NCBI RefSeq assembly: GCF_017068455.1
Contig: NZ_CP070608.1
Location: 1,345,488-1,409,487 of the forward strand
Length of the DNA: 64,000 nucleotides
Direction of reading: 5' to 3'
Source: Fulvivirga lutea
Lineage (GTDB): Bacteria > Bacteroidota > Bacteroidia > Cytophagales > Cyclobacteriaceae
In this document: positions 1-64,000 of the stretch, piece by piece
Numbering within the stretch: position 1 is the stretch's first letter
Layout: the number at the start of each line of letters is the position of its first letter
The notes under the pieces: generated by a model
Seen by the model: the letters and a program-made list of their open reading frames with translations, nothing else
Databases searched by the model: none
Told to the model about the DNA's origin: nothing
Translations under genes and position numbers: made by a program

Positions 1-76
1 CAATTTAAGTTATAAGTATAATCGACCTTAGAATTTTATTTGTAATAATAAAATTTCATGTGGTCTTCAATCTTTT

Positions 77-90
77 TTGATAACTATCAA
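77..90. promoter_or_regulatory. FNR-type palindrome, site 1
   Basis: TTGAT-AACT-ATCAA is an exact match to the FNR/CRP-type half-site arrangement TTGAT-N4-ATCAA. It ends 83 bp before the GNAT start at 174. Three similar sites lie in the next 5 kb around a Crp/Fnr regulator gene, so binding by that regulator is a reasonable inference. Confidence 0.5.
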
Positions 91-173
91 AAAGGTGAAA
101 AAAATTATATAACTAGACTTGTATACGAATTACATAAGAGTTTATGTTGATCAGAAATCAGAAAATATAGATT

Positions 174-701
174 ATGGATATAAAAATAAGGCAGGAAAAG
201 TCTTTAGATTATGATCAAGTGGAACATACAATAAAAAATGCTTTCAAGGAAGAAAAACATAGCGATCAGACAGAGCATTTGTTAGTAGGTAGATTAAGAA
301 AATCAACACATTTCATACCAGAACTCTCTATAGTGGCAGAAAAGGATGGTAAAGTGATAGGCCATATTTTGTTATCGAAAGTTACTATTGAAAATGAAAG
401 AAAAATATTTAATTCTTTAGGGCTAGCACCGGTTTCGGTGCTTCCTGTTTATCAAAAGCAGGGAATTGGTAGCAAATTGATTATTGCTGCGCATAACAAA
501 GCACTTCAATTGGGCTATGACTCAGTTGTGCTTTTAGGCCATGAAGATTACTATACACGTTTTGGTTATAAGTTGAGTAAAAATTTTGGAATCAAATTCC
601 CTTTCAAAGCCCCCGAGGAAAATTGTTTTGTTCTAGAATTAAAAAAAGATAGTCTGAAAGAAGTTTCAGGGACAGTTAAATATCCAATGGAGTTTTTCTG
701 A
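174..701 (+). CDS. GNAT family N-acetyltransferase (YhbS-like)
   Basis: A single-domain acetyl-CoA-dependent N-acetyltransferase of 175 residues, the normal length for the family. The GNAT core is visible: a strand ending in SLGLAPVSVLP, then the acetyl-CoA pyrophosphate-binding loop QKQGIGSKLI (about residues 95-106), then a later strand GYDSVVLLGHEDYYTRFGY. The YhbS-type pattern 'G.p.YY.rFGF/Y' near residues 122-132 fits small-molecule or protein acetyltransferases of unknown substrate. No signal peptide is seen, so it is cytosolic. It stands alone, with an FNR-like palindrome upstream at 77-90. The substrate cannot be told from sequence. Confidence 0.88.
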   Translation: MDIKIRQEKSLDYDQVEHTIKNAFKEEKHSDQTEHLLVGRLRKSTHFIPELSIVAEKDGKVIGHILLSKVTIENERKIFNSLGLAPVSVLPVYQKQGIGSKLIIAAHNKALQLGYDSVVLLGHEDYYTRFGYKLSKNFGIKFPFKAPEENCFVLELKKDSLKEVSGTVKYPMEFF

Positions 702-866
702 AAGTAGATATCAAGACTTCCAATAATAAGACATTGAAGTTACTGTTTTGAATTTCCGTAAATTAATGAAATGTAGAAGCCACTTAAATGATTAAAAGTA
801 TATAATTCACCTTACCCAATTGATAAACTTTCTATACAGCTCGAAATATGGCTGGCTTATTCTTTT

Positions 867-880
867 TTGATTTATATCAA
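867..880. promoter_or_regulatory. FNR-type palindrome, site 2
   Basis: TTGAT-TTAT-ATCAA is an exact match to TTGAT-N4-ATCAA, 85 bp before the S41 peptidase start at 966. Its distance to the gene is nearly the same as that of site 1 to its gene. The flanking T-run and A-run are also shared with site 1. Confidence 0.5.
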
Positions 881-965
881 AAAGCCACAAAAAGCATAAT
901 GATAGATTAGCAAAAAACTGCGGCATTGTCTGCATTGAAAGACTTAATCTCGTTAAATATTGGCC

Positions 966-2201
966 ATGATGAATAAACCTTTGTTCTTTTTGCTAATTTC
1001 ATACTTTTTAATAGGCTGTCACGGATCATCCGAATTAATATCTACAGATAAAATAAAAGATGACTTTGATCAACTACTTGAAAATTTAGAAGAACATTAT
1101 ATCTACTTTGAGGAGAAGAATATTGATATTGAATGCATTAAATGTTATTATGATTCCTTAATACCTCGTATTAATAATCGAAATCAAGCTCTGCTTTTTT
1201 TTGAATCTGTCTTAAATGAGTTTCATGATAATCACCTAATACTTAGCGCTAATGTAAGTTCATCTTATCGATTGTATGCACCAATTTATTTAACATACAG
1301 AAATGACGAATTTTATATTTCAAATGTCTGGAGTTCCAACATAATTGATCCTCCGGTAAGCCTTGTTGGTTCGAAATTACTCCAGTTTAACTCTAATGAC
1401 TTCAAGACTTTAATTCAAGAATTCCCGGTCTTCTGTGCCGATAAGAATAACCAGAAAGTTAAAACCTGGATAGCGAATAAAATTATAGCCGGTCGATACG
1501 ACCGTCCAAGGTTAATGACTGTAGAGCAAGCAACAGGTGATGTAAGAACAATTGACCTTGATCAAATTGAGACAAAGCAAGTTGAGGATTTGCTTACATA
1601 CACTATTAGACAAAATATAGGAATTATCTGCATCAACAATTCTCTAGGTAACAATGATTTGATAGGGGTCTTTGATGAAGTATTAGATAATTTGATGGAG
1701 ACGAAGAGCATAATAATTGATCTACGCAATACAATCAACGGAGGAAACACCTATGTTGCTCGTGCTTTAATGGGGCATTTTGTAGACACAGTGCAGGCTT
1801 ACCAGATGCATAGTACATCTGAAAAAGTAGGAAATAATCCTGAAGTAGCTCGAACTTGGGTCGAATACGTTTCACCGAGAAAACCTTTCTACAACAAGCC
1901 AGTATTTATCATAGTTGGTCGATGGACTGGCAGTATGGGTGAAGGCATAGCTGTAGCGTTCGATTCCTTTGAAAACGCTACTGTAATAGGATCAGAGATG
2001 GCCGGATTAGGTGGCGAGGTAACAAATTTCTCATTTAGAAACAGACACTACAGCTACCAACTTCCAACAACTAAGCTATATCATATTGATGGCACATTGC
2101 GAGAAGAATTTTCCCCCAGAAATGATAACGAAAATGACTCCAAGGACTTAATCAAAAGAATGTTGAATGAACCAGAATTGTTTATTAAGACTAAAAAATA
2201 A
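966..2201 (+). CDS. S41 family peptidase, lipoprotein
   Basis: A secreted C-terminal-processing-type (S41) serine peptidase anchored as a lipoprotein. The N-terminus is a short hydrophobic stretch ending in the lipobox LIGC. The peptidase domain occupies the C-terminal half: a DLRNTINGGNTYVAR segment (family pattern DLRxNxGG) and the nucleophile loop WTGSMGEG with Ser at about residue 323. The first ~200 residues match the helical N-terminal region common in Bacteroidetes S41 proteins; no clear PDZ domain was recognised. The frame opens at a TTG at 960, but the ATG codons at 966 and 969 place the signal peptide normally, so 966 is preferred. It stands alone behind FNR-like site 2. The substrate is unknown. 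Confidence 0.85.
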   Translation: MMNKPLFFLLISYFLIGCHGSSELISTDKIKDDFDQLLENLEEHYIYFEEKNIDIECIKCYYDSLIPRINNRNQALLFFESVLNEFHDNHLILSANVSSSYRLYAPIYLTYRNDEFYISNVWSSNIIDPPVSLVGSKLLQFNSNDFKTLIQEFPVFCADKNNQKVKTWIANKIIAGRYDRPRLMTVEQATGDVRTIDLDQIETKQVEDLLTYTIRQNIGIICINNSLGNNDLIGVFDEVLDNLMETKSIIIDLRNTINGGNTYVARALMGHFVDTVQAYQMHSTSEKVGNNPEVARTWVEYVSPRKPFYNKPVFIIVGRWTGSMGEGIAVAFDSFENATVIGSEMAGLGGEVTNFSFRNRHYSYQLPTTKLYHIDGTLREEFSPRNDNENDSKDLIKRMLNEPELFIKTKK

Positions 2202-2262
2202 CGTCAGATGAAAAAATATGAACTTCAAAGAAATCATATAGCTTAGTTTAAAGCAAGGTAAC

Positions 2263-3021
2263 CTAATTAAAAAAGTAATATTTTTGTATTTTATTGATTA
2301 ATCTAGAATCGAAAGAAGTATTAAATTTTTCACCTCTCCAATCGATTTTTAATTCAGCATCAGCCATTGTTATCCTGCCATCTTTTGTTAAGATCGTACA
2401 AACTCTTTTCTTCATGAAGTGCGATTCTGAGTTAGTTTGATGAAATTCACACATTTGATTGAATTCATCGAGCGATCTTGGTTTTAGATTAAAATTATAA
2501 TCATAAACCCATTTGTTTTTGTCCTTATGCATTACTAAATATCGACCATTAAGCTCTTTAATTACACGGTAATATTTTCTTCCGTCATATTGCTCTCTCT
2601 CCGTGTTAATTGTTAAAGGGATAATGGCAAATTCCCCGAAACCCACATCAGTCAGGTAAGAAGTGTCATTAATGGTTACTAAAAGTGCTAAGTGATCATA
2701 TTCAGGGGAAAGTGATCCATCCTCTCCGTATACTCTCGCAGAAATCATTCTTACGTCATAACCAACAGATTTTAGCAGATGAAAAAATAGGCCATTCAAT
2801 TCATAACAGAAGCCACCTCGCTTTCTAGCTACTATCTTATTGTAAATATTGTCGATATTCAAGGTAATTGGAATTTTGTCGTGTATATCCAGATTTTCAA
2901 ATGGAATAGACAAAAGATGCGCTAACACAAGTTTTTTAAGATAGTGAAATGTTGTTTGGGTTGGTTCTGAACAACCTAACCGATCGAGATAAGCTGTTTT
3001 GGATAATGATTTATTGCACAT
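2263..3021 (-). CDS. nat: Arylamine N-acetyltransferase (copy 1)
   Basis: Transfers acetyl from acetyl-CoA to arylamines or hydrazines through a catalytic Cys-His-Asp triad. All three residues are visible: Cys72 in RGGFCYE, His110 in EYDHLALL and Asp125 in LTDVGFG. The conserved IPFENLD segment lies near residue 40. Length (252) is slightly below the usual 260-280. It lies 66 bp downstream of the Crp/Fnr gene on the same strand, so it may be cotranscribed with it. A second, divergent copy is at 22133-22936. The physiological substrate in such bacteria is generally unknown. Confidence 0.93.
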   Translation of the reverse strand: MCNKSLSKTAYLDRLGCSEPTQTTFHYLKKLVLAHLLSIPFENLDIHDKIPITLNIDNIYNKIVARKRGGFCYELNGLFFHLLKSVGYDVRMISARVYGEDGSLSPEYDHLALLVTINDTSYLTDVGFGEFAIIPLTINTEREQYDGRKYYRVIKELNGRYLVMHKDKNKWVYDYNFNLKPRSLDEFNQMCEFHQTNSESHFMKKRVCTILTKDGRITMADAELKIDWRGEKFNTSFDSRLINKIQKYYFFN

Positions 3022-3087
3022 AATTGATTTAAAAAAATAAGGACCACTTTTATTAATACAATAATTGGATCAAAGTTTTGACCCAAA

Positions 3088-3663
3088 TTAATCTCGACCT
3101 GATAATCTTTTATTTCTTAAAACACTCAGAAATTCGGGCGATATACCAAGATATGCGGCTATTTGATTTTGAGGGACTAATAGTTCGAGCCCTGGATAAT
3201 CCTTTTGGAAAACCTTATAACGATCTTGTGCCGAATAGGCCAGCAACTGCTTCATTCGCTTTTCGTGCTTAAGTAGTGATTTAGAAAATATCTTATCGAA
3301 ATAAAGCTTCAATGTTATATTATGTTTACTTAATTGCACATACTGTTCTCTATTAAGTACATAAGCGTGAGTTTCTTTAATAGCTTGAATTGCTTTACTC
3401 GCTTTTTGACCTTCTGCGATGCCATTAACATCGAAGATCCAATCACTATTATAAGCGAACTCAAAAATACTTTCTTTTCCATCTACACTGGTGTAAGTTT
3501 TTTTTACAGCACCTTTCTGAATTAGGAAAAGGCTTTGATTAACCTTGCCAGCCTCCACAAGAAACTCTTTTCTCTTGTAAATTTTTGAGATTGAAACAGA
3601 AAATAATGAATCCCAATCTTTAGAATCTAATTCAATTGATACTGGAACCTCAAAAGAAATCAT
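3088..3663 (-). CDS. Crp/Fnr family transcriptional regulator
   Basis: A one-component regulator of 191 residues. The N-terminal cyclic-nucleotide-binding-like beta-roll spans about residues 20-120 (for example GKVNQSLFLIQKGAVKKTY, typical of the family). The C-terminal helix-turn-helix reads VPQNQIAAYLGISPEFLSVL (about residues 163-182). The recognition helix has the E-x-x-S pattern of FNR-type readers, with Val where FNR has Arg. No N-terminal cysteine cluster is present, so this is not an oxygen-sensing iron-sulfur FNR. Four TTGAT-N4-ATCAA-like palindromes lie within 3.6 kb of this gene, one 95 bp before its own start, which suggests autoregulation and a local regulon. The NAT gene follows on the same strand. 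Confidence 0.88.
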   Translation of the reverse strand: MISFEVPVSIELDSKDWDSLFSVSISKIYKRKEFLVEAGKVNQSLFLIQKGAVKKTYTSVDGKESIFEFAYNSDWIFDVNGIAEGQKASKAIQAIKETHAYVLNREQYVQLSKHNITLKLYFDKIFSKSLLKHEKRMKQLLAYSAQDRYKVFQKDYPGLELLVPQNQIAAYLGISPEFLSVLRNKRLSGRD

Positions 3664-3758
3664 AACAAATAATTTTAGTAAATGATAGAATTGTTGGCCA
3701 GTTAGATGCCACTAATCCTATTTGATCTCAAAGATTAACTTATGTGACTACAATTAAT

Positions 3759-3772
3759 TTGACATAAATCAA
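3759..3772. promoter_or_regulatory. FNR-type palindrome, site 3 (divergent promoter)
   Basis: TTGAC-ATAA-ATCAA matches TTGAT-N4-ATCAA with one change. It lies between the divergent Crp/Fnr gene (starts 3663, minus) and the PfpI lipoprotein gene (starts 3905, plus), so it could serve both. A perfect palindrome AAAGTATACTTT follows at 3779-3790. Confidence 0.45.
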
Positions 3773-3904
3773 AATGACAAAGTATACTTTGTTTCCCTCT
3801 AAAAATTCTGCAATCAGTCCGTTCCTTAATCTACATTAAGGTTTTATTCCAAATACTACCCGTCCTTTGCCTAAACGTAAAATCTCAAATTGATACGAAC
3901 TGTA

Positions 3905-5065
3905 ATGAAGAAAACCAAAAAGATTACTCTAGTCACATCAGTAATTATTTTAGCTGCCACCATATTATACTCCTGTGCAAAACCGATACGTGAGTTCTAT
4001 ACATTTGATAAATATATTGGACCATCATTAACTAATGAGCCCAAGTTGGATTATAACCCAACGCTACCAGTTGTTGTAATTGTAGCGGATAATAATGGAA
4101 CTGAAATATTCGACTTACTAGCACCATTCTATTTGTTGAGAGAAACGTATAGTGCCAACGTGTATATTTTGGCTCAGGAATTCCAACCCATTGTTCTAAG
4201 AAAAGGACTTTTTCTATTACCTCATTCTACTTATGATCAATTTGATCTGTTAAATGTTGACCCCGATATTATTGTGATTCCTAATTTATCAGCAATGGAT
4301 AAAAGCGAGCTGAATGGAGATATTATTGGTTGGATTAAAAAGAATTACCAGCCAGAAACACGAATTTTATCCGTATGTGATGGAGCACTCACAGCAGCGG
4401 CAACTGGAATTTACGATCAACACCCTATTACTACGCATGCTTCAGACCTTGATTTTCTAAGAAAACAATTTGCAGAGCCAGAATGGGTAAGGGGTAAATC
4501 GTATACTAAAAGCCTTAATTTATATAGCACCGCAGGAGTTTCAAATGCTGTTGAAGGTTCATTGAAAGTAATAAAAGACTTTTTTGGTGAGGAGGCACAA
4601 TTGGAGCTCATTAATCATATCAATTACCCGCAACAGATTATCACAGATGAACACAAAGGAGAAGCAATTACTTTTGGTCAAAAGTTAAAAATTCTAAAAA
4701 AGAGTATGTTTAGCTCAAAGGAACAGATAGGCGTGATACTGCATGAAGGAATTTCAGAGTTCAACCTTGCCGCAACACTTGACGTATATTATCGTTCTTT
4801 TCCGCACGAGATTAAGAGTTTTTCATCGAAGAATATGGCAGTTACCACAAAGCATGGTTTGAGAATTTATCCGACCGGAAACATTGCTCAGATAGAGAAT
4901 TATGAATTGTATGCTTTAGAAGATAGCCTAGGGTTTTATGATCAATCCGTCAAAGTGCTTAAACCAAAACAACGATATATTTTCGATTACTTATTAGACG
5001 AGATAGGTGAAAAACACGGTGAGGCTTACGTGCCAGTAGTAAAGGCTTTACTCGACTATGATTAA
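3905..5065 (+). CDS. DJ-1/PfpI family lipoprotein
   Basis: An exported protein with a class I glutamine amidotransferase-like (DJ-1/PfpI, AraC/GlxA-N subfamily) fold. It begins with a signal peptide and a lipobox-like end (LYSC, about residue 20 onward). Domain 1 (residues ~50-240) carries the nucleophile elbow VCDGALTAAA with Cys at about residue 158. The C-terminal third (from about residue 270, GVILHEGISEFNLAATLDVY) resembles the start of a second DJ-1-like domain, incomplete and without a recognisable elbow. The frame opens with TTG at 3890; the ATG at 3905 gives a normal signal peptide. It is divergent from the Crp/Fnr gene with FNR-like site 3 between them. Function is unknown; export is unusual for this family. 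Confidence 0.75.
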   Translation: MKKTKKITLVTSVIILAATILYSCAKPIREFYTFDKYIGPSLTNEPKLDYNPTLPVVVIVADNNGTEIFDLLAPFYLLRETYSANVYILAQEFQPIVLRKGLFLLPHSTYDQFDLLNVDPDIIVIPNLSAMDKSELNGDIIGWIKKNYQPETRILSVCDGALTAAATGIYDQHPITTHASDLDFLRKQFAEPEWVRGKSYTKSLNLYSTAGVSNAVEGSLKVIKDFFGEEAQLELINHINYPQQIITDEHKGEAITFGQKLKILKKSMFSSKEQIGVILHEGISEFNLAATLDVYYRSFPHEIKSFSSKNMAVTTKHGLRIYPTGNIAQIENYELYALEDSLGFYDQSVKVLKPKQRYIFDYLLDEIGEKHGEAYVPVVKALLDYD

Positions 5066-5182
5066 AATGGCTATGATGAACATCCGAATAACAAACAAGC
5101 TATTATTGAGCAGTGATTTACCTCGTTTGAACTTAGTTAACATGTGGTAAAAATTACCAACATTCAAGTGATGCAATACTTT

Positions 5183-5196
5183 TTGATTTTTGTCAA
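5183..5196. promoter_or_regulatory. FNR-type palindrome, site 4
   Basis: TTGAT-TTTT-GTCAA is one base from TTGAT-N4-ATCAA and symmetric with site 3. It ends 60 bp before the TlpA-like gene start at 5256. Confidence 0.42.
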
Positions 5197-5255
5197 ATGT
5201 TAAGCGTTATAAAAAACAGATGTTTGTATAGTCAAAAATTTCAAAAAATAAACAT

Positions 5256-5816
5256 ATGAAACGAATATCTATTTTAGCTAGCTTAAGCATACTCTTATTT
5301 CAAATAGAGCTTAGGGCTCAATTCCAAAAAGATGAATCTGGCAATCCAATAATTACACAAGAATTTACAAACATTATTCTCGATAAGGATTTTGAATATG
5401 TAGAAGGAGGTTCTTTAAATCTTAAAAAGTACAATGATAAGATTATAGTTCTTGACTTTTGGCAGACATGGTGTAAACCATGTTTAAAAGGATTTGAAGG
5501 ACTTCAAAAAGCGAAATTAGAGTGGCCAGATAAAATTGAGATAATTGCTGTTTCTCCAGACTTGTTTGATGATCAAAATCAATTAATTCCAATAGTAGAT
5601 AAGATAGAGCAAATTTTAGAATTCATGTCTAAACACGATTATCCTTTTGAATTTGTTCTTGGTAAAGAGCTTTCCAAAGATTTACCAATAAGGGTTATAC
5701 CCTATAAAATTGTCATTGGGCTAGGCGGAAATATAATTGAATCTAAAACTGGTTTTGGTGATGGAGATAAAGAGTATGCCTATTTAAAGTCTCTCGTGGA
5801 TAAGTATTTTCGATGA
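5256..5816 (+). CDS. TlpA-like thioredoxin-fold protein (copy 1)
   Basis: An exported thiol-disulfide oxidoreductase of the TlpA/AhpC-TSA thioredoxin fold, 186 residues. A signal peptide ends near LRAQ. The active site is DFWQTWCKPC, with the CxxC cysteines at residues 73 and 76. A later VIPYKIVIG segment carries the cis-Pro loop region (IPYK). It acts in the periplasm, probably reducing or isomerising disulfides, or maturing cytochromes. A close paralog lies at 21515-22066, sharing the pre-domain motif DxSGNPI and DFWQTWC. The gene is single, behind FNR-like site 4 and in front of the 84-bp repeat. The specific partner is unknown. Confidence 0.88.
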   Translation: MKRISILASLSILLFQIELRAQFQKDESGNPIITQEFTNIILDKDFEYVEGGSLNLKKYNDKIIVLDFWQTWCKPCLKGFEGLQKAKLEWPDKIEIIAVSPDLFDDQNQLIPIVDKIEQILEFMSKHDYPFEFVLGKELSKDLPIRVIPYKIVIGLGGNIIESKTGFGDGDKEYAYLKSLVDKYFR

Positions 5817-5946
5817 TAGTTGCTCAAAAATTATCGGTTAATAAATAAAAGGATTTGATTATCTTATTGAATTACTTTCTTTGTTAGGAGTGCAGGATAA
5901 AACAAACACTATCACTTTATTAGCTTCCTTGTGGAACGATTTACGG

Positions 5947-6030
5947 TGTGAACACCTGCCTTTTACGGCAGGTAAATTTGCAGTTTACGGAACGCAGCAC
6001 CGGCCGAGTACCGCAGATGCACCGCTTTAC
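5947..6030. repeat. 84-bp dispersed repeat, copy A
   Basis: Copy A differs from copy B (8832-8915) at 7 of 84 positions by hand alignment. Both run from TGTGAACACC to CCGCTTTAC in the same orientation. Copy A has a perfect stem ACCTGCC/GGCAGGT and a second inverted repeat GTAAA/TTTAC. It is much richer in GC than its surroundings. The two copies bracket four minus-strand genes. An apparent frame of 62 codons across copy A is not considered a gene. Confidence 0.75.
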
Positions 6031-6052
6031 ATGCCAAACTTTATTAGTACGT

Positions 6053-6856
6053 CTATTCTTTTATTTTAAGGTATCTACTACTGATCCAACCGTACATTTT
6101 TTGAGCTAAGCCTTCTGGTGAATTTGAATCAATATAGTAGAACTCATTTGTATTTTTTGGAATGTTATTGTCAATCATCGCATAGTACCATACTCTACCT
6201 GTACTATCAGTTTTTTGTGCTAATGCCATGCCTTTATCTCCTGTTGTAAGTTCGCAAATAACATTCTCGTTGCTTATTTCAGGTGTTAATCGAAGTCTGT
6301 ATTTAGGCTGGGTCACTTCAAAATTCTGTCTTAGGGGAAATTCATTTGGTATTTCGGTACCTCCAAAAAATAAGACCGTTTTTGAAACAATTGCTGAATC
6401 AGATTTAAATGGATTGATTTCAATAATATGATGTCTATTCAAAAAAGGAGGCTCGCTGTAGGCAACTTCATTTAGAGAAACATTAAATTGACCTTTTATC
6501 TTCTTTAACTGTACGTCAATTATTGAACCTCTTTTATCTAGCACATTTTTGAGTCTAGTCCCTTGATTTATGAACAGCTCAAAAATTGGTTCATTAGAAT
6601 TTTCAGGCCAATAAAAAAGTAAATCGGGTTTGTCATCATTATTTAAGTTGACTAGATGAAAAAGGTGAGGAAAATTGGAATAGAATGATTCTAGTTGAGA
6701 ATTGAGTTTACTAACCGACTCTATACTTCTATCACTTTGATCAATCTCTATTTGATTCCAAGGTACTGTATATTTTTCAGCTGAATTGATACGGTAGTGC
6801 TGAGCATTGCTATAAAGCGCAAACAATATAATAACAGTGGTAATAAAAGTTCTCAT
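6053..6856 (-). CDS. Exported protein of unknown function with SH3-like end
   Basis: 267 residues. A signal peptide (MRTFITTVIILFALYSNAQ) indicates export. A segment near residues 67-80, LVNLNNDDKPDLLFYW, resembles one VCBS/FG-GAP-type Asp-rich motif. The last residues, GWISSRYLKIKE, resemble the end of a bacterial SH3 domain. I do not recognise the overall family. Its start overlaps the stop of the next gene upstream (6853-7413) by 4 bp, so the two are probably translated from one transcript. Confidence 0.72.
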   Translation of the reverse strand: MRTFITTVIILFALYSNAQHYRINSAEKYTVPWNQIEIDQSDRSIESVSKLNSQLESFYSNFPHLFHLVNLNNDDKPDLLFYWPENSNEPIFELFINQGTRLKNVLDKRGSIIDVQLKKIKGQFNVSLNEVAYSEPPFLNRHHIIEINPFKSDSAIVSKTVLFFGGTEIPNEFPLRQNFEVTQPKYRLRLTPEISNENVICELTTGDKGMALAQKTDSTGRVWYYAMIDNNIPKNTNEFYYIDSNSPEGLAQKMYGWISSRYLKIKE

Positions 6857-7413
6857 GATTTAAAGTCAGGATTTACCTCATTAAGTTGTGTCGCGAAAAT
6901 TTCAAGGTGGTATTTCAAATCCGATAAAATGGTATCATTTTTTGTAAGCTTGATGGTTTTTGGATATTGGTGGATTTGTTTCTTTTCTAACTTTGTTAAG
7001 CCTTCTAAGTATAAGTAATACTTATGCCAAAGATTACCCTTTTCATAGTCCAGAACAATGTTAATTCTTGCATTCTGATATTTACCTGAGATTGTAATTA
7101 TATAATTCCATCCATTAGATGTCTCTAGTATTTTAAATCCATGCTGGGTTAAAAACCTATAAACTCCAGTTTCCTTTAAGTCCTTAATTAGTCTTTTATG
7201 TTGGGCATAAAGCAAATAAATAATCCAAAGTATTATGCCGATCCAAAATATACTAAGGAATAGTAGATTTACCAGATTAGATTCTAGATCTATAGAACTC
7301 CACAGTGGTATTATTATGGTCAGACAAATCGCAACAAAAAAAAGTACAGCTTTCTTTATACCTGAAAGGTACTCAATGAAAGTTCTGTTTTTCAATTGAC
7401 TAGAATCTATCAT
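6853..7413 (-). CDS. Membrane protein of unknown function
   Basis: 186 residues. Two adjacent hydrophobic helices lie near residues 20-40 and 47-68 (AVLFFVAICLTIIIPLW and FLSIFWIGIILWIIYLLYA), followed by a soluble domain of about 115 residues with mixed beta strands. No family is recognised. It sits between two other unknown genes on the same strand, overlapping both by a few bases (14 bp with the upstream gene), so it is part of the four-gene block bracketed by the 84-bp repeats. The topology resembles the 221-residue protein at 23607-24272, but no sequence similarity was evident. Confidence 0.7.
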   Translation of the reverse strand: MIDSSQLKNRTFIEYLSGIKKAVLFFVAICLTIIIPLWSSIDLESNLVNLLFLSIFWIGIILWIIYLLYAQHKRLIKDLKETGVYRFLTQHGFKILETSNGWNYIITISGKYQNARINIVLDYEKGNLWHKYYLYLEGLTKLEKKQIHQYPKTIKLTKNDTILSDLKYHLEIFATQLNEVNPDFKS

Positions 7414-7951
7414 GAAACTCAGAATAGGGATGTCTTTCGTTTAAATATTTGAATGGTTTGCTAATATCGATCGTCCCTGCACCGATTTCATCTATTTCGC
7501 CATTCTTGGAAATGACGATCCAGTGAGGTTTGAGACTACTCCGAATATCAGTATGATAATAAACCCTATACTCCAGTAATAAAGCATTACCTAAATCATG
7601 ATCATAGGCTATCTCTTTAATGTAAACAAACCTTAAGAGGGTATTTATATCATAATAAAGTTCAGCTAAATAAGATCCCATTTCAGCTCCCTGGTAAACT
7701 CTAAGCATGCGTATCTTAAAATCATCATCAACGAATAACTCTTTATGATGCGTGTACTCACCCATTGACCCCAGATCATTTCTATGCTTAGTTAAAGACC
7801 CCTTATCTATAAGGTTGTTAACCTCTTTGTAGATTTCTCTGATGTCAACAATATCCGGATGGGTAAGCCAATTATCTGTTCTAAGTTGTTCTTGAGCAAA
7901 TGAATTGAATGTAATAGAAATACAAATTATGATACGAATCGCTTTAATCAT
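7400..7951 (-). CDS. Exported protein of unknown function
   Basis: The frame extends upstream to 8059, but the ATG at 7951 gives a typical signal peptide (MIKAIRIIICISITFNSFAQ) and avoids a 46-bp overlap with the upstream gene, so it is preferred; the product is then 183 residues. The mature part is rich in charged and aromatic residues (for example GSYLAELYYDINTLLRFVYI) and ends NERHPYSEFHDRF. No family is recognised. It is part of the four-gene block, overlapping the next gene by 14 bp. Confidence 0.68.
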   Translation of the reverse strand: MIKAIRIIICISITFNSFAQEQLRTDNWLTHPDIVDIREIYKEVNNLIDKGSLTKHRNDLGSMGEYTHHKELFVDDDFKIRMLRVYQGAEMGSYLAELYYDINTLLRFVYIKEIAYDHDLGNALLLEYRVYYHTDIRSSLKPHWIVISKNGEIDEIGAGTIDISKPFKYLNERHPYSEFHDRF

Positions 7952-8013
7952 TTTTAAATTAAGATTGAATTTCTTGATGGAAAAAATGATTATGAAGTTA
8001 ATTTCAGGTACCG

Positions 8014-8730
8014 CTATTCCCACCATTTTGCTTTTTCTATTTCTGAAGCTTTTTTCCATTCCTCAGAATCAGGGTGAGCGGTGTAAATTATTCTTAGTGG
8101 CCACCAACCTACTTCATCATACTTTGAATTTGGAATTACATCCGGACCATCACTTATATTGAAATCTTCTGGTGTGCAAGGAATTTGATAGTCTGACCAA
8201 CAACAGACTATTTCATTTTTGGAGTTGTAGCCTTTCCATTTACCTATGAAACTCCATATTCTTGGCAGGATAACATAGGATCCATTGGCTTTAACGACCT
8301 GATTATCCTCAACTGACCAGTAGGCTGTGAATTGCCCCTCAAAAATACCAGAAGATTTATTTGTTGGGTCTTCCCTTAAAATAAAATGGCCTGTTATTAC
8401 TCCTTCCACATCGATAATTTCTGATTCTACTTGATGTGCCTCCGATAGCATGAGATTTCCTTCAAACGGAACAATGTTATTGCCAACTTTTGACTTACCC
8501 TTTAGACTATAAATAAAATCATTCTCCGTTTTAGATACATTACTAAACTTAAACGTGATTCTTCTGAATTTCTGACCAATTATACCTTCATGCTTAAATT
8601 CAGTATTTATTAGTCGTGCAAAATCAAGATTTTTGACTTGATGGATTGTATTCTCATTACTATGTTGTAAGTCCTGTCCATTAGCATGAAAAGAGGTTAG
8701 AAATAAAAGAAGAGATATTAATTTTTTCAT
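8014..8730 (-). CDS. Exported protein of unknown function
   Basis: 238 residues with a clear signal peptide (MKKLISLLLFLTSFHANGQ). The middle consists of alternating beta strands (for example FKHEGIIGQKFRRITFKFSN) that suggest a small beta-barrel or lipocalin-like domain. The C-terminus has CCWSDYQIPCTPEDFN, with three cysteines. No family is recognised. It is the first gene of the four-gene minus-strand block, with 62 bp to the next start. Copy B of the 84-bp repeat lies 100 bp upstream of its start, in the probable promoter region. Confidence 0.7.
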   Translation of the reverse strand: MKKLISLLLFLTSFHANGQDLQHSNENTIHQVKNLDFARLINTEFKHEGIIGQKFRRITFKFSNVSKTENDFIYSLKGKSKVGNNIVPFEGNLMLSEAHQVESEIIDVEGVITGHFILREDPTNKSSGIFEGQFTAYWSVEDNQVVKANGSYVILPRIWSFIGKWKGYNSKNEIVCCWSDYQIPCTPEDFNISDGPDVIPNSKYDEVGWWPLRIIYTAHPDSEEWKKASEIEKAKWWE

Positions 8731-8831
8731 TTGTCTAACTCAGTCGAACTAAGCTAATGATTTTATAGAATTTTATCAGGACAAAATGTGTCTATATGAT
8801 TAAGTTGAAAAAGTGTAACAATAACTTAAGC

Positions 8832-8915
8832 TGTGAACACCAGCCTTTTTCAGAAGGTAGATTTGCAGTTTACGGAACAAAGCACCGGCCGAGTACCGCA
8901 GATGCACCGCTTTAC
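8832..8915. repeat. 84-bp dispersed repeat, copy B
   Basis: Second copy of the repeat at 5947-6030, same orientation, with 7 differences; its first hairpin is degenerate. It lies in the 330-bp gene-free stretch 8731-9060. Both copies are followed by GCC(A/T)AACTTTA, with about 17 extra bases before it in copy B. Apart from the repeat, that stretch shows nothing recognisable. Confidence 0.75.
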
Positions 8916-9060
8916 CAAGGGTAATTTGAGTGGCCTAACTTTAGCATGTCTGAAAGAAGAAAATACTACCTAGTGCTCGCTATAATCGTTGTAAAATGCT
9001 ATCCTAAAAATATTGGAATAGAACGAAATATTATTGGTTTTTAGCTCTAATTGTCTTTTG

Positions 9061-9594
9061 TTAATTGGTATTTAAGTTATTGATAATATTGTTTTTGTGG
9101 TGTAACACATGATAATTTGTAAAATACATCATTTCTTTGATAGTCAGCATTCCCAAAAGTGGATGGGGAATTCTAAGTGTATTTAATTCCTCTTCTGAAT
9201 ATTGTTCTAAGGTATTTTCTATTTTATTAGTTATTTGAAAAAATTGATTCAACAGGTTTGCTCTTTCGTACCCATTCACTTTTACGGGTAAAAAATTTCC
9301 AAATGCCTTGTAACCCTCCGAAAGTTTGGTTTTATATCGATTTGTTAGTGTGTAATAATCGGATGAAATACCTCTACCTTTTCCAAATTTATTTATGATT
9401 AATTTCTTGTTTGGAAGTATACTTGACAGAGGTTTTATGCTCTTCAAAATATGATCTAACTCTTGCGCTGCACTCCATTTTGTGTTTCTCCCAATTGCAA
9501 ATTCTTCGTTCGTGAGACTATTCAAATATTGGAAAAAATCTAGATGTCGTTGTTTAAATTCTTGAATTAAATCTTCTTTAGTGTAATGCAGCAT
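9061..9594 (-). CDS. DinB family protein
   Basis: A four-helix-bundle protein of the DinB/YfiT putative metal-dependent hydrolase superfamily; 177 residues is the usual length. The metal-site histidines are visible: one in WSAAQELDHILKSI (about residue 48) and two in YHVLHHKNNI (about residues 162-166, pattern HxxxH/HxxHH). Members act as thiol transferases or hydrolases, but most are uncharacterised. No signal peptide. It lies 78 bp downstream of the large permease gene on the same strand and could be on the same transcript, though function gives no link. Confidence 0.85.
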   Translation of the reverse strand: MLHYTKEDLIQEFKQRHLDFFQYLNSLTNEEFAIGRNTKWSAAQELDHILKSIKPLSSILPNKKLIINKFGKGRGISSDYYTLTNRYKTKLSEGYKAFGNFLPVKVNGYERANLLNQFFQITNKIENTLEQYSEEELNTLRIPHPLLGMLTIKEMMYFTNYHVLHHKNNIINNLNTN

Positions 9595-9672
9595 AATTCT
9601 AGGTCAAAGCCGATAAATCCTAATTAGATTAATCACCATTAAATGAGAGAATTAAAGGGGGAAGTATAAACG

Positions 9673-12300
9673 TCATTCAATTCTCAAACCATTGACAGGA
9701 TTTGATTTATTTATTTTTCGGATTTGTGTAGATATAATTAGCAATAATACGAGACTAAGAATCGTAATGGCAATTCCCAAAATCTCGATTGACATTGGTA
9801 AGTGATAACTATAAGTGAAATTTAAGATAAACCTCATAATGTAAAAACTTACGGGTGCGCCAATAACGGTTGCTATAGAAAGTAGAATTACATATTGTTT
9901 CGAGATATTAGAAGTTAGACTCTTAATTCCTGCGCCTAATACCTTGCGAATGCTGAATTCTTTAATGCGCCTAGTGACATTCAGCGTTATGAGGCCATAC
10001 AACCCCATGCTTGCTAATAATATGGCTAGGACTGCAAAAACCTGCCAAACATGAGCGTGGACATCAATTCGCTCATAATAGTTGCCCCATACGTCCTCTT
10101 GATATCCTCCGTCAAATGGTATTTCAGGGTATAATTGAGCCCATATAGCTCGAGCAGCCTCATAAGTCTCTTTTTCGGAACCAGGTCTTACCTTCATTGA
10201 TAAATAATTAAAATTATCTTTTTCGGCTAATTTAAATATTGTGGGCTGAACCTCTTCACCAAAGTTATCGCTATGTACATCCTTTGCCAATCCAATGATG
10301 GTATACTCTACTGAATCAATTTTGAATAACTCATCGATTGGATCAGTGAGACTAAGTTTGTTTACGAAAGTTTCATTGACAATTATTTTTGTTTTATCGC
10401 TTTCAAAATCTTCATTAAAGACACGACCTTTTAGTAAATCTATCCCCATAGTCTCGAAGTAATTGTCCCCTACAGAGAATTGATCTACCTCAAATTGTCG
10501 GTCAGGTTTATTAATTACTATTTGCAGCCGATTTTTCCCCAGATGGTGTTTGGCGCCTGACACTGACAATACATTTGGGTTCTGTTCAAAAAGAGGCTTC
10601 ATTTTTTCAAAGCCTGAATCATCAGGAATTGATATATACAAAACCTGTCGGTTATCATAGCCCCAGCTCCTTTCTGATAAATAATTTGTGTTTAAGGTGA
10701 ATGTAACTGCAGCTGTTATAAAAATATATGCAAGTATCAGCTGAAAACCCAGCAGTAATTTTGTCAACCTGTTTTTGCTTCCAAATTTTACAGACCCTTT
10801 GAGTATTCCGGTTATCTTAAGTGAAGAAATATAAAAAGCGGGATAACTTCCTGATAGTATTGCTGTGAATAACAGGACAGCGGGTAGGTATATCCATAAA
10901 GTTGGGTCGATAAAAGTGAACCCCATGTTAAAGCCGTTGATCTCTTCAAACCATGGAATAAACAGAACGGCTCCTAATAGTACTCCAAAAGCTAGCGCAA
11001 AAGAGGTAATAACTATATTTTCTGTCAGGAATTGTACAATGACTACCTTACGAGAAGCCCCGACAGTCTTTCGAACTCCTATTTCTTTAAGCCGCCTAGT
11101 TGCAGATACAATTGCGATATTAACGTAATTCAAGCATGCCAGAAGAAGCATCGCACCGGCAATGAAGGATAAAAAATAACTAGCTTCTATATTGCTCTTG
11201 GAGCCTCTGACAATCCTATCTCTTATGTTGTGTGAATTTAAATGTAAAGTGGTTAATGGTTCGAACCCGAAAGAAGCAATCACCCACTCTTCATTAACAG
11301 CACTGTTGTGAAAATGCTTGTATTTCTCCATTCGTTGCTGAATAGATGAAATGTTGCTGGGGTCATCTACCTGTATTAAAGTGGCATCCAGTGTTTCATT
11401 CCAGTCTTGGAAATCATATTCAGGAGATGAATTTCTGAGGTTCTCAATATTAACCAGGAAATTAAAACTAATCGTCCGAGACTCGGGGAACTTTTTAGCC
11501 ACACCAGAAACTTTAAATACCTTACTCGTGGTTTCATCAAATTTTAATTTTATATCACGTCCTATAGGATTGTCTCCTCCAAAATACTTGATGGACATAT
11601 TTTCACTTAAAATGATGCTATTTATATCGTTTAATGAACTGGATGTTCCCCATTTCATTGGAAAGGTGAGCATCTCAAGAAAATCGGAATCTGTAAATCG
11701 CACTGTTTCATGAAAAACATTGTCTTCAAGTTTTAGTATAACATTCCTATCTTCAATTCTTGAGACCTTTTCAATATTTGTAAAATCATTTTTGAGCATT
11801 TCAGCAAGTGGCTCAGGAGACTTGCCAAACTGTTGTAACGAACCATCGCGATCGGAAAAAAATGTAACAAGATATACTTTATCTTTATTTTCATGAAACT
11901 GATCTGTTTTATAAACAAACTGAATATAGGCATAAACGAAAATGACAAGACCTATTCCTACAGACAATCCGAATAGGTTTATGAATGAATTTAAAGGGTT
12001 TCGCATCAGATTTCTGATGGCAACTTTTGAGTAGTTTTTGAACATAGCTGCTTGTATTAATGATTTAAGTGTAGTTCTAGATTTTATATTTGAAAATTCT
12101 TCATCGGCCATAGGACTGATTTCTCCAAATTCGGAAACCGCCAAATCAAAAGCCTCTTTTTTATTGTATCCTCGAGCTTCGAGATCATCAATATGATCTC
12201 TGATATGTAATTCCATTTCCAGGATTGTACCATCATCAAAAGCTCGATGTTTTCTAAAAGATCTGAGCCAGGTTTTTATAGCTTTATCAATATCAAACAT
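9673..12300 (-). CDS. MacB/FtsX-type ABC transporter permease with PadR-linked prefix domain
   Basis: 875 residues. An N-terminal cytoplasmic helical domain (about 1-70, beginning MFDIDKAIKTWLRSFRKHRA) is the permease prefix found in proteins encoded next to PadR repressors. Then come a membrane helix (about 98-120), a periplasmic MacB-like core, a first FtsX domain (about 370-495, with the RRLKEIGVRKTVGASR motif), a second periplasmic core and a second FtsX domain (about 755-870, RRIKEFSIRKVLGAG). This type VII ABC architecture moves or senses substrates on the periplasmic side rather than pumping across the membrane. No ATPase gene is adjacent, so one must be supplied from elsewhere. The PadR gene is 4 bp upstream. 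Confidence 0.92.
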   Translation of the reverse strand: MFDIDKAIKTWLRSFRKHRAFDDGTILEMELHIRDHIDDLEARGYNKKEAFDLAVSEFGEISPMADEEFSNIKSRTTLKSLIQAAMFKNYSKVAIRNLMRNPLNSFINLFGLSVGIGLVIFVYAYIQFVYKTDQFHENKDKVYLVTFFSDRDGSLQQFGKSPEPLAEMLKNDFTNIEKVSRIEDRNVILKLEDNVFHETVRFTDSDFLEMLTFPMKWGTSSSLNDINSIILSENMSIKYFGGDNPIGRDIKLKFDETTSKVFKVSGVAKKFPESRTISFNFLVNIENLRNSSPEYDFQDWNETLDATLIQVDDPSNISSIQQRMEKYKHFHNSAVNEEWVIASFGFEPLTTLHLNSHNIRDRIVRGSKSNIEASYFLSFIAGAMLLLACLNYVNIAIVSATRRLKEIGVRKTVGASRKVVIVQFLTENIVITSFALAFGVLLGAVLFIPWFEEINGFNMGFTFIDPTLWIYLPAVLLFTAILSGSYPAFYISSLKITGILKGSVKFGSKNRLTKLLLGFQLILAYIFITAAVTFTLNTNYLSERSWGYDNRQVLYISIPDDSGFEKMKPLFEQNPNVLSVSGAKHHLGKNRLQIVINKPDRQFEVDQFSVGDNYFETMGIDLLKGRVFNEDFESDKTKIIVNETFVNKLSLTDPIDELFKIDSVEYTIIGLAKDVHSDNFGEEVQPTIFKLAEKDNFNYLSMKVRPGSEKETYEAARAIWAQLYPEIPFDGGYQEDVWGNYYERIDVHAHVWQVFAVLAILLASMGLYGLITLNVTRRIKEFSIRKVLGAGIKSLTSNISKQYVILLSIATVIGAPVSFYIMRFILNFTYSYHLPMSIEILGIAITILSLVLLLIISTQIRKINKSNPVNGLRIE

Positions 12301-12304
12301 GAGT

Positions 12305-12643
12305 CTAATTGGTACTTTGTTTCACATTCCACAGCTGGTCTAGCACAGCATTTACTTGTTGCCATTGCTGTTTTTCTTCTACAAGAGATTGCTTGCCTGT
12401 TTCTGTGATTTCATAGTACTTTCTCGGTCTTGTATCGTCTTCCATAGACCAGTTTGATTTTATCAGACCTTCTTTTTCAAGACGGTGAAGCACAGGATAA
12501 AGCATGCCGTCCGAATACTCCATTTTACCTTCAGATATCTCTTTAATTTTTTTAATGATCAAATAGCCATAGCTGTTACCCTGCTTTAGAATTCCAAGAA
12601 TTATAGGCTTTGTAGAAGCTGCTGTTAAGTTTTTAGATATCAT
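12305..12643 (-). CDS. PadR family transcriptional regulator
   Basis: A 112-residue winged-helix repressor with the family core: ILGILKQGNSYGYLIIKKI near residues 18-36 and the wing MEYSDGMLYPVLHRLEKEGL near 41-60, followed by RPRKYYEITETGK. It lacks the long C-terminal dimerisation domain of classical PadR, as is usual for the short subgroup paired with permeases. It is followed 4 bp later by the large permease gene, so they form one operon. A perfect 7-bp inverted repeat at 12671-12688, 28 bp before the start codon, is the obvious candidate operator. The inducing ligand is unknown. Confidence 0.93.
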   Translation of the reverse strand: MISKNLTAASTKPIILGILKQGNSYGYLIIKKIKEISEGKMEYSDGMLYPVLHRLEKEGLIKSNWSMEDDTRPRKYYEITETGKQSLVEEKQQWQQVNAVLDQLWNVKQSTN

Positions 12644-12670
12644 ACAATTGATAATGTTAGTTACTTAATA

Positions 12671-12688
12671 TTTCTATATACATAGAAA
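12671..12688. promoter_or_regulatory. Candidate PadR operator
   Basis: Perfect inverted repeat TTTCTAT-ATAC-ATAGAAA directly upstream of the PadR gene (start 12643). PadR proteins typically bind AT-rich palindromes of this kind in their own promoter. Autoregulation is inferred from position and symmetry. Confidence 0.5.
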
Positions 12689-12991
12689 CACAAAGTATTA
12701 CGAACGGATTAATATAAGGTTGCATATTGAGAGTTTTTTTTACTAAATAGATGTTCGTTTTCCATCAAATTAGGAGGGAATTAGTACTTAATAAGTGACA
12801 ACGATGGTGGTGACAATAATTGGTTAATTTGTAAGCATAGTTTACACACTACGTGCAGCAATCAATTGACGTCTTGCTTAGTATTTTAATGATCACGCCT
12901 TTCACATTCTTGATAAGAATGTATGAATCGAATCTAATGTAATTCTAAAATTTCGGATAATTATTTGTTGTAGGTTGACAAGATAGATCGG
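12689..12991. other. Gene-free stretch
   Basis: About 300 bp between the PadR operator and the end of the beta-lactamase gene. It must hold the PadR-permease promoter and the end of the beta-lactamase transcript, but I see no strong hairpin terminator, small gene or repeat in it. Confidence 0.5.
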
Positions 12992-13891
12992 TCATTGGGT
13001 ATTAAAATAGTCCCACGCTGATTTAGAAATATCAGCTATAATTTTCTCGTTTGTTTCTAATTCTTCAAGTGATTCGGTAATAAATATGCTTATTATATAA
13101 TACTTACCATCCGGAAGGAAAATTATTCCAATGTCGTTTACAGCAGCAGTAATACCTGATTCTTTATTTTTACCTGACCATCCAGTCTTATGAGCAACAA
13201 TTGTTTTTTCAGGTAATTGTCCTCTTAGTCTGTATTTTCCTGTTTTAGTTTCTTTCAATATGTTCCATATGAAGTCATAATTTCTTTTTGACAACAGGCC
13301 CTTTTTATTTTCATAGAACGTTATTAGTATTTTGTTTGCTTCTTTTGGTGTTGTCCAATTTAGAAACTGTAACTCCCAATTATTTTGCATTGTCTCTTCA
13401 TTAATTTTAACTGAAAAATCATTAAAGCCAAGACTCGAGAAATAATTTGTAACGACATGGGGGCCTCCGAGGAGTTTTAAAAGAACATCGCAACCCACAT
13501 TGTCACTCAAGGCAACTGTGTATTCTATTATTTTTGAAACAGAAAGAGTAACACCTTCAGGGTATTTAGTGCGTATTGGACTCCATAGGCCAGGTAATAA
13601 CTCATTTTTAGTAATTTCTATTTTCTGATTATGAGATAAATTACCTTTGTCTATTTCATTTAGAACAGTTAACGCAATTGGTAACTTGAATACGCTTTGC
13701 ATTGGAAAATGTCCTTTACCATTTATACTAAGTGAATCCTTTATATCGATACCATTGATAACAACACCAACCAGAGCATTCTTTACATTTATAATTCTGA
13801 CAATATCCTGTCTTAATGTTTCAATTGTTTGAGAATTTCCTTGAACAAAGAATGTAAAGAGGATTAACAGAGAAAAATATATTTTCTTCAC
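12992..13891 (-). CDS. bla: Class A beta-lactamase, A2-like
   Basis: A periplasmic serine beta-lactamase that hydrolyses the beta-lactam ring. Motifs in order: MQSVFKLP (SxxK nucleophile), ALSDN (SDN loop), INEETM followed by FLNWTTPKEA (omega-loop Glu and the NWTTPK segment typical of subclass A2 enzymes such as PER, VEB, CepA and CfxA), and AHKTGWSG (KTG). The frame extends upstream into the AraC gene to 13999, but a GTG at 13891 begins a normal signal peptide (KKIYFSLLILFTFFVQGNSQ) and lies 10 bp after the AraC stop, so it is preferred; the product is 299 residues. It is possibly cotranscribed with the AraC gene. Penicillin or cephalosporin resistance is likely but spectrum is not predictable. 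Confidence 0.92.
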   Translation of the reverse strand: MKKIYFSLLILFTFFVQGNSQTIETLRQDIVRIINVKNALVGVVINGIDIKDSLSINGKGHFPMQSVFKLPIALTVLNEIDKGNLSHNQKIEITKNELLPGLWSPIRTKYPEGVTLSVSKIIEYTVALSDNVGCDVLLKLLGGPHVVTNYFSSLGFNDFSVKINEETMQNNWELQFLNWTTPKEANKILITFYENKKGLLSKRNYDFIWNILKETKTGKYRLRGQLPEKTIVAHKTGWSGKNKESGITAAVNDIGIIFLPDGKYYIISIFITESLEELETNEKIIADISKSAWDYFNTQ

Positions 13892-13901
13892 TCTTTTAAT
13901 T

Positions 13902-14885
13902 TTAATTGACCTTCCATGATTTAGCTGCATGTAAATAAGCACTTGAATCAGAGTAGCCGAGGATAAATGCAACATCTTTGGTTTTAAGGTGTTTTTCATT
14001 TATTAAATATGTTGCCAGCTCTTTTTTAATAGTATTGGTTATACTTCTAAAGGAGCTCCCCTCTTTGGTAAGCATTCTTTGTATTGTACGCCTACTATAA
14101 GGCATTTGCTCTTGGACTTGCTTGAAATTTGGTATTTCTGGTGAGCACATATTTAGAGCAATATTCCGAATCTGATAAGCAAATTGGTTGCTATGGTACG
14201 CATTGGAGTTTAACATGGAAAGAAATTTGGGAAGTAATAATTCTATTTCCTTTACTCTGGTGCTATTTATTTCAGTAGATAGAAGCTCAGCCGGCATAGA
14301 TAATTGATGATGATCATGATATTGGGTTTTGCCATTTAGTATTTCTTCAAATACTTTTCTATTCTTATGCGGTAAACTAATCATTGGCTCAAAACCATCT
14401 GGCAGCATTAACTGAAGTTCTCTGAACATTATGGCTATTACCATATCTAAAATCTGAGACCTTAACGAATGATCTTCAATATTACTTTCAAGTCGTAAAT
14501 AGTAGCTACCATTAGATTCAACCGTTTTTAAACTTACAATAGGAAATTTATACTTTAGATAGTTTTGAAGAATTAAAACAGCTTGTTCAATACTCGATGT
14601 ATTCAATGATATTTCAAGTATTAGGCCTAGTGCTCCCAAGTTTAAAAAGCTTCCGAAATTTAATCCTATGTATTCCTTATCCGAGCGGTTAATAACATGC
14701 TTGAAGGCGGCCAAGTAATCCTCGGCATCAACATAAGCTTCATGGTCCAAAAGATCAATATTTAGATTTTTCATCTTTTCGGAAAATACAACAACATCAA
14801 TATTTTGATATGAAGCATAAACCAAAAGGTTGTGCATGTAGGGTGCTGAAATTTTCATTTTATAAAGTTCAATAATCTGGCGCAA
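13902..14885 (-). CDS. AraC family transcriptional regulator (OruR/arabinose-binding type)
   Basis: 327 residues (318 if started at the later ATG at 14858). The N-terminal ~190 residues form the ligand-sensing domain typical of OruR/ArgR-like AraC members (GLNFGSFLNLGALGLILEIS). The HTH domain follows from about 225, with MPYSRRTIQRMLTKEGSSFR and the second HTH KTKDVAFILGYSDSSAYLHA. The protein stops at AAKSWKVN, right after the recognition helix; the usual last dozen residues (G-x-T/S-P-x-x-Y-R) are missing, which may be a natural end or a recent truncation. The beta-lactamase gene follows 10 bp later; the SRPBCC gene is divergent upstream. Confidence 0.85.
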   Translation of the reverse strand: MRQIIELYKMKISAPYMHNLLVYASYQNIDVVVFSEKMKNLNIDLLDHEAYVDAEDYLAAFKHVINRSDKEYIGLNFGSFLNLGALGLILEISLNTSSIEQAVLILQNYLKYKFPIVSLKTVESNGSYYLRLESNIEDHSLRSQILDMVIAIMFRELQLMLPDGFEPMISLPHKNRKVFEEILNGKTQYHDHHQLSMPAELLSTEINSTRVKEIELLLPKFLSMLNSNAYHSNQFAYQIRNIALNMCSPEIPNFKQVQEQMPYSRRTIQRMLTKEGSSFRSITNTIKKELATYLINEKHLKTKDVAFILGYSDSSAYLHAAKSWKVN

Positions 14886-14962
14886 AGTATCAATAATTTA
14901 AATGTTGTATCTGATAATTTCACTCCAACAATAATTTTCACTTTATCAACAACTTTAAGAAA

Positions 14963-15793
14963 ATGAATACTTTACAAAAATTTTTAGCAGCAAATGCCTT
15001 ATTCTCTACTGCCATTGGAGTTGAATTACTCCTATTTCAAGAAGAAGTGGAACAACTTTTTGGACTTCCTCATTCAAACTTCTTTTTCATATTAGGAATA
15101 CTTTTATTGGTCTTTGCTCTTACTCTGGTTGTAGAAATAATAAAACAACGCGCGTTGCCTGTTTTATGGATAATAGTACAAGATGTACTCTGGGTAGTTG
15201 CGAGCATTATTATATTAATTTGGGATCCTTATAACATAACATTTGAAGGCAATATAGCCATAGCCGCTGTGGCAGCGGTAGTAACAGTTGTAGCTGTAGG
15301 ACAATCTAAAGGTTTGGCAAGAATGGATGAAGGCAGCCAAAGAGGGATGAAAATATTCAGATTTAGTAGAAAAGTTAAAGGAAGTAAATCAAAAATATGG
15401 GAGGTAATATCTGATGTAGGAAATTATCATAAGGTTGCACCAAATATAGACGGTGCCAAAATAGTATCTGGAGAAAAAGAAGGGTTAGTAAGGCAATGTA
15501 CGCATAAAGGTGATTCATGGACTGAAACATGCACTTTATGGCAAGATGAAAGGCAATATTCTTTTAAGGTTAATACTAATGCACCAGATTACCCTTACCC
15601 ACTAAAAACTTTAAGCGGAACATGGAAAATTGATGAAAATCTTAATCATGAGAAGGAGATTATTATGGTTTTTGAGTTTGAATATAAAAAGCCCATACAT
15701 AATGTTGTGTTGCACCCATTAATGAAATATCAATTCACGAAAGTTTGTGAAGAACTTTTGGATAAATGGCAGGAAATGATTGAGAAGAAATAA
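14963..15793 (+). CDS. Four-helix membrane protein fused to SRPBCC domain
   Basis: 276 residues. The N-terminal half has four hydrophobic helices (about residues 8-25, 38-58, 66-86 and 91-112; for example FFFILGILLLVFALTLVVEI). The C-terminal half (about 128-270) is a START/SRPBCC ligand-binding domain beginning FSRKVKGSKSKIWEVISDVG, with the usual helix-grip features and a closing long helix. SRPBCC domains bind hydrophobic ligands or act as cyclases. It is divergent from the AraC regulator (77 bp gap) and followed 15 bp later by a VOC gene, so AraC may control both. The role is unknown. Confidence 0.82.
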   Translation: MNTLQKFLAANALFSTAIGVELLLFQEEVEQLFGLPHSNFFFILGILLLVFALTLVVEIIKQRALPVLWIIVQDVLWVVASIIILIWDPYNITFEGNIAIAAVAAVVTVVAVGQSKGLARMDEGSQRGMKIFRFSRKVKGSKSKIWEVISDVGNYHKVAPNIDGAKIVSGEKEGLVRQCTHKGDSWTETCTLWQDERQYSFKVNTNAPDYPYPLKTLSGTWKIDENLNHEKEIIMVFEFEYKKPIHNVVLHPLMKYQFTKVCEELLDKWQEMIEKK

Positions 15794-15808
15794 TTCAAAA
15801 TATGTGTT

Positions 15809-16216
15809 ATGAAGTTAGGCTTAAGCATGGTAACATTAGGAGTAAGAGATTTGCGAGCCTCCATAAAATTTTATCATGAAGGGTTAGGACTACCCATTCT
15901 AGAGTCTCCTCCGGGAGCGGCATTATTACAACTCAATGGCAAGTGGATTGAAATTTCAATTGTAAGCCACATTGTTCAAGAGGCAGGAATGAAACCTGAT
16001 TGCTCAGGTTATAGTGGTATTAATTTGACCTATACTGTTTCATCTGAACAGAGAGTTTTTGAAATCTTAAGTAGAGCCAAAGAAGCAGGGGGAGATTTGG
16101 TAAAAAAAGCACACAAAGCAGAATGGGGTGGTTGTCATGGTTATTTTATGGACTTAGATAAACACTTGTGGGAAGTAGTTTATAATCCATTTAATTGGCT
16201 TGGCGGTAAAGGTTAG
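15809..16216 (+). CDS. VOC family protein (glyoxalase/bleomycin resistance fold)
   Basis: 135 residues with two beta-alpha-beta-beta-beta modules: MVTLGVRDLRASIKFYHEGL at the N-terminus and GYFMDLDKHLWEVVYNP at the C-terminus, the latter carrying the metal-ligand Glu (WEVVYNP). The family includes glyoxalase I, dioxygenases and antibiotic-binding proteins. The pattern DLDKHLWEVVYNPF is typical of the uncharacterised VOC group annotated as lactoylglutathione lyase-related. It lies 15 bp after the SRPBCC gene and is probably in the same operon. Confidence 0.9.
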   Translation: MKLGLSMVTLGVRDLRASIKFYHEGLGLPILESPPGAALLQLNGKWIEISIVSHIVQEAGMKPDCSGYSGINLTYTVSSEQRVFEILSRAKEAGGDLVKKAHKAEWGGCHGYFMDLDKHLWEVVYNPFNWLGGKG

Positions 16217-16617
16217 AGAATAGAAATGCTTGATTAATTTGTAACAGGCCAAAGGGATTCAGGTTTAGAGTTTACAATGGCCGACTCTTTGCGATCTTCA
16301 AGTTCAGAAAAGAAATCGTAACCTGTTACTTTTTTTAAATATCTTGGATTCGCTAAACCAAATCACTTTAAATTTTAACGAATTTTGTCAAATTAGTTGT
16401 TAGTGTTTGCGTTATGACTAATTCGCACAACTCATCTCAACCAATAAGGTAGTGTTAATTCATTAATTTAAACTACTAAAGAGCAAATAATAATCTTGTG
16501 TGGGATTAAAAAATATTCTTGTTTTTTTTCTTAGACTTCAGCAAAATTACATAGCTAACCAATGCCGGTGCACCTACGACTCATACCATTATGTTTCAAA
16601 TTCTTCATTTTGTGATA
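16217..16617. other. Gene-free stretch between convergent genes
   Basis: About 400 bp between the converging VOC gene and the 259-residue membrane protein gene. Only very short open frames are present. No strong hairpin, repeat or RNA gene is evident. Confidence 0.5.
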
Positions 16618-17397
16618 TTATTTTAACTTACTTACTACGCCACCATCTTCGCCAATGAAGTGAATCCCGGCATTACCACTCTTCTCTACAAACAACTTCA
16701 TTCTAACTCTCCCTTCACCATCATACAAGTTAATTACAGCATCATCTTGTTCATTTTTCTCTATAGAAACGCGAGACTTTAGTTGCCATATTTCTTCAAA
16801 TCGTTTGGGGTTACTTTTTTTAAATTCTGAGATCTTGTTGGCTAGGATATCCTCACTGTCGTTTGGAGACACACCCATTTCACTTAGTGCATCCAGAATG
16901 TGTATTTGTGGTCGCTGGTGTATGTAAAATCCTGTGCGAGAGATAGAATCGTTTTTGATAAAATGACTAACTGTTACAACCTCATCCTGATGGTTACCGT
17001 CAAATGCTAAATGCCTTATCCCTTGTTGCCATTCCGAATTAAGACTATTTGAAAACGCCATTCCACCTACTTCATCACCCTCACCGTCAAAAAATATGAT
17101 GTTTGGGGTATTTCTATTTGACACTCCCTTAAGTTCAATATTGTCGAATGTTGGGTTTGGAGAAGTCTGAGAGTTTGATAAACTTATGGCCAATTTATCA
17201 TCATTCTCTATGATATCAACTCTCTGAGCCTTAATATAGCTGATGTTTAATGTGTCCTGATTATTGAGTGATTTATATCCACTATTGGAAGCACCACCAA
17301 GACCTAAATAAACTAAAATGCCAGCTAGTACCGCTGTATTTACAATTGAATATATTTTTAACCAATTCAGTTGTCTTGTGATTCTTTTTAATTCCAT
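16618..17397 (-). CDS. Membrane-anchored protein of unknown function
   Basis: 259 residues. One N-terminal membrane helix (LKIYSIVNTAVLAGILVYLGL, about residues 13-33) with positively charged residues before it predicts a signal anchor with the rest outside the cytoplasm. The exported part has repeated short beta segments containing 'F(F)DGEGDEVGGM' and 'NLYDGEGRVRMKLFVEKSG', two internal copies of a DGEG-type motif near residues 105 and 225. I do not recognise the family, though proteins with this 'D/LYDGxGxxRxxL' pattern occur in Bacteroidetes. A GNAT gene lies 21 bp upstream on the same strand. Confidence 0.7.
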   Translation of the reverse strand: MELKRITRQLNWLKIYSIVNTAVLAGILVYLGLGGASNSGYKSLNNQDTLNISYIKAQRVDIIENDDKLAISLSNSQTSPNPTFDNIELKGVSNRNTPNIIFFDGEGDEVGGMAFSNSLNSEWQQGIRHLAFDGNHQDEVVTVSHFIKNDSISRTGFYIHQRPQIHILDALSEMGVSPNDSEDILANKISEFKKSNPKRFEEIWQLKSRVSIEKNEQDDAVINLYDGEGRVRMKLFVEKSGNAGIHFIGEDGGVVSKLK

Positions 17398-17418
17398 TTT
17401 AATTTTTATTTATTGAAT

Positions 17419-17931
17419 TTACCAGGGTAATCCGTTAAGATCTATCAATTCAGGATTTTCATAGTGAGAGTTTGAAAGCAACATTGTATTTGCTGCCCAA
17501 AGCTTTTTACCAGTAGGTTGGCTAAAGTAAACAGGACAATCAACCTTATACCAGTTTAATTTTTGATAGTACGGAATAAGTGTGTCAGCACAAAGTAGTA
17601 GCCCGAATTTGCTCCTTAGTTCATCAAAAATAAAGTGCTGGGTATCCTTAAGTAGTCTGGCAGAAAAACCTTTACCTCTATACTTTTTAAGTGTAATTAC
17701 ATTGTTGACTCCTGCTACCTTCACCTTCTCATCATCCATGATAACTTCCCTTTCAATAATATTATAAAAGGCGGCTAAAGTCTCGTTTTGAGAATAAATT
17801 ATAGTCCAATCGGGAATTGCCCATTGTGTATTCTTTACTAAAGGAATATGACCAAATTCAGCATCGATGATTTCATTCAGATTCAGTACAGTATCATTAT
17901 CCAACTTTTTATACTCTATAATGTCTATCAT
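17419..17931 (-). CDS. GNAT family N-acetyltransferase
   Basis: 170 residues. The acetyl-CoA loop KYRGKGFSARLLKDTQ is visible near residues 85-100 (pattern R-x-x-G-x-G/A with Phe replacing the last Gly position). The C-terminus has YYQKLNWYKVDCPVYF, a pattern shared with AAC(2')/NodA-like GNATs. The substrate is unknown. It is followed 21 bp later by the 259-residue membrane protein gene and preceded 32 bp earlier by the lipoprotein gene, all on the minus strand, so a three-gene transcript is plausible. Confidence 0.84.
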   Translation of the reverse strand: MIDIIEYKKLDNDTVLNLNEIIDAEFGHIPLVKNTQWAIPDWTIIYSQNETLAAFYNIIEREVIMDDEKVKVAGVNNVITLKKYRGKGFSARLLKDTQHFIFDELRSKFGLLLCADTLIPYYQKLNWYKVDCPVYFSQPTGKKLWAANTMLLSNSHYENPELIDLNGLPW

Positions 17932-17963
17932 TTTGAGGGATTCAATTTATTAAAGTGCTACTA

Positions 17964-18848
17964 CTATTTTGAATCTCCCATTTTAGGGATTTCAGGAAAA
18001 GGATAGAGTTCATCAATATCAAAACCACCAGCATTAAATGAGACAATTTCAAAAGTGTGAACCGATTTTTTATCCACATTGTCAAATGGATAAACCTCGA
18101 TTTTTTGTGGTAAAATGATTCTGTCTTTGTACTCAACGTAGTTACTATAAACTGCAGTTCCGTAAAAATTACTCGGTGTCCACATAAAATTATCTCTGAT
18201 AGTATAAGTGGTACGCTCAACTCTTCCAGTATCGGCATTTATATAAACAATATATTGGTCATGCTCATTAGGTGTTAGTGTTTCCCATGTCACAAATACC
18301 TTGTGATATGTGTGTTGATCAATAATTTCCTCCCCCATGTATGTTACTATGTCTGCATTTAAAAGTCTCGCTGGTAATTCCAAAAAATATTGCATGGTAG
18401 GAATAATGAATTCAATATCATCATCTTCGATTTTAACTGGAGAATTGCCTAACTCATATTTATAGAGTTGCCATGACTGAATTCCGTAGGTATGATTTTT
18501 TAATTCCCCTTCTAGCCAAGTTACCTGGCTATCGAATGTATTAAACACCATTCTAAACTCACAAAGGGCGCCATTATCACCTGGCCATGGGTTAATATCC
18601 ATCATATATTGTTTATTCCACTTATCAGATGCCTTTAAAGAATAAACTTTGTATTCGTTGAGCTTCATTAAATTTTGATTGTCGATTGCATGCATTAATA
18701 ATGACTTGCCCTTGTTTACATTTTCCAATGAAATACCATTCTGTTGCAGGTCATTGTTTCTTAAATCTTTGGGACTGCAACCTAAAAGCAAGGAAAATAA
18801 TAAGAGGAAATATATTCGGTCGATTGAACTTTCTAAAAAGGTATACAT
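17964..18848 (-). CDS. Lipoprotein of unknown function
   Basis: 294 residues. An N-terminal hydrophobic stretch ends in the lipobox LLGC (about residue 24), preceded by a slightly long n-region. The mature protein is built from long amphipathic beta strands (for example QWLYK/SWQLYKYELGNSP and YHKVFVTWETLTPNEHDQYI), resembling the LolA/LolB or 'outer membrane lipoprotein-sorting' half-barrel fold. The text 'VYINADTGRVERTTYTIRDN' fits that fold, but assignment is an inference. It probably opens a transcript with the GNAT and membrane protein genes. Confidence 0.72.
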   Translation of the reverse strand: MYTFLESSIDRIYFLLLFSLLLGCSPKDLRNNDLQQNGISLENVNKGKSLLMHAIDNQNLMKLNEYKVYSLKASDKWNKQYMMDINPWPGDNGALCEFRMVFNTFDSQVTWLEGELKNHTYGIQSWQLYKYELGNSPVKIEDDDIEFIIPTMQYFLELPARLLNADIVTYMGEEIIDQHTYHKVFVTWETLTPNEHDQYIVYINADTGRVERTTYTIRDNFMWTPSNFYGTAVYSNYVEYKDRIILPQKIEVYPFDNVDKKSVHTFEIVSFNAGGFDIDELYPFPEIPKMGDSK

Positions 18849-18981
18849 CTGTTCAGTAAAATATGTTACTAAACAATTTTATTAAATGAATTCATAAGAA
18901 TATTGATAATTAGCGCCAATATGGCATTCTCAAAATTGTTTTATAGTCAATTTTAGTCAGTCAATAGAATAGTACTAAACT

Positions 18982-21324
18982 TTAGTGGTGGCGAATTGCT
19001 TCGATGGGGTTAATACAACCACCTTTATACGATGTATACGCCACGGTGATAATTGCTGCAATAAGTATTGTTGTAGATGACAATATAACCAAACCAAAAT
19101 CAATGCTGACCCGATACTCAAAGCTTTGTAACCATTGATTCATAGTATAGACAGATAGTACAATACCAATACAAATGGCTATGAATATCATTTTTAAAAA
19201 TATGATCAAGAATAGTAAGACGATATCACTTGTACTGGCTCCAAATGTTTTCCTTATTCCTATTTCACCTTTTCTTTCGTGCACAAAATATGCCGCTAAA
19301 CCGAACAAACCCATGCAAGAAATTAATATTGAAATTACAGTGAAGAAAATAAGCGTTTTAGATAAAGATTTTTCTTTGCTTAACAGCTGACCAAAGCGCT
19401 CTTCAAGAAATTCAAATTCCAACTGCTCAGCTATTCCATAAATACTCCATGCAGAAGATAACTGGTCTATCACATGTTTTGGATTAGTTATAAACCTAGC
19501 AGATAATGACCTGCCTTGAGTATTATACATAAGTACTACAGGTTGAGGTTCGTCATAGAATGATTGAAATACAAAATCTGATACGACACCCACTACATGA
19601 TAACCTTCTTTTAAATTAGTACCTAGTGGATTACTTAGACTCATTGCTCTTACGGCAGACTCATTTAGAATAACACTAAGCGAATCGGATTTAATATCAC
19701 TATTAAAATTTCTGCCTTTCTGAAGATGTAAACCGAACACTTCAATAAAATTTTCATCTGCTTCAAAAATTTCAAATGGCTCATCAATTTCCATTTCATT
19801 ACTTTTAAAAGTGCTTATTAAAGAGCTCTTATCACCCGGCACACGAGTATGTTTTGTAGTCAATTGTATCGAAGAATTATTATTAAGTCTATTAATAAAG
19901 TCATCTGTTTTAGAGCCAAGCTGATTTAAATTTTCAATCACAATAACTCCATTTTGATTTATCCCAAGATCTCCGTTTTTCAAATGATTAAGCTGCTTGT
20001 AAACAACAAGAGATCCAATAATTAAGCTCACAGAGACTGCAAATTGAACAACTACTAGAATATTTTGAAAAAGCCTGTCCCCCCTCCCTTGATCACTATT
20101 TTTTAAAATTAATGCTAGGTTTAATTTACTCATATATAGTGCCGGATAAACACCTGTCAGAACGCCTACTAAAAGGCTTAACAATACATATATAAGAATT
20201 TGAAAAACATTATTAAAAAGGCCTGAATTTAACTTTTCACCAGTATATGCTTCTAGCATTAATGAAAATAATACTGCAAGAAAAAAACCAATAACCATGG
20301 AGAAGGTACTCGTAAGAAAAGACTCTGTTAAAAATTGCTTAACAATTCCATACCTGGAAGTTCCAAGTGTTTTTCTGATACAAATTTCTTTAGATCTTCT
20401 TATTGACTGAGCAGTACTAAGATTAATATAATTTATTGAAGCAATAACTATGAGTAATATGGAGACGAAAGTAAATATTCTAACATTCGATAAATTCCCC
20501 CCTGCTTTCATTTCAAATTTCATTGCAGGTGCCAAGTGTATATCCGTTAGTGGCAGTATGTGAAAGGAATAATTAGTTTGCCATTTGCTGTAAGGAATAT
20601 TATCCTGGAAAAATGGATAAACTATATGTTTTTTGATTAATTCTAAACGATTTTCTAGGTCTGAAAGGTAATGATCCTTCTTCAACTTCACGTAAATAAA
20701 AGGGTTCGCAGATGTCCATTTTATATTGTTTGAAACCTCTTTATAAAACCAAATTTTACTCGCAAAATGACTATTTGGTTCATCGTTTACTACTCCGGTT
20801 ATGTAATAAGTTTTGTCAGTGCTATGAAGTTTAATCTCGCGTCCAATAACTGAGTCAATTCCAAAATATTTAATTGCTAAACTTTTTGTTAGTATAACTG
20901 AGTTTGATTTTAAAAAAGAGGTTTTAGAGTTACCATGAATGAAATCAAATGAAAAAAGATCAAAGAAAGATGAGTCTGAAAAATAAACATCTTCTTTAAA
21001 ATTATTGCCATTAACCTCAAGTTGATCATCAAACCAAGAAAATAAAGGAGCAACTTGATTCAACTCTGTCGAATTACTACGAAGTTCATTTACAAGCGCT
21101 TCTGGTCCTCTTGCAAAAATATCTGAGTTAAAATAGCTAACAGAAATACGGTAGATTCTTGAATGACCTTCAAATTGTTTGTCATAATTGAGTTCTTGCC
21201 AAACCCAATTACCAATTACAAAACTGCTCCCTAAACCAATTGCAAGGCCGATTACGTTTATTAAAGTAAAGAGTATTCTTTTTTTTAAGCCTCTACTAGC
21301 GATTTTAATAAAATTCTTTATCAC
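18982..21324 (-). CDS. MacB/FtsX-type ABC transporter permease
   Basis: 780 residues with the classical Bacteroidetes double-FtsX layout. It has an N-terminal helix ILFTLINVIGLAIGLGSSFV (about 15-35), a MacB periplasmic core, FtsX domain 1 (about 280-405, with RRSKEICIRKTLGTSR), a further helix at about 430, a second periplasmic core and FtsX domain 2 (about 660-775, RKGEIGIRKTFGAS). It lacks the PadR-linked prefix of the permease at 9673-12300. No ATPase, membrane fusion protein or two-component gene is adjacent. It probably works with a lone LolD/MacB-type ATPase encoded elsewhere. Substrate unknown. Confidence 0.92.
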   Translation of the reverse strand: MIKNFIKIASRGLKKRILFTLINVIGLAIGLGSSFVIGNWVWQELNYDKQFEGHSRIYRISVSYFNSDIFARGPEALVNELRSNSTELNQVAPLFSWFDDQLEVNGNNFKEDVYFSDSSFFDLFSFDFIHGNSKTSFLKSNSVILTKSLAIKYFGIDSVIGREIKLHSTDKTYYITGVVNDEPNSHFASKIWFYKEVSNNIKWTSANPFIYVKLKKDHYLSDLENRLELIKKHIVYPFFQDNIPYSKWQTNYSFHILPLTDIHLAPAMKFEMKAGGNLSNVRIFTFVSILLIVIASINYINLSTAQSIRRSKEICIRKTLGTSRYGIVKQFLTESFLTSTFSMVIGFFLAVLFSLMLEAYTGEKLNSGLFNNVFQILIYVLLSLLVGVLTGVYPALYMSKLNLALILKNSDQGRGDRLFQNILVVVQFAVSVSLIIGSLVVYKQLNHLKNGDLGINQNGVIVIENLNQLGSKTDDFINRLNNNSSIQLTTKHTRVPGDKSSLISTFKSNEMEIDEPFEIFEADENFIEVFGLHLQKGRNFNSDIKSDSLSVILNESAVRAMSLSNPLGTNLKEGYHVVGVVSDFVFQSFYDEPQPVVLMYNTQGRSLSARFITNPKHVIDQLSSAWSIYGIAEQLEFEFLEERFGQLLSKEKSLSKTLIFFTVISILISCMGLFGLAAYFVHERKGEIGIRKTFGASTSDIVLLFLIIFLKMIFIAICIGIVLSVYTMNQWLQSFEYRVSIDFGLVILSSTTILIAAIITVAYTSYKGGCINPIEAIRHH

Positions 21325-21514
21325 GCCTCTATTCTTTTCATGATGAACAAAATGAGCTTACAATTATAAAAAATGAAATATTTAATCTATTGATGTTTTA
21401 TGCCAGCACTTTCTTTTTATAGTTATTGGCATAAAATAACAATCATTATAAAATATAAATATTCACTTTAACCCTATCCATATAATATCCAAAAACAACC
21501 AATTGAAAAATTTT

Positions 21515-22066
21515 ATGAAGACATCAATGCTTTTCCTTTCTTTTACATTCTTTATTTTCTTCTTTCAAACAAATAGTACTGCTCAAGAAATTGTATTTGA
21601 ACGGGATGATTCGGGGAACCCAATTTTAGATCAACAGTTTGTAGATACTGTAATCAACAAAACCAAATTCAAAAAAATAGATGGTGAAACTTTGACCCTA
21701 AGGGATTTTAAGGGCAAAGTTGTAGTTATAGACTTTTGGCAAACATGGTGCGGACCATGCATTATAGCATTTAAAGGATTACAAGACGCAAAATTGAAAT
21801 ATCCTGACAAGTTAGAAATAATAGCTGCATCACCTGAATGGGCAGATAAAGAAGGAAAAATTAAAAGATTTATAAAAAAGAATAACTATTCTTTCCAGTT
21901 TATCTGGGCAGGTGAATTGGAGAGGATTTTATCATTAAAATCTATTCCATATAAAATAATTATTGATGAAAATGGTAATTTAATCACTACAAAGTCTGAC
22001 TCTGGCGGACAAAAAGAAGAGTTTCTTTTGATAGAAAAGATATTGACAAATCATTCTGGTCGTTGA
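21515..22066 (+). CDS. TlpA-like thioredoxin-fold protein (copy 2)
   Basis: An exported thioredoxin-fold oxidoreductase. The frame opens with TTG at 21503, but the ATG at 21515 starts a regular signal peptide ending NSTAQ; the product is 183 residues. The active site is DFWQTWCGPC with cysteines at residues 79 and 82, and SIPYKIIIDENG carries the cis-Pro region. It is clearly paralogous to the protein at 5256-5816 (shared DxSGNPI, DFWQTWC and IPYKI). The second NAT gene lies 66 bp downstream on the same strand. Confidence 0.9.
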   Translation: MKTSMLFLSFTFFIFFFQTNSTAQEIVFERDDSGNPILDQQFVDTVINKTKFKKIDGETLTLRDFKGKVVVIDFWQTWCGPCIIAFKGLQDAKLKYPDKLEIIAASPEWADKEGKIKRFIKKNNYSFQFIWAGELERILSLKSIPYKIIIDENGNLITTKSDSGGQKEEFLLIEKILTNHSGR

Positions 22067-22115
22067 ATAAAATTGGACTACATCAATAATATAGTAATTG
22101 AATACCCACTTCAAA

Positions 22116-22127
22116 ATCAAATTTGAT
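22116..22127. promoter_or_regulatory. Perfect 12-bp palindrome before NAT copy 2
   Basis: ATCAAATTTGAT is a perfect palindrome lying 5 bp before the ATG at 22133. Its half-sites are arranged in the opposite order from the FNR-type sites near the window start. It could be an operator or a chance AT-rich palindrome. Confidence 0.25.
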
Positions 22128-22132
22128 AACAA

Positions 22133-22936
22133 ATGACTACTAATTCCATTAGTCAATACTTAGAAAGGATTGGGCTCCATGACTCAAAAACTGGCTTAGA
22201 GTCTCTGATAGAGCTCCAACAACATCATATAGAAAATATACCCTTTGAAAACCTAGATGTTGTAGTTGGAAGAGAAATTGACCTTGATCGATCATATTTA
22301 TATGATAAAATTATACATAGAGGAAGAGGGGGGTACTGCTTTGAATTAAATCTACTTTACGCTGATTTGCTAGCAGCACTTGGGTTTACAATACAACCTG
22401 TATTGGGAAGAGTATGGCTGCGTAATCCTCCCAATAGACCCCCGCGAAATCATTTGGCTCATTTGGTTAAAGTGAATAGCGACCTTTATATTACTGATGT
22501 TGGATTTGGGGGTTTAGCACCAAGAATTCCTCTAAACATTCATGATACATCCGTCAAAAATGATAATGATGGTGAGATAAGAATACAGTCCTTAATAAAT
22601 GGTGAGCTTATGATTCAAAGACGAACCGATAATGGCTGGGCAAACCAATATAGCTTTGAGCTTGCTGAAATAAGTGAAGATGACATACAAATTTCAAACT
22701 TTTATATGTCTAGAAACCCTGCATCACACTTTTACAAAGATAGATTCTTAGGTAAATTTAATGCTCACGGCCGAATTGGACTTTTTAATAATAAATTCTC
22801 AAAGAGGGATGGTATTAATGTGGTATCTACAGAAGTTGTTAATTATGGTGATGATTGGATTGAAAAACTGAGAAGAGAATTCAATATCGAGTTAGATTTC
22901 TCAAAGGATGAATATAATATTTTATTCGAGCGATGA
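22133..22936 (+). CDS. nat: Arylamine N-acetyltransferase (copy 2)
   Basis: 267 residues, normal for the family. The catalytic triad is intact: Cys69 in RGGYCFELN, His107 in PRNHLAHLV and Asp122 in ITDVGFGG. The IPFENLD motif is present near residue 36-42. It shares these motifs with the copy at 2263-3021 but is otherwise clearly diverged, more like a second ancient paralog than a recent duplicate. It lies 66 bp after TlpA copy 2 on the same strand. Confidence 0.94.
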   Translation: MTTNSISQYLERIGLHDSKTGLESLIELQQHHIENIPFENLDVVVGREIDLDRSYLYDKIIHRGRGGYCFELNLLYADLLAALGFTIQPVLGRVWLRNPPNRPPRNHLAHLVKVNSDLYITDVGFGGLAPRIPLNIHDTSVKNDNDGEIRIQSLINGELMIQRRTDNGWANQYSFELAEISEDDIQISNFYMSRNPASHFYKDRFLGKFNAHGRIGLFNNKFSKRDGINVVSTEVVNYGDDWIEKLRREFNIELDFSKDEYNILFER

Positions 22937-22958
22937 TACAATCTAAATTTTCGTCATT

Positions 22959-23336
22959 CTAATTAATTCTCCATGTCGGATTGAGTCTGTTTTTACCTCC
23001 ATAAAATAATATTAATTGATTACCATCAGGATCTTTAAGCCGTGACTCTCGCCATAGCCATCCTTTATCAATTGGGGCTTCGTCAAACTGTATTCCTTTT
23101 TTAACTAGTTCATTTACTTTCTGATCAATCTCTTGGATTTCAAAATAAATTGAAACACCTGAATTTGAGATAAGTTCTTCCACTTTATGTAAAGAAAAGC
23201 TGCTGTCACCATCCGGACATTCAAATCTCGCATAATTAGGTAAAGCGTCAACAATTAGGTTGAAACCCAATTTTTTATAGAATTTTACTGACTTATCAAG
23301 GTCTTTAGATGGAAGCGTTACTTGATTTAGATTCAT
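22959..23336 (-). CDS. VOC family protein
   Basis: 125 residues with the VOC fold: MNLNQVTLPSKDLDKSVKFY opens module 1, and RESRLKDPDGNQLILFYGG is the characteristic module 2 ending (DPDGN..lf). The small size, the 'KDPDGNQL' motif and the histidine near residue 50 are typical of the glyoxalase/fosfomycin-resistance-like group. Substrate is unknown. It converges with NAT copy 2 (22 bp apart). No partner gene is nearby. Confidence 0.88.
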   Translation of the reverse strand: MNLNQVTLPSKDLDKSVKFYKKLGFNLIVDALPNYARFECPDGDSSFSLHKVEELISNSGVSIYFEIQEIDQKVNELVKKGIQFDEAPIDKGWLWRESRLKDPDGNQLILFYGGKNRLNPTWRIN

Positions 23337-23606
23337 ACAAGATCAATTTCTTCGATTTATTAGGACAATAATATTTTATTTTAACCCAAGTTGATTGATA
23401 ATAAGTGCCAATGTAAACCGGAACATATTATATGACAAGTATCATAGAATTTAACGTGGTTAGGTCTCATTTATGCTATAAATTAATATTGAATTCACTT
23501 CAATAATCAACTACCAATGTCCGGAAAGGTGCTTAGACAAATCAATCATAAGTCCAATTGATGAATCGCAGGGTTTTGAAAATTTAAACTTGAAAAGTTT
23601 GATGAA

Positions 23607-24272
23607 TTAAGACTTAAATCTGTCATTCAATTTCTTGATATAATCTTTCTTATTTATGAGATTATTCAAGTCTGTCTCAAATGTTTTTGTTTCATTCAGA
23701 TTAGGAAAAGAGAGTTTTTTATTTGCTATTGAATTTGAAATCAAAACATTAAAATAATTGAATATCAATATTAATTTCTCTAGAAAATTTGTCTCAGTGA
23801 TTTTAAAACCAATTCTTTGAGCTGTGTTATTATTCATGATGTAGCTTGTTCCGCGGATTTTAAATTCATCATCATTAGTAGCTTCATGCTCTTCAATTAA
23901 TTTCAAAAGCCCTTCCAAGTATTGTTGAATGATAAAAGTTTTTCTTTGTTTTCCATTCATATCGAAGTCAATGACAAAGACATAGTCAAACAATGTTCCA
24001 CCATGTATTTTAATCATACCATTTTTAGGTTTTTCTGTAATAAAGAGTGGCGAATAGTAAATTAACCTACCACTCTTTTTTAAAGCTGGAGTATCAAAGA
24101 AAGGTGCAATTATGGATAACGTTATCGGGAAGATTAAAATCGTAAATAAATAGATTCCTGTTATCCAAGAAATTAATAGAGTTGTCAGAATAATTATTAA
24201 TGAAACAAAAGCAATTAAAAATTGAATCTGAGTTTGTTCCTTTTTGGACTTTAAATAAAATCTATGGCTCAA
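23607..24272 (-). CDS. Membrane protein of unknown function
   Basis: 221 residues. Two closely spaced hydrophobic helices (about residues 16-36 and 38-58; FLIAFVSLIIILTTLLISWI then LFTILIFPITLSIIAPFF) precede a soluble domain of about 155 residues, rich in Ile, Lys and Asn. Residues 75-125 contain beta strands, and the end is helical and charged. No family is recognised. It stands alone between two AT-rich intergenic regions without obvious signals. Confidence 0.68.
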   Translation of the reverse strand: MSHRFYLKSKKEQTQIQFLIAFVSLIIILTTLLISWITGIYLFTILIFPITLSIIAPFFDTPALKKSGRLIYYSPLFITEKPKNGMIKIHGGTLFDYVFVIDFDMNGKQRKTFIIQQYLEGLLKLIEEHEATNDDEFKIRGTSYIMNNNTAQRIGFKITETNFLEKLILIFNYFNVLISNSIANKKLSFPNLNETKTFETDLNNLINKKDYIKKLNDRFKS

Positions 24273-24498
24273 ATTAGTCCTTTAATTATTTCTAATGATG
24301 CGGTTCGCAAGGTTCCCCAGAATTATCCAAAATTATACAAGACTTGAATCAAAACCAATAAGCTGGTTTCTATACTCATATAAGGCTTGATTTAAAAGGG
24401 GCGATGCAATCTAATTAGGTTTAATTTTTTAAAGTAATTTGAACATCTTAATATGATCAATTGGATTTTGGAGCATGCTCTTTGTTAACTATTTTCTT

Positions 24499-25254
24499 TC
24501 AACCGATTTGTTCAAACTCACTGGGGTCGTGATAACCGAAGTATTGAATTTTATCACCGTATTTTTTAACTATTTCCAGGACTTTATTTAAACTTTCTTT
24601 TCTTAATTCATTGTCCACTGCCGCAATAGTTGCCAATTGGCCAACAGGATGATTTTTATTTGTTAATTCAGCTCGGTAATAATAAGCGTCCCCAATGTAA
24701 AAAGTCCATTTGCCATTTTCTATAAAAGCTATTCCACAATGGCCATTGGTATGTCCAAATAGCGGAATTAAGTAGAAAAGTGTTTTAAAACCTAAATTCA
24801 ATTTTCGGGCAGGTAATCCAAATAATTCAGAATCGTTATTTTTATAAAGTTGCATTTCCGGATCATGAGATAATTGTCTGGTGATATACCTAGGATGACC
24901 TGACTTAAAGCTCTCATATTCTTCTAGTGAAGTATGGATTTTAGCATTTGGGAAATCTATTAATCCTCCAATATGGTCTGGGTCAAGATGTGAGCAGATA
25001 ATATTTTCGACCTGATCAGGTTTGTATCCTAACTTCTCAATTTGTTTAACTGCAGTAATATTTTCGTCAAATATATAGCCTGTTATTTCAACTAATTCTT
25101 TACCAAGTAATGCGTTAGGATTTTTTGTCTCGTTAATTCCTATTCCTGCATCAATTAAAATTAGTCTCCCATTTTCATTTAATAACATACAATGTCCAAT
25201 TGCAGGACCAAATGGTGAGTCTATTGTAACACAATTTAAATGATGAATTTTCAT
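24499..25254 (-). CDS. MBL-fold metallo-hydrolase (AHL-lactonase-like)
   Basis: 251 residues, cytosolic. The metal-binding motif reads SHLDPDHIGG: the usual HxHxDH is present as H-x-D-x-D-H, so the second His is replaced by Asp. The remaining ligands appear in GHTNGHCGI, YIGDAYYY and FGYHDP. Order and size fit the subgroup that includes N-acyl-homoserine lactonases and related lactonases, but quorum-quenching activity is only a possibility. A 137-residue gene lies 48 bp upstream on the same strand. Confidence 0.87.
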   Translation of the reverse strand: MKIHHLNCVTIDSPFGPAIGHCMLLNENGRLILIDAGIGINETKNPNALLGKELVEITGYIFDENITAVKQIEKLGYKPDQVENIICSHLDPDHIGGLIDFPNAKIHTSLEEYESFKSGHPRYITRQLSHDPEMQLYKNNDSELFGLPARKLNLGFKTLFYLIPLFGHTNGHCGIAFIENGKWTFYIGDAYYYRAELTNKNHPVGQLATIAAVDNELRKESLNKVLEIVKKYGDKIQYFGYHDPSEFEQIG

Positions 25255-25302
25255 TATTAGAGTTGTAATTTTTGTCTTGTACTGGGAGATTTTTACCTTC
25301 TT

Positions 25303-25716
25303 TTAATCAAAAGGAACTAGGTCTGGTTGTAAGAATTCTTTTTTTGCTTTTTCAAAATGGTAAATATCAAAGCTATAATGACAATCTATCAATTCTTTGA
25401 AATTATATTTTAAACGAGGAAATTCAGTTATAAAGTCTTTGAAATTGTCTGAATTGGATTTAAGTATAAAATGATATACAGCTTCAATTGCTGCTAATGT
25501 CAATGTGATATTGTATTTGTCTTTCGCTCCAAAAAACTCCACATATTTTCGTAACTGATGTTGGATATTTATTTCAGCTTGCTTAATTCCATATTTGTTG
25601 ATATTAATCCACGCTAACCTCAGGTGAGCTTCGTGAGAAAAGTCCGATGGATTTAATTCACACCTATTGAATTTATTTTCAAAATCGGAATCCGAAAGAT
25701 TAAAATGCAGTTCCAT
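25303..25716 (-). CDS. Small protein of unknown function with HEAH motif
   Basis: 137 residues, mostly helical and cytosolic. A conserved-looking motif FSHEAHLRLAWI lies near residues 26-37 and a second histidine pair near DCHYSFDIYHFEKAK (about 110-124), suggesting a metal or cofactor site. Proteins with this F-x-H-x-x-H-L-R-x-A-W pattern are widespread, but I know no function. It lies 48 bp upstream of the MBL-fold gene and is probably cotranscribed. Confidence 0.72.
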   Translation of the reverse strand: MELHFNLSDSDFENKFNRCELNPSDFSHEAHLRLAWININKYGIKQAEINIQHQLRKYVEFFGAKDKYNITLTLAAIEAVYHFILKSNSDNFKDFITEFPRLKYNFKELIDCHYSFDIYHFEKAKKEFLQPDLVPFD

Positions 25717-25843
25717 ATAATTCTATTTATAATTTTATTCCTTAAACATTTTGCATGCCGTTCCAGCAAAAGATTAATGCTTTGCAATCAGCTTTCACAT
25801 TAATTTCATGCTTACTTTAATCGCCTATTTTAGGCTTATTGAA

Positions 25844-26857
25844 TTAATTTAATACTATTGTTTTGGCTAAATTAATACCTAGGTAATAACCATTAGATGA
25901 TGAGAAGTCGGTTGTAATTCCATTAATATCTAAGGCTTCAAGTTTTCTATTCGTACCATAACCACCTATAAATTGAATGACAGTATTATCTTCTGGTCGT
26001 ACCGTCAACTCTGCCTGTACTTTATTCTGGTATTGACTAATCTGTTTAAGATCAATGTCATTTGTAAAATCAACAGCTTCATTGGGTGTGTATAGTCCGT
26101 CATATCCTTCTCGAAGGTACCTAAAAGTGAAATCGAATTTACTACTTATATTTTTTCTGATGGCTGCAGTAGTATTAATGTCTTCACCATCCATCAGCGA
26201 ATGTATAACTATGTCAAAACCTGCGGGGGCACTCCATTCAATGCCAGCACCTGGTACACCTAGCATTAATGTAAAAAATTTATTTGGGCTCCAATTAAAG
26301 GCTAAAGAAGGCTTTACATCCCAATAAGAGTCTCCATTTTGATCCCAACCTATTCCAAAAAGCCCTCCAGCAGTAATAGATGTTTTAGTATTAATGTTAT
26401 ATCTAACTGTCATGAATTGGGCTAAAAAATTTCCTTCTTTTTTCATGAAATAATCATTGGCACCCTTAAATCTAAACTCAATTATGTGCAAGTATGTCCA
26501 TCGCTCATTTGGATAAAATGTTAAAATTGATTGGCCAAATAAATTATTGACTGCTAATTCATCATCTGTTTCGACAGCAACATACTGGTATCTATCTAAA
26601 TAGAAGGGAATAATGTATGTCCACTTTTTAGAATTATGGACTGGTACAAATCCTTTGGTTCGAACGTCAACAGCGCCATCTTCATATGCAATTACTTCAG
26701 TACTTACCATTTGCTCGTAAAGCCTCATGTCTCTTCGTAAAAAAAAGTAGCTAAAGTCACTATTATAAGTAGGGAACAAGCGTGTGTCTATGGTATTGGG
26801 GCGATCGGCCTTTTGTGCATAAATTAATGGGCTAAATAACATTATGACAAAAAACAT
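25844..26857 (-). CDS. Outer-membrane beta-barrel protein (unknown)
   Basis: The open frame reaches 26935, but the ATG at 26857 begins a clean signal peptide (MFFVIMLFSPLIYAQ), giving 337 residues. The mature protein alternates amphipathic strands with polar turns (for example TILTFYPNERWTYLHIIEFRF and NKFFTLMLGVPGAGIEW) and ends in an aromatic/hydrophobic strand GYYLGINLAKTIVLN, as expected of an outer-membrane barrel. It resembles Bacteroidetes DUF6268-type barrels, which is an impression and not a verified match. It stands alone; an AraC gene lies upstream on the same strand. Confidence 0.75.
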   Translation of the reverse strand: MFFVIMLFSPLIYAQKADRPNTIDTRLFPTYNSDFSYFFLRRDMRLYEQMVSTEVIAYEDGAVDVRTKGFVPVHNSKKWTYIIPFYLDRYQYVAVETDDELAVNNLFGQSILTFYPNERWTYLHIIEFRFKGANDYFMKKEGNFLAQFMTVRYNINTKTSITAGGLFGIGWDQNGDSYWDVKPSLAFNWSPNKFFTLMLGVPGAGIEWSAPAGFDIVIHSLMDGEDINTTAAIRKNISSKFDFTFRYLREGYDGLYTPNEAVDFTNDIDLKQISQYQNKVQAELTVRPEDNTVIQFIGGYGTNRKLEALDINGITTDFSSSNGYYLGINLAKTIVLN

Positions 26858-27028
26858 TTCTCTCCTAAAATGTCTACAATTTCTTTGCTTAAATAGTGAA
26901 GGACTTTCTTTATCGAAACGAAATACGCTAATCATTGTGAATTGGGTTGGTTATTTTCTTTTCACAAATAACTGGGGTATTAATCCTATAAATTTATTGA
27001 AAATGGAGTATAATTTATCAAATCGGGA

Positions 27029-27892
27029 TTAACCGCGAAGATTACTAGGCCGATAACCGAATTTTTTAAGAAACGCATTCGAAAAAGAGCCTAGACTAGA
27101 ATAGCCTACCAACAATGCAGCCTCTTGAATAGAATATCCGCGATTAATAATATAATGGTGTGCTTTTTCTAATCTCTTGTGTAGAATGTATTGGTAAACA
27201 GGCATCCCAAATAACTCTTTAAATCCAGACTTGAGTTTAAATTCATTTAAAAGCGACTGGCGAGCTAAACTATTTAAAGTAAGAGGCGCTTCTAAATCGC
27301 TTAAGATTAACTCTCTTACATAGTAAATTTTTTCAATATCACTTTTAGATAGTTTTGAAGATTTCTTGGCATCGAATTCAATCCTATTGAAATAGGCAAA
27401 CATTAATTCATTAATCTGACTTTCTATAAAAAGATTTTGGACAATCCCAGTGTACTTATTCGGCTGAAAAATATTTGACATCGCGGTGTCCATTTCCAAG
27501 CTAGAGGCAAAGTTTTTACCCTGAATAAAGGGTGCATCAGGAGTTACTAGATTTTTAAAATAATGCTGGAAATGTATTTCTTGACCATCGATAAGTTCAA
27601 GTAGTTTCTCAGGAGGAAGAAATATGGTGATTTTTTCTAAATCTGAATTTGACAATACATGGTGTGTAACGTTTGCTTCATTGCTAATATAAAATGAAGA
27701 AGCTATTCCACTTTTTTTATGTGAGGTTTGAGTCTTACTCCCATTTTTAATATCAATTAATACATCACCCTTTTTATAAAAGACAAAACCTATTAAGCTT
27801 TTTTCTACTGTGGGTTTTATAGTTTGATGCTCAGATAAGTCTTTAAGACTTTCCTTAATTACAAAATATTCGTTTATATAAAATGACTGCAT
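27029..27892 (-). CDS. AraC family transcriptional regulator (PchR-like)
   Basis: 287 residues. The N-terminal ~180 residues are a beta-rich sensor domain. The C-terminal HTH pair is clear: LTLNSLARQSLLNEFKLKSG (about 205-225) and SIQEAALLVGYSSLGSFSNA (about 253-273), ending AFLKKFGYRPSNLRG, so unlike the regulator at 13902 it has the normal end. The wording of the recognition segments is PchR-like, a group often controlling iron-uptake or efflux genes, but nothing nearby supports iron control. The barrel gene downstream, on the same strand, is a possible target. Confidence 0.88.
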   Translation of the reverse strand: MQSFYINEYFVIKESLKDLSEHQTIKPTVEKSLIGFVFYKKGDVLIDIKNGSKTQTSHKKSGIASSFYISNEANVTHHVLSNSDLEKITIFLPPEKLLELIDGQEIHFQHYFKNLVTPDAPFIQGKNFASSLEMDTAMSNIFQPNKYTGIVQNLFIESQINELMFAYFNRIEFDAKKSSKLSKSDIEKIYYVRELILSDLEAPLTLNSLARQSLLNEFKLKSGFKELFGMPVYQYILHKRLEKAHHYIINRGYSIQEAALLVGYSSLGSFSNAFLKKFGYRPSNLRG

Positions 27893-28002
27893 CTGGCTAA
27901 TAAAGCATCGATTTTTGTAAGGTGTAATTTATAATTTAGTCGGGTTGTATCCTAAAGAGCATAAATTAAGAATACAACTAAAGCTAGAACACTATTGCTC
28001 AA

Positions 28003-28584
28003 TCACTCTGACCATTCTCCATTTTTAAATAGTTTAAACCATTTTTCTATTTTTTCTTCACTATGCAAATCAACTTTTTTAAAAACTTCACGAGCAAATT
28101 CAATCGGCCCAATCCCATTGGCAGTAATTAAATTTTGATCTGTAACAGCTAATTCATCCACATAATTATTCGCACCATTGTATTCCTTTGCAAAATTTTG
28201 AAGATAAAATAAAGCGTTACTCGTATGATTTAAATTGTTTAGATAGCCTTTACGCGCTAGGTAGGTTGTTGCACCGCAAATGGCCCCTATAGTTTTGTTT
28301 TCAGTATGTAGTTTTTCGGTTAATTCATCAATTCCAGTTATAGAATTATCTTCCCACGCAGCACCCCCAGGAAGGATAAGCAACGATATTTGATCTGGGG
28401 TTACCTGTTCAATAGAATAATCAGGCATGATAGTCAGTCCTCCCATTGATTTTATTGGTTTGCCATCTACTGAGAAATACTTTAAGTCTATTTTTTCACT
28501 TGTTTGTAGTTCAGGTGTTAGGTAGGAGATTTCCCAATCGGAAAAGCCAGTAAAAAGAAAAATGTAAACGCTTATTTGATCCAT
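28003..28584 (-). CDS. DJ-1/PfpI family protein
   Basis: 193 residues, no signal peptide. It has the class I glutamine amidotransferase-like fold with the nucleophile elbow GAICGATTYLAR (Cys about residue 105) and the preceding LLILPGGAAWED strand-loop. A later TANGIGPIEFAREV segment supplies the usual conserved Gly/Glu region. Members include deglycases, chaperones, isonitrile hydratases and intracellular protease-like proteins. It is one of three DJ-1/PfpI genes in the window (3905, 28003, 37161), each of a different subgroup. It stands alone just before the integrase. Confidence 0.85.
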   Translation of the reverse strand: MDQISVYIFLFTGFSDWEISYLTPELQTSEKIDLKYFSVDGKPIKSMGGLTIMPDYSIEQVTPDQISLLILPGGAAWEDNSITGIDELTEKLHTENKTIGAICGATTYLARKGYLNNLNHTSNALFYLQNFAKEYNGANNYVDELAVTDQNLITANGIGPIEFAREVFKKVDLHSEEKIEKWFKLFKNGEWSE

Positions 28585-28717
28585 ATTTTAATTTTTTATT
28601 CTTTCGATAGTGAAAGTTGATGTTTAAAGTTTAGGAGGATTGATGATTCCATTATTTAAAAAGAATAATATTCAATTCAGGTAAAAATATTATTTTAAAA
28701 TCTGATATTTTGAAATA

Positions 28718-29932
28718 TTAAAAATCCACAACACTATCCAGTGCATCATCAGCATCCTTGTGAATAAAATTTGCTTGATAATTTAAAGTAGTTTTTAAGT
28801 CAAAATGTCTATACAATTTCTGCAACATTAAAGGATGAATTTTGTCACCGGCTATATTTCCAAATGTATGCCTAGCAATGTGATTGGATAGCTTTTTGTC
28901 TATATTCGCCTGATCTGCTATTCGTTTTAGATATTTGTTCATTAAACGAGCCGCGTTTCTGGATTTCCTAAAAACATCTCTCGGATCGTTTAAGTTAGCA
29001 TTATTCAAATAATGAAATAGATATCCTTTATTTTCATAACCTCTATATAAATCCAGAATTTTGCCTGCTTTTTCTGGAATTTTTAGAGAAACTGGTTTTT
29101 CATTCTTATTCATAATGTAATAGACCCTATTATCTTTAAAATCCGACCATTTCATTTCCACCACGTCACTGATTCGAATTCCTGCAAAATAGAAAGAAAA
29201 TAGCCATACATTTCTTGAGTGCCAAATAGTGCTATTTGGTTCTAAATCGAGACTTTCTATTTTCTCAACTTCTTCTCTTGTTAGGCCAATTTTATTACCA
29301 GAACTTATTTTTATTTGCACTTTTTCTTTACCAAAAGGATAGTATTTTTTATCAACAATTCCTTCTTTGATAGCTCGATTGAACAGTGTTCTTATAAAGA
29401 TTAGATGATTGGTTGTTGTTCTGTTTTCATGCTTAAGGACTGTTTTACTGTAGTGAGCAAATTTTTCTATATATGATACTGTGATTTGTCTGAAACTCAG
29501 ATCATCTGATTTATTGAATTCTTTAATGTTTTTGACTCGTGTTTCTTCTGGTTGAACTACTGAGAAAGTACCTCTTTCTTTATATTCTTGAAATCTCAAT
29601 TCTGCCAATTCAAAAAAAGATAGTTGCTTGCCTGATCGTTTGATTTTTTCTTTGAGTTCACTGGCTGATTTATTCTCTTCGTTAATCTCATCTTCGTATA
29701 TTAAATCAGTTGCTTCTCTTAATTTATTCTCTAATATTTTATTGAGTCTATTATAATTTGGATGACCATTTTTTAACCGTCCCTTATTAGAATCCCAATG
29801 CTTTTCAAGAGCATATTTCTTGAAGAAAATATATCTTACTTTTCTATTCTGAGTGATTCTTATTGCGATGGGGAAAGAGCCATCTTTTAAAGGCTTTTTG
29901 TCTTTTCTTAAAACAAGTTTAGCTGTTGCCAT
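28718..29932 (-). CDS. Tyrosine recombinase / site-specific integrase, Bacteroidetes type
   Basis: 404 residues with the usual three parts: an N-terminal arm-binding domain (about 1-100, opening ATAKLVLRKDKKPLKDGSFP), a SAM-like core-binding domain (about 105-205) and a C-terminal catalytic domain. Catalytic residues are visible: Arg in AGIRISDVVEM, His and Arg in LSNHIARHTFGN, His in LYRHFDLKTT and the nucleophile Tyr in TLNYQANF. Its start faces a 3' tRNA-Met fragment 130 bp away, so it most likely integrates its element at that tRNA gene. The catalytic set looks complete, so it may still be active. Confidence 0.94.
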   Translation of the reverse strand: MATAKLVLRKDKKPLKDGSFPIAIRITQNRKVRYIFFKKYALEKHWDSNKGRLKNGHPNYNRLNKILENKLREATDLIYEDEINEENKSASELKEKIKRSGKQLSFFELAELRFQEYKERGTFSVVQPEETRVKNIKEFNKSDDLSFRQITVSYIEKFAHYSKTVLKHENRTTTNHLIFIRTLFNRAIKEGIVDKKYYPFGKEKVQIKISSGNKIGLTREEVEKIESLDLEPNSTIWHSRNVWLFSFYFAGIRISDVVEMKWSDFKDNRVYYIMNKNEKPVSLKIPEKAGKILDLYRGYENKGYLFHYLNNANLNDPRDVFRKSRNAARLMNKYLKRIADQANIDKKLSNHIARHTFGNIAGDKIHPLMLQKLYRHFDLKTTLNYQANFIHKDADDALDSVVDF

Positions 29933-30060
29933 ATGTAAAGGGTAAACAATAGGGTAAATAAATATTGAATTATGATAATTTCTATTAGTTTCAAATATAT
30001 CTAAAATGAGATATTAATTTTAATATATAACATTTTAGATCAACAAATATTAATAGCCCT

Positions 30061-30109
30061 TGATCTCATAACCCAAAGGTCACAGGTTCGAGTCCTGTCC
30101 CCGCTACCA
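30061..30109 (+). other. 3' fragment of tRNA-Met(CAT); probable attachment site of integrated element
   Basis: From the anticodon loop CTCATAA (30065-30071, anticodon CAT) the sequence reads as a normal tRNA 3' half: anticodon 3' stem CCCAA, T-arm ACAGG-TTCGAGT-CCTGT, 3' acceptor strand CCCCGCT and ACCA. The 5' side does not continue as a tRNA: only TTG of the anticodon stem is kept and no D-arm follows upstream. This is expected of the att site left when a tyrosine integrase inserts an element at the tRNA 3' end. A terminator follows directly. The intact tRNA should lie at the element's other end, which is not in the window. Confidence 0.8.
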
Positions 30110-30111
30110 TC

Positions 30112-30144
30112 AAAGCCAGTGAACGAAAGTTGCTGGCTTTTTTT
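30112..30144 (+). terminator. Rho-independent terminator after tRNA fragment
   Basis: Stem AAAGCCAG/CTGGCTTT with an inner AAC-GAAA-GTT hairpin, then a T-run. Probably the original terminator of the disrupted tRNA gene. Its core recurs at 45507-45531. Confidence 0.8.
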
Positions 30145-30170
30145 GTTTTGGCCTTTAGACTAAAACAAAA

Positions 30171-30198
30171 AAAATGCTCCTATTCAGGAGCATTTTTT
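30171..30198. terminator. Bidirectional rho-independent terminator
   Basis: Eleven-base-pair stem AAAATGCTCCT/AGGAGCATTTT with loop ATTC and A/T tracts on both sides. It can end transcripts from either direction, here chiefly the small gene at 30300-30527. Confidence 0.75.
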
Positions 30199-30299
30199 GG
30201 TTAAACGTAGGTTTGTGGGTTGAAAAAATACTTTTATATCTCGCAATAAGTAACATTACTATTCATGGTTGATTCTTTTAATTTCATAGATTAAACTTC

Positions 30300-30527
30300 T
30301 TATTTTATATAGTCAAAACGATACACATACCACATACTTTCTTCTTTACCACTTTCAGTAATGAAGTCAGAAAGGAAAGTGTAAGCGTAACTTAGACCAT
30401 ACACTCTGGCCTGATCTTTCAGTGGATATTTTGCGATTATTTCCCAGTCTGTAAAGTGGGAAACTTTCTTTTCCCATTTCATCTTAGATTTTGCCGGATT
30501 GCACGATATTCCTACTATAGAAGGCAT
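30300..30527 (-). CDS. Small protein, paralog of the one at 31378
   Basis: 75 residues. It aligns end to end with the product at 31378-31638: both begin SIVGIS-x-NP-x-KS, share KVS...DW near residues 22-28, GLSYA near 45, and end SMWYVYRFDYI. It has no signal peptide or membrane helix. Function is unknown. Together with its paralog it flanks a DNA/RNA non-specific nuclease gene, which makes an inhibitor or partner role possible but unproven. It is separated from the nuclease by hairpin A, so it probably has its own transcript. Confidence 0.7.
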   Translation of the reverse strand: MPSIVGISCNPAKSKMKWEKKVSHFTDWEIIAKYPLKDQARVYGLSYAYTFLSDFITESGKEESMWYVYRFDYIK

Positions 30528-30573
30528 AACTCATCTTTTTTTATGAAGTTCTGTAATGGAAGCAATAAAAAAA

Positions 30574-30589
30574 TCACCTGTTTAGGTGA
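30574..30589 (-). terminator. TCACCT-N4-AGGTGA hairpin A
   Basis: TCACCT-GTTT-AGGTGA preceded by seven A residues, which is a hairpin plus U-tract when read on the minus strand. It lies 31 bp past the nuclease stop and so most likely terminates that transcript. Related copies at 31684, 32785 and 34233. Confidence 0.6.
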
Positions 30590-30620
30590 GTAGGGTAGTT
30601 TTGTTCATTTCTATCAATCA

Positions 30621-31355
30621 TTAATAATCCCAAATCCTGTTAGGCGTCTTTTTTTGCTCATGCAAATCACCACCACTTACCCGATCCCAAAACTGACAAC
30701 CTACTATCTGTTCCACATCGTAGGTTACAGCCAGGTAATCTTCTATTCTTCCACTTAGTGCTTTATTCTCCATTTCGAAAGTCCAAAGTTTCAGTTTTCC
30801 TTTGTCGTCTTCGGCCAGCACGCTTTTAGCAAATGCATGAGGCACAGGCACATTTATTCCGTATTCATTTTCATTATCACCGATGGTTTCAATTTTTCTA
30901 TCAAAGTAGAAAATTGGACAGGTGAGAACATAAGTTTCTAAAATATGCTCTTGGTCATTTAACTTTCTAATTGCAGACTCTAACTCCCTCCAAATCCTTC
31001 TGTTGAAATTGGGCTGTTGTGGCGACATGTTGGACAGCAGAAATGTCTCGCTGTTTTGAATGTCCAGGATGTCGTTATTGGCACTGGCCACTAAATGGCC
31101 GCGATCATAACCGCTACCAACGTAAGCCCTTAAACCTGCTCTAAACCTTTTAGGTATGCGAACATCAGCTCTGAAGTTGTTCATGCGATCGGCCTCGGTG
31201 AGCAAATAGTCATTACGGTTAATAATCTCTAGTGTCCACTTGGCCTGGCGGAAATACCAGGAGTAGCCAATGGTAAAGTAGCGACCGGTTAAGATTTCAT
31301 CACAGACCGGAGCGCCATAGCGTAATTCTGGTTGTATCTGAAAAGGGTTGTTCAT
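30621..31355 (-). CDS. DNA/RNA non-specific endonuclease, without signal peptide
   Basis: A NUC1/EndoG-type beta-beta-alpha-metal nuclease. The catalytic motif is GYDRGHLVASAN (DRGH, His as general base), followed by the metal-ligand Asn region NMSPQQPNFNRRIWRELE. The frame extends to 31499, but that part overlaps the upstream small gene; the ATG at 31355, 22 bp after that gene's stop, is preferred, giving 244 residues. No signal peptide is present, whereas most family members are secreted or organellar. An uninhibited cytosolic non-specific nuclease would be toxic, so a partner or conditional activation is expected. Confidence 0.9.
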   Translation of the reverse strand: MNNPFQIQPELRYGAPVCDEILTGRYFTIGYSWYFRQAKWTLEIINRNDYLLTEADRMNNFRADVRIPKRFRAGLRAYVGSGYDRGHLVASANNDILDIQNSETFLLSNMSPQQPNFNRRIWRELESAIRKLNDQEHILETYVLTCPIFYFDRKIETIGDNENEYGINVPVPHAFAKSVLAEDDKGKLKLWTFEMENKALSGRIEDYLAVTYDVEQIVGCQFWDRVSGGDLHEQKKTPNRIWDY

Positions 31356-31377
31356 AGTATTTTGAGTTAATGTGTTA

Positions 31378-31638
31378 TCATTTAGCTTGTGGTCTGACGA
31401 TTTTACCCTTATAATTGATGTAGTCGAACCGATAGACATACCACATGGAGCCTGGATCACCGGTTTCAATTTTAAAATCGGCATTATGGGCATCTGCATA
31501 GCTTAAGCCATTGATAATGGCCAGCTGCTGAAGTGGAAAGTGGCTAACAACGAGCCAATCATGCATATCAGAAACCTTTGTTTGCCAAAGCAATCTTGAT
31601 TTCTCGGGGTTTGACGAAATTCCTACAATAGAAGCCAT
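31378..31638 (-). CDS. Small protein immediately upstream of nuclease
   Basis: The frame opens at 31653, but the ATG at 31638 (MASIVGISSNP) matches the start of its paralog at 30300-30527; the product is 86 residues. Shared pattern with the paralog: SIVGIS, KVS..DW, GLSYA and SMWYVYRFDYI, with an extra C-terminal tail NYKGKIVRPQAK. No signal peptide. It lies 22 bp before the nuclease start, so the two are translated from one transcript. Function is unknown; its position suggests an inhibitor or accessory of the nuclease. Confidence 0.72.
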   Translation of the reverse strand: MASIVGISSNPEKSRLLWQTKVSDMHDWLVVSHFPLQQLAIINGLSYADAHNADFKIETGDPGSMWYVYRFDYINYKGKIVRPQAK

Positions 31639-31683
31639 AGTTGTACTTTTCAATAAAGTTCGGCTGCATTGTAATTGAAAAAA

Positions 31684-31699
31684 TCACCTGTTTAGGTGA
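31684..31699 (-). terminator. TCACCT-N4-AGGTGA hairpin B
   Basis: Identical to hairpin A in its 16-bp core, with six A residues to the left. Read on the minus strand it is a terminator for the 234-residue gene, 210 bp past that gene's stop. The gap 31639-31908 holds nothing else recognisable. Confidence 0.5.
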
Positions 31700-31908
31700 G
31701 GGAGTTAAAATTCTAAAAGACAATAGCTCCGCTAAGGGAATAGCAAACGACCAGCTATGATGAGTGGGGATTAGAAAGCACTAACCTATCGTCTCGCACA
31801 TAGCCACGCTTTGATTTAAATTTAAAACTTGTGGCGGACTAACAATCCCCGCCAAACTATCCTGAACGATTAAACCCCATTCATTCATAGCTGATGTTAA
31901 GAGTTTTT

Positions 31909-32613
31909 TTATTTTAAAAACCTGCCTGCTGTAATGGTATGAAATAATATTTTGAGATGTTCAATCACACTTGGATCTTTCAAGTTTTCCATCCCTACAC
32001 CTGATAAGGTTGAAATTATAGTTCCAACAAAAATGTTAAGCCAGTCAACTCGTGGGTATTTTTTGTCTATTCTAGAATTTAGATAATCGAGTTTAAGGTT
32101 AATTTCTGAAAGTTGCTCGGGAAGTAAATTAAGTTTGCTTACTTTTTCACTAAAATGGTCAAGCTGTTCTTTAATAAAAATTTCTTCTGATGGCTCGAAC
32201 TGTTGTTCAGCATCTGTAGGAAGGTTATTTATTTCAGATTGACTTCTACTGAATTCTTTTAACTTATCTAAGAAGTCATAAGCCTCTATTTCCAACTTGA
32301 GTAATTCTGACCAAGTATCGAATAGTTCCATAACAGCTTCCCAGTTCTTTACTGTAGGATGAGAAGCAATTGGAGTGTTATTTGATCCAGGGCTATATTC
32401 AACATACCATCCTCCAATGTCAGGGTAAAGAGATTGGAAGATTTCATTGTGGTAAAAACCGAAAAACAATTCAGTTGGGTTATGTACTAATCTCTGATAT
32501 TCTTGATGATCATCATTTTCCGATATAGTTACCACCCCAAATTCACCCCATTTGATATTCTTAGCCGTAAGGTTTTCTTGGAAGGACTTTTTTTGTTTTG
32601 GAGTTATTTTCAA
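31909..32613 (-). CDS. Protein of unknown function
   Basis: 234 residues, not recognised. The first ~110 residues are a compact globular part (GEFGVVTISENDDHQEYQRL). Residues ~125-195 are highly charged and predicted helical with heptad-like spacing (LDHFSEKVSKLNLLPEQLSE, INLKLDYLNSRIDKKY), suggesting a coiled coil. A short hydrophobic stretch WLNIFVGTIISTLSGVG (about 199-215) may be a membrane segment near the C-terminus. This layout resembles tail-anchored or effector-type proteins, but no function can be assigned. It stands alone between hairpins B and C. Confidence 0.65.
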   Translation of the reverse strand: MKITPKQKKSFQENLTAKNIKWGEFGVVTISENDDHQEYQRLVHNPTELFFGFYHNEIFQSLYPDIGGWYVEYSPGSNNTPIASHPTVKNWEAVMELFDTWSELLKLEIEAYDFLDKLKEFSRSQSEINNLPTDAEQQFEPSEEIFIKEQLDHFSEKVSKLNLLPEQLSEINLKLDYLNSRIDKKYPRVDWLNIFVGTIISTLSGVGMENLKDPSVIEHLKILFHTITAGRFLK

Positions 32614-32940
32614 ATCACTTTAGTTTTCTTTCAGATAGACATATTTCGTTCTGCAATTACTCTTAACACCCGGCTAACCTCAATTAATGGTTGTTATATC
32701 CTGATATCTTCAAATAACAGGACGAAGGGTGTTGTTATTTTTTTTAATACCCGTGCAATGTACAAGGCCTTTCACTCCGAAAAATCACCTATTCAGGTGA
32801 GAGATTGAAGTTCAACTTGTTCAATAATGCTTAAATGCAAATTAATTACCAGAAATAGGACGTACCTATAAATAAATTTAATGGCCATTGATTTCTATGT
32901 TAGTTTAACTCATTTACAATTGATCAATCATTTATAAGCA
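32614..32940. other. Gene-free stretch with hairpin C
   Basis: About 327 bp. It contains hairpin C and, at 32718-32735, a CAGGAC-GAAGGGTGTTGTTA segment like one upstream of the next minus-strand gene (34169-34188). A frame of 101 codons on the plus strand crosses this stretch but is not considered real. Confidence 0.4.
32785..32800 (-). terminator. TCACCT-N4-AGGTGA hairpin C
   Basis: TCACCT-ATTC-AGGTGA with AAAAA on the left; on the minus strand, a terminator 140 bp past the 383-residue lipoprotein gene. Confidence 0.5.
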
Positions 32941-34092
32941 TTATGTATTCGGTTGATCTATTTGGGGACTATCAATATTTTCAATTAGATTCTCTATTTC
33001 CTCAACCTTATCATTTAGTTTCTTCAATGTAAGTTCTTCAGGAATTACATCTTTGTTAGCTTCAATAATATAAGTATCATAACTGCTATATTCACTTTTT
33101 CTACTCACAGAATTAGATGCCTCTATATTTCCAGAAGCCTGAGCAATTGTAAAACTTAACTCAACATTTGAGTTAAGTTTACCAGTGCCGTTATATCCAG
33201 AATTACCCTTATTTGATGTAATAATTGCTTCATAATTTGAATTTAGAAAAACCCTCATTGAATCAAATTGATGACTATTTGGAATTGCATTAATAACACC
33301 ATTTAAAGTTTGAAGTCTATTTTGATAAATTCGTCTTTTATCTTCAATTTTCATTTCTTCGTTTATTTTGTAAATGAAACTTCCATCATATGCAGCATAT
33401 AAAGGGCTATATATTAATGCTCGCATTACAACAACTGATTGGCTTTGATTGATTGTTTTCTCTCCTTCGGCAGCTACTGATCCTTTACCAAAGCCTAAGA
33501 AACCACCACTTGCTGCAGCTTTTGCTGCGGCTGAAAAATATCCTGAGCAATCCATTGTAAAGATGAAGCTTTCATATGCGTCATTCTGGTTATCTATGAG
33601 TTGTGTAACGTTAAAGCTTTCTTGAGTCGGAGTGTCTTTAGATATTATTGGCTTTGATTCTTCTCCGTTATCTAACTCATAAGTAAAGTAATGGACAAGC
33701 ACATTTGCACCTCTACCATCCAGTTTTATTGCATCTTTATATTCACTGGTATTGTTAACAACGATATCTGGTACATATCCATTTTTTTCTTTTTTACTCC
33801 TTGTTGACTCTTTTAGCCTTTTTCTAATTTTATCACTTAAACCACAAGTCAATTTATCAGGGTGGAAGAGTTCTAACATTTCATCATAGATATCCACTTT
33901 CAAACCAAAGTTCTCTCCATTTAAATTTGCTTTTACTGCTGTTGTATCCAACTGTTCTGCGATTGCTGCAATTTCATTAAGGAATGGTTGATTTAGTTCA
34001 GTAGTTTCCGTTACTGGAGCAGGTGCACGATATGGACTATCACATGCAGCCAAAACAAATAGTCCAATGATAAGTGATTTTGAATTCTTCAT
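32941..34092 (-). CDS. Lipoprotein of unknown function
   Basis: 383 residues. A signal peptide ends in the lipobox LAAC (about residue 17). The mature N-terminus is a proline-rich spacer (DSPYRAPAPV). The central part has an unusual alanine/glycine-rich stretch, YFSAAAKAAASGGFLGFGKG, followed by a Ser/Val-rich segment (about 185-225), then charged helices and a coiled-coil-like C-terminus (LTLKKLNDKVEEIENLIENI). The small-residue amphipathic stretch is reminiscent of membrane-inserting segments of pore-forming proteins, but this is only an impression. Divergent from the response-regulator gene; a 12-bp palindrome lies 41 bp upstream. Confidence 0.68.
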   Translation of the reverse strand: MKNSKSLIIGLFVLAACDSPYRAPAPVTETTELNQPFLNEIAAIAEQLDTTAVKANLNGENFGLKVDIYDEMLELFHPDKLTCGLSDKIRKRLKESTRSKKEKNGYVPDIVVNNTSEYKDAIKLDGRGANVLVHYFTYELDNGEESKPIISKDTPTQESFNVTQLIDNQNDAYESFIFTMDCSGYFSAAAKAAASGGFLGFGKGSVAAEGEKTINQSQSVVVMRALIYSPLYAAYDGSFIYKINEEMKIEDKRRIYQNRLQTLNGVINAIPNSHQFDSMRVFLNSNYEAIITSNKGNSGYNGTGKLNSNVELSFTIAQASGNIEASNSVSRKSEYSSYDTYIIEANKDVIPEELTLKKLNDKVEEIENLIENIDSPQIDQPNT

Positions 34093-34132
34093 ATTAATGA
34101 TAATTTCTGTTCATCTCAACACTTTTCTAGCC

Positions 34133-34144
34133 AACACTAGTGTT
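34133..34144. promoter_or_regulatory. Perfect 12-bp palindrome between divergent genes
   Basis: AACACTAGTGTT, 41 bp before the lipoprotein start (34092). Candidate operator in a divergent promoter region shared with the response-regulator gene. Confidence 0.3.
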
Positions 34145-34232
34145 AGTTTGACCCATAATTTTGAATATCAGGACAAAAAGTGTTGTTAAAATGATTAAAC
34201 GATAAAATTACAATACACTAATCAATGAAAAA

Positions 34233-34248
34233 TCACCTATTCAGGTGA
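34233..34248. other. TCACCT-N4-AGGTGA hairpin D
   Basis: Same 16-bp core as hairpin C. Unlike A-C it does not follow a minus-strand gene: it sits between divergent genes, 36 bp before the response-regulator start. It would act as a terminator only for an antisense transcript, or serve as a site in the leader of the regulator gene. An incomplete version (ACCT-TTTC-AGGT) lies at 34966-34977 after the regulator gene. Confidence 0.4.
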
Positions 34249-34284
34249 GGGATTGGTTTTCGTAGTCTGGCTCTAGTATATTTA

Positions 34285-34941
34285 ATGAGTCAAAATAGAA
34301 TGGCTATGGTAAAGGTCTTAATTGCAGATGATCATCAGATGATGCTGGAAGGTTGGCGTACTGTTCTGGCCAATGAAGCTAATTTTAAGGTGGTGGGCGA
34401 GGCACGAAAAGGTGAAGATATTATAGAATTCCTAAAAAGAAATAATGTGGATTTGCTCGTTACCGATATTGACATGGGCAGCCGAAGAGATGATGGACTG
34501 GCAGCCATACGTTCCATAAAAAAAACGCACCCATCGTTACCCATATTAGTGGTAAGCATGCACGATGAAATTGGTTTTATAGATGAAGCCATGGAAGTAG
34601 GCGCAGATGGCTACCTGCTCAAGTCAAATTCTACCGAAGAGATGATTACTGCCATGCGAGAACTGGCCAATGGTAAAACCTATTACTCGCAGGAGGTGAT
34701 GCGAAAAGTGGCCGGCAAGATGAGGCGCCTGAATGAGAGTGAACAGATCAGGCTTACTAAACAAGAAAAGCGTGTATTGCCGTTACTCTGTCAGGGCCTT
34801 ACCTCTAAAGAGATTGGTGAAGTAATTGGCATTTCCTACAATACCGTAAACACCTACCGCAAGCAACTTCACTTAAAATTTGAAGTAAGCAAAATTTCCG
34901 AATTGATTAATAAGTCGAGAGAGTTAGGTTACATTAAATAA
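34285..34941 (+). CDS. NarL/FixJ-type response regulator
   Basis: 218 residues. The receiver domain (about 9-130) has the acidic pair in LIADDH, the phosphoacceptor Asp61 in LVTDIDMG and the conserved Lys in YLLKSNS. The LuxR-type HTH (about 150-215) contains LTKQEKRVLPLLCQGLTSKE and IGISYNTVNTYRKQLHLKF. The ATG at 34285 is used; ATGs at 34300 and 34306 would remove only a few unstructured residues. A 44-residue lipoprotein gene and the probable cognate kinase gene follow on the same strand, so it is the regulator of that two-component system. Targets are not known. Confidence 0.94.
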   Translation: MSQNRMAMVKVLIADDHQMMLEGWRTVLANEANFKVVGEARKGEDIIEFLKRNNVDLLVTDIDMGSRRDDGLAAIRSIKKTHPSLPILVVSMHDEIGFIDEAMEVGADGYLLKSNSTEEMITAMRELANGKTYYSQEVMRKVAGKMRRLNESEQIRLTKQEKRVLPLLCQGLTSKEIGEVIGISYNTVNTYRKQLHLKFEVSKISELINKSRELGYIK

Positions 34942-35059
34942 GCACGCACAACATTCATTGCCTTAACCTTTTCAGGTGAGGCGGACTACACCAAACAAGT
35001 GATTTCTACTAATGACAACATTTATAGCTTAGACCCATGTCTAACTAAAAATGTGGATT

Positions 35060-35194
35060 ATGAAATTCGTTAAATCATTATTTATTGTGGGTAGCTTACT
35101 ACTATTTACTGGCGTTATAACTTCTTGCGAAGAGGAGGAAATTGTTTTAAAAGGTGATGGAGAAGAAATACCTGATACTCCTGACATTGACTGA
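35060..35194 (+). CDS. Very small acidic lipoprotein between regulator and kinase genes
   Basis: 44 residues, found by reading the gap. It starts MKFVKSLFIVGSLLLFTGVI, a textbook signal peptide, followed by the lipobox TSC and the acidic tail CEEEEIVLKGDGEEIPDTPD. The in-frame ATG at 35051 would add three residues; 35060 fits the signal peptide better. It lies 118 bp after the response regulator and 34 bp before the kinase gene, all on the plus strand. A tiny anchored acidic tail next to a kinase with a periplasmic TPR region could be a ligand or modulator; this is inference from context. Confidence 0.65.
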   Translation: MKFVKSLFIVGSLLLFTGVITSCEEEEIVLKGDGEEIPDTPDID

Positions 35195-35228
35195 AAATAT
35201 TAATAGTCGCATATTCTTATCTTAGAGT

Positions 35229-36956
35229 ATGCGGCTATTACTGGTATTTTTATTTGCTGTAATTCAAGTTTATGATCCTCTCATAGATGCCGAAAATGAT
35301 AGACAAAAGGGCATTGAGTATAAGAATTTGGGACAGCCTGATAGCGCACTATATTTTTTAGAACGAGCATTAGGTCAATTTTCTGCCGTTCAGGATTCAT
35401 TTGGGATAGCCAATGTATTGGTAAATCTAGCTTCACTCGAAAACACCAAAGGCGATTTCGTACGTTCATTTAAGCTATATCACGAGGCGCTTGATTGCTA
35501 TCAAAACCTAAATGATGTACAGGGGTTGATTAAAGTTAATGTAAACCTGGCTAATCAGCAGCTCAAGCTCAACAATATAAATGAGGCATTTGCTTATTAT
35601 TTGAAGGCTGAAAATTATTCCATTAATTCTCGAATAGATACTTACCTAGCATATATTTACAATGGACTAGGTAGTATTTTTCTTAGAAATGATTTTGAAA
35701 ATAGAAATCTAGATAAAGCTGAAAAATATTTAAACCAAGCTTTAAATATTTTTGAAGAAGAAAGAGATATTGATCAAGCAGGTTTTGTTCTTAATAATCT
35801 CTCAAGGTTACATAAGGAAAGAGGAGAATACTCTAAAGCCATTGATTCATATATAAAATATATAGATTTTGGATTAAAAGAGAATAATAATTCTTCTTTA
35901 CTTAAAGGATATCACAATATTTCAATTCTCTACAAAGAAATCGGTGAATACCAACTATCACTGGAGAACTTAGAAAAGGCCGAAGAAATAGCCATTTCCA
36001 TTTCTGACCCCATCAATTACATTCATATCCTTTCTAATCTGGTGGATGTAAATATGAGCTTGGGCAATTTTCACGAAGCTCAGTTTTACCTTGAAAAATA
36101 TAAATCACTTAGAGATTCCATTTATGATGATGATAAGATGGAGTCGTTAACTGAACTGCAAGTTAAATATCAGACGAAGGAAAAAGAGGAGCTTTTAGCC
36201 AAAGAGATTGAGTTGAACAATGAACGTAAGTGGCGCAATATTTTTCTAACTATTCTGTCATTGGCTCTAATTACAGGGCTATGTGTGATTATTTGGCTAA
36301 ATAAAAAGCGGAGAATGGAAGAGCGAAATACGCTGGAAAGACAAAAAGAAATTGAAACCCTCAAAGCCAGTATTGAAGGTGAAAATAAGGAAAGAAAGCG
36401 CTTGGCAACTGACTTGCACGACAGTGTAGGGAGTATATTAACAGCAGTAAGGATGATACACTCGAGTTACAAAAACCAGGTGGGCGAAAGTGGGACGAAA
36501 GTAGATATGCTCTTATCTGAAGCAGCTGAAACGGTGAGAGAAGTTTCGCATAATATTTCGCCTACAACGCTCAATCGCTATGGGTTGAAAAAGTCATTAG
36601 AGCACATGTTCGAGTCGCTGCCTGATACTATTGAAGTGAATTATTCTATCAATTTGCCTGAAAAAGGAGTAGGGAAAGAAGTTGAGCGATCGCTCGATTA
36701 TATTGTGAAGGAGTTAGTAAATAACACGGTGAAGCATGCCAATGCAGAGTCCATAGAACTGCAAATTAATGTAATCGATGATGTTGTAATATTAACCTAT
36801 GAAGATGATGGCAAAGGGTTTAATACCAATGACTTAGCTGAAGGAATAGGCCTTTCCAATATTAAAAATCGCGTGGCATTACTCAACGGCAGTGTAGAAG
36901 TCAACTCCGCAACTGGCGAAGGGTTTCTGTGTAGTATTGAGGTGTTAGTTCATTAG
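35229..36956 (+). CDS. TPR sensor histidine kinase (HisKA_3/NarL type)
   Basis: 575 residues. A signal peptide is followed by a periplasmic sensor of at least five TPR units (about 25-300; for example IEYKNLGQPDSALYFLERAL, DRAGFVLNNL-type repeats and YSKAIDSYIKYID). A coiled coil and one membrane helix (NIFLTILSLALITGLCVIIW, about 337-356) connect to the kinase core. The HisKA_3 motif RLATDLHDSVGSILTAVRM holds the phosphoacceptor His397. The ATPase domain has ELVNNTVKHA, DDGKGF and GIGLSNIKNRV. It pairs with the response regulator at 34285-34941; the small lipoprotein gene lies between them. Confidence 0.93.
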   Translation: MRLLLVFLFAVIQVYDPLIDAENDRQKGIEYKNLGQPDSALYFLERALGQFSAVQDSFGIANVLVNLASLENTKGDFVRSFKLYHEALDCYQNLNDVQGLIKVNVNLANQQLKLNNINEAFAYYLKAENYSINSRIDTYLAYIYNGLGSIFLRNDFENRNLDKAEKYLNQALNIFEEERDIDQAGFVLNNLSRLHKERGEYSKAIDSYIKYIDFGLKENNNSSLLKGYHNISILYKEIGEYQLSLENLEKAEEIAISISDPINYIHILSNLVDVNMSLGNFHEAQFYLEKYKSLRDSIYDDDKMESLTELQVKYQTKEKEELLAKEIELNNERKWRNIFLTILSLALITGLCVIIWLNKKRRMEERNTLERQKEIETLKASIEGENKERKRLATDLHDSVGSILTAVRMIHSSYKNQVGESGTKVDMLLSEAAETVREVSHNISPTTLNRYGLKKSLEHMFESLPDTIEVNYSINLPEKGVGKEVERSLDYIVKELVNNTVKHANAESIELQINVIDDVVILTYEDDGKGFNTNDLAEGIGLSNIKNRVALLNGSVEVNSATGEGFLCSIEVLVH

Positions 36957-37120
36957 AATTTGATAAATCGTAAAGTAACTACGCCATTATTTCAGCCACT
37001 TTTACACTATTTCGAGATAAACTCACCAGTTATGTGTAGAAGTTATTACCCAAACAATAATAGATAATTGCTTAACGGCCTTGTATGGCATTTGGTATGG
37101 TCATTGGACTTTATGAGTGT

Positions 37121-37132
37121 GACAATATTGTC
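37121..37132. promoter_or_regulatory. Perfect palindrome before PfpI gene
   Basis: GACAATATTGTC, 28 bp before the ATG at 37161. Position and symmetry fit an operator. Confidence 0.35.
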
Positions 37133-37160
37133 TCAAAACATAAAATTTAAATAAGTAATT

Positions 37161-37724
37161 ATGAATAAACTAAAAGATATTAAAGTAGCCATTTTGGCAG
37201 AAAATGGGTTTGAAGAAGATGAACTCATGTCTCCAATGAAAATATTGAAGGAACAAGGAGCAGATGTAACCGTTGTTTCGCCCAGAAAAGATTCGATAAA
37301 GAGTTGGAAAGGCGAAAATTGGGGTGTTGATCTAAAAGTAGATAAACAAGTTCAAGAAGTTTCTGCCGATGATTTTGATGCACTCTTAATTCCTGGTGGT
37401 GTGGCTAATCCTGATTTGCTAAGACGAAATGAGGATAGCGTTGAGTTTACAAAGAATTTTTTTAAAGCGGGTAAACCTATTGCTTCAATATGCCATGGCC
37501 CACAGGTTTTAATAGAAACTAATGCGCTTCAAGGACGTACCATGACCTCTTTTTCTTCCATTAAAACCGATTTAATAAATGCAGGTGTAAAATGGGTAGA
37601 TAAGGAAGTGGTTGTAGACAGCGGTTTGGTTACAAGCAGAAACCCTGGTGACCTTGAGGCTTTCAATAAAAAAATGGTAGAAGAGTTTGCTGAAGGTAAG
37701 CATGCCTATCAAAAAACAGTTTAA
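37161..37724 (+). CDS. PfpI/YhbO-type DJ-1 superfamily protein
   Basis: 187 residues, cytosolic. This is the classical PfpI subgroup (type 1 glutamine amidotransferase domain): KVAILAENGFEEDELMSPMK at the N-terminus with the acid residue Glu, LLIPGGVANPDLLRR, and the nucleophile elbow ASICHGPQVLIE (Cys about residue 113, followed by His). The end TSRNPGDLEAFNKKMVEEFA is also typical. Relatives (YhbO, PfpI) protect against stress and carbonyl damage. It is a single gene with its own palindrome upstream and a strong terminator downstream. Confidence 0.93.
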   Translation: MNKLKDIKVAILAENGFEEDELMSPMKILKEQGADVTVVSPRKDSIKSWKGENWGVDLKVDKQVQEVSADDFDALLIPGGVANPDLLRRNEDSVEFTKNFFKAGKPIASICHGPQVLIETNALQGRTMTSFSSIKTDLINAGVKWVDKEVVVDSGLVTSRNPGDLEAFNKKMVEEFAEGKHAYQKTV

Positions 37725-37750
37725 ACCATTATAAAGCACGATGCTAAACT

Positions 37751-37782
37751 AAAACTGACCTTTTCACAGGTCAGTTTTTTTA
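37751..37782. terminator. Rho-independent terminator
   Basis: Stem AAAACTGACCT/AGGTCAGTTTT with loop TTTCAC and T-run; A/T tracts on both sides. It ends the PfpI transcript and can serve the converging gene at 37817. Confidence 0.85.
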
Positions 37783-37816
37783 TTGTGTATAGAATAAAGT
37801 GGCCACTCTGAAGTCA

Positions 37817-38368
37817 CTAATATTTCATTTTATGAAACTTTGTCTGAAGGGCATCAAGTTCATTTTTTACTTCGACCATTTTATCACGTAATGAATTTAT
37901 TTCTTTCAATAAACTCTTAGCCTCCTTAATTTTTGTTTCATATTCAGAGGCACTTATTTTACCTGATTTTTTTTGACCATTGAGCATATTGATATGTATG
38001 GTAAGTTCATACTCAAGCTCGTCATATGGCTTTGTATCTGTGCTGGTGTATTGAACTCCTTCTGCTTCATCGCTTGGCTTAACGCCAAGTCTTTTCATTC
38101 TTAAAGTCCAATTTTTTAATAATTGAACATCAACTTCATGGTCATCTTTTAAAAGCCCGACAAACTGTTCTGCACGTCTTAATAGCTCTTTTTCATCTTC
38201 ATATTGTACGCGTACCACGCTTCCATTTCGTTTCAGGCTATCAATTCGGTCACGTGCATTTTCTGTAGCTGTAATAAATTCCTTTTCCAGCCATGAGCTG
38301 TTTTGTGCTTTAAGAAATGATGTATTACAAATTGTTAATAAAATTAATATGGTTATTGTCTTCTTCAT
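37817..38368 (-). CDS. Exported helical protein of unknown function
   Basis: 183 residues. A signal peptide (MKKTITILILLTICNTSFLKAQ) precedes a mature domain that is nearly all charged helix: residues ~25-100 and especially ~125-180 (SASEYETKIKEAKSLLKEIN, LRDKMVEVKNELDALQTKFH), with heptad spacing, so a coiled-coil periplasmic protein is likely. No known family is recognised. It stands alone, 126 bp downstream of a TonB-type gene start on the same strand. Confidence 0.7.
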   Translation of the reverse strand: MKKTITILILLTICNTSFLKAQNSSWLEKEFITATENARDRIDSLKRNGSVVRVQYEDEKELLRRAEQFVGLLKDDHEVDVQLLKNWTLRMKRLGVKPSDEAEGVQYTSTDTKPYDELEYELTIHINMLNGQKKSGKISASEYETKIKEAKSLLKEINSLRDKMVEVKNELDALQTKFHKMKY

Positions 38369-38494
38369 GAATATATTCTTTTAGTTATAGCTAATTCAAA
38401 GCTCGAAGTATCACTATTGATATAGAATAGTAAATCATCCGCAACAATGGTGTCACGGATGATTTATATTATTAATAGTTATTATACTTCCCTA

Positions 38495-39187
38495 TTACAA
38501 TACTGGAGTATAGTATGGGTTTTCAATTTTAAATTGTACTGGAAGTACAACCCACTGAGCTACTGGAATATCCGCTATTTCTGCAGGTTTCCATTCACCG
38601 CTAGTTTCTTTAACAGCTTTTATAGCTTCTTTTTTCATAGCTTTCACTACCCATTCACCAGGAGCTTCTAAATCTTCACTGGCAATTACATTTTCTACAT
38701 TTCCTGTGCGATCGACTATGAATTTGACATAAACGGTACCTTCTACCGCTAATTCCTTAGCGTCTTCAGGGTATGTTAGGTTACTATGTAATTCATTGTA
38801 GAATTTTTCCATACCTATTTTAGGTTTTGGTTCCGTTTCAGCTGCATAGTACACACCTACACGGTTGGGAGTGTTATTAATGTCATCTTTCATTTCCTCT
38901 AAATCGATAAGATAAACTTCAAGTTGTTTTCTATCACGATTATTAGGAATTCCATCAATAACAACCTCAGTTACTGTTCCGTCATCGTATACATAGCTGT
39001 AAGTAGCCTCAGGATATTCGTCAATTATACGATGTACTTCAACGTACAATTTTTCAATGTCATTCTGGGTTTCTTCAATTTCTTGATAGCTTTTATCATC
39101 ATTCTGAGCAATCGTTGTGTGTGGTAGAACCATCGGCCCTACTAGTAATAACGAAGTCAAAAAGATGTGCTTAAATTTAGTTTTCAT
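38495..39187 (-). CDS. TonB C-terminal domain protein
   Basis: 230 residues. A signal peptide (ending TTIAQ) is followed by an extended acidic region and then a TonB C-terminal domain from about residue 130: LTYPEDAKELAVEGTVYVKF, IVDRTGNVENVIASEDLEA and WKPAEIADIPVAQWVVLPVQF, the typical closing strands. Because it has a cleavable-type signal and not a long proline-rich TM-anchored arm, it is one of the Bacteroidetes stand-alone TonB-domain proteins and not a full energy transducer. No ExbB/ExbD genes are nearby. Confidence 0.85.
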   Translation of the reverse strand: MKTKFKHIFLTSLLLVGPMVLPHTTIAQNDDKSYQEIEETQNDIEKLYVEVHRIIDEYPEATYSYVYDDGTVTEVVIDGIPNNRDRKQLEVYLIDLEEMKDDINNTPNRVGVYYAAETEPKPKIGMEKFYNELHSNLTYPEDAKELAVEGTVYVKFIVDRTGNVENVIASEDLEAPGEWVVKAMKKEAIKAVKETSGEWKPAEIADIPVAQWVVLPVQFKIENPYYTPVL

Positions 39188-39553
39188 GATATTTTAGTTT
39201 TAATGTTAAAATTCTATACCCTATAAAATGGTAATATCATGCCATTCTCTGCTCAGTACATTTATAGCCGTTTGACTATCATATTTGAGTAATATTTTTC
39301 TCTAGTGATGTGGAAAATTTACACAAAAAAGCTCCATTTAGGTGATTTCTACATAAAACCAATAAATGAGCCTGTATTTACAATCTGGCAAAAACTAATA
39401 TCAATTTATGAATGTGATTTCTTTGTGATGACATTTTCGATTTGCACTGTGTCCGTCAAAAAAGAAATCAAGGTGATAGTTAGACCCTTTGTCTTTATTA
39501 ATAATTGTTAGAAAATATACGGTCTATACTTTACTGTAAATAATAGGATTTTC
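39188..39553. other. Gene-free stretch
   Basis: About 366 bp between the TonB-domain gene start and the sterol desaturase stop. It holds a 68-codon frame at 39305-39511, but its composition does not look like a protein and I do not call it. No hairpin with a T-run or repeat is evident apart from an isolated AGGTGA half-site near 39340. Confidence 0.45.
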
Positions 39554-40429
39554 TTATCTCTTCTTACCAAACCCATGAAAGTTCTGGTGAACAAAATCTT
39601 GAGGGAATTTTTCTACTCCGGGAAAACCAAGTTTTATGTCGCGCCCATCATGCGGAATGTAGTTGGTTTTGAAGAGATAGTCCCAAATGCTTAGGGTTAG
39701 GCCAAAATTTACACCATATCTCTTTTCTTTAGGTAAGTTATAAGCATGATGCCAAATGTGCATTTGTGGATTATTGAAAATATATTTTAACGGGCCCAGA
39801 TTTAATCTGAAGTTGGAATGGTTGAAATGGCCAACAGCCAGCGTAAAAATATGAATGATAAAAAAATCACGTAGCCCAATTCCGATTAAGGCTAATGGTA
39901 TATACTCAATCGATCGATACACCACATTTTCCATCCAGTGATAACGCAAGTGAGCGGCAAAACCCATTTGTTCAACGGAGTGATGTACTTTGTGAAATTC
40001 CCAGAGAGCAGGAACCCGATGAAGTAAGCGATGCGTCCACCATTGCACAAAATCCCTAACTACAAATCCTATTAACAGATGAGCCCAAACTGGCCATGTC
40101 ATCACTTCAAAAGCCACCAGGTTGGTAATACCAATGCTTTTAAGAGCATCATTAAAAAAGTTAACCACCACATCGCTTGCTGCATTGTAAATGATCAGAG
40201 AAAAAAGAAAAAAGTTGAAAAACATGTAGAAGAAATCCAGCCAGAAATCTTTACGGAAGGTAGGTTGGCTTTTTCTCCAGGGTTTAACTAATTCAATAAC
40301 AAAAAAGAAGGCAGAAACGCCAACTAACCAGTAAAAGTAACTATGCCAGCTGGGGTTGGTTATCTCATTCCACAGGTAGCTGGCGTACCCTTTATACCCT
40401 TCAATAAAAATTTCTAAATAGCGTTCCAT
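39554..40429 (-). CDS. Sterol desaturase/fatty acid hydroxylase family membrane protein
   Basis: 291 residues with several membrane helices (about 30-50, 70-95, 115-140 and 180-200). The di-iron histidine clusters are intact: HRLLHRVPALWEFHKVHHS (HxxxH and HxxHH), GHFNHSN and HIWHHAYN. The family uses O2 to hydroxylate or desaturate lipids; in bacteria the substrates include sterol-like lipids and fatty acids, but here it is unknown. Its single-gene setting gives no clue. It is divergent from the large AraC-fusion regulator gene. Confidence 0.92.
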   Translation of the reverse strand: MERYLEIFIEGYKGYASYLWNEITNPSWHSYFYWLVGVSAFFFVIELVKPWRKSQPTFRKDFWLDFFYMFFNFFLFSLIIYNAASDVVVNFFNDALKSIGITNLVAFEVMTWPVWAHLLIGFVVRDFVQWWTHRLLHRVPALWEFHKVHHSVEQMGFAAHLRYHWMENVVYRSIEYIPLALIGIGLRDFFIIHIFTLAVGHFNHSNFRLNLGPLKYIFNNPQMHIWHHAYNLPKEKRYGVNFGLTLSIWDYLFKTNYIPHDGRDIKLGFPGVEKFPQDFVHQNFHGFGKKR

Positions 40430-40642
40430 CTGTAAATGGCAAAATAACTAAATGTCAAGATACCAGATTGTAACGTTTGTTACATAATTAGAATTCAATC
40501 CATGGCTTTATTAATATGTTTAGTTGACGGTAGCTTATATTTATTGAGTTTGTAGCAGTGTTATTTTAAAAAATGTCTTTATTATCTCCTTATAAAATAA
40601 AATGACGATAATTTAGCAGTAATTACAGACCCTAACCAACTA

Positions 40643-42313
40643 ATGAAGCCAGCAACTCAATACACAAAAAGTGGTCGTATTAACATAGCCTACCAGGTTT
40701 TTGGTTCAGGTTCTGTAGACCTGGTTTATATACCTGGCTGGGTTTCTAATATCGATTGGATGTGGGCATGCCCCGAGCTTGTTGGCTTTCTGGAAGAGTT
40801 AGGTAAAATATGCCGTGTAGTACTTTTTGATAAAAGAGGTACTGGTCTGTCAGATCGGGTGGTGGAGCTTTCCACGCTAGAAGAGCGCATGGATGACATA
40901 AGGGCAGTGATGGATGCCATTGGCTCTGAAAAAGCTATATTATTTGGACATTCTGAAGGTGGTTGCGTTTCAGCACTTTTTGCTGCCACCTACCCAAATA
41001 GAGTAATATCTATGATCACTTTTGGAATATTTGCAAAGCGCAGATATGCACCGGAATATCCTTGGGCACCAACTGATGAAGAGCGCCAAAAGGTGTATGA
41101 TATGATTGAAAATAGCTGGGGTAGTGGAGATATGAATTTAGAATCTCTTGCACCTTCTAAGGCCAATGACCCTGTTTTTATGGATTGGTTAGCCAACTAT
41201 TTTCGTTCCGGTGCGAGCCCCAGCGCGGCCATGGTGCTCACTAAAATGAATACTGAAGTCGACATCATTAATATTTTAAGCTCTATTAAAGTACCTGCTT
41301 TAATTATGCAGCGTACCAATGATATTGATGTTAAAATAGAAGAGGGAAGATTTATTGCGGAGAGGATTAAAGGGGCAAAGTTCGTAGAGTTCGATGGGGA
41401 TGACCATTTATTCTGGGCAGGAAATACGGATGAAGTTCTGGAAGAAATGAAATCTTTCATTGCTAATGTTGAACCCTCAGCTACTTATGAGGTTAGACTT
41501 TATACCGTTGTGGCTGTACGACTCATTTCGAATGGAGAAGAAAATATAAATAGTCAGGAGCTTGTTAATCAAAGGGTAGCTCAATACAGAGGTAAAATAG
41601 TGCAGTATGATAATGATTCATTTACTGCTGTTTTTGAGGGACCAAGTAAAGCAGTTCATTGTTGTTTAGACTTATTTGAGACTTTTGGTAGTTCCAATGT
41701 ACAATTAGCTGCAGGTATACATATTACTGAAGGTTTTGTAGATGAAACTTACTATTTGAGCGATAAAACAAAAGATTTGAATCACTCAATTCTTGAACCG
41801 GCAGAACCAAACCAAATATTAATTACACAACCTGTTAAGTTTTTACTTTCTGGGGCAGGCTTAACTATTACACAATATAAGACTATTGTTGATCCACTTA
41901 GTGGCGAAGCGCAGCCACTTTTCATGGTTATGGATCACTTAGATGAAAACAGCAGATCGGATATAACAATTAAAAATAAACTCCCACTAAATGATTCTTT
42001 TTTGGAGAGCGTGCTGCAAATTATCGACAAACATTTGAGTGATGAGTTTTTTGGTGTGGAAATGCTTTGCCGTGAAATTGGCATGAGTGAACGACAAGTT
42101 CAAAGAAAACTTAAGGCCATCTCAAATAAATCTCCAAACCAGTTAATTTCCTCAGTGAGGTTGCACCGCGCTAAAGAACTTATTTTAAAAAATGAAAATA
42201 ATATTGCCGAAATAGCATTTCAAACCGGGTTTTCCAACCCATCATACTTTTCTAAAAGTTTTAAGAAAGAATTTGGCGCTAGCCCCTCAGATTTAGTTCA
42301 AGGAAGGGCATAG
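40643..42313 (+). CDS. Alpha/beta hydrolase - degenerate class III cyclase domain - AraC HTH fusion
   Basis: 556 residues in three parts. (1) Residues ~1-275: alpha/beta hydrolase with nucleophile Ser104 in GHSEGG, acid Asp near 227-229 (TNDIDV) and His255 in GDDHLFW. (2) ~280-430: a class III nucleotidyl cyclase homology domain (NQRVAQYRGKIVQYDNDSF, EGPSKAVHCCLDLF, AAGIHITEGFV), lacking the first metal-ligand Asp (YTVVAVRL in its place) and the GDG motif (YDNDSF). (3) ~448-553: AraC HTH pair (CREIGMSERQVQRKLKA and NNIAEIAFQTGFSNPSYFSK). The first two parts have the order known from mycobacterial Rv1900c. Paired TGTCGG elements lie directly downstream. Confidence 0.87.
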   Translation: MKPATQYTKSGRINIAYQVFGSGSVDLVYIPGWVSNIDWMWACPELVGFLEELGKICRVVLFDKRGTGLSDRVVELSTLEERMDDIRAVMDAIGSEKAILFGHSEGGCVSALFAATYPNRVISMITFGIFAKRRYAPEYPWAPTDEERQKVYDMIENSWGSGDMNLESLAPSKANDPVFMDWLANYFRSGASPSAAMVLTKMNTEVDIINILSSIKVPALIMQRTNDIDVKIEEGRFIAERIKGAKFVEFDGDDHLFWAGNTDEVLEEMKSFIANVEPSATYEVRLYTVVAVRLISNGEENINSQELVNQRVAQYRGKIVQYDNDSFTAVFEGPSKAVHCCLDLFETFGSSNVQLAAGIHITEGFVDETYYLSDKTKDLNHSILEPAEPNQILITQPVKFLLSGAGLTITQYKTIVDPLSGEAQPLFMVMDHLDENSRSDITIKNKLPLNDSFLESVLQIIDKHLSDEFFGVEMLCREIGMSERQVQRKLKAISNKSPNQLISSVRLHRAKELILKNENNIAEIAFQTGFSNPSYFSKSFKKEFGASPSDLVQGRA

Positions 42314-42323
42314 GAAGTTACTT

Positions 42324-42420
42324 TGTCGGTTTTGTTATAGTCGGTCGGAATATTCTCAGGCCACTGTCGGAAAAGTACTCACATTCACTGTTTTTATGCT
42401 AGCCGACAGGCTTAATTACC
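42324..42420 (+). promoter_or_regulatory. 97-nt conserved regulatory element, copy 1 (paired TGTCGG)
   Basis: TGTCGG at 42324-42329 and again exactly 41 bp later at 42365-42370, plus GTCGGTCGG at 42340-42348. It aligns without gaps over 97 nt with 44896-44992 at about 60 matching positions, the best part being from 42375 to the shared TGCTAGCC and on to TACC. It precedes the SprB/cytochrome-YceI-DUF5777 operon (start 42550) and lies 11 bp after the AraC-fusion gene. Binding by that regulator is an inference. Confidence 0.55.
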
Positions 42421-42460
42421 ACCTAGCTTTGCTTTCAGTAAGGTTATCATAGTTTGGGTT

Positions 42461-42498
42461 GATAGTACAGTAGCCCCTTATTAATTGGGGTTACTATC
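42461..42498. other. Leader hairpin
   Basis: GATAGTA pairs with TACTATC, with an inner CCCC/GGGG stem. It lies 52 bp before the ATG at 42550 and has no T-run, so it is a leader structure or operator and not a standard terminator. Confidence 0.35.
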
Positions 42499-42549
42499 CA
42501 CCCTTTTGTTTTGATTGCCAATTCATCATTAAAACAAAATTATTACGCC

Positions 42550-43341
42550 ATGGAGGTGAACAAAGTAATTTCAATCATATTGATTTTAGCCATATTTGGT
42601 ATTTTTTCATGTACGTATGATCAAATCGAACCACAAGTTGATTGCACAACATCACCTGTGGAAATGGTATTGATTGAAAGTAAAGATGCAGAGTGCAGTT
42701 CTTCTAATGGTAGTTTTTCTGTTGCTGCGAGTGGTGGCGAATTGCCCTATACCTTCAGCTCAGAAGCGGGCAGCAACTCAGATGGTGTTTTTAGCAATGT
42801 AGCAGCCGGGACGTACAATGTGATAGTAAAAGATGCTAAAGGATGTTCTTCAGAACTGGCGGTAACTATTCAGAATTTAGGTGGAGTTAATTTGGACGAT
42901 ATTACAGCAAGCGAAGCGGGTTGTGGTTCTGCGAATGGCTCAATTCAAGTGGCAGTATCAGGCGGGGAAGAACCCTATTCATTTTTTATTAATGGAGGTG
43001 CAGCACAAACAAGTAATGTATTCAATGGATTGGATGCTGGTAGTTATTCGATAACTGCCATAGATAATCTGGACTGTGAAGTAAAAAGTAATGTGAAAAT
43101 CACGTCAGGCGTGAGCTATCAAAGCTCAATTAAGGGTATCATAGAAACCAACTGTGCTATTTCAGGTTGCCATAATGGAAGTGTTTCGCCAAACCTCACA
43201 TCTTTTTCAAGCATACAATCAAGCGCTAACAGAATAGAAGCAAGAACAGCCAACAGATCAATGCCACGAGGACGAACATTAACTCAACAAGAAATTGACA
43301 TGATCGCTTGTTGGGTAGATGATGGCGCACTCCAAAACTGA
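42550..43341 (+). CDS. Lipoprotein with two SprB-type repeats and a CX4CH cytochrome c-like domain
   Basis: The frame opens with TTG at 42511, but the ATG at 42550 starts a signal peptide ending in the lipobox FSC; the product is 263 residues. Two SprB-type repeats follow (CSSSNGSFSVAASGGELPYT and CGSANGSIQVAVSGGEEPYS, each about 70 residues). The C-terminal ~70 residues form a cytochrome c-like domain: NCAISGCHNG has the heme-attachment spacing CX4CH in place of CX2CH, and SMPRG supplies the usual Met axial ligand, ending IACWVDDGAL. Fusion of adhesin-like and heme domains is uncommon. It is the first gene of a three-gene operon with YceI and DUF5777 genes. Confidence 0.83.
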   Translation: MEVNKVISIILILAIFGIFSCTYDQIEPQVDCTTSPVEMVLIESKDAECSSSNGSFSVAASGGELPYTFSSEAGSNSDGVFSNVAAGTYNVIVKDAKGCSSELAVTIQNLGGVNLDDITASEAGCGSANGSIQVAVSGGEEPYSFFINGGAAQTSNVFNGLDAGSYSITAIDNLDCEVKSNVKITSGVSYQSSIKGIIETNCAISGCHNGSVSPNLTSFSSIQSSANRIEARTANRSMPRGRTLTQQEIDMIACWVDDGALQN

Positions 43342-43381
43342 TACTCACATAAATCAAAGAAATTAATCAAATCACATACAC

Positions 43382-43939
43382 ATGAAAAAGATAAAAACGA
43401 GCATTTATATACTGCTGCTAATTATAATTTCAGTATCTAAAATACTAGCTCAAAACCCATTGATCGACCATAATGGAACTGCAACCTTCTTTTCAGAAGC
43501 ACCGATGGAAGATATAGAAGCCATTAATAGAAAGGTGATTGGAGCAATTGACCTTCAGAAAGGTATTTTGGCAGTAACCATGCAGATTAAAGGATTCCAC
43601 TTTGATAAAAGTTTGATGGAAGAACACTTTAACGAAAATTACCTTGAGTCTGATAAATACCCAAAGGCATCATTTAAAGGGATGATCAAGAATTTTAGTG
43701 AATTAGACTTTAGCAAGCAGGGCAACTTCGAAGCTCAAGCTATTGGTGAATTGGAAATTCATGGCGTTACTAAACCGTTGAAAACGATGGTGCAATTCGC
43801 TATTTCTGGGGATAAAATATCAGCTAATACGTCATTCGATATCTCCATTGCAGATCACGATATTAAAATTCCACGGTTAGTAATAAAGAATATTGCTGAA
43901 GTGGTGGAAGTAAAGGCGTCATTTAACTTTTCTATGTAA
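43382..43939 (+). CDS. YceI family protein
   Basis: 185 residues, exported (signal peptide ending ILAQ). The mature part is the YceI lipocalin-like barrel that binds polyisoprenoids and amphiphiles. The motif set is typical: NRKVIGAIDLQKGILAVTMQIKGFHFDK, LMEEHFNENYLESDKYPKASF (the 'M..Hfne.yld..kyP.a.F' pattern) and the closing VVEVKASFNF. It lies 40 bp after the SprB/cytochrome gene and 2 bp before the DUF5777-type gene. Such YceI genes commonly travel with cytochrome and barrel genes in Bacteroidetes; the role is probably in envelope electron transfer or lipid handling. Confidence 0.92.
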   Translation: MKKIKTSIYILLLIIISVSKILAQNPLIDHNGTATFFSEAPMEDIEAINRKVIGAIDLQKGILAVTMQIKGFHFDKSLMEEHFNENYLESDKYPKASFKGMIKNFSELDFSKQGNFEAQAIGELEIHGVTKPLKTMVQFAISGDKISANTSFDISIADHDIKIPRLVIKNIAEVVEVKASFNFSM

Positions 43940-43941
43940 TC

Positions 43942-44811
43942 ATGCAGGGGATAAAAATAGTAATCGGATCATTATTATACTTATTGACGATTTCAGCCAT
44001 TGCTCAAGATGATTTGTTAGCAAGCTTGGAAGAAACCCAATCGAACGAGCATACATGGGTGGAGGCTACCTTTAAAGGAACTCGATTGATTAATGGACAC
44101 ACAATCGAAACCCGTAAGAAAGGCGTTATGGACTTTATTATTTCGCACCGATTTGGAACCATTGATGGCGGAAGTTATGATCTATTTGGATTGGATGTAG
44201 CCACGATGCGAATCGGATTGGAATACGCATTATCAGATCGATTATATTTTGGTTTGGGCAGGAGTACTTTCGAGAAAACATTCGATGGATTTTTGAAATA
44301 TCGCTTGATTAGACAATCCAAAGGAAAAGGAAGTAAGCCTTTCTCGGCAACTTGGTTGAGTTCAATGGCCATTAAAACATTAAAAGATCCGGAAAGGGAG
44401 CTAGGCTTTACTGATAAAGTGGCAAATACGCATCAATTATTAATAGCGAGTAAAATTAGTAGTGGCATTTCATTGCAGCTGATGCCCACATTTGTTCACA
44501 GAAACCTTATTGGTGAAGAGGATATTAATAATGATGCCTACGCATTGGGCGTTGGCGGAAGGGTTAAAATTTCTCAGCGACTTGCCCTCTGTGCTGAGTA
44601 CTACCATCAATTTCAGAAGTTAAATGAAAACAGTACCAATGCCATAGCAGTGGGAGTAGATATTGAAACGGGCGGGCACGTATTTCAATTACAATTTACC
44701 AATGCCACAGCGATGATTCCGAAGGGTTTTGTAACAGAAACAACCAATGACTTCTTCGAAGGTGAAATACATTTTGGGTTTAATGTATCCAGAACATTTC
44801 AACTTAAGTAA
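43942..44811 (+). CDS. DUF5777-type outer-membrane beta-barrel protein
   Basis: 289 residues. A signal peptide ends at ISAIAQ. The mature protein shows the features of the DUF5777 barrel family: ETRKKGVMDFIISHRFGTID, YDLFGLDVATMRIGLEYAL, LYFGLGRS, followed by alternating strands to the end (FNVSRTFQLK). It lies 2 bp after the YceI gene, so translation is coupled. In Bacteroidetes the trio cytochrome-like protein, YceI and DUF5777 barrel recurs. A strong terminator follows at 44850-44879. The function of the barrel is unknown. Confidence 0.85.
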   Translation: MQGIKIVIGSLLYLLTISAIAQDDLLASLEETQSNEHTWVEATFKGTRLINGHTIETRKKGVMDFIISHRFGTIDGGSYDLFGLDVATMRIGLEYALSDRLYFGLGRSTFEKTFDGFLKYRLIRQSKGKGSKPFSATWLSSMAIKTLKDPERELGFTDKVANTHQLLIASKISSGISLQLMPTFVHRNLIGEEDINNDAYALGVGGRVKISQRLALCAEYYHQFQKLNENSTNAIAVGVDIETGGHVFQLQFTNATAMIPKGFVTETTNDFFEGEIHFGFNVSRTFQLK

Positions 44812-44849
44812 TATTTAAAGTTAGCTAGATTGAAAATTGAGCGAATGTT

Positions 44850-44879
44850 AGGAGTGGTTCACTGAATCACTCCTTTTTT
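44850..44879 (+). terminator. Rho-independent terminator
   Basis: Ten-base-pair stem AGGAGTGGTT/AATCACTCCT with loop CACTG and a T-run. It ends the SprB/cytochrome-YceI-DUF5777 operon. Confidence 0.85.
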
Positions 44880-44895
44880 ATTTTTATTACTCGAA

Positions 44896-44992
44896 TGTCG
44901 GATTTGTAACAGTTGTTAGTTGTGGTAGTGCTGCCTTGTCGGGATAGTGAAAGCATTTACCGTATTTGTGCTAGCCAAATGCCTTAAATACC
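44896..44992 (+). promoter_or_regulatory. 97-nt conserved regulatory element, copy 2 (paired TGTCGG)
   Basis: TGTCGG at 44896-44901 and 44937-44942, again 41 bp apart, then the shared GCATTTACCGTATTTGTGCT region and a CTTAAATACC end. Same length and no gaps against copy 1. It lies between the terminator of the upstream operon and the 150-residue gene (start 45036 or 45078), where its promoter should be. Confidence 0.55.
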
Positions 44993-45035
44993 CTCTAAAT
45001 TTACAATGTAGTTGGTTTTAATAAGATCGATCTAA

Positions 45036-45488
45036 ATGATTGGGTCGTTAAAAAAGAAGGAATTAACAAGAGGAAAAATGAAATTAACATTGCATTGGAA
45101 CAACGGATTAATTTATCATGAAGAAATGCCGGTAGGTGATTTTATGAATGATGAGATACAATCGAACGAGTATAAATTAAACAAGTGCAGGCTGCAGTTT
45201 GAAAGTATAGACGTTAGTAAGAAGCAAGTGGCCATTATGGATGAGAATAGAAATAGGTTGGGCATGATTTATAAATCCAGATGGTCGAAAAGCGCGAAGA
45301 TAAAATTGAATGATGAGGATGAATATGAGTTAAGGCCAGCCGGATTATTAAGCTCGAGATGGAAGCTCTTTGCTAAGAATAATGAGCTAATAGAATTCAC
45401 CAAACGCATTTTTAGAAAAGGTGAGATTAACTACATCTTTCAAGATGAGCTTCTGATTTTAGCTGGATTGTATGTGTTGAATGATTAA
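45036..45488 (+). CDS. Small protein of unknown function
   Basis: 150 residues from the ATG at 45036, or 136 from the ATG at 45078 (MKLTLHWNNGLIYHEEMP), which may be the better start since the first 14 residues (many Lys) look untranslated-leader-like. Beta-rich, cytosolic, with basic surface segments such as LGMIYKSRWSKSAKIKL and SSRWKLFAKNNELIEFTKRI. No family is recognised; a pleckstrin- or tubby-like beta sandwich is possible. It stands alone, preceded by copy 2 of the 97-nt element and followed by a terminator. Confidence 0.65.
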   Translation: MIGSLKKKELTRGKMKLTLHWNNGLIYHEEMPVGDFMNDEIQSNEYKLNKCRLQFESIDVSKKQVAIMDENRNRLGMIYKSRWSKSAKIKLNDEDEYELRPAGLLSSRWKLFAKNNELIEFTKRIFRKGEINYIFQDELLILAGLYVLND

Positions 45489-45504
45489 TTAGTGTGTGAT
45501 TGTT

Positions 45505-45539
45505 AAAAAGCCAGTGAACGAAAGTTGCTGGTTTTTTTT
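45505..45539 (+). terminator. Rho-independent terminator, same core as at 30112
   Basis: Stem AAAAAGCCAG/CTGGTTTTTT (one G-T pair) with the inner AAC-GAAA-GTT hairpin and long T-run. The 25-nt core starting at 45507 is identical to that at 30112-30136. Confidence 0.8.
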
Positions 45540-45891
45540 GATTTTGATGAATGATGTTAAAACATTGAATTAGCAAGCATTTGATATTGAGTGATTTACA
45601 GAAAGAGCAACTAAATTATAATTTTGTTCATTTATTATATAATTCTTACATGTCACTTACATCTATTAAATAAGTTATATACTTTATTAGATTAGTAAAA
45701 TATTATAATTATCTCAAATTCAGTTGATTATGAATTTAGTTAGGTAAAATATTGAAAAATTCCGCGAATAAACTTTAATGTAATGTAATAATAAGGGCAA
45801 GATTGAATTTTTATTAAATTCTTAATCTACTATTCTTGCAGCCAATTTGTAAAAAACTATCCACACGTTAAATGTGGTTAAAAAGTGAAAG
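45540..45891. other. Gene-free stretch before the surface-protein operon
   Basis: About 350 bp, very AT-rich. It must contain the promoter for the operon 45892-64000, but I cannot place one with certainty, and no hairpin, repeat or small gene stands out. Confidence 0.45.
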
Positions 45892-48800
45892 TTGGCTAGT
45901 AAAATATACCACTATAATAGATTAGGGAGACTCAATTGCTGGAGGCTAATGATATTATTCATTTGCCTGGGAGCGGTATTTTTTTCATCTAAAACCAATG
46001 CCACATCATTTATAGATTATTCAGTTCTACGGTCAACTGAAGAAATTTCTGAAACGCATTACAACAGACTAGAAACGAAATCTTCAAAATTTAAAAAAGT
46101 CAGAAAATTTGAGTTCTCAACTGAGAATGCTAGCAAGTTAAGTGATGAAAAGTCTTTAAGTTTTGAAGCACCGAATTCAGCCGATCCAATAATCGATTCA
46201 TACAAGGAAAGGGCACTTTCTTTAAATAATTACGTTGAAGAACAGCAGCGTTTCGTAGATCAGCTGGATGAAACTACCATACTGGATTTACCTGTAGGCA
46301 TCAAAAAAACGATCGGGAATATTATTTATACAATCGTAATTGATAGCATAGTAATGCTACCTACCCGCTCTTACTTAACTGCCTATATGGCCTTTGAAAT
46401 CCCATCTAACGGTAAAAAATTGGCTTTCAGAGGAACGAATATAGAATTTTCAAAGAACGGTGGTCTTAGCGGTGTATCACGTCTCGAACTTCTTGGAGAT
46501 CATCAAATTGGAATGGGCCCAAACTCCCTATTAATATTTAAAGGGGAAGGTTTAACGTATGTCGAGTGGGATTGCTTTGGCTTTAAATCATTTGGTTTAG
46601 ATGCGGAAATAGAGTTTTCAAGAAACATGCTGAAGCCCGACACCGAAAATGGTACTCCAGGTCCAGGCAATGTGCGTGGAAGATTTACTGCAGTAAATTT
46701 AACTAGTTGGGATGCACTTGTGGCTGAGGTAAATATGGAGCCATTTCAAGTTAATGGATTAGATGGTGTTGGGTTTGAGGTTAAAAAGGCTGTATTGGAT
46801 TACAGTTCTATTAATCAGGCTCCTGGGGTTGTCTATCCATCTGGTTACAATGGTGATGCATTTGACCCCGGCAATCCAAATTTCTGGCAAGGTATATTTA
46901 TAAGTGAGGTCTCTGTTAAATTGCCAAAACAGTTTAACGAAGAAGATTCGAATAATCGTATTGGCTTTGCCGGATATAATTTGATTATTGACGACAGTGG
47001 GTTCTCGGGAGTATTAGAAGCGACTAATGTTCTTGGCAATGGAACAATGGATAAGTGGCCATTCACGGTAAATAATATCCGCATTGAACTCATATCTAAT
47101 CAAATATCTGCTGCCGGATTTGATGGCCTAATAACACTGCCTGTTGATAAAGAAAATCCATTTGAATATTCAGCTATAATCAATCCTGGTAATGAGTATT
47201 TGTTTGCTGTTTCACCTTCGAAAGATTTACAATTCGAGTTTTTAAAAACGTCAGAAGTAATACTTCGTGAGAGCTCTTTTCTGGAAGTAAGTGTGAAAAA
47301 TCAAAAATTTATGCCTAGGGCATACCTAAATGGTAGTCTTTCTATTAGTTCAGGTGAGGCAAAGCTTAATTCATTAGACTTTGAAGCACTGCAATTACAA
47401 ACTGTAGAGCCATATGTTCAACTAGGTGCATTTACATTGGGCACCGAAGGGGTAAAGCAAAATCTTGGCGCCTTTGAAATTGCATTGAATAGAATTGGTT
47501 CAAAACTAATGGATGATCCTAACGAGATTGGGATTGTGTTTGATGTTACGGTAAAAGTTATTGGTGAAGATGGCGGAGGAATAGGTGCTACCGGAGGAAT
47601 TGTAGTAGTAGGGAGCACCAATTCAGATGGAAAAAGGTTTAGCTATGAGCGCCTAGAAATAAGCAGACTAGGCATAGCCATGAATATAGGACCTGTAGCT
47701 GTTGATGGTACATTAGAATGGTTCAAGAATGATAATACATACGGAGACGGAATAAGAGGAGAAGCCACCGTCCTTGTTATGGATGAGTTCGAGGTACAGG
47801 CTGTATTATTATTTGGTAAAAGGGGAACTAACCGATTTTGGTTCTTTGATGCGTTGGCTCCTAACATACCCCCATCTGGCACCGGCATAGACATTACTAG
47901 TTTTGGTGGGGGCGCTTATTATCATATGAGGCAGAGTATGGATGGTGCGGGAAGTTATCTTGGTGAGTCCTTGTCCGGAATAGTATATGTCCCAGATCCA
48001 ACAGTAAATCTGGGGTTAAAAGCTACTGTTTATTTAGCAACTTCTGGTTCAGATGGTCTTTTCAATGGTGATGCAACACTCGAAATCACCTTTAATTCTG
48101 GTGGCGGTGTTCGCATGATTGACTTTAAAGGCAACGGCTACTTTTTAACACCCTCCATTACTCCGAATGTAGCTGGTTTGAAGGATAAAGTTGGCGGACT
48201 TGTTGCCGGAGCTGCACAAGGAGCAATGGATCAGTTGAACCCTGACGCAATGATTGCTGCTCATATTCACATAAACTATGATGTGCCGAATAAAACACTC
48301 CATGGAAATTTTGAAGTTTTCGTGGAAGTAATTGGTGGCACTATGAAAGGCATTGGCCAAAACAACATAGCTGGATGGGTAGTAATACACTTTGAGCCTG
48401 GTGAGTGGTATATCCATGCAGGAAGTCCTGATGATCCTTTAGGGCTAGAGATGATCAAAATACTAAAGACGAAAAGTTACTTAATGATGGGCGATTATAT
48501 TCCTGCTAGCCCACCGCCACCTGAAAGAGTATCACAAATCCTTGGAGGAATGGACCTTGACTATATGGCTGACCTGAATGAGCTAGCCAGTGGAAGAGGA
48601 GTAGCATTTGGAAGTAGGGTAGAGTTCGACACGGGTGATATTACATTCTTAATGTTCTATGCCCGATTAGCAGCAGGCTTGGGCTTTGATATTATGCTTA
48701 AAGATTATGGTAATGCTTCATGTGTTGGAAGTTCTGGTCCAATTGGAATCAATGGCTGGTATGCCAATGGTCAGGCCTTTGGATATTTCGATGGTGCCAT

Positions 48801-50460
48801 TGGCATTAAAGTCAAAATCCTGGGCAAGCGAAAGAAAATCAATATTTTGAGTTTAGCCGCAGCAGTCGTAATGCAGGCGAAATTGCCAAACCCTATCTGG
48901 ATAAGAGGTGTAGTTGGTGGTAGATTTAGCGTGCTTGGCGGTTTAGTTAAGGGTGATTGCAAGTTTGAGGTAACAATTGGTGACAACTGTCAAATTGAGG
49001 GGGGAAGTGTTCTTGAAGGTATTCAGGTCATTTCTGAAATTACTCCAAATGAAGGAGCTAATGATGTAAGCGTATTCAATGTATCTCAAGGTGTTTTTAA
49101 TATGGAGGTAGGTAAGGTCTTTGAGATGGTTGACCTGGATGATATTAAAAAGTCCTTTAGAATTAAAATGGATCACTTTAAGATTCTTGACGGCAATCAG
49201 GAAATACCAGGAAAATTAGAGTGGAACTATACGAATGATGTAGTTGCTTTCAACCCTATTGAAATCTTACCTCCAAAAAAGAAATTAAAGGCCGTTTTAC
49301 AAGTTTCTTTTGAAGAAAAAGTAAATGGAATTTGGAAAGTTGTTGAAGTCGATGGCTCAAAATTTACGGAAGCTAAGCAAGTTGAGTTTACAACAGGTGA
49401 AGCTCCAGATTATATTCCTTTTGAGAATGTAGAATACAGTTACCCTGTAATTAGTCAGCGTAATTTCTACAAAGATGAATCCTACCAAGGGTATATTAAA
49501 TTGAAGGTTGGGCAGGCGTATTTATTTGATGAAAGTGGTGAGTGGGATCAAAAAGGCCGAATTGTTGCCTCTAATGGCTCGCCTAAGTATTTTGAAGTCA
49601 GTTACACTACACAAAATGTAAACTATACTATTCCTAAAGGCTTAGCTACAAATACAACTTACAGTTTTGATATTGTTAACGTACCCAAAACGGCCTCAGC
49701 AAGTATAGATGACAATATAAGTACCAAAACTTCAAAAGTTGATTTGGGCGATCAGCAATCAACATTGGAAGTTGAGACTAAAGAAGCGCAAGGTGAAGTG
49801 AATATTCTTCAGGAAGATGCCATTTATGGATCATTCTTTAGAACGAGTGCGTATCCAACTTTTATTGCGAAGATTAATAGCCTTTCATTAAATAATGGCT
49901 GGAGCTGGCCTGTAAGAACTGGGATTCATGAATTGGGGGTTAATATGTCAGGGCCTGAATTGTTCTCATATTATGAAATGAACGGCTTTAAAGAGGTTGA
50001 TCCATTAATAGAACTAGAAGCGACTTTGGGTAATAATTATTGGTATCAGAACTATATTAAATCTCTAATATATCCTTCATATCCTGCCTATGGATTGAGC
50101 TTAACATGGAGGCAAGCAGATAAACTTGGAGCCCCACCTGCTAAGGCTATTTATATTGAGCAAAATTTGGCACTCGAAGCGTTGCCATTAACAGATGCCT
50201 TTTCAGCAGCCAATCCTACAACTTCAGGTTCCGGTGTTTTCTTGTATGATTTACCATTAACAATGTATAAAGATTATTCTGATTACAGGTATCAGATGGC
50301 TCAGGACCTTCTTGAAGGTAACAATTCATGGTTTAGCACTCTTGCTAATACTCCATTTCCAGGTATACGGTCAGGGGATTACAAAATGAGGATCAAGTAT
50401 AAGCTTCCTGGTAAAAATATCATCACGTCCAGTAAAGAAATAAATATTCATGTTGACTAA
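45892..50460 (+). CDS. Giant exported protein of unknown function
   Basis: 1522 residues from a TTG at 45892; the first ATG in frame is at 45949, but that shortens the positively charged n-region before the signal helix (MILFICLGAVFFSSKTNA), so TTG is plausible. Residues ~90-1050 are long stretches of beta structure rich in Gly, Asp and Asn with no recognised domain, including a Pro cluster ASPPPPER (about 870) and near-repeated 'GLxxxVxVxD'-type strands. About 1050-1240 look Ig-like (SbsA-type: ISEITPNEGANDVSVFNVSQ). The C-terminus lacks an obvious T9SS sorting domain. The next gene overlaps by 11 bp. No function assigned. Confidence 0.72.
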   Translation: MASKIYHYNRLGRLNCWRLMILFICLGAVFFSSKTNATSFIDYSVLRSTEEISETHYNRLETKSSKFKKVRKFEFSTENASKLSDEKSLSFEAPNSADPIIDSYKERALSLNNYVEEQQRFVDQLDETTILDLPVGIKKTIGNIIYTIVIDSIVMLPTRSYLTAYMAFEIPSNGKKLAFRGTNIEFSKNGGLSGVSRLELLGDHQIGMGPNSLLIFKGEGLTYVEWDCFGFKSFGLDAEIEFSRNMLKPDTENGTPGPGNVRGRFTAVNLTSWDALVAEVNMEPFQVNGLDGVGFEVKKAVLDYSSINQAPGVVYPSGYNGDAFDPGNPNFWQGIFISEVSVKLPKQFNEEDSNNRIGFAGYNLIIDDSGFSGVLEATNVLGNGTMDKWPFTVNNIRIELISNQISAAGFDGLITLPVDKENPFEYSAIINPGNEYLFAVSPSKDLQFEFLKTSEVILRESSFLEVSVKNQKFMPRAYLNGSLSISSGEAKLNSLDFEALQLQTVEPYVQLGAFTLGTEGVKQNLGAFEIALNRIGSKLMDDPNEIGIVFDVTVKVIGEDGGGIGATGGIVVVGSTNSDGKRFSYERLEISRLGIAMNIGPVAVDGTLEWFKNDNTYGDGIRGEATVLVMDEFEVQAVLLFGKRGTNRFWFFDALAPNIPPSGTGIDITSFGGGAYYHMRQSMDGAGSYLGESLSGIVYVPDPTVNLGLKATVYLATSGSDGLFNGDATLEITFNSGGGVRMIDFKGNGYFLTPSITPNVAGLKDKVGGLVAGAAQGAMDQLNPDAMIAAHIHINYDVPNKTLHGNFEVFVEVIGGTMKGIGQNNIAGWVVIHFEPGEWYIHAGSPDDPLGLEMIKILKTKSYLMMGDYIPASPPPPERVSQILGGMDLDYMADLNELASGRGVAFGSRVEFDTGDITFLMFYARLAAGLGFDIMLKDYGNASCVGSSGPIGINGWYANGQAFGYFDGAIGIKVKILGKRKKINILSLAAAVVMQAKLPNPIWIRGVVGGRFSVLGGLVKGDCKFEVTIGDNCQIEGGSVLEGIQVISEITPNEGANDVSVFNVSQGVFNMEVGKVFEMVDLDDIKKSFRIKMDHFKILDGNQEIPGKLEWNYTNDVVAFNPIEILPPKKKLKAVLQVSFEEKVNGIWKVVEVDGSKFTEAKQVEFTTGEAPDYIPFENVEYSYPVISQRNFYKDESYQGYIKLKVGQAYLFDESGEWDQKGRIVASNGSPKYFEVSYTTQNVNYTIPKGLATNTTYSFDIVNVPKTASASIDDNISTKTSKVDLGDQQSTLEVETKEAQGEVNILQEDAIYGSFFRTSAYPTFIAKINSLSLNNGWSWPVRTGIHELGVNMSGPELFSYYEMNGFKEVDPLIELEATLGNNYWYQNYIKSLIYPSYPAYGLSLTWRQADKLGAPPAKAIYIEQNLALEALPLTDAFSAANPTTSGSGVFLYDLPLTMYKDYSDYRYQMAQDLLEGNNSWFSTLANTPFPGIRSGDYKMRIKYKLPGKNIITSSKEINIHVD

Positions 50461-52555
50461 CCGGATAGCACCATATTTCTTGACTGTACTTTTGTTACTA
50501 GTCTTAATACCAGCTGTTACCTCAGCTCAAGGTGTGGAAGGTGACTCTTTTAAGTTGCCGACAGTAAGGATATTATCGAAGATCAAAAATGATACAGTAT
50601 TACTCAGATGGGCACCAACAGATGCTGTTAGCTGGCAATTAGGAAATAAGTACGGCTATTCAATCGAGAAATATATTCTATCCAGGAATGGAGAGCGATT
50701 AAATATTCCTGAAAGGCAAACAATTACCTCTGAACCGATAAAACCTTTGCCATTGGATCAATGGGAAACCATTGTTGAAAATGATGACTATGCCCTTATA
50801 GCCGCACAGGCTATTTATGGTGATTCATTTGAGGTGGATACTAATACTGGGTCAGACATAACGACCATCATTCAGAAAGCAAGAGAAATTGAACAGCGGT
50901 ATTCTTTTGCTTTGTTTGCCGCAGATATTTCTAAAAATGCGGCCAATGCATCAGGTCTACTTTATCTGGATAATGATGTAAGTGAATCCGAACAATATGT
51001 TTATAAAATCTTCGCCAATATCCCAAAAAGTGCCCATGCGATGGATTCAGGGTATGTATTTGTTGACCCAAATGTAAAAGCAGAATTACCTCAGATTAAA
51101 GAGTTGAAGGCAGATTTCGCCAATCGAAGCGTTATTTTAAGTTGGAATAAATCGTTCTATGAAGATATCTACATTGGGTATTTCTTAGAGAAATCTGAAG
51201 ATGGATTGAATTTCAAAGCGGTTGATGAATTGCCTATCATCAACACAGAATCTCCAACAGGAAAAGAAAGCCGATATTTCTTTAAGGCCGACTCGCTTCA
51301 AGAGAATTATAAAACCTACCATTATAGAATTAGAGGTATTGACGCTTTTGGTGAGAAGGGCCCGGTTTCTGAATCAGTGTCAGGTGAGGGGTTTGTTTCA
51401 CTTGATAGAAGTGCAACAATAATCTCCGCTGATGTAATTAACAACGCTAGAATTAATCTTCAATGGGAATATTTAGGTGAGGCCGATATAGAATACTTTG
51501 AACTTGAGCGAGCAGGTAGAGCATCTGGCCCTTACGCAACCATCAGAAAAAATATTTCAAAAACTATCAGAAGCGTTACCGATTCCATACCCAATACGAT
51601 CAATTACTATCGAATAAAAATTGTCGATCAACATGGGCAATCTAAATCTTCACAGCCTTACCTGGCTCAATTAATTGATAGCATTCCACCAACTAAACCA
51701 ATGAATGTCTATGGTAAAGTGGACTCTGTAGGAAATGTTACACTAAGCTGGAAACAAAATACTGAGGATGATTTGCTCGGGTATCGAGTATTCAGTTCAA
51801 ACTTCAAAAGCGATGAGTTTTCAGAAATAACTGTGGACCCAATAACGGATACCACTTTTAGTGAAAAAATCAATATCAATACGCTCACAGAGTCGATCTA
51901 CTACAGAATTAAGGCGATTGACCAGCATTTTAATCCATCGGAATATTCGGAACTCATTGAAATTAAAAGACCGGATATTTTCCCTCCGGTTACACCCATA
52001 TTTAAATCTGTAAAGTCTGATGAAGAAGGAATCCAATTAGGATGGATAAATAGCTCAAGCACAGATGTTACCAATCACTTGCTCTACAGGAGAAAAGACA
52101 CCGAGCGCAGCTGGAAATTAGTAGCTGTTTTTAATAATACAAGACCAGATACTACCTATGTTGATTATGATGTGAGCTATGCAAATTATTATGAGTATAC
52201 GCTTATTGCTGTAGATGATAGCGGGCTGGAATCTGATCCAGCGAAACCTGTTAGATCCAAAAGAATTGATAGAGGGGTTAGAAAAGTAATTGAAGATGTA
52301 TTTGCTTCTGTTGATCGAAAAAATCAAAAAATTATATTAGCCTGGAATTATAATGAACCGGGCGTGGAGCGCTACATCATTTACAGAGGATTAGCTGATA
52401 ATCCTGCAAGCATTTATAAGTCAGTAAATGCCGACCAAAACCAATTTGAAGATTTATCTCTCACGGTGAATAGCGAGTATACTTATCGAGTGCAAGCTAT
52501 CTATCAGGGCGGAGCTAAATCACCACTAAGTGAAACTATTAAAATTAAATATTAA
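50450..52555 (+). CDS. Fibronectin type III domain protein, exported
   Basis: 701 residues with a signal peptide (ending TSAQ). It contains about five to six FN3-like modules, each with the strand pattern 'v.LsW....e.di.gY.i...': for example NRSVILSWNKSFYEDIYIGY, ARINLQWEYLGEADIEYFEL, GNVTLSWKQNTEDDLLGYRV and QKIILAWNYNEPGVERYII. FN3 modules act as spacers or ligand-binding arrays outside the cell. No T9SS sorting domain is visible, so it may stay in the periplasm or bind a partner that is exported. Its start overlaps the stop of the 1522-residue gene by 11 bp. Confidence 0.85.
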   Translation: MLTNRIAPYFLTVLLLLVLIPAVTSAQGVEGDSFKLPTVRILSKIKNDTVLLRWAPTDAVSWQLGNKYGYSIEKYILSRNGERLNIPERQTITSEPIKPLPLDQWETIVENDDYALIAAQAIYGDSFEVDTNTGSDITTIIQKAREIEQRYSFALFAADISKNAANASGLLYLDNDVSESEQYVYKIFANIPKSAHAMDSGYVFVDPNVKAELPQIKELKADFANRSVILSWNKSFYEDIYIGYFLEKSEDGLNFKAVDELPIINTESPTGKESRYFFKADSLQENYKTYHYRIRGIDAFGEKGPVSESVSGEGFVSLDRSATIISADVINNARINLQWEYLGEADIEYFELERAGRASGPYATIRKNISKTIRSVTDSIPNTINYYRIKIVDQHGQSKSSQPYLAQLIDSIPPTKPMNVYGKVDSVGNVTLSWKQNTEDDLLGYRVFSSNFKSDEFSEITVDPITDTTFSEKININTLTESIYYRIKAIDQHFNPSEYSELIEIKRPDIFPPVTPIFKSVKSDEEGIQLGWINSSSTDVTNHLLYRRKDTERSWKLVAVFNNTRPDTTYVDYDVSYANYYEYTLIAVDDSGLESDPAKPVRSKRIDRGVRKVIEDVFASVDRKNQKIILAWNYNEPGVERYIIYRGLADNPASIYKSVNADQNQFEDLSLTVNSEYTYRVQAIYQGGAKSPLSETIKIKY

Positions 52556-52565
52556 CTCAATTTAA

Positions 52566-53321
52566 ATGAAATTAATAAGAATAATTACCCTGTTTGCTAT
52601 TCTCATATCACTCAATGCGTGTGATGAGGAAGAAAAAATTTATCAAACAGTTATTGTTGTCACCGATAATCAATTAAATGAGATCAGTGAAGGCACAGTA
52701 ACGGTTTATGGAGGGCGAGAGGATTTCTTTTTGAAAACAAATCCAATCTCTGAACATGATTTGAGCATTAGTAACCCAATAATTATTCCAGAGTCCAAGC
52801 ATGAAAATACAAATTATTGGATTGATGCTGTTAGTGGTAATTTAAATAGTTACCGATATGTTTCTTATAGTGGTGAAAGATTAGGTGCTCCGCCATTTGA
52901 TAGAATGTCTGATGAATCAATCGTATCAGATGATGAGCTTTTCGAAGTATATTATCGCATTAAATTGACAAGAACCCCAACTAATATTCAATTTTTGGTT
53001 TTGAATGAGGCAATTCCTCAAGCTGATGCTCAAGTCCAACTTTACTTAACTGAAGAAGACTATAGAAATAATATTACACCTAAAAATAGTGAAGGGAATG
53101 AATTAAATATTTCATATGGTGATAAATTGCCTTCAGGTCAATTTGATGGAATAACAGATGAAGAGGGTATTGTAGTCCTTAAATACCTGGAACCTAGAAA
53201 ATATTGGTTTAGAATAACCACTGAGAATGGCCTTTCCAATGACGGTGGCATTATAAGCCTTGATCAACCCTTGCCGGATGATCCGGATGTGTCTACTTCA
53301 ATTACTGTAGGTGTAAATTAA
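52566..53321 (+). CDS. Lipoprotein with carboxypeptidase-regulatory-like domain
   Basis: 251 residues. The signal peptide ends in the lipobox LNAC (about residue 19). The mature part is beta-rich. About residues 135-225 (TNIQFLVLNEAIPQADAQVQ, FDGITDEEGIVVLKYLEPRK) resemble the carboxypeptidase-regulatory-like/CnaB beta sandwich with the usual 'T(D)..G...L..l.pg.Y' end. It lies 10 bp after the FN3 gene and 19 bp before the SprB-repeat gene. A membrane-anchored partner for the exported proteins is likely. Confidence 0.78.
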   Translation: MKLIRIITLFAILISLNACDEEEKIYQTVIVVTDNQLNEISEGTVTVYGGREDFFLKTNPISEHDLSISNPIIIPESKHENTNYWIDAVSGNLNSYRYVSYSGERLGAPPFDRMSDESIVSDDELFEVYYRIKLTRTPTNIQFLVLNEAIPQADAQVQLYLTEEDYRNNITPKNSEGNELNISYGDKLPSGQFDGITDEEGIVVLKYLEPRKYWFRITTENGLSNDGGIISLDQPLPDDPDVSTSITVGVN

Positions 53322-53352
53322 TATTTACAGATCACTTTCAATGTCACCTCAC

Positions 53353-56300
53353 ATGAAACGACTAGTATTCACTTTAATCTTAACAAGCAATTTTATTATA
53401 TCATTAGCCCAAAACGGTAGGTATAATTTAAGGGTTGAAATAGTTGAGCTTTGTGGTTTGGGACAAACTGATGATGGTGATTACCGATATCTATTCACAG
53501 TGACTGAAGAGGGAGGATCTGTTAGGAATGGTCAATTTGGCTCATCTAACTTATATAATGGGACATGTATCACTCCTGATAATCCTACACAACCTGGAAG
53601 TAGATTACCGTATGCATTGGTTGATATAACATATGAGCACAATTCGAGCGTCACATCCCATCAAGCATTTTTTGATGTTCTAGCTTGGGAACATGATTGT
53701 AGCCCGGATTGGAGCCCGAGTGATTGTGGAGGAAATCAAGAAGATGATGATGTAAAGAGTTTCGCACAAAATATTACCTTTAATTTGAATGATGTACCTG
53801 CTGGTCAATGGCATAATCCAGTTTTAAAAGCAATACAAGATAAATACACATTCAAATACCGTTGGCGTTGGACGCCTCCTGTACCAGATACTCCTAAGCT
53901 TCCGGAGGGTGGGGTAAATAATTTATGCTCTGGTACTTCATTTACAATGGAAACAAAAAGTTATCCGGGTATTCAGTCATACAACTGGTATATCAATGTA
54001 GATAATGAACAAGTAATAACTGGCTATCAAACTAAGTTCGATCAAGCCTGTGCAGATTGGATTTATGCGAATTGTGATGGTCAACAACAATCTGCGAGAA
54101 TGGCGGCAAGTACGTTTAATAATACTCTAACCCCAATCGTTGATCCAACTTCATGCGACATAGCTGATTGTTATTATGATGAACCTATTTATGGTACCAA
54201 ATGGACTTCTATCGGTACATCGATATTGCCTGAAATGGATATTGTTGCACCAACCGCCACAACAAATGTCAAAGAGGTAAGGATTAAAGTAGAAGCGGTA
54301 GGTGCAAATGGCGTGAAAAGTATACCCTGGAATAATCAGTCGTCCAAATTATTCGTTTGGCCAGAAGCACCTTCATTGCATGATTATGAAAATGATATTG
54401 GTAATGATGAAATACCTACCGATATAGAAATCCAGCACTATTCTGAGCCAAGTGAAAGGCTATCTCATGGTGATTTGCAATCCATTGAAGTTTTAAATGT
54501 GTCTTGTACTAACGGTGGGGATGCAAAAATTCGCATTAAAAAAGTTACAGGTAGCGGCAAATATTATTACAATCTTAAGCATTTAAATTCAGGACAAGTA
54601 TTTAATATCAATGGTGCCGATTTACCTAATAATGGAGACCCCGGTTCTGGCGGAGGTGGTGATCCCGGTGATGGCGATCCTGGAGATGGAGGTCCAGGTC
54701 CAATTAAACCAGGAACATTACAAACTCTTAATTTAACAAAGCCATCCATAGGAGATTACATAGTATTTCCTGATGATGACCCTGATGACGGAGCCGAACC
54801 CTTAGAAGCGGGTACTTACTTGCTAAGAATAGAAAATTTAGAAAGTCCTTACGAAGATCCAGATGATCCTAATCCAGTTAGAATGTGCTACAATACTTAT
54901 GAAATCATAGTTAAGGAACCGGCAGCACTACCATCTATTGACACAGTTAAAAGAAATTATACAGGTTATAATGTTTCGTGCAAAGGTGAATCAGACGGAG
55001 AAGTAACCATAGAAGGTAGCGATGGTATTGGTAATTACCACTTTTATCTATATCCGGTAGACGGCTCTGAAACATTAGTAGATACAAGTGCTTATAAGTC
55101 ATCACATAAGTTTACGGGTTTATCAAATATTAGTAAAGATGGCGCATATGATTACGAAGCTGAAATTGTAGATGAACAAGGATGTGTATCCAATAAAGAG
55201 CAAATTACCATTGAGGAACCACAAGAGCTTGAAATTGAGATGCCTGTTTTATCTGATAAACAAAATACGGGTTTTCAGATAAGCTGTGAAGGTGCAGGGG
55301 ATGGTGAGATATCAGTTTCTGGGACTGGTGGTGCTGGAGATTATACCTACTATCTACTGAAAAAGAATACTGGAAACAATTTCGATTTAATCGATTCAAA
55401 AACTGTTGCAAGCAATCAAGCAGATAAAGGAGTTATTTTCACCCAAGATGACGATAGGGGGATAGTAATTGATGAGGGTACTTATAAAATCCAATTAGAG
55501 GATCAAAATTCATGTACCAGCGAAAGTTTGGAATTTGAAATGGACGAGCCAGATCCACCTTTAGAATTATTGGAAGTAGATAAAAGACACCCGTTATGTA
55601 TCGGAGGAGATGATGGTTATCTAATTGTTAAAGGGATTGGCGGAATACCATTTAATGAAGATGGATACAAGTTTTCACTAAATGATGATATGACTGACTA
55701 TAAAATTGATACAGTAGTAACATTTGATAAATTGGTCAAGGGATCCTATACTGTTTACGTTCAAGGATATAATAATTGTATTGCCTCGTTAGGTATTAAC
55801 ATTAATGATAATCCAAATCCCTTAAATTTGGAGGTTAGTAGTTTTGTCTCACCGCGTTGTTCTGGCATATATAACGGATCTTTTGTATTAACAGCTAGTA
55901 ATTATCAGGGTAACCCTAACCTTCGATTTGAAATAATAACTCCTGATGGATCAATACTAAATTCCGGTGTTGTTACATCACCCAGCTTCGAGTTTACAAA
56001 TTTGGTTGACGGTTTATACACACTAAAAGTTTTTGATTTAGCTGTTTCAAAGCCATGTGAAAAAACTATTGAAAATTATGCATTAATAAACCGTGATGAC
56101 CCTTTAAAACTAGAAGCTTCTATTCAAGAACCATCTTGTAATGGCTTTAGTGATGGGGTTATAACCTACTTAGCTGAAGGTGGTGATAAACCTTATCAAT
56201 TTTCTTTCGATAACGAAAACTATTTTGCAGACCTACTAAATGACGGACTGTTTGAATATACTGGTCTACCGGCCAACGTATCATCCGGATATACGCTATA

Positions 56301-59300
56301 TGTTAGGGATGCAAATTACACAGAAGTATACCCCTCATCGTGTGTTGAATCGTTCAATCAAATATTAACAGAACCGTCATTTGTAACAATAACTGAAACA
56401 ATAAGTGATGTCTCTTGCTTTGGTGGTAGTGATGGTGAATTATCTGTGGTAGTAACTGGTGGCAAACCTGCCGATGGTTACTCTTATGAATGGGTTGACT
56501 TATCTAATACTGCAGTGTTAGGTGTAGATGATAATTTGGCTTCACTAAGTGCAGGTAACTATAGAGTGAAAGTTAAAAATGGAGCCTGTCCACCTAAATT
56601 TGAATCATTTACAATTAGCGAACCTTCAGAGTTAAAGGTTCAATATGTTATTCCTTCAACTACGTCATGCACTGGAAGAAATGATGGATTTGTGACTATT
56701 GGTGCATCAGGCGGAACGCCTCCTTACCAATACACCGTAAATGGAATTACAAAACAAGTAGGCTTTTTTACGGACTTACCTGTTGGTACACATCAGGTTG
56801 AAATTAGCGATAACCAAGGGTGTAGTGCAATTGAAGAATTTGATATTGAAAATGGCATTATTATCGTTCAAATAGAATCTAGTCAGAATCTAAGCTGTTA
56901 TCAATCTAACGATGGGGTAATCAAACTCAGCGCTGCAGGTGGATCTTCGCCTTACACATACTCTATTAATGGTACTGACTTTTTCAGTTATAGTGAGTTT
57001 ATTAATTTGAATGCTCAGTCATATCAACTTGTCGCTAAGGATGCCACAGGTTGTACCTCAGATGTAACAGAAATTACCCTTTCACAGCCTACAGATCTCG
57101 TAATTAATCCAGTTGTTGACCGACATGCTTATTGCGATCAGGCCAATGGGCAAGTTAGTGTGGAAATAGCGGGCGGAACACCGGCTTTCGATGGTCATTA
57201 TACTATTACTTTCCTGGATGGTGATTTGCAAGAGGTTAATCCCATAACCTTAAAATCTGGTACATATCAAATTATTGTATCTGATGTAAATGGCTGTTCC
57301 AAATCGGAAAGTGTAATGATTGAAAATTTACCACCTCACACCTTGAGCTATTCTATTCTAACTACACCTTATTGTGGATTACCCATAGGAAGTGCTGAAG
57401 TCTTGGTTTCAGGTGGAGTAGGTCCATTCGAGTATTCCTGGGAATCTACATCTGAGTCCACGGCTGTCTCTGAGGTTTTAAAAGCAGGAACACATACAGT
57501 GAGTGTCACCGATCAATACACGGGTTGTAATGAGTTTATAGATGTGGTCCTATCCGATGGTGAGCCTTTGACAGCAAGTCAATCAGTTATTAATGCCACT
57601 TGTAATCAAAACAATGGCGAAGCAATAGTGAATATTTCTGGCGGTGTGGAACCCTACTCTTATGAATGGATTGGGTTATCGAATCCCACTAATAATCAAA
57701 CCAATCTTTTTGCAGGTAACTACACCGTTATAATTACAGATGCAGTTGGATGTACATTAAGTTATAATGTAATCATCAATAATGAAGATGGACCAACTAT
57801 AGATAGTTTTTTAACTTCTTCGTCTTGGTGTGGTTTAGCAACGGGTGAAGCATCTGTGACGGTAAGTGGAGGTACCTCGCCATATATTTACCAATGGATA
57901 ACAACTAATCCTGTTCAAACATCGGCAACAGCCATTAATCTATTAGCAGGTGAGCACATAGTACAAATTACGGATGCTACCGGTTGTATTGTCTCTCAAT
58001 CAATTATTGTAACAGATGATGCATCATTGGAACCATCTATTGAGGTGGTTGATATTTCAAATTCTGCATGTGACTTGGCAATTGGTTCTGCATCAGTACA
58101 GATGACAGGTGGTTTACCACCCTATACTTATCAGTGGAATGACAATAGCAATTCAACCAATGCAACAGCAACTGGTCTTATTGCTGGAACATATACTGTC
58201 ATTGGTACGGATAAAAAAGGCTGCCAGGTGAGTGTTAGTTTACAAGTGGTTGATGAACCTGATCCCGTGCTGAGTTTTGTTTCTAAAACCTCATCTGCAT
58301 GTGGACTTTCATTAGGTACAGCTGAAGTACTAATGAGTGGAGGGGAGGAGCCCTATACATATTATTGGAATGATCCTGAAAATCAAACAACATCATTTGC
58401 TGAAAGGCTAAGTGCAGGATCTTATCAGGTATATGGCGAAGATGCCAATGGGTGCACAACTAATACTTTACAGATTAGTATTAATGACTTACCATCCATG
58501 CAAATTAATACTGTTGAAATCATACCAACTTCTTGTCATGATAGTGCCGATGGAGAGGCCATCATTGAGGTTGTTAATGCTGCAGAACCTTATTCTATTT
58601 CCTGGAACGATAATAACAGCCAGAATGATCTTCATTTAGTGAATGTTTCAGGAGGTGATTATGAAGTAACAATTATTGATAATAATGGATGTAGCCAATC
58701 ACTTACTGTAACAATACCATCTCCTGAACCAATATCTATTTTAAATACTGTTTATACAGAACCATCTTGTTTTGACGGGTGCGATGGAAGCATTGAAGTT
58801 TATGCTACTGGTGGCGTGGGAGGTTATAGCTTCGAATGGTCTGACGGACAAAATGGCAATATAGCAACTGGTCTTTGTGCAGGAATACAGGAATTGACAA
58901 TTCGAGATAGAAATGGTTGTGCTTTTACAACAACGTTTGATCTCGGTCAACCAGATAAAATTACTGAAACAGGAATACCCGAACATGAGATACTTTGTGA
59001 GGGGCAAACCGTCACTTTGAATCCTGGCCCTACCTGGTCAGGTCATATTTGGGAGTCCGACAATGGATTTTATTCTGAAGAAACATCTGTTACTTTATCC
59101 GACCCAGGGAATTACTATTTAAGCGTATTTTCTGAAAATAACTGCCTTGTTCAGGATACCTTCTTACTTGAGAATAGAGATGATATTTTAGAAGCACATT
59201 TCTTGATGGCTACTGAAGCTGAAGTAGGTGATACCGTTGTAATTGTAGAAATATCGTGGCCTGAACCAGATAATATCACTTGGGAAATACCATCAGCGGC

Positions 59301-59727
59301 AAGGGAAATTAGTTCAGGTTCATTTTTCAAAGAACTTGTTTTTGAAGAAAGTGGAAATCATTCTGTCGGACTAAATGCCACTATTGGCGAATGCGAAGAT
59401 TTTTATTCTAAATCAATCAGAATTTTTGGAAGGGGTGAGTTAAGAACCAACGGTCGCTCTGCTTCAGAAGAACTAATTAAACAGTTCATCATTTATCCTA
59501 ACCCTAACGATGGTGAATTTACCATTAGGGTTCTACTCTCAACGGTTGATGATGTAGAATTATCAATCGTAAGCCTTCAAAATGGTTTGATTGAGTCAAA
59601 ATACTTAGGTCAAGAGGCCAATGAATATAATGTGGAATTTAATCTCCCACAATTAGTAAAAGGGGTGTATTTAGCCAATCTACGAGTGGGAAATAAAGAG
59701 AAGAATTTAAGGTTCGTTGTGAAATAA
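53353..59727 (+). CDS. SprB-repeat surface protein with T9SS type A sorting domain
   Basis: 2124 residues from the ATG at 53353 (the frame begins at 53341; the later ATG gives the normal signal peptide MKRLVFTLILTSNFIISLAQ). Residues ~25-400 are an unrecognised Cys- and Trp-rich N-terminal region, then a Gly-Asp-Pro-rich linker, then about 16 SprB-type repeats of ~75-85 residues (pattern C-x5-DG...GG..PY.Y.W; for example SCFGGSDGELSVVVTGGKPA and SACDLAIGSASVQMTGGLPP). The end IYPNPNDGEFTIRV to LRFVVK is a T9SS C-terminal sorting domain. Export through the outer membrane is therefore expected. SprB repeats occur in the mobile gliding adhesin. Confidence 0.9.
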   Translation: MKRLVFTLILTSNFIISLAQNGRYNLRVEIVELCGLGQTDDGDYRYLFTVTEEGGSVRNGQFGSSNLYNGTCITPDNPTQPGSRLPYALVDITYEHNSSVTSHQAFFDVLAWEHDCSPDWSPSDCGGNQEDDDVKSFAQNITFNLNDVPAGQWHNPVLKAIQDKYTFKYRWRWTPPVPDTPKLPEGGVNNLCSGTSFTMETKSYPGIQSYNWYINVDNEQVITGYQTKFDQACADWIYANCDGQQQSARMAASTFNNTLTPIVDPTSCDIADCYYDEPIYGTKWTSIGTSILPEMDIVAPTATTNVKEVRIKVEAVGANGVKSIPWNNQSSKLFVWPEAPSLHDYENDIGNDEIPTDIEIQHYSEPSERLSHGDLQSIEVLNVSCTNGGDAKIRIKKVTGSGKYYYNLKHLNSGQVFNINGADLPNNGDPGSGGGGDPGDGDPGDGGPGPIKPGTLQTLNLTKPSIGDYIVFPDDDPDDGAEPLEAGTYLLRIENLESPYEDPDDPNPVRMCYNTYEIIVKEPAALPSIDTVKRNYTGYNVSCKGESDGEVTIEGSDGIGNYHFYLYPVDGSETLVDTSAYKSSHKFTGLSNISKDGAYDYEAEIVDEQGCVSNKEQITIEEPQELEIEMPVLSDKQNTGFQISCEGAGDGEISVSGTGGAGDYTYYLLKKNTGNNFDLIDSKTVASNQADKGVIFTQDDDRGIVIDEGTYKIQLEDQNSCTSESLEFEMDEPDPPLELLEVDKRHPLCIGGDDGYLIVKGIGGIPFNEDGYKFSLNDDMTDYKIDTVVTFDKLVKGSYTVYVQGYNNCIASLGININDNPNPLNLEVSSFVSPRCSGIYNGSFVLTASNYQGNPNLRFEIITPDGSILNSGVVTSPSFEFTNLVDGLYTLKVFDLAVSKPCEKTIENYALINRDDPLKLEASIQEPSCNGFSDGVITYLAEGGDKPYQFSFDNENYFADLLNDGLFEYTGLPANVSSGYTLYVRDANYTEVYPSSCVESFNQILTEPSFVTITETISDVSCFGGSDGELSVVVTGGKPADGYSYEWVDLSNTAVLGVDDNLASLSAGNYRVKVKNGACPPKFESFTISEPSELKVQYVIPSTTSCTGRNDGFVTIGASGGTPPYQYTVNGITKQVGFFTDLPVGTHQVEISDNQGCSAIEEFDIENGIIIVQIESSQNLSCYQSNDGVIKLSAAGGSSPYTYSINGTDFFSYSEFINLNAQSYQLVAKDATGCTSDVTEITLSQPTDLVINPVVDRHAYCDQANGQVSVEIAGGTPAFDGHYTITFLDGDLQEVNPITLKSGTYQIIVSDVNGCSKSESVMIENLPPHTLSYSILTTPYCGLPIGSAEVLVSGGVGPFEYSWESTSESTAVSEVLKAGTHTVSVTDQYTGCNEFIDVVLSDGEPLTASQSVINATCNQNNGEAIVNISGGVEPYSYEWIGLSNPTNNQTNLFAGNYTVIITDAVGCTLSYNVIINNEDGPTIDSFLTSSSWCGLATGEASVTVSGGTSPYIYQWITTNPVQTSATAINLLAGEHIVQITDATGCIVSQSIIVTDDASLEPSIEVVDISNSACDLAIGSASVQMTGGLPPYTYQWNDNSNSTNATATGLIAGTYTVIGTDKKGCQVSVSLQVVDEPDPVLSFVSKTSSACGLSLGTAEVLMSGGEEPYTYYWNDPENQTTSFAERLSAGSYQVYGEDANGCTTNTLQISINDLPSMQINTVEIIPTSCHDSADGEAIIEVVNAAEPYSISWNDNNSQNDLHLVNVSGGDYEVTIIDNNGCSQSLTVTIPSPEPISILNTVYTEPSCFDGCDGSIEVYATGGVGGYSFEWSDGQNGNIATGLCAGIQELTIRDRNGCAFTTTFDLGQPDKITETGIPEHEILCEGQTVTLNPGPTWSGHIWESDNGFYSEETSVTLSDPGNYYLSVFSENNCLVQDTFLLENRDDILEAHFLMATEAEVGDTVVIVEISWPEPDNITWEIPSAAREISSGSFFKELVFEESGNHSVGLNATIGECEDFYSKSIRIFGRGELRTNGRSASEELIKQFIIYPNPNDGEFTIRVLLSTVDDVELSIVSLQNGLIESKYLGQEANEYNVEFNLPQLVKGVYLANLRVGNKEKNLRFVVK
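54633..54714 (+). repeat. Gly-Asp-Pro low-complexity linker (coding)
   Basis: A run of about 27 codons encoding GSGGGGDPGDGDPGDGGPGP within the SprB-repeat protein. The DNA is an imperfect tandem repeat of GGTGATCC-like units and could vary in length by slippage. It separates the N-terminal region from the repeats. Confidence 0.75.
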
Positions 59728-62700
59728 TGAGAGTTTTTTTAGTTACTGTTTTTCTAGGGCTGTTTCAATTGTCCATTGCCCAAACGTATAGTGTCTTGCC
59801 ATCAACAGGCTTACCAGATCTTGGGAATAGTCAGGGCACAAAATGGGGTGATATTAATAATGACGGATTACTGGATTTATTTATTTCAGGTGATGATGGG
59901 GCTTCAACACTTTATTCAGGCATCTATTTAAATAATGGTGATGATACTTTCACTGATTTGGGCGCCAATTTCCCTCAATTGAAAGGCGGTGAAATTGAAT
60001 GGTTAGATGTGAATAATGATGGTTATCTGGATGTTTTTTTTACAGGTATTGATGGTGGTGGAAATGTAAATGCAGATGTTTATTTAAATAATAAAAACAA
60101 TACATTCAGCGCCTTAAACTTAGAGCTACCTACGCTTAATTCAGGTGGAATTGAAGTGTCAGACTTTAATAATGATGGCAGGATAGATCTGTTTCTTTTT
60201 GGGTTAAATAATCTCGGGAATAGAGTTTCATATCTCTATTCGAATATTGGAGATAATACTTTTCAAGTAGAAACTACATCACTCCCTAATTTCTCATCCG
60301 GAGATGCAATTGCTTCCGATTTTAACAATGATGGCAAGGTTGATATTCTAATCAATGGAATAAAAAATACTGGTGAAAAAATCAGTCAGCTTTACTTAAA
60401 CGAAGGAGATTTTACATTCAGTCAAAACATAACACCAATAGAAAAAATCATCTCAGGTAAATTGGCCTCTGGCGATTTTAATAATGATGGTTATGAAGAT
60501 GTAGTTGTTATCGGTTTTAATAGCTCTGGTTCAAGGCTATCAAAGGTTTATCTGAATAATAGTGGCCTTGGCTTTACATTTTTGTCTACAACACTTGAAG
60601 CGATATCAGATGGCAGTGTATCAGTAATTGATGTAAATAATGATGGAGAAGCAGATATCGTGATGCATGGAATAGATGATGTTGGAAATTATAATACTCA
60701 CCTATATTCAAATAATGGAGATAATACATTTACAGAAATTACGCATACCATAGATGGTAGAATTTATGGAGCAATTGCGATAGGTGATTATGATAATGAT
60801 GGAGATAATGACGTATTGGCTACTGGATTTTCAGTTTTGGGTGAAGATACTGACCTCTTAGAAAATGATGCACTAGTATCAAATAATGCGCCTTCAATCC
60901 CGCTTAATCTTACTTCGGAATCAAATGATTCTACTATTCAGTTGTCATGGGATAGTTCTACAGATGCCGAAACAATTGCTGATGGATTGTACTATAATTT
61001 GAGAGTAGGTACTTCATCAGGTTCAAATGATATTTATTCGGCAAACACATTAAGTACGGGCAAAAACCAAAAGGTAATTTCATCTAATGCTTTTCATAAT
61101 CTTAGCAAGACAATTAAAAACCTATATGAGGGTCAATATTACTGGTCAGTACAATCAGTTGATAATTCAGGAATGGCCTCAGCATTTTCAACTGAGGAAA
61201 ACTTTATTATCTGTCATGATTTTAGCATAGGAAATGATACTACAGTGTGTGTAGGAGCACCAATACCTGTCTCAGCGGGTATAAGCGGACAACAAGTAGA
61301 CTGGTATTCAGTGAATGATGGATTGTTATTAAGCAATTCAAATGATTTTGAGTATAGACCTATGGAAGCTGATAAGCTGGTAGCTGCGTGGACAAAGCCT
61401 TTGGGATGTACAGTTTACGACACAATGAATATTGAAGTCTATGCCTTACCGGATTTTTCAATTGGTAATGATAATCAACTATGTTATGGTACCACTACAC
61501 AATTTGATGCCGGTAGTTCTTGGGCTAATGTTAATTGGTATTCCCCGGGCGAAGGAGAAATTCTAGCAGGATCATTTACTTATGACCATGAAACCTTAAA
61601 AAATGATACCATTATCGCCCTGGTAGAAGATATTAATGGCTGTTTAAATTATGATAGCGTCAAAATTGAGGTTATTGCCTTGCCAGATATTGAACTGGGT
61701 GCTAACACATCAATTTGTTTAAATGAAACCTTTGATTTTGATCTTGGTACTGGTTGGGATGAAACTAATTGGTACTCACCGGGCCAAGGTCTTGTGGCTA
61801 CAACTACTGGAATAAGCTATCCTGTAATAGAAAAAGATACTCTCATAGCAGAAGTTTTTAATACTTCGAGGTGTGTAAAAATTGACACAATAGTTTTGGA
61901 TGTATTCGACCTGCCGACTTACAACTTAGGTGAAGACGGTGAAGTGTGCCTAAATGAAGTAAAACAATTAAATGTACCTGAAGAGTACTTCAATGTAAAT
62001 TGGTATTCACCCGGAGAGGGATTACTTGCAACAGATCAAAATAGTTACAACCACTTAGTTACTAAAAAAGACACCATAATATCCGAGGTTTTTAATACTG
62101 TCGGATGCGTAAAGTATGACAGTATAATTATAGACTTCATAACCTTACCGGATTTTGATTTAGGTAGCAATGAAACTATTTGTTTCGATGAGATTAAATC
62201 ATTTGACTTAGGTGATTCATGGAGTGCAGTGAATTGGTATTCACCGGGCGAGGGGCTTTTAGCATCATCCTTTCAGCTCGATCATAGAGTTGAAAAAATA
62301 GATACCATCGTTGCAGAAGTCTTCAATGTATCCGGCTGTGTCCAGTACGATTCTGTTATTATTGATGTCTTCGATCTCCCAGCTGCTTCTCTGGGAGTGG
62401 ATCAATCTGTATGCCTTGATCAGGTTTTGGACTTAAATATTGGTGAATGGAGTAATGTCAACTGGTACTCAAAGGTTGATGGTTTATTATTTACCGGTCT
62501 GGATTTTAGTTATCAGGTTAAGAGTACGGATGATATTATTGCAGAATTTACCAATGATAATGGCTGCACCAACTATGATACCCTACAAGTTACCAAGTTA
62601 GAATTACCTGAGATTAGCATAGCTTCGGATACTACCATTTGTTTTGGCCAAAGCTTGCCCTTAGATGCTGGCGCTAATAGAAATACAATTTCCTGGTATA

Positions 62701-64000
62701 ATGCTGAGCTTAATTTACTCTCAACCGAGCAATTATTTGATTATGAAGTAACACAAAAGGACACTATTTCTGTGGTTGTTACTGATTTTAATGATTGTGC
62801 TAACTCAGATTCTGTAATTGTAGATGTATTTCAATTGCCTGAAGTAAACATTGGTCAGGATACCACGGTGTGCTTTGGTTCGGAGGTTTTATTGGAGGCC
62901 TCTGGAGTAACTACCAATTGGTATTCTTTTGAAGAAGGACTAATCAGTGAATCAACTAATTCATTAACAAGAAATGTTATTAATCCAGAAACCTTAATAG
63001 CAGAAGTAATTGATGCTAACAATTGTGTAAACTATGACTCTATCAATGTCAATCACTTTGAAGTACCTGAATTTACTGCTGGCGAAGATAAAGCACTTTG
63101 TAATAATGAATCTGTAACTATAGGAGGTAGCCCCACACTTGTTTCACCAATCGATGTATCTTATAAATGGCTCCCTGAGTCTGGCTTAGATGACAACTCA
63201 ATTCCCAATCCACTAGCAAACCCTGATTCTTCAATAAATTACATTCTTGAAATCACAACTCAAAATAACTGTCAATTTACAGACTCTGTGTATGTAGAAG
63301 TTGATCCGAAAAGTACCGTAAATACGGGCGGTAATAGGGTCATGTGTTTTGGCGACTCGATAACACTCGGAGGTCAGCCAACAGCTACTGGAAGCACCTT
63401 GCCTTACGAGTTTATCTGGTCGGGTGATGAGTCGATTGATGATAATAATTCGTCAAATCCTAAAGTCTCACCTTCAGAATCCACCATAATTCAGCTAATA
63501 ACCAAAACCGGTGGCTGTATAGTAGATACGTCTTATGTGAATGTTTTAGTTAATGCCCTTCCAACCGTGGAGGTGAGTAAAGACATTACGATAGGCTTGA
63601 ATGAAACTATAACGCTCTTTGCTTCTGGGGGCATAGAATATCTTTGGTCGCCTTTTGAAGGGCTAACTTTTAATGATGTTGCCAACCCACAAGCCTCTCC
63701 TGATGAGACTACCACTTACACAGTGACAGTTACCGATGATAATGGCTGTTCAGACCAGGCCGAGGTGATTGTTCGTGTGAATTCTGAAGTATTCATTCCC
63801 AATCTTTTCACGCCTAATGGGGATGGCAACAATGATGAATTCAGGGTTTTTGGTACAGGTATTCAATCAATAATCTTACGTGTATTTGATCGATATGGGC
63901 AAGAGGTATTTATGACCGATGACCCTGATAAGAGTTGGGATGGTATGATTGCAGGTAAACAAGCAGCATCCGGAAATTATATCTGGACTGTGAGCGGCAC
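59727..64000 (+). CDS. FG-GAP/PKD-like repeat protein with gliding-motility C-terminal domain (partial, runs off window)
   Basis: An open frame starting at the ATG at 59727, which overlaps the stop TAA of the previous gene (TAATG), and continuing without stop to the window end (1424 residues visible). A signal peptide (ending LSIAQ) is followed by seven FG-GAP/VCBS-like D-x-NNDG-x-x-D repeats (about 35-360), an FN3-like module (about 390-495), about nine PKD-like repeats of ~73 residues (NWYSPGEGLL, DTI-AEVFN, GCVNYDS, LPxxxLG), and a gliding-motility-associated C-terminal domain beginning FIPNLFTPNGDGNND (about 1355), the T9SS type B signal. The stop is probably only a few residues past the window. 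Fifth gene of the operon. Confidence 0.88.
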   Translation, partial: MRVFLVTVFLGLFQLSIAQTYSVLPSTGLPDLGNSQGTKWGDINNDGLLDLFISGDDGASTLYSGIYLNNGDDTFTDLGANFPQLKGGEIEWLDVNNDGYLDVFFTGIDGGGNVNADVYLNNKNNTFSALNLELPTLNSGGIEVSDFNNDGRIDLFLFGLNNLGNRVSYLYSNIGDNTFQVETTSLPNFSSGDAIASDFNNDGKVDILINGIKNTGEKISQLYLNEGDFTFSQNITPIEKIISGKLASGDFNNDGYEDVVVIGFNSSGSRLSKVYLNNSGLGFTFLSTTLEAISDGSVSVIDVNNDGEADIVMHGIDDVGNYNTHLYSNNGDNTFTEITHTIDGRIYGAIAIGDYDNDGDNDVLATGFSVLGEDTDLLENDALVSNNAPSIPLNLTSESNDSTIQLSWDSSTDAETIADGLYYNLRVGTSSGSNDIYSANTLSTGKNQKVISSNAFHNLSKTIKNLYEGQYYWSVQSVDNSGMASAFSTEENFIICHDFSIGNDTTVCVGAPIPVSAGISGQQVDWYSVNDGLLLSNSNDFEYRPMEADKLVAAWTKPLGCTVYDTMNIEVYALPDFSIGNDNQLCYGTTTQFDAGSSWANVNWYSPGEGEILAGSFTYDHETLKNDTIIALVEDINGCLNYDSVKIEVIALPDIELGANTSICLNETFDFDLGTGWDETNWYSPGQGLVATTTGISYPVIEKDTLIAEVFNTSRCVKIDTIVLDVFDLPTYNLGEDGEVCLNEVKQLNVPEEYFNVNWYSPGEGLLATDQNSYNHLVTKKDTIISEVFNTVGCVKYDSIIIDFITLPDFDLGSNETICFDEIKSFDLGDSWSAVNWYSPGEGLLASSFQLDHRVEKIDTIVAEVFNVSGCVQYDSVIIDVFDLPAASLGVDQSVCLDQVLDLNIGEWSNVNWYSKVDGLLFTGLDFSYQVKSTDDIIAEFTNDNGCTNYDTLQVTKLELPEISIASDTTICFGQSLPLDAGANRNTISWYNAELNLLSTEQLFDYEVTQKDTISVVVTDFNDCANSDSVIVDVFQLPEVNIGQDTTVCFGSEVLLEASGVTTNWYSFEEGLISESTNSLTRNVINPETLIAEVIDANNCVNYDSINVNHFEVPEFTAGEDKALCNNESVTIGGSPTLVSPIDVSYKWLPESGLDDNSIPNPLANPDSSINYILEITTQNNCQFTDSVYVEVDPKSTVNTGGNRVMCFGDSITLGGQPTATGSTLPYEFIWSGDESIDDNNSSNPKVSPSESTIIQLITKTGGCIVDTSYVNVLVNALPTVEVSKDITIGLNETITLFASGGIEYLWSPFEGLTFNDVANPQASPDETTTYTVTVTDDNGCSDQAEVIVRVNSEVFIPNLFTPNGDGNNDEFRVFGTGIQSIILRVFDRYGQEVFMTDDPDKSWDGMIAGKQAASGNYIWTVSG

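Follow-up and report, generated by a model that had tools for sequence, protein, structure and literature searches.

A putative one-component regulator of Fulvivirga lutea that joins an alpha/beta-hydrolase, a degenerate class III cyclase domain and an AraC-type DNA-binding domain, with an adjoining predicted direct-repeat operator

The regulator gene and its surroundings

The window analysed here is a stretch of 64,000 nucleotides from Fulvivirga lutea (contig NZ_CP070608.1, positions 1,345,488 to 1,409,487 of the forward strand), and all coordinates given are those of the window. An open reading frame with an ATG start codon (40643..42313, +) encodes a protein of 556 aa, in which a hydrolase, a dead cyclase and an AraC HTH follow one another, as judged from the ORF, from Pfam and NCBIfam matches and from homologues. 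The alpha/beta-hydrolase domain (residues 2-275; 40646..41467, +) was delimited by Pfam and alignment, with Abhydrolase_1 matched at residues 27-256 (54.4 bits). It is followed by a degenerate class III cyclase domain (residues 282-432; 41486..41938, +), a linker of low model confidence (residues 433-450; 41939..41992, +), recognised by pLDDT and sequence identity, and an AraC-type double HTH (residues 451-553; 41993..42301, +). The HTH_18 profile (PF12833) matched residues 475-551 with 82.4 bits over profile positions 1-77 of 80, so that the double HTH is present. An earlier note on this DNA, made from the sequence without database searches, had placed an AraC DNA-binding domain at the C-terminus, and this match confirmed it.

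Likely targets of the regulator lie downstream on the same strand. They are the genes for a lipoprotein with an SprB repeat and a C-terminal CX4CH motif (42550..43341, +; Pfam SprB and motif), a YceI-like protein (43382..43939, +; PF04264, 53.4 bits), a DUF5777 outer-membrane barrel (43942..44811, +; PF19089, 302 bits) and, further on, a protein of 150 aa with no Pfam family above cut-off (45036..45488, +; ORF and Pfam). The start of the lipoprotein gene was set at the in-frame ATG at 42550; the start given by the ORF tool was the TTG at 42511. Upstream of the regulator, a divergent fatty acid hydroxylase gene (39554-40429, -) was observed, which is not conserved among the neighbour clusters.

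The NCBIfam model for LipJ (bifunctional lipase/adenylate cyclase, NF058673) covers residues 3-404 of the regulator (E 2e-67), and the middle domain aligns with the cyclase chain of Rv1900c (1ybt; E 1.5e-5, the best PDB sequence match). The likeness of the N-terminal hydrolase-then-cyclase order to that of Rv1900c, also claimed earlier, is borne out by these two matches. The regulator shares this order with LipJ / Rv1900c but differs in its extra AraC domain and its dead cyclase, and its score of 227.9 bits did not reach the curated LipJ cut-off of 800. The full-length structure model had a pLDDT of 83.0, with values below 50 at the linker (433-451). Mean pairwise identity in an alignment of 13 proteins was highest in the hydrolase (82%), followed by the HTH (72%), the cyclase domain (50%) and the linker (19%). 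The pattern of the three domains is the one expected if the middle domain had been freed from catalysis, with the sensor and DNA binding under selection.

A cyclase fold that has lost its active site

No cyclase family, PF00211 included, was among the 13 Pfam families matching the regulator up to E 10. An AlphaFold2 model of the cyclase domain, built with 44 sequences, had a pLDDT of 88.5, and its best Foldseek matches were the cyclase domains of Ma1120 and Rv1900c (1ybt), with E ~1e-10 and TM ~0.8; model and matches identify the class III cyclase fold. At the catalytic positions live members carry D, GDG, H or N, and R, and PMC4886424 states that His can take the place of Asn in Rv1900c. The window protein has R293, N324-D325-S326, D378 and S382 at these positions. 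Arg293 stands in place of the first metal Asp and Ser382 in place of the transition-state Arg, and neither glycine of GDG remains. The regulator lacks the residue set of a class III enzyme, which comprises two metal Asp with GDG and a transition-state pair of Asn/His and Arg. The second metal Asp, D325, is the sole catalytic residue retained. Its column in the 13-protein alignment reads D,D,E,E,Y,D,D,E,H,S,S,F,L and is not kept family-wide, and in alignments the catalytic columns of this domain vary freely among homologues. The description of the domain as dead in the earlier note therefore stands for the first metal Asp, the GDG glycines and the catalytic Arg, but has to be amended for D325, a metal Asp that is still present.

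Retention of the fold and of D325 would suit a nucleotide sensor, a domain that no longer catalyses a reaction but still takes up ATP, GTP or a cyclic nucleotide and, jointly with the hydrolase, controls DNA binding. Guanylate_cyc was also matched above cut-off at four other places in the same genome, the regulator gene not being among them, so that the cell may produce cyclic nucleotides. This option, which the earlier note had raised, was weakened and is left unsupported because the catalytic residues at the metal, GDG and Arg positions have gone and these positions vary freely. The cyclase part is also the least conserved of the three domains (50% vs 82% and 72%), and a nucleotide sensor is considered unlikely.

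The active sites of class III cyclases are shared between two subunits. Together with the retained D325, this is the argument for a cyclase that keeps low activity, or that is live with a partner subunit, as a heterodimer with another cyclase. However, no homologue set keeps a complementary half-site, and 64 of the 66 AraC-fusion rows of the tree described below were dead by the four-residue criterion with which each row was called live or dead; remaining activity of either kind is very improbable.

The hydrolase domain

The hydrolase triad was located by alignment at Ser104 (codon 40952-40954), Asp227 and His255. The triad had previously been called intact, and the alignment agreed: Ser-Asp-His was found in 130 of 131 homologue rows. 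The sole exception, G012b, reads Ser-Asn-His, with the triad Asp lost. This change of Asp227 to Asn in L042, the second G012 copy, was seen only in this paralogue and provides a natural test of the need for catalysis.

Comparison with PDB folds gave many esterases as the nearest relatives of the hydrolase domain, and also the signalling hydrolases RsbQ, KAI2 and D14. The trait of receptors of this type, an alpha/beta-hydrolase fold with Ser-Asp-His, is present in the regulator, and from the modelled fold the hydrolase may be taken as its sensor part. The receptor-enzyme duality of this fold is treated in PMC3531792.

An ordinary AraC regulator could also carry both upstream domains as remnants that only dimerise, with no ligand sensed. 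The degenerate and fast-diverging cyclase part, the broken triad of G012b and the differing target neighbourhoods (see below) would all be compatible with such baggage. Decay would not, however, leave the hydrolase as the best conserved domain (82%) with its triad kept throughout the rows but one, and there is only a small chance that the upstream domains are remnants.

Conservation of the three-domain form

In a draw of relatives, own genome included, 13 full-length homologues, each in one open frame, were present in 11 of 58 genomes, and 10 of the 15 genomes of the own genus in this draw had a homologue; the G008 copy ends at a contig boundary. A scan of genome contigs confirmed 523 relatives, the best 80 of which were analysed. 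All three domains were found in 54 of these best 80 (L044-L097), whose hosts were Bacteroidota, Balneolaceae and one contig binned as Thalassovita. The rest of the best 80 comprised 2 contig-cut loci (L098, L099), 6 hydrolase-AraC proteins without cyclase, 7 hydrolase-cyclase proteins alone, 6 with N-terminal Trans_reg_C, 2 with a kinase and 3 with an N-terminus of no identified family. In an even draw across the phylum, the three-domain form occurred in 5 of 395 genomes, own genome included, and is widespread but patchy. The architecture is shared by relatives, and a fusion artefact, which the earlier note had named as a refuting outcome, is ruled out by its conservation.

The copy in L044, the contig binned as Thalassovita (an alphaproteobacterium), is 91% identical to the hydrolase domain of the window, and the assignment of this contig is probably a binning error. 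A tandem pair of regulators was observed in one flavobacterial contig (L084:6001-7656 and 8099-9760).

A predicted direct-repeat operator behind the regulator gene

Flanking sequences were compared in 63 loci, which remained of 67 after removal of the duplicates L057, L061 and L062 and of L088, where the contig ends behind the gene. The k-mer TGTCGGAA was present in 21 of the 63 loci in the 300 bp downstream of the regulator, with 0.33 expected, and no comparable k-mer was found in the 300 bp upstream. The top 8-mer on the upstream side, ATGAAACC, coincides with the start of the gene, and autoregulation through such a motif was rejected.

A 19-bp matrix obtained by iteration gave the consensus TGTCGGAAATGTTATAGTC, in direct repeats with a period of about 21 bp. 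Sites of at least 9 bits were found within 450 bp downstream in 39 of the 63 loci, 92 of them forward and 3 reverse, compared with 1.95 in shuffles. The other 24 loci had no site of 9 bits within this distance; some of the loci lacking a near site have more distant ones and others none. Spacing was 19-22 bp in 38 of 53 neighbouring pairs of sites and 41 or 43 bp in 7. When the matrix was trained on 18 loci and applied at 10 bits to the 45 others, sites were recovered in 21 (50 forward, 2 reverse; 0.75 shuffled), and the reverse split recovered 17 of 18 loci (0.4 shuffled). At 15 bits or more, the 28 kb directly downstream held 67 sites and the other 802 kb of these loci 54, and there were no sites in shuffled loci. 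Nearly all sites outside the downstream zone have the same orientation as the regulator.

The boxes TGTCGG and GTTATAG of the operator stand about one helical turn apart, which we take to be the geometry needed by the two HTHs of one AraC monomer. The araI1-araI2 sites are likewise bipartite and recur as direct repeats at a distance of about 21 bp. From sequence, the arrangement usual for AraC/XylS regulators, with direct-repeat sites in front of the target genes, is predicted here.

Two predicted arrays were located in the window. Array 1 (42324..42404, +) precedes the lipoprotein/YceI/DUF5777 operon and has sites at 42324 (23.8 bits), 42343 (11.9) and 42365 (16.8); a fourth position, 42386, has the second box only (-10.3 bits). 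Array 2 (44896..44976, +) precedes the gene at 45036 and has sites at 44896 (22.0 bits), 44937 (19.6) and 44958 (7.2, weak). The earlier proposal of a one-component regulator gains support from this conserved predicted operator next to the regulator gene.

The exact pattern TGTCGGWWWWGTTATAG occurs once in the own genome, within array 1. The loosened motif was not enriched there (177 matches with up to 3 mismatches, 396 for the reversed control), and tandem TGTCGG pairs numbered 7, against 10 in the control, two of the 7 being the window arrays. A genome-wide regulon in the own genome is unsupported because the loosened motif falls below the reversed control. The single-site pattern had 14 matches (control 16) in 11 regulator-bearing genomes and 9 (control 33) in 47 genomes without the regulator (Fisher p 0.039), and genomes with at least one match were 8 of 11 and 9 of 47, respectively (p 0.0012). 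Co-occurrence of motif and regulator over the 58 genomes was only weak.

Neighbouring genes and the proposed mechanism

The first downstream gene was on the same strand as the regulator in 54 of the 63 loci. In 38 operator loci, the first downstream genes formed 19 blastp clusters, which indicates that the motif travels with the regulator. The operon of a cytochrome-c-like lipoprotein, YceI and DUF5777 adjoins the regulator in 16 of 67 loci, L035 and L057 being one locus. Of 13 inspected first genes of such operons, 9 encode CX2CH and 4, the window among them, CX4CH. Other first genes encode, among others, AMP-binding, acyl-CoA-synthetase-like proteins (L032, L044, L046), glutamine synthetase (L049), an ECF sigma factor (L068) and a large surface protein (L071). 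With 19 clusters among 38 loci, a single common target pathway was rejected, and such widely differing neighbours do not point to one ligand. The diversity of these genes indicates that the regulator has been linked to different outputs, with the operator moving along with it.

A tail-like contractile injection-system cluster was observed beside the regulator in L031, L034, L073, L074 and L075 (Pvc16_N confirmed in L031), with operator sites before its first gene in L034, L073, L074 and L075.

The hydrolase could alternatively be a working enzyme that removes the inducer or produces a metabolite, in which case the AraC part would exert feedback control on the pathway. The triad is intact, LipJ is counted among characterised esterases in a passage of PMC10865251, acyl-CoA-synthetase-like genes follow in the three loci named above, and in the window the regulator is preceded by the gene for a fatty acid hydroxylase. 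The 19 downstream clusters, which include glutamine synthetase, ECF sigma and injection-system genes, nevertheless share no pathway, and feedback control of this kind seems improbable.

The reading we prefer, with a probability of about 0.6, is that the protein acts locally as a one-component regulator, and that a dimerising pseudo-cyclase would relay ligand chemistry from the hydrolase to DNA. The hydrolase domain would bind, and probably attack through Ser104, a small ester- or lactone-like signal. The cyclase-fold domain would make no cyclic nucleotide and would act as a dimerising relay between the sensor and the DNA-binding domain, a role that we infer because the catalytic residues were lost while the fold was retained. 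The flexible linker may let the AraC domains of a multimer occupy several of the predicted repeats, about 21 bp apart and on one face of the DNA. The bound regulator would switch the genes just downstream, that is, the lipoprotein/YceI/DUF5777 operon and the 45036 gene, and from the orientation and distance of the sites it most likely acts as an activator. The regulator and its adjoining repeated DNA site would form a chemical-sensing gene switch of a kind that is open to testing and new to the literature so far. The operator can be put to use at once, since regulators could be placed on a reporter in a search for ligands. If the proposal is true, these proteins would be bacterial counterparts of the plant hydrolase receptors and candidates for new biosensors.

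Comparison with known systems

The most fitting name for the protein of the window is an AraC-type one-component regulator whose sensor part consists of a hydrolase and a pseudo-cyclase; it is neither a LipJ nor a cyclase nor an Mclx protein. It shares with AraC/XylS regulators the HTH_18 domain, bipartite direct-repeat sites about 21 bp apart and a flexible linker, but its sensor part is a hydrolase with a pseudo-cyclase and not a cupin-type arm domain. RsbQ, KAI2 and D14/DAD2, which are among the nearest PDB folds, likewise use a triad-bearing hydrolase fold as receptor; they signal via partner proteins, whereas the regulator has its DNA-binding domain on the same chain.

The nearest published idea is that of the mycobacterial Mclx proteins (cyclase homology - AAA/NB-ARC - LuxR), in which, according to passages of PMC4452763, a cyclase-fold domain also lies inside a putative transcription regulator and two of the three members, Mclx2 and Mclx3, are without some canonical cyclase residues. 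In contrast to the regulator, Mclx proteins have no hydrolase, LuxR instead of AraC, and AAA/NB-ARC in between; neither a LuxR HTH nor AAA/NB-ARC was among the Pfam families listed for the regulator. The earlier statement that no system of such form has been described holds in that no description of the hydrolase - dead cyclase - AraC architecture was found in open-licence PMC full texts (subscription papers lie outside this scope), but Mclx is a kindred precedent.

Origin of the family

A quick tree was built with 117 rows, after 14 of 131 had been left out as duplicates or truncated (G008, L057, L061, L062, L098, L099, L126, L128, L131, L179, L191, L203, L204, L215). A careful tree of the hydrolase domain only was built with 75 of the 117 rows; L043 was omitted for its long branch. 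Small custom HMMs built on Pfam-confirmed rows supplied the winged-HTH and kinase labels of tree rows; L200, L202, L205 and L207 were matched by both HMMs and are counted as kinase.

The cyclase was live-looking in all 7 hydrolase-cyclase rows without an extra domain. Among the 99 rows that carry an AraC, winged-HTH or kinase fusion, it was dead in 97. Live-looking cyclases were found in 2 of 66 AraC fusions, L088 (D, D, H, R) and L214 (D, D, N, K), and in none of 27 winged-HTH fusions, 6 kinase fusions or 3 proteins with an N-terminus of no identified family. L089 is half-dead (D, N, H, R). A row-wise Fisher test of fusion against cyclase loss gave p 1e-9, a value that ignores kinship and counts the three rows of unassigned N-terminus as fused; it was set aside as evidence. 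Independent pairs of fusion and cyclase loss number three at most, and all agree, a number too small for a sign test to carry weight (p 0.25).

In the 75-row tree, the three-domain proteins form one clade (100/99). The acidobacterial winged-HTH and kinase forms are a second clade (96/92 with L104, 100/100 without L104), and the forms with an N-terminus of no identified family a third (100/100). At least four changes between live and dead cyclase are needed on the tree. L085 and L090 branch first in the AraC clade (93/58), which bears on one versus two cyclase losses. In the hydrolase-domain tree, L088 and L214 are nested in this clade together with L089.

Trans_reg_C - hydrolase - dead cyclase proteins are common in a draw of Acidobacteria, with module matches in 52 of 162 genomes of one class. 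From these 52 genomes 29 loci (L179-L207) were labelled, and they are winged-HTH or kinase forms except L191 and L203, which have an N-terminus of no identified family. Further Trans_reg_C loci of this kind are L110, L115, L116, L119, L120 and L123. Proteins of the form Ser/Thr kinase - hydrolase - dead cyclase, observed in L104 (with TPR repeats) and L113, add a third output type to the module. These mostly acidobacterial proteins have the same module as the regulator and have also lost cyclase residues, but their output domains differ and sit N-terminal, and the proteins belong to a separate clade.

From the tree and the two live-looking fusions, it may be envisaged that the AraC domain was added to a hydrolase with a live cyclase, and that the cyclase would have decayed after output moved from a second messenger to DNA. 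L214, outside the training set of the operator matrix, has two sites downstream of its regulator, which score 25.0 and 20.9 bits and are separated by 41 bp. An operator already present behind a live-looking member suggests that DNA binding was gained before the cyclase decayed.

A broader reading is offered tentatively, at close to even chances: hydrolase and class III cyclase would form a portable chemosensor which, on gaining a new output (AraC, winged HTH or Ser/Thr kinase), turns its cyclase into a mechanical relay, and which in Bacteroidota has yielded one-component regulators with a multi-repeat operator and live-looking intermediates. If true, a second-messenger enzyme fold would on more than one occasion have become a mechanical relay that couples a hydrolase-type chemoreceptor to another output. 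A testable record of this change of output would run from live two-domain proteins without HTH (L100, L101), through live-looking ones with HTH (L088, L214) and the half-dead L089, to dead ones.

Hydrolase-AraC proteins without cyclase, of about 400 aa, were observed in L103, L111, L112, L117, L121, L122, L129 and L131 and at L043:6662-7912. No such operator lies close to the short forms of L103, the L111 group or L043 (scores of 15.2 bits at most). L103 groups with the live two-domain protein L101, apart from the L111 group, so that the short form probably arose at least twice.
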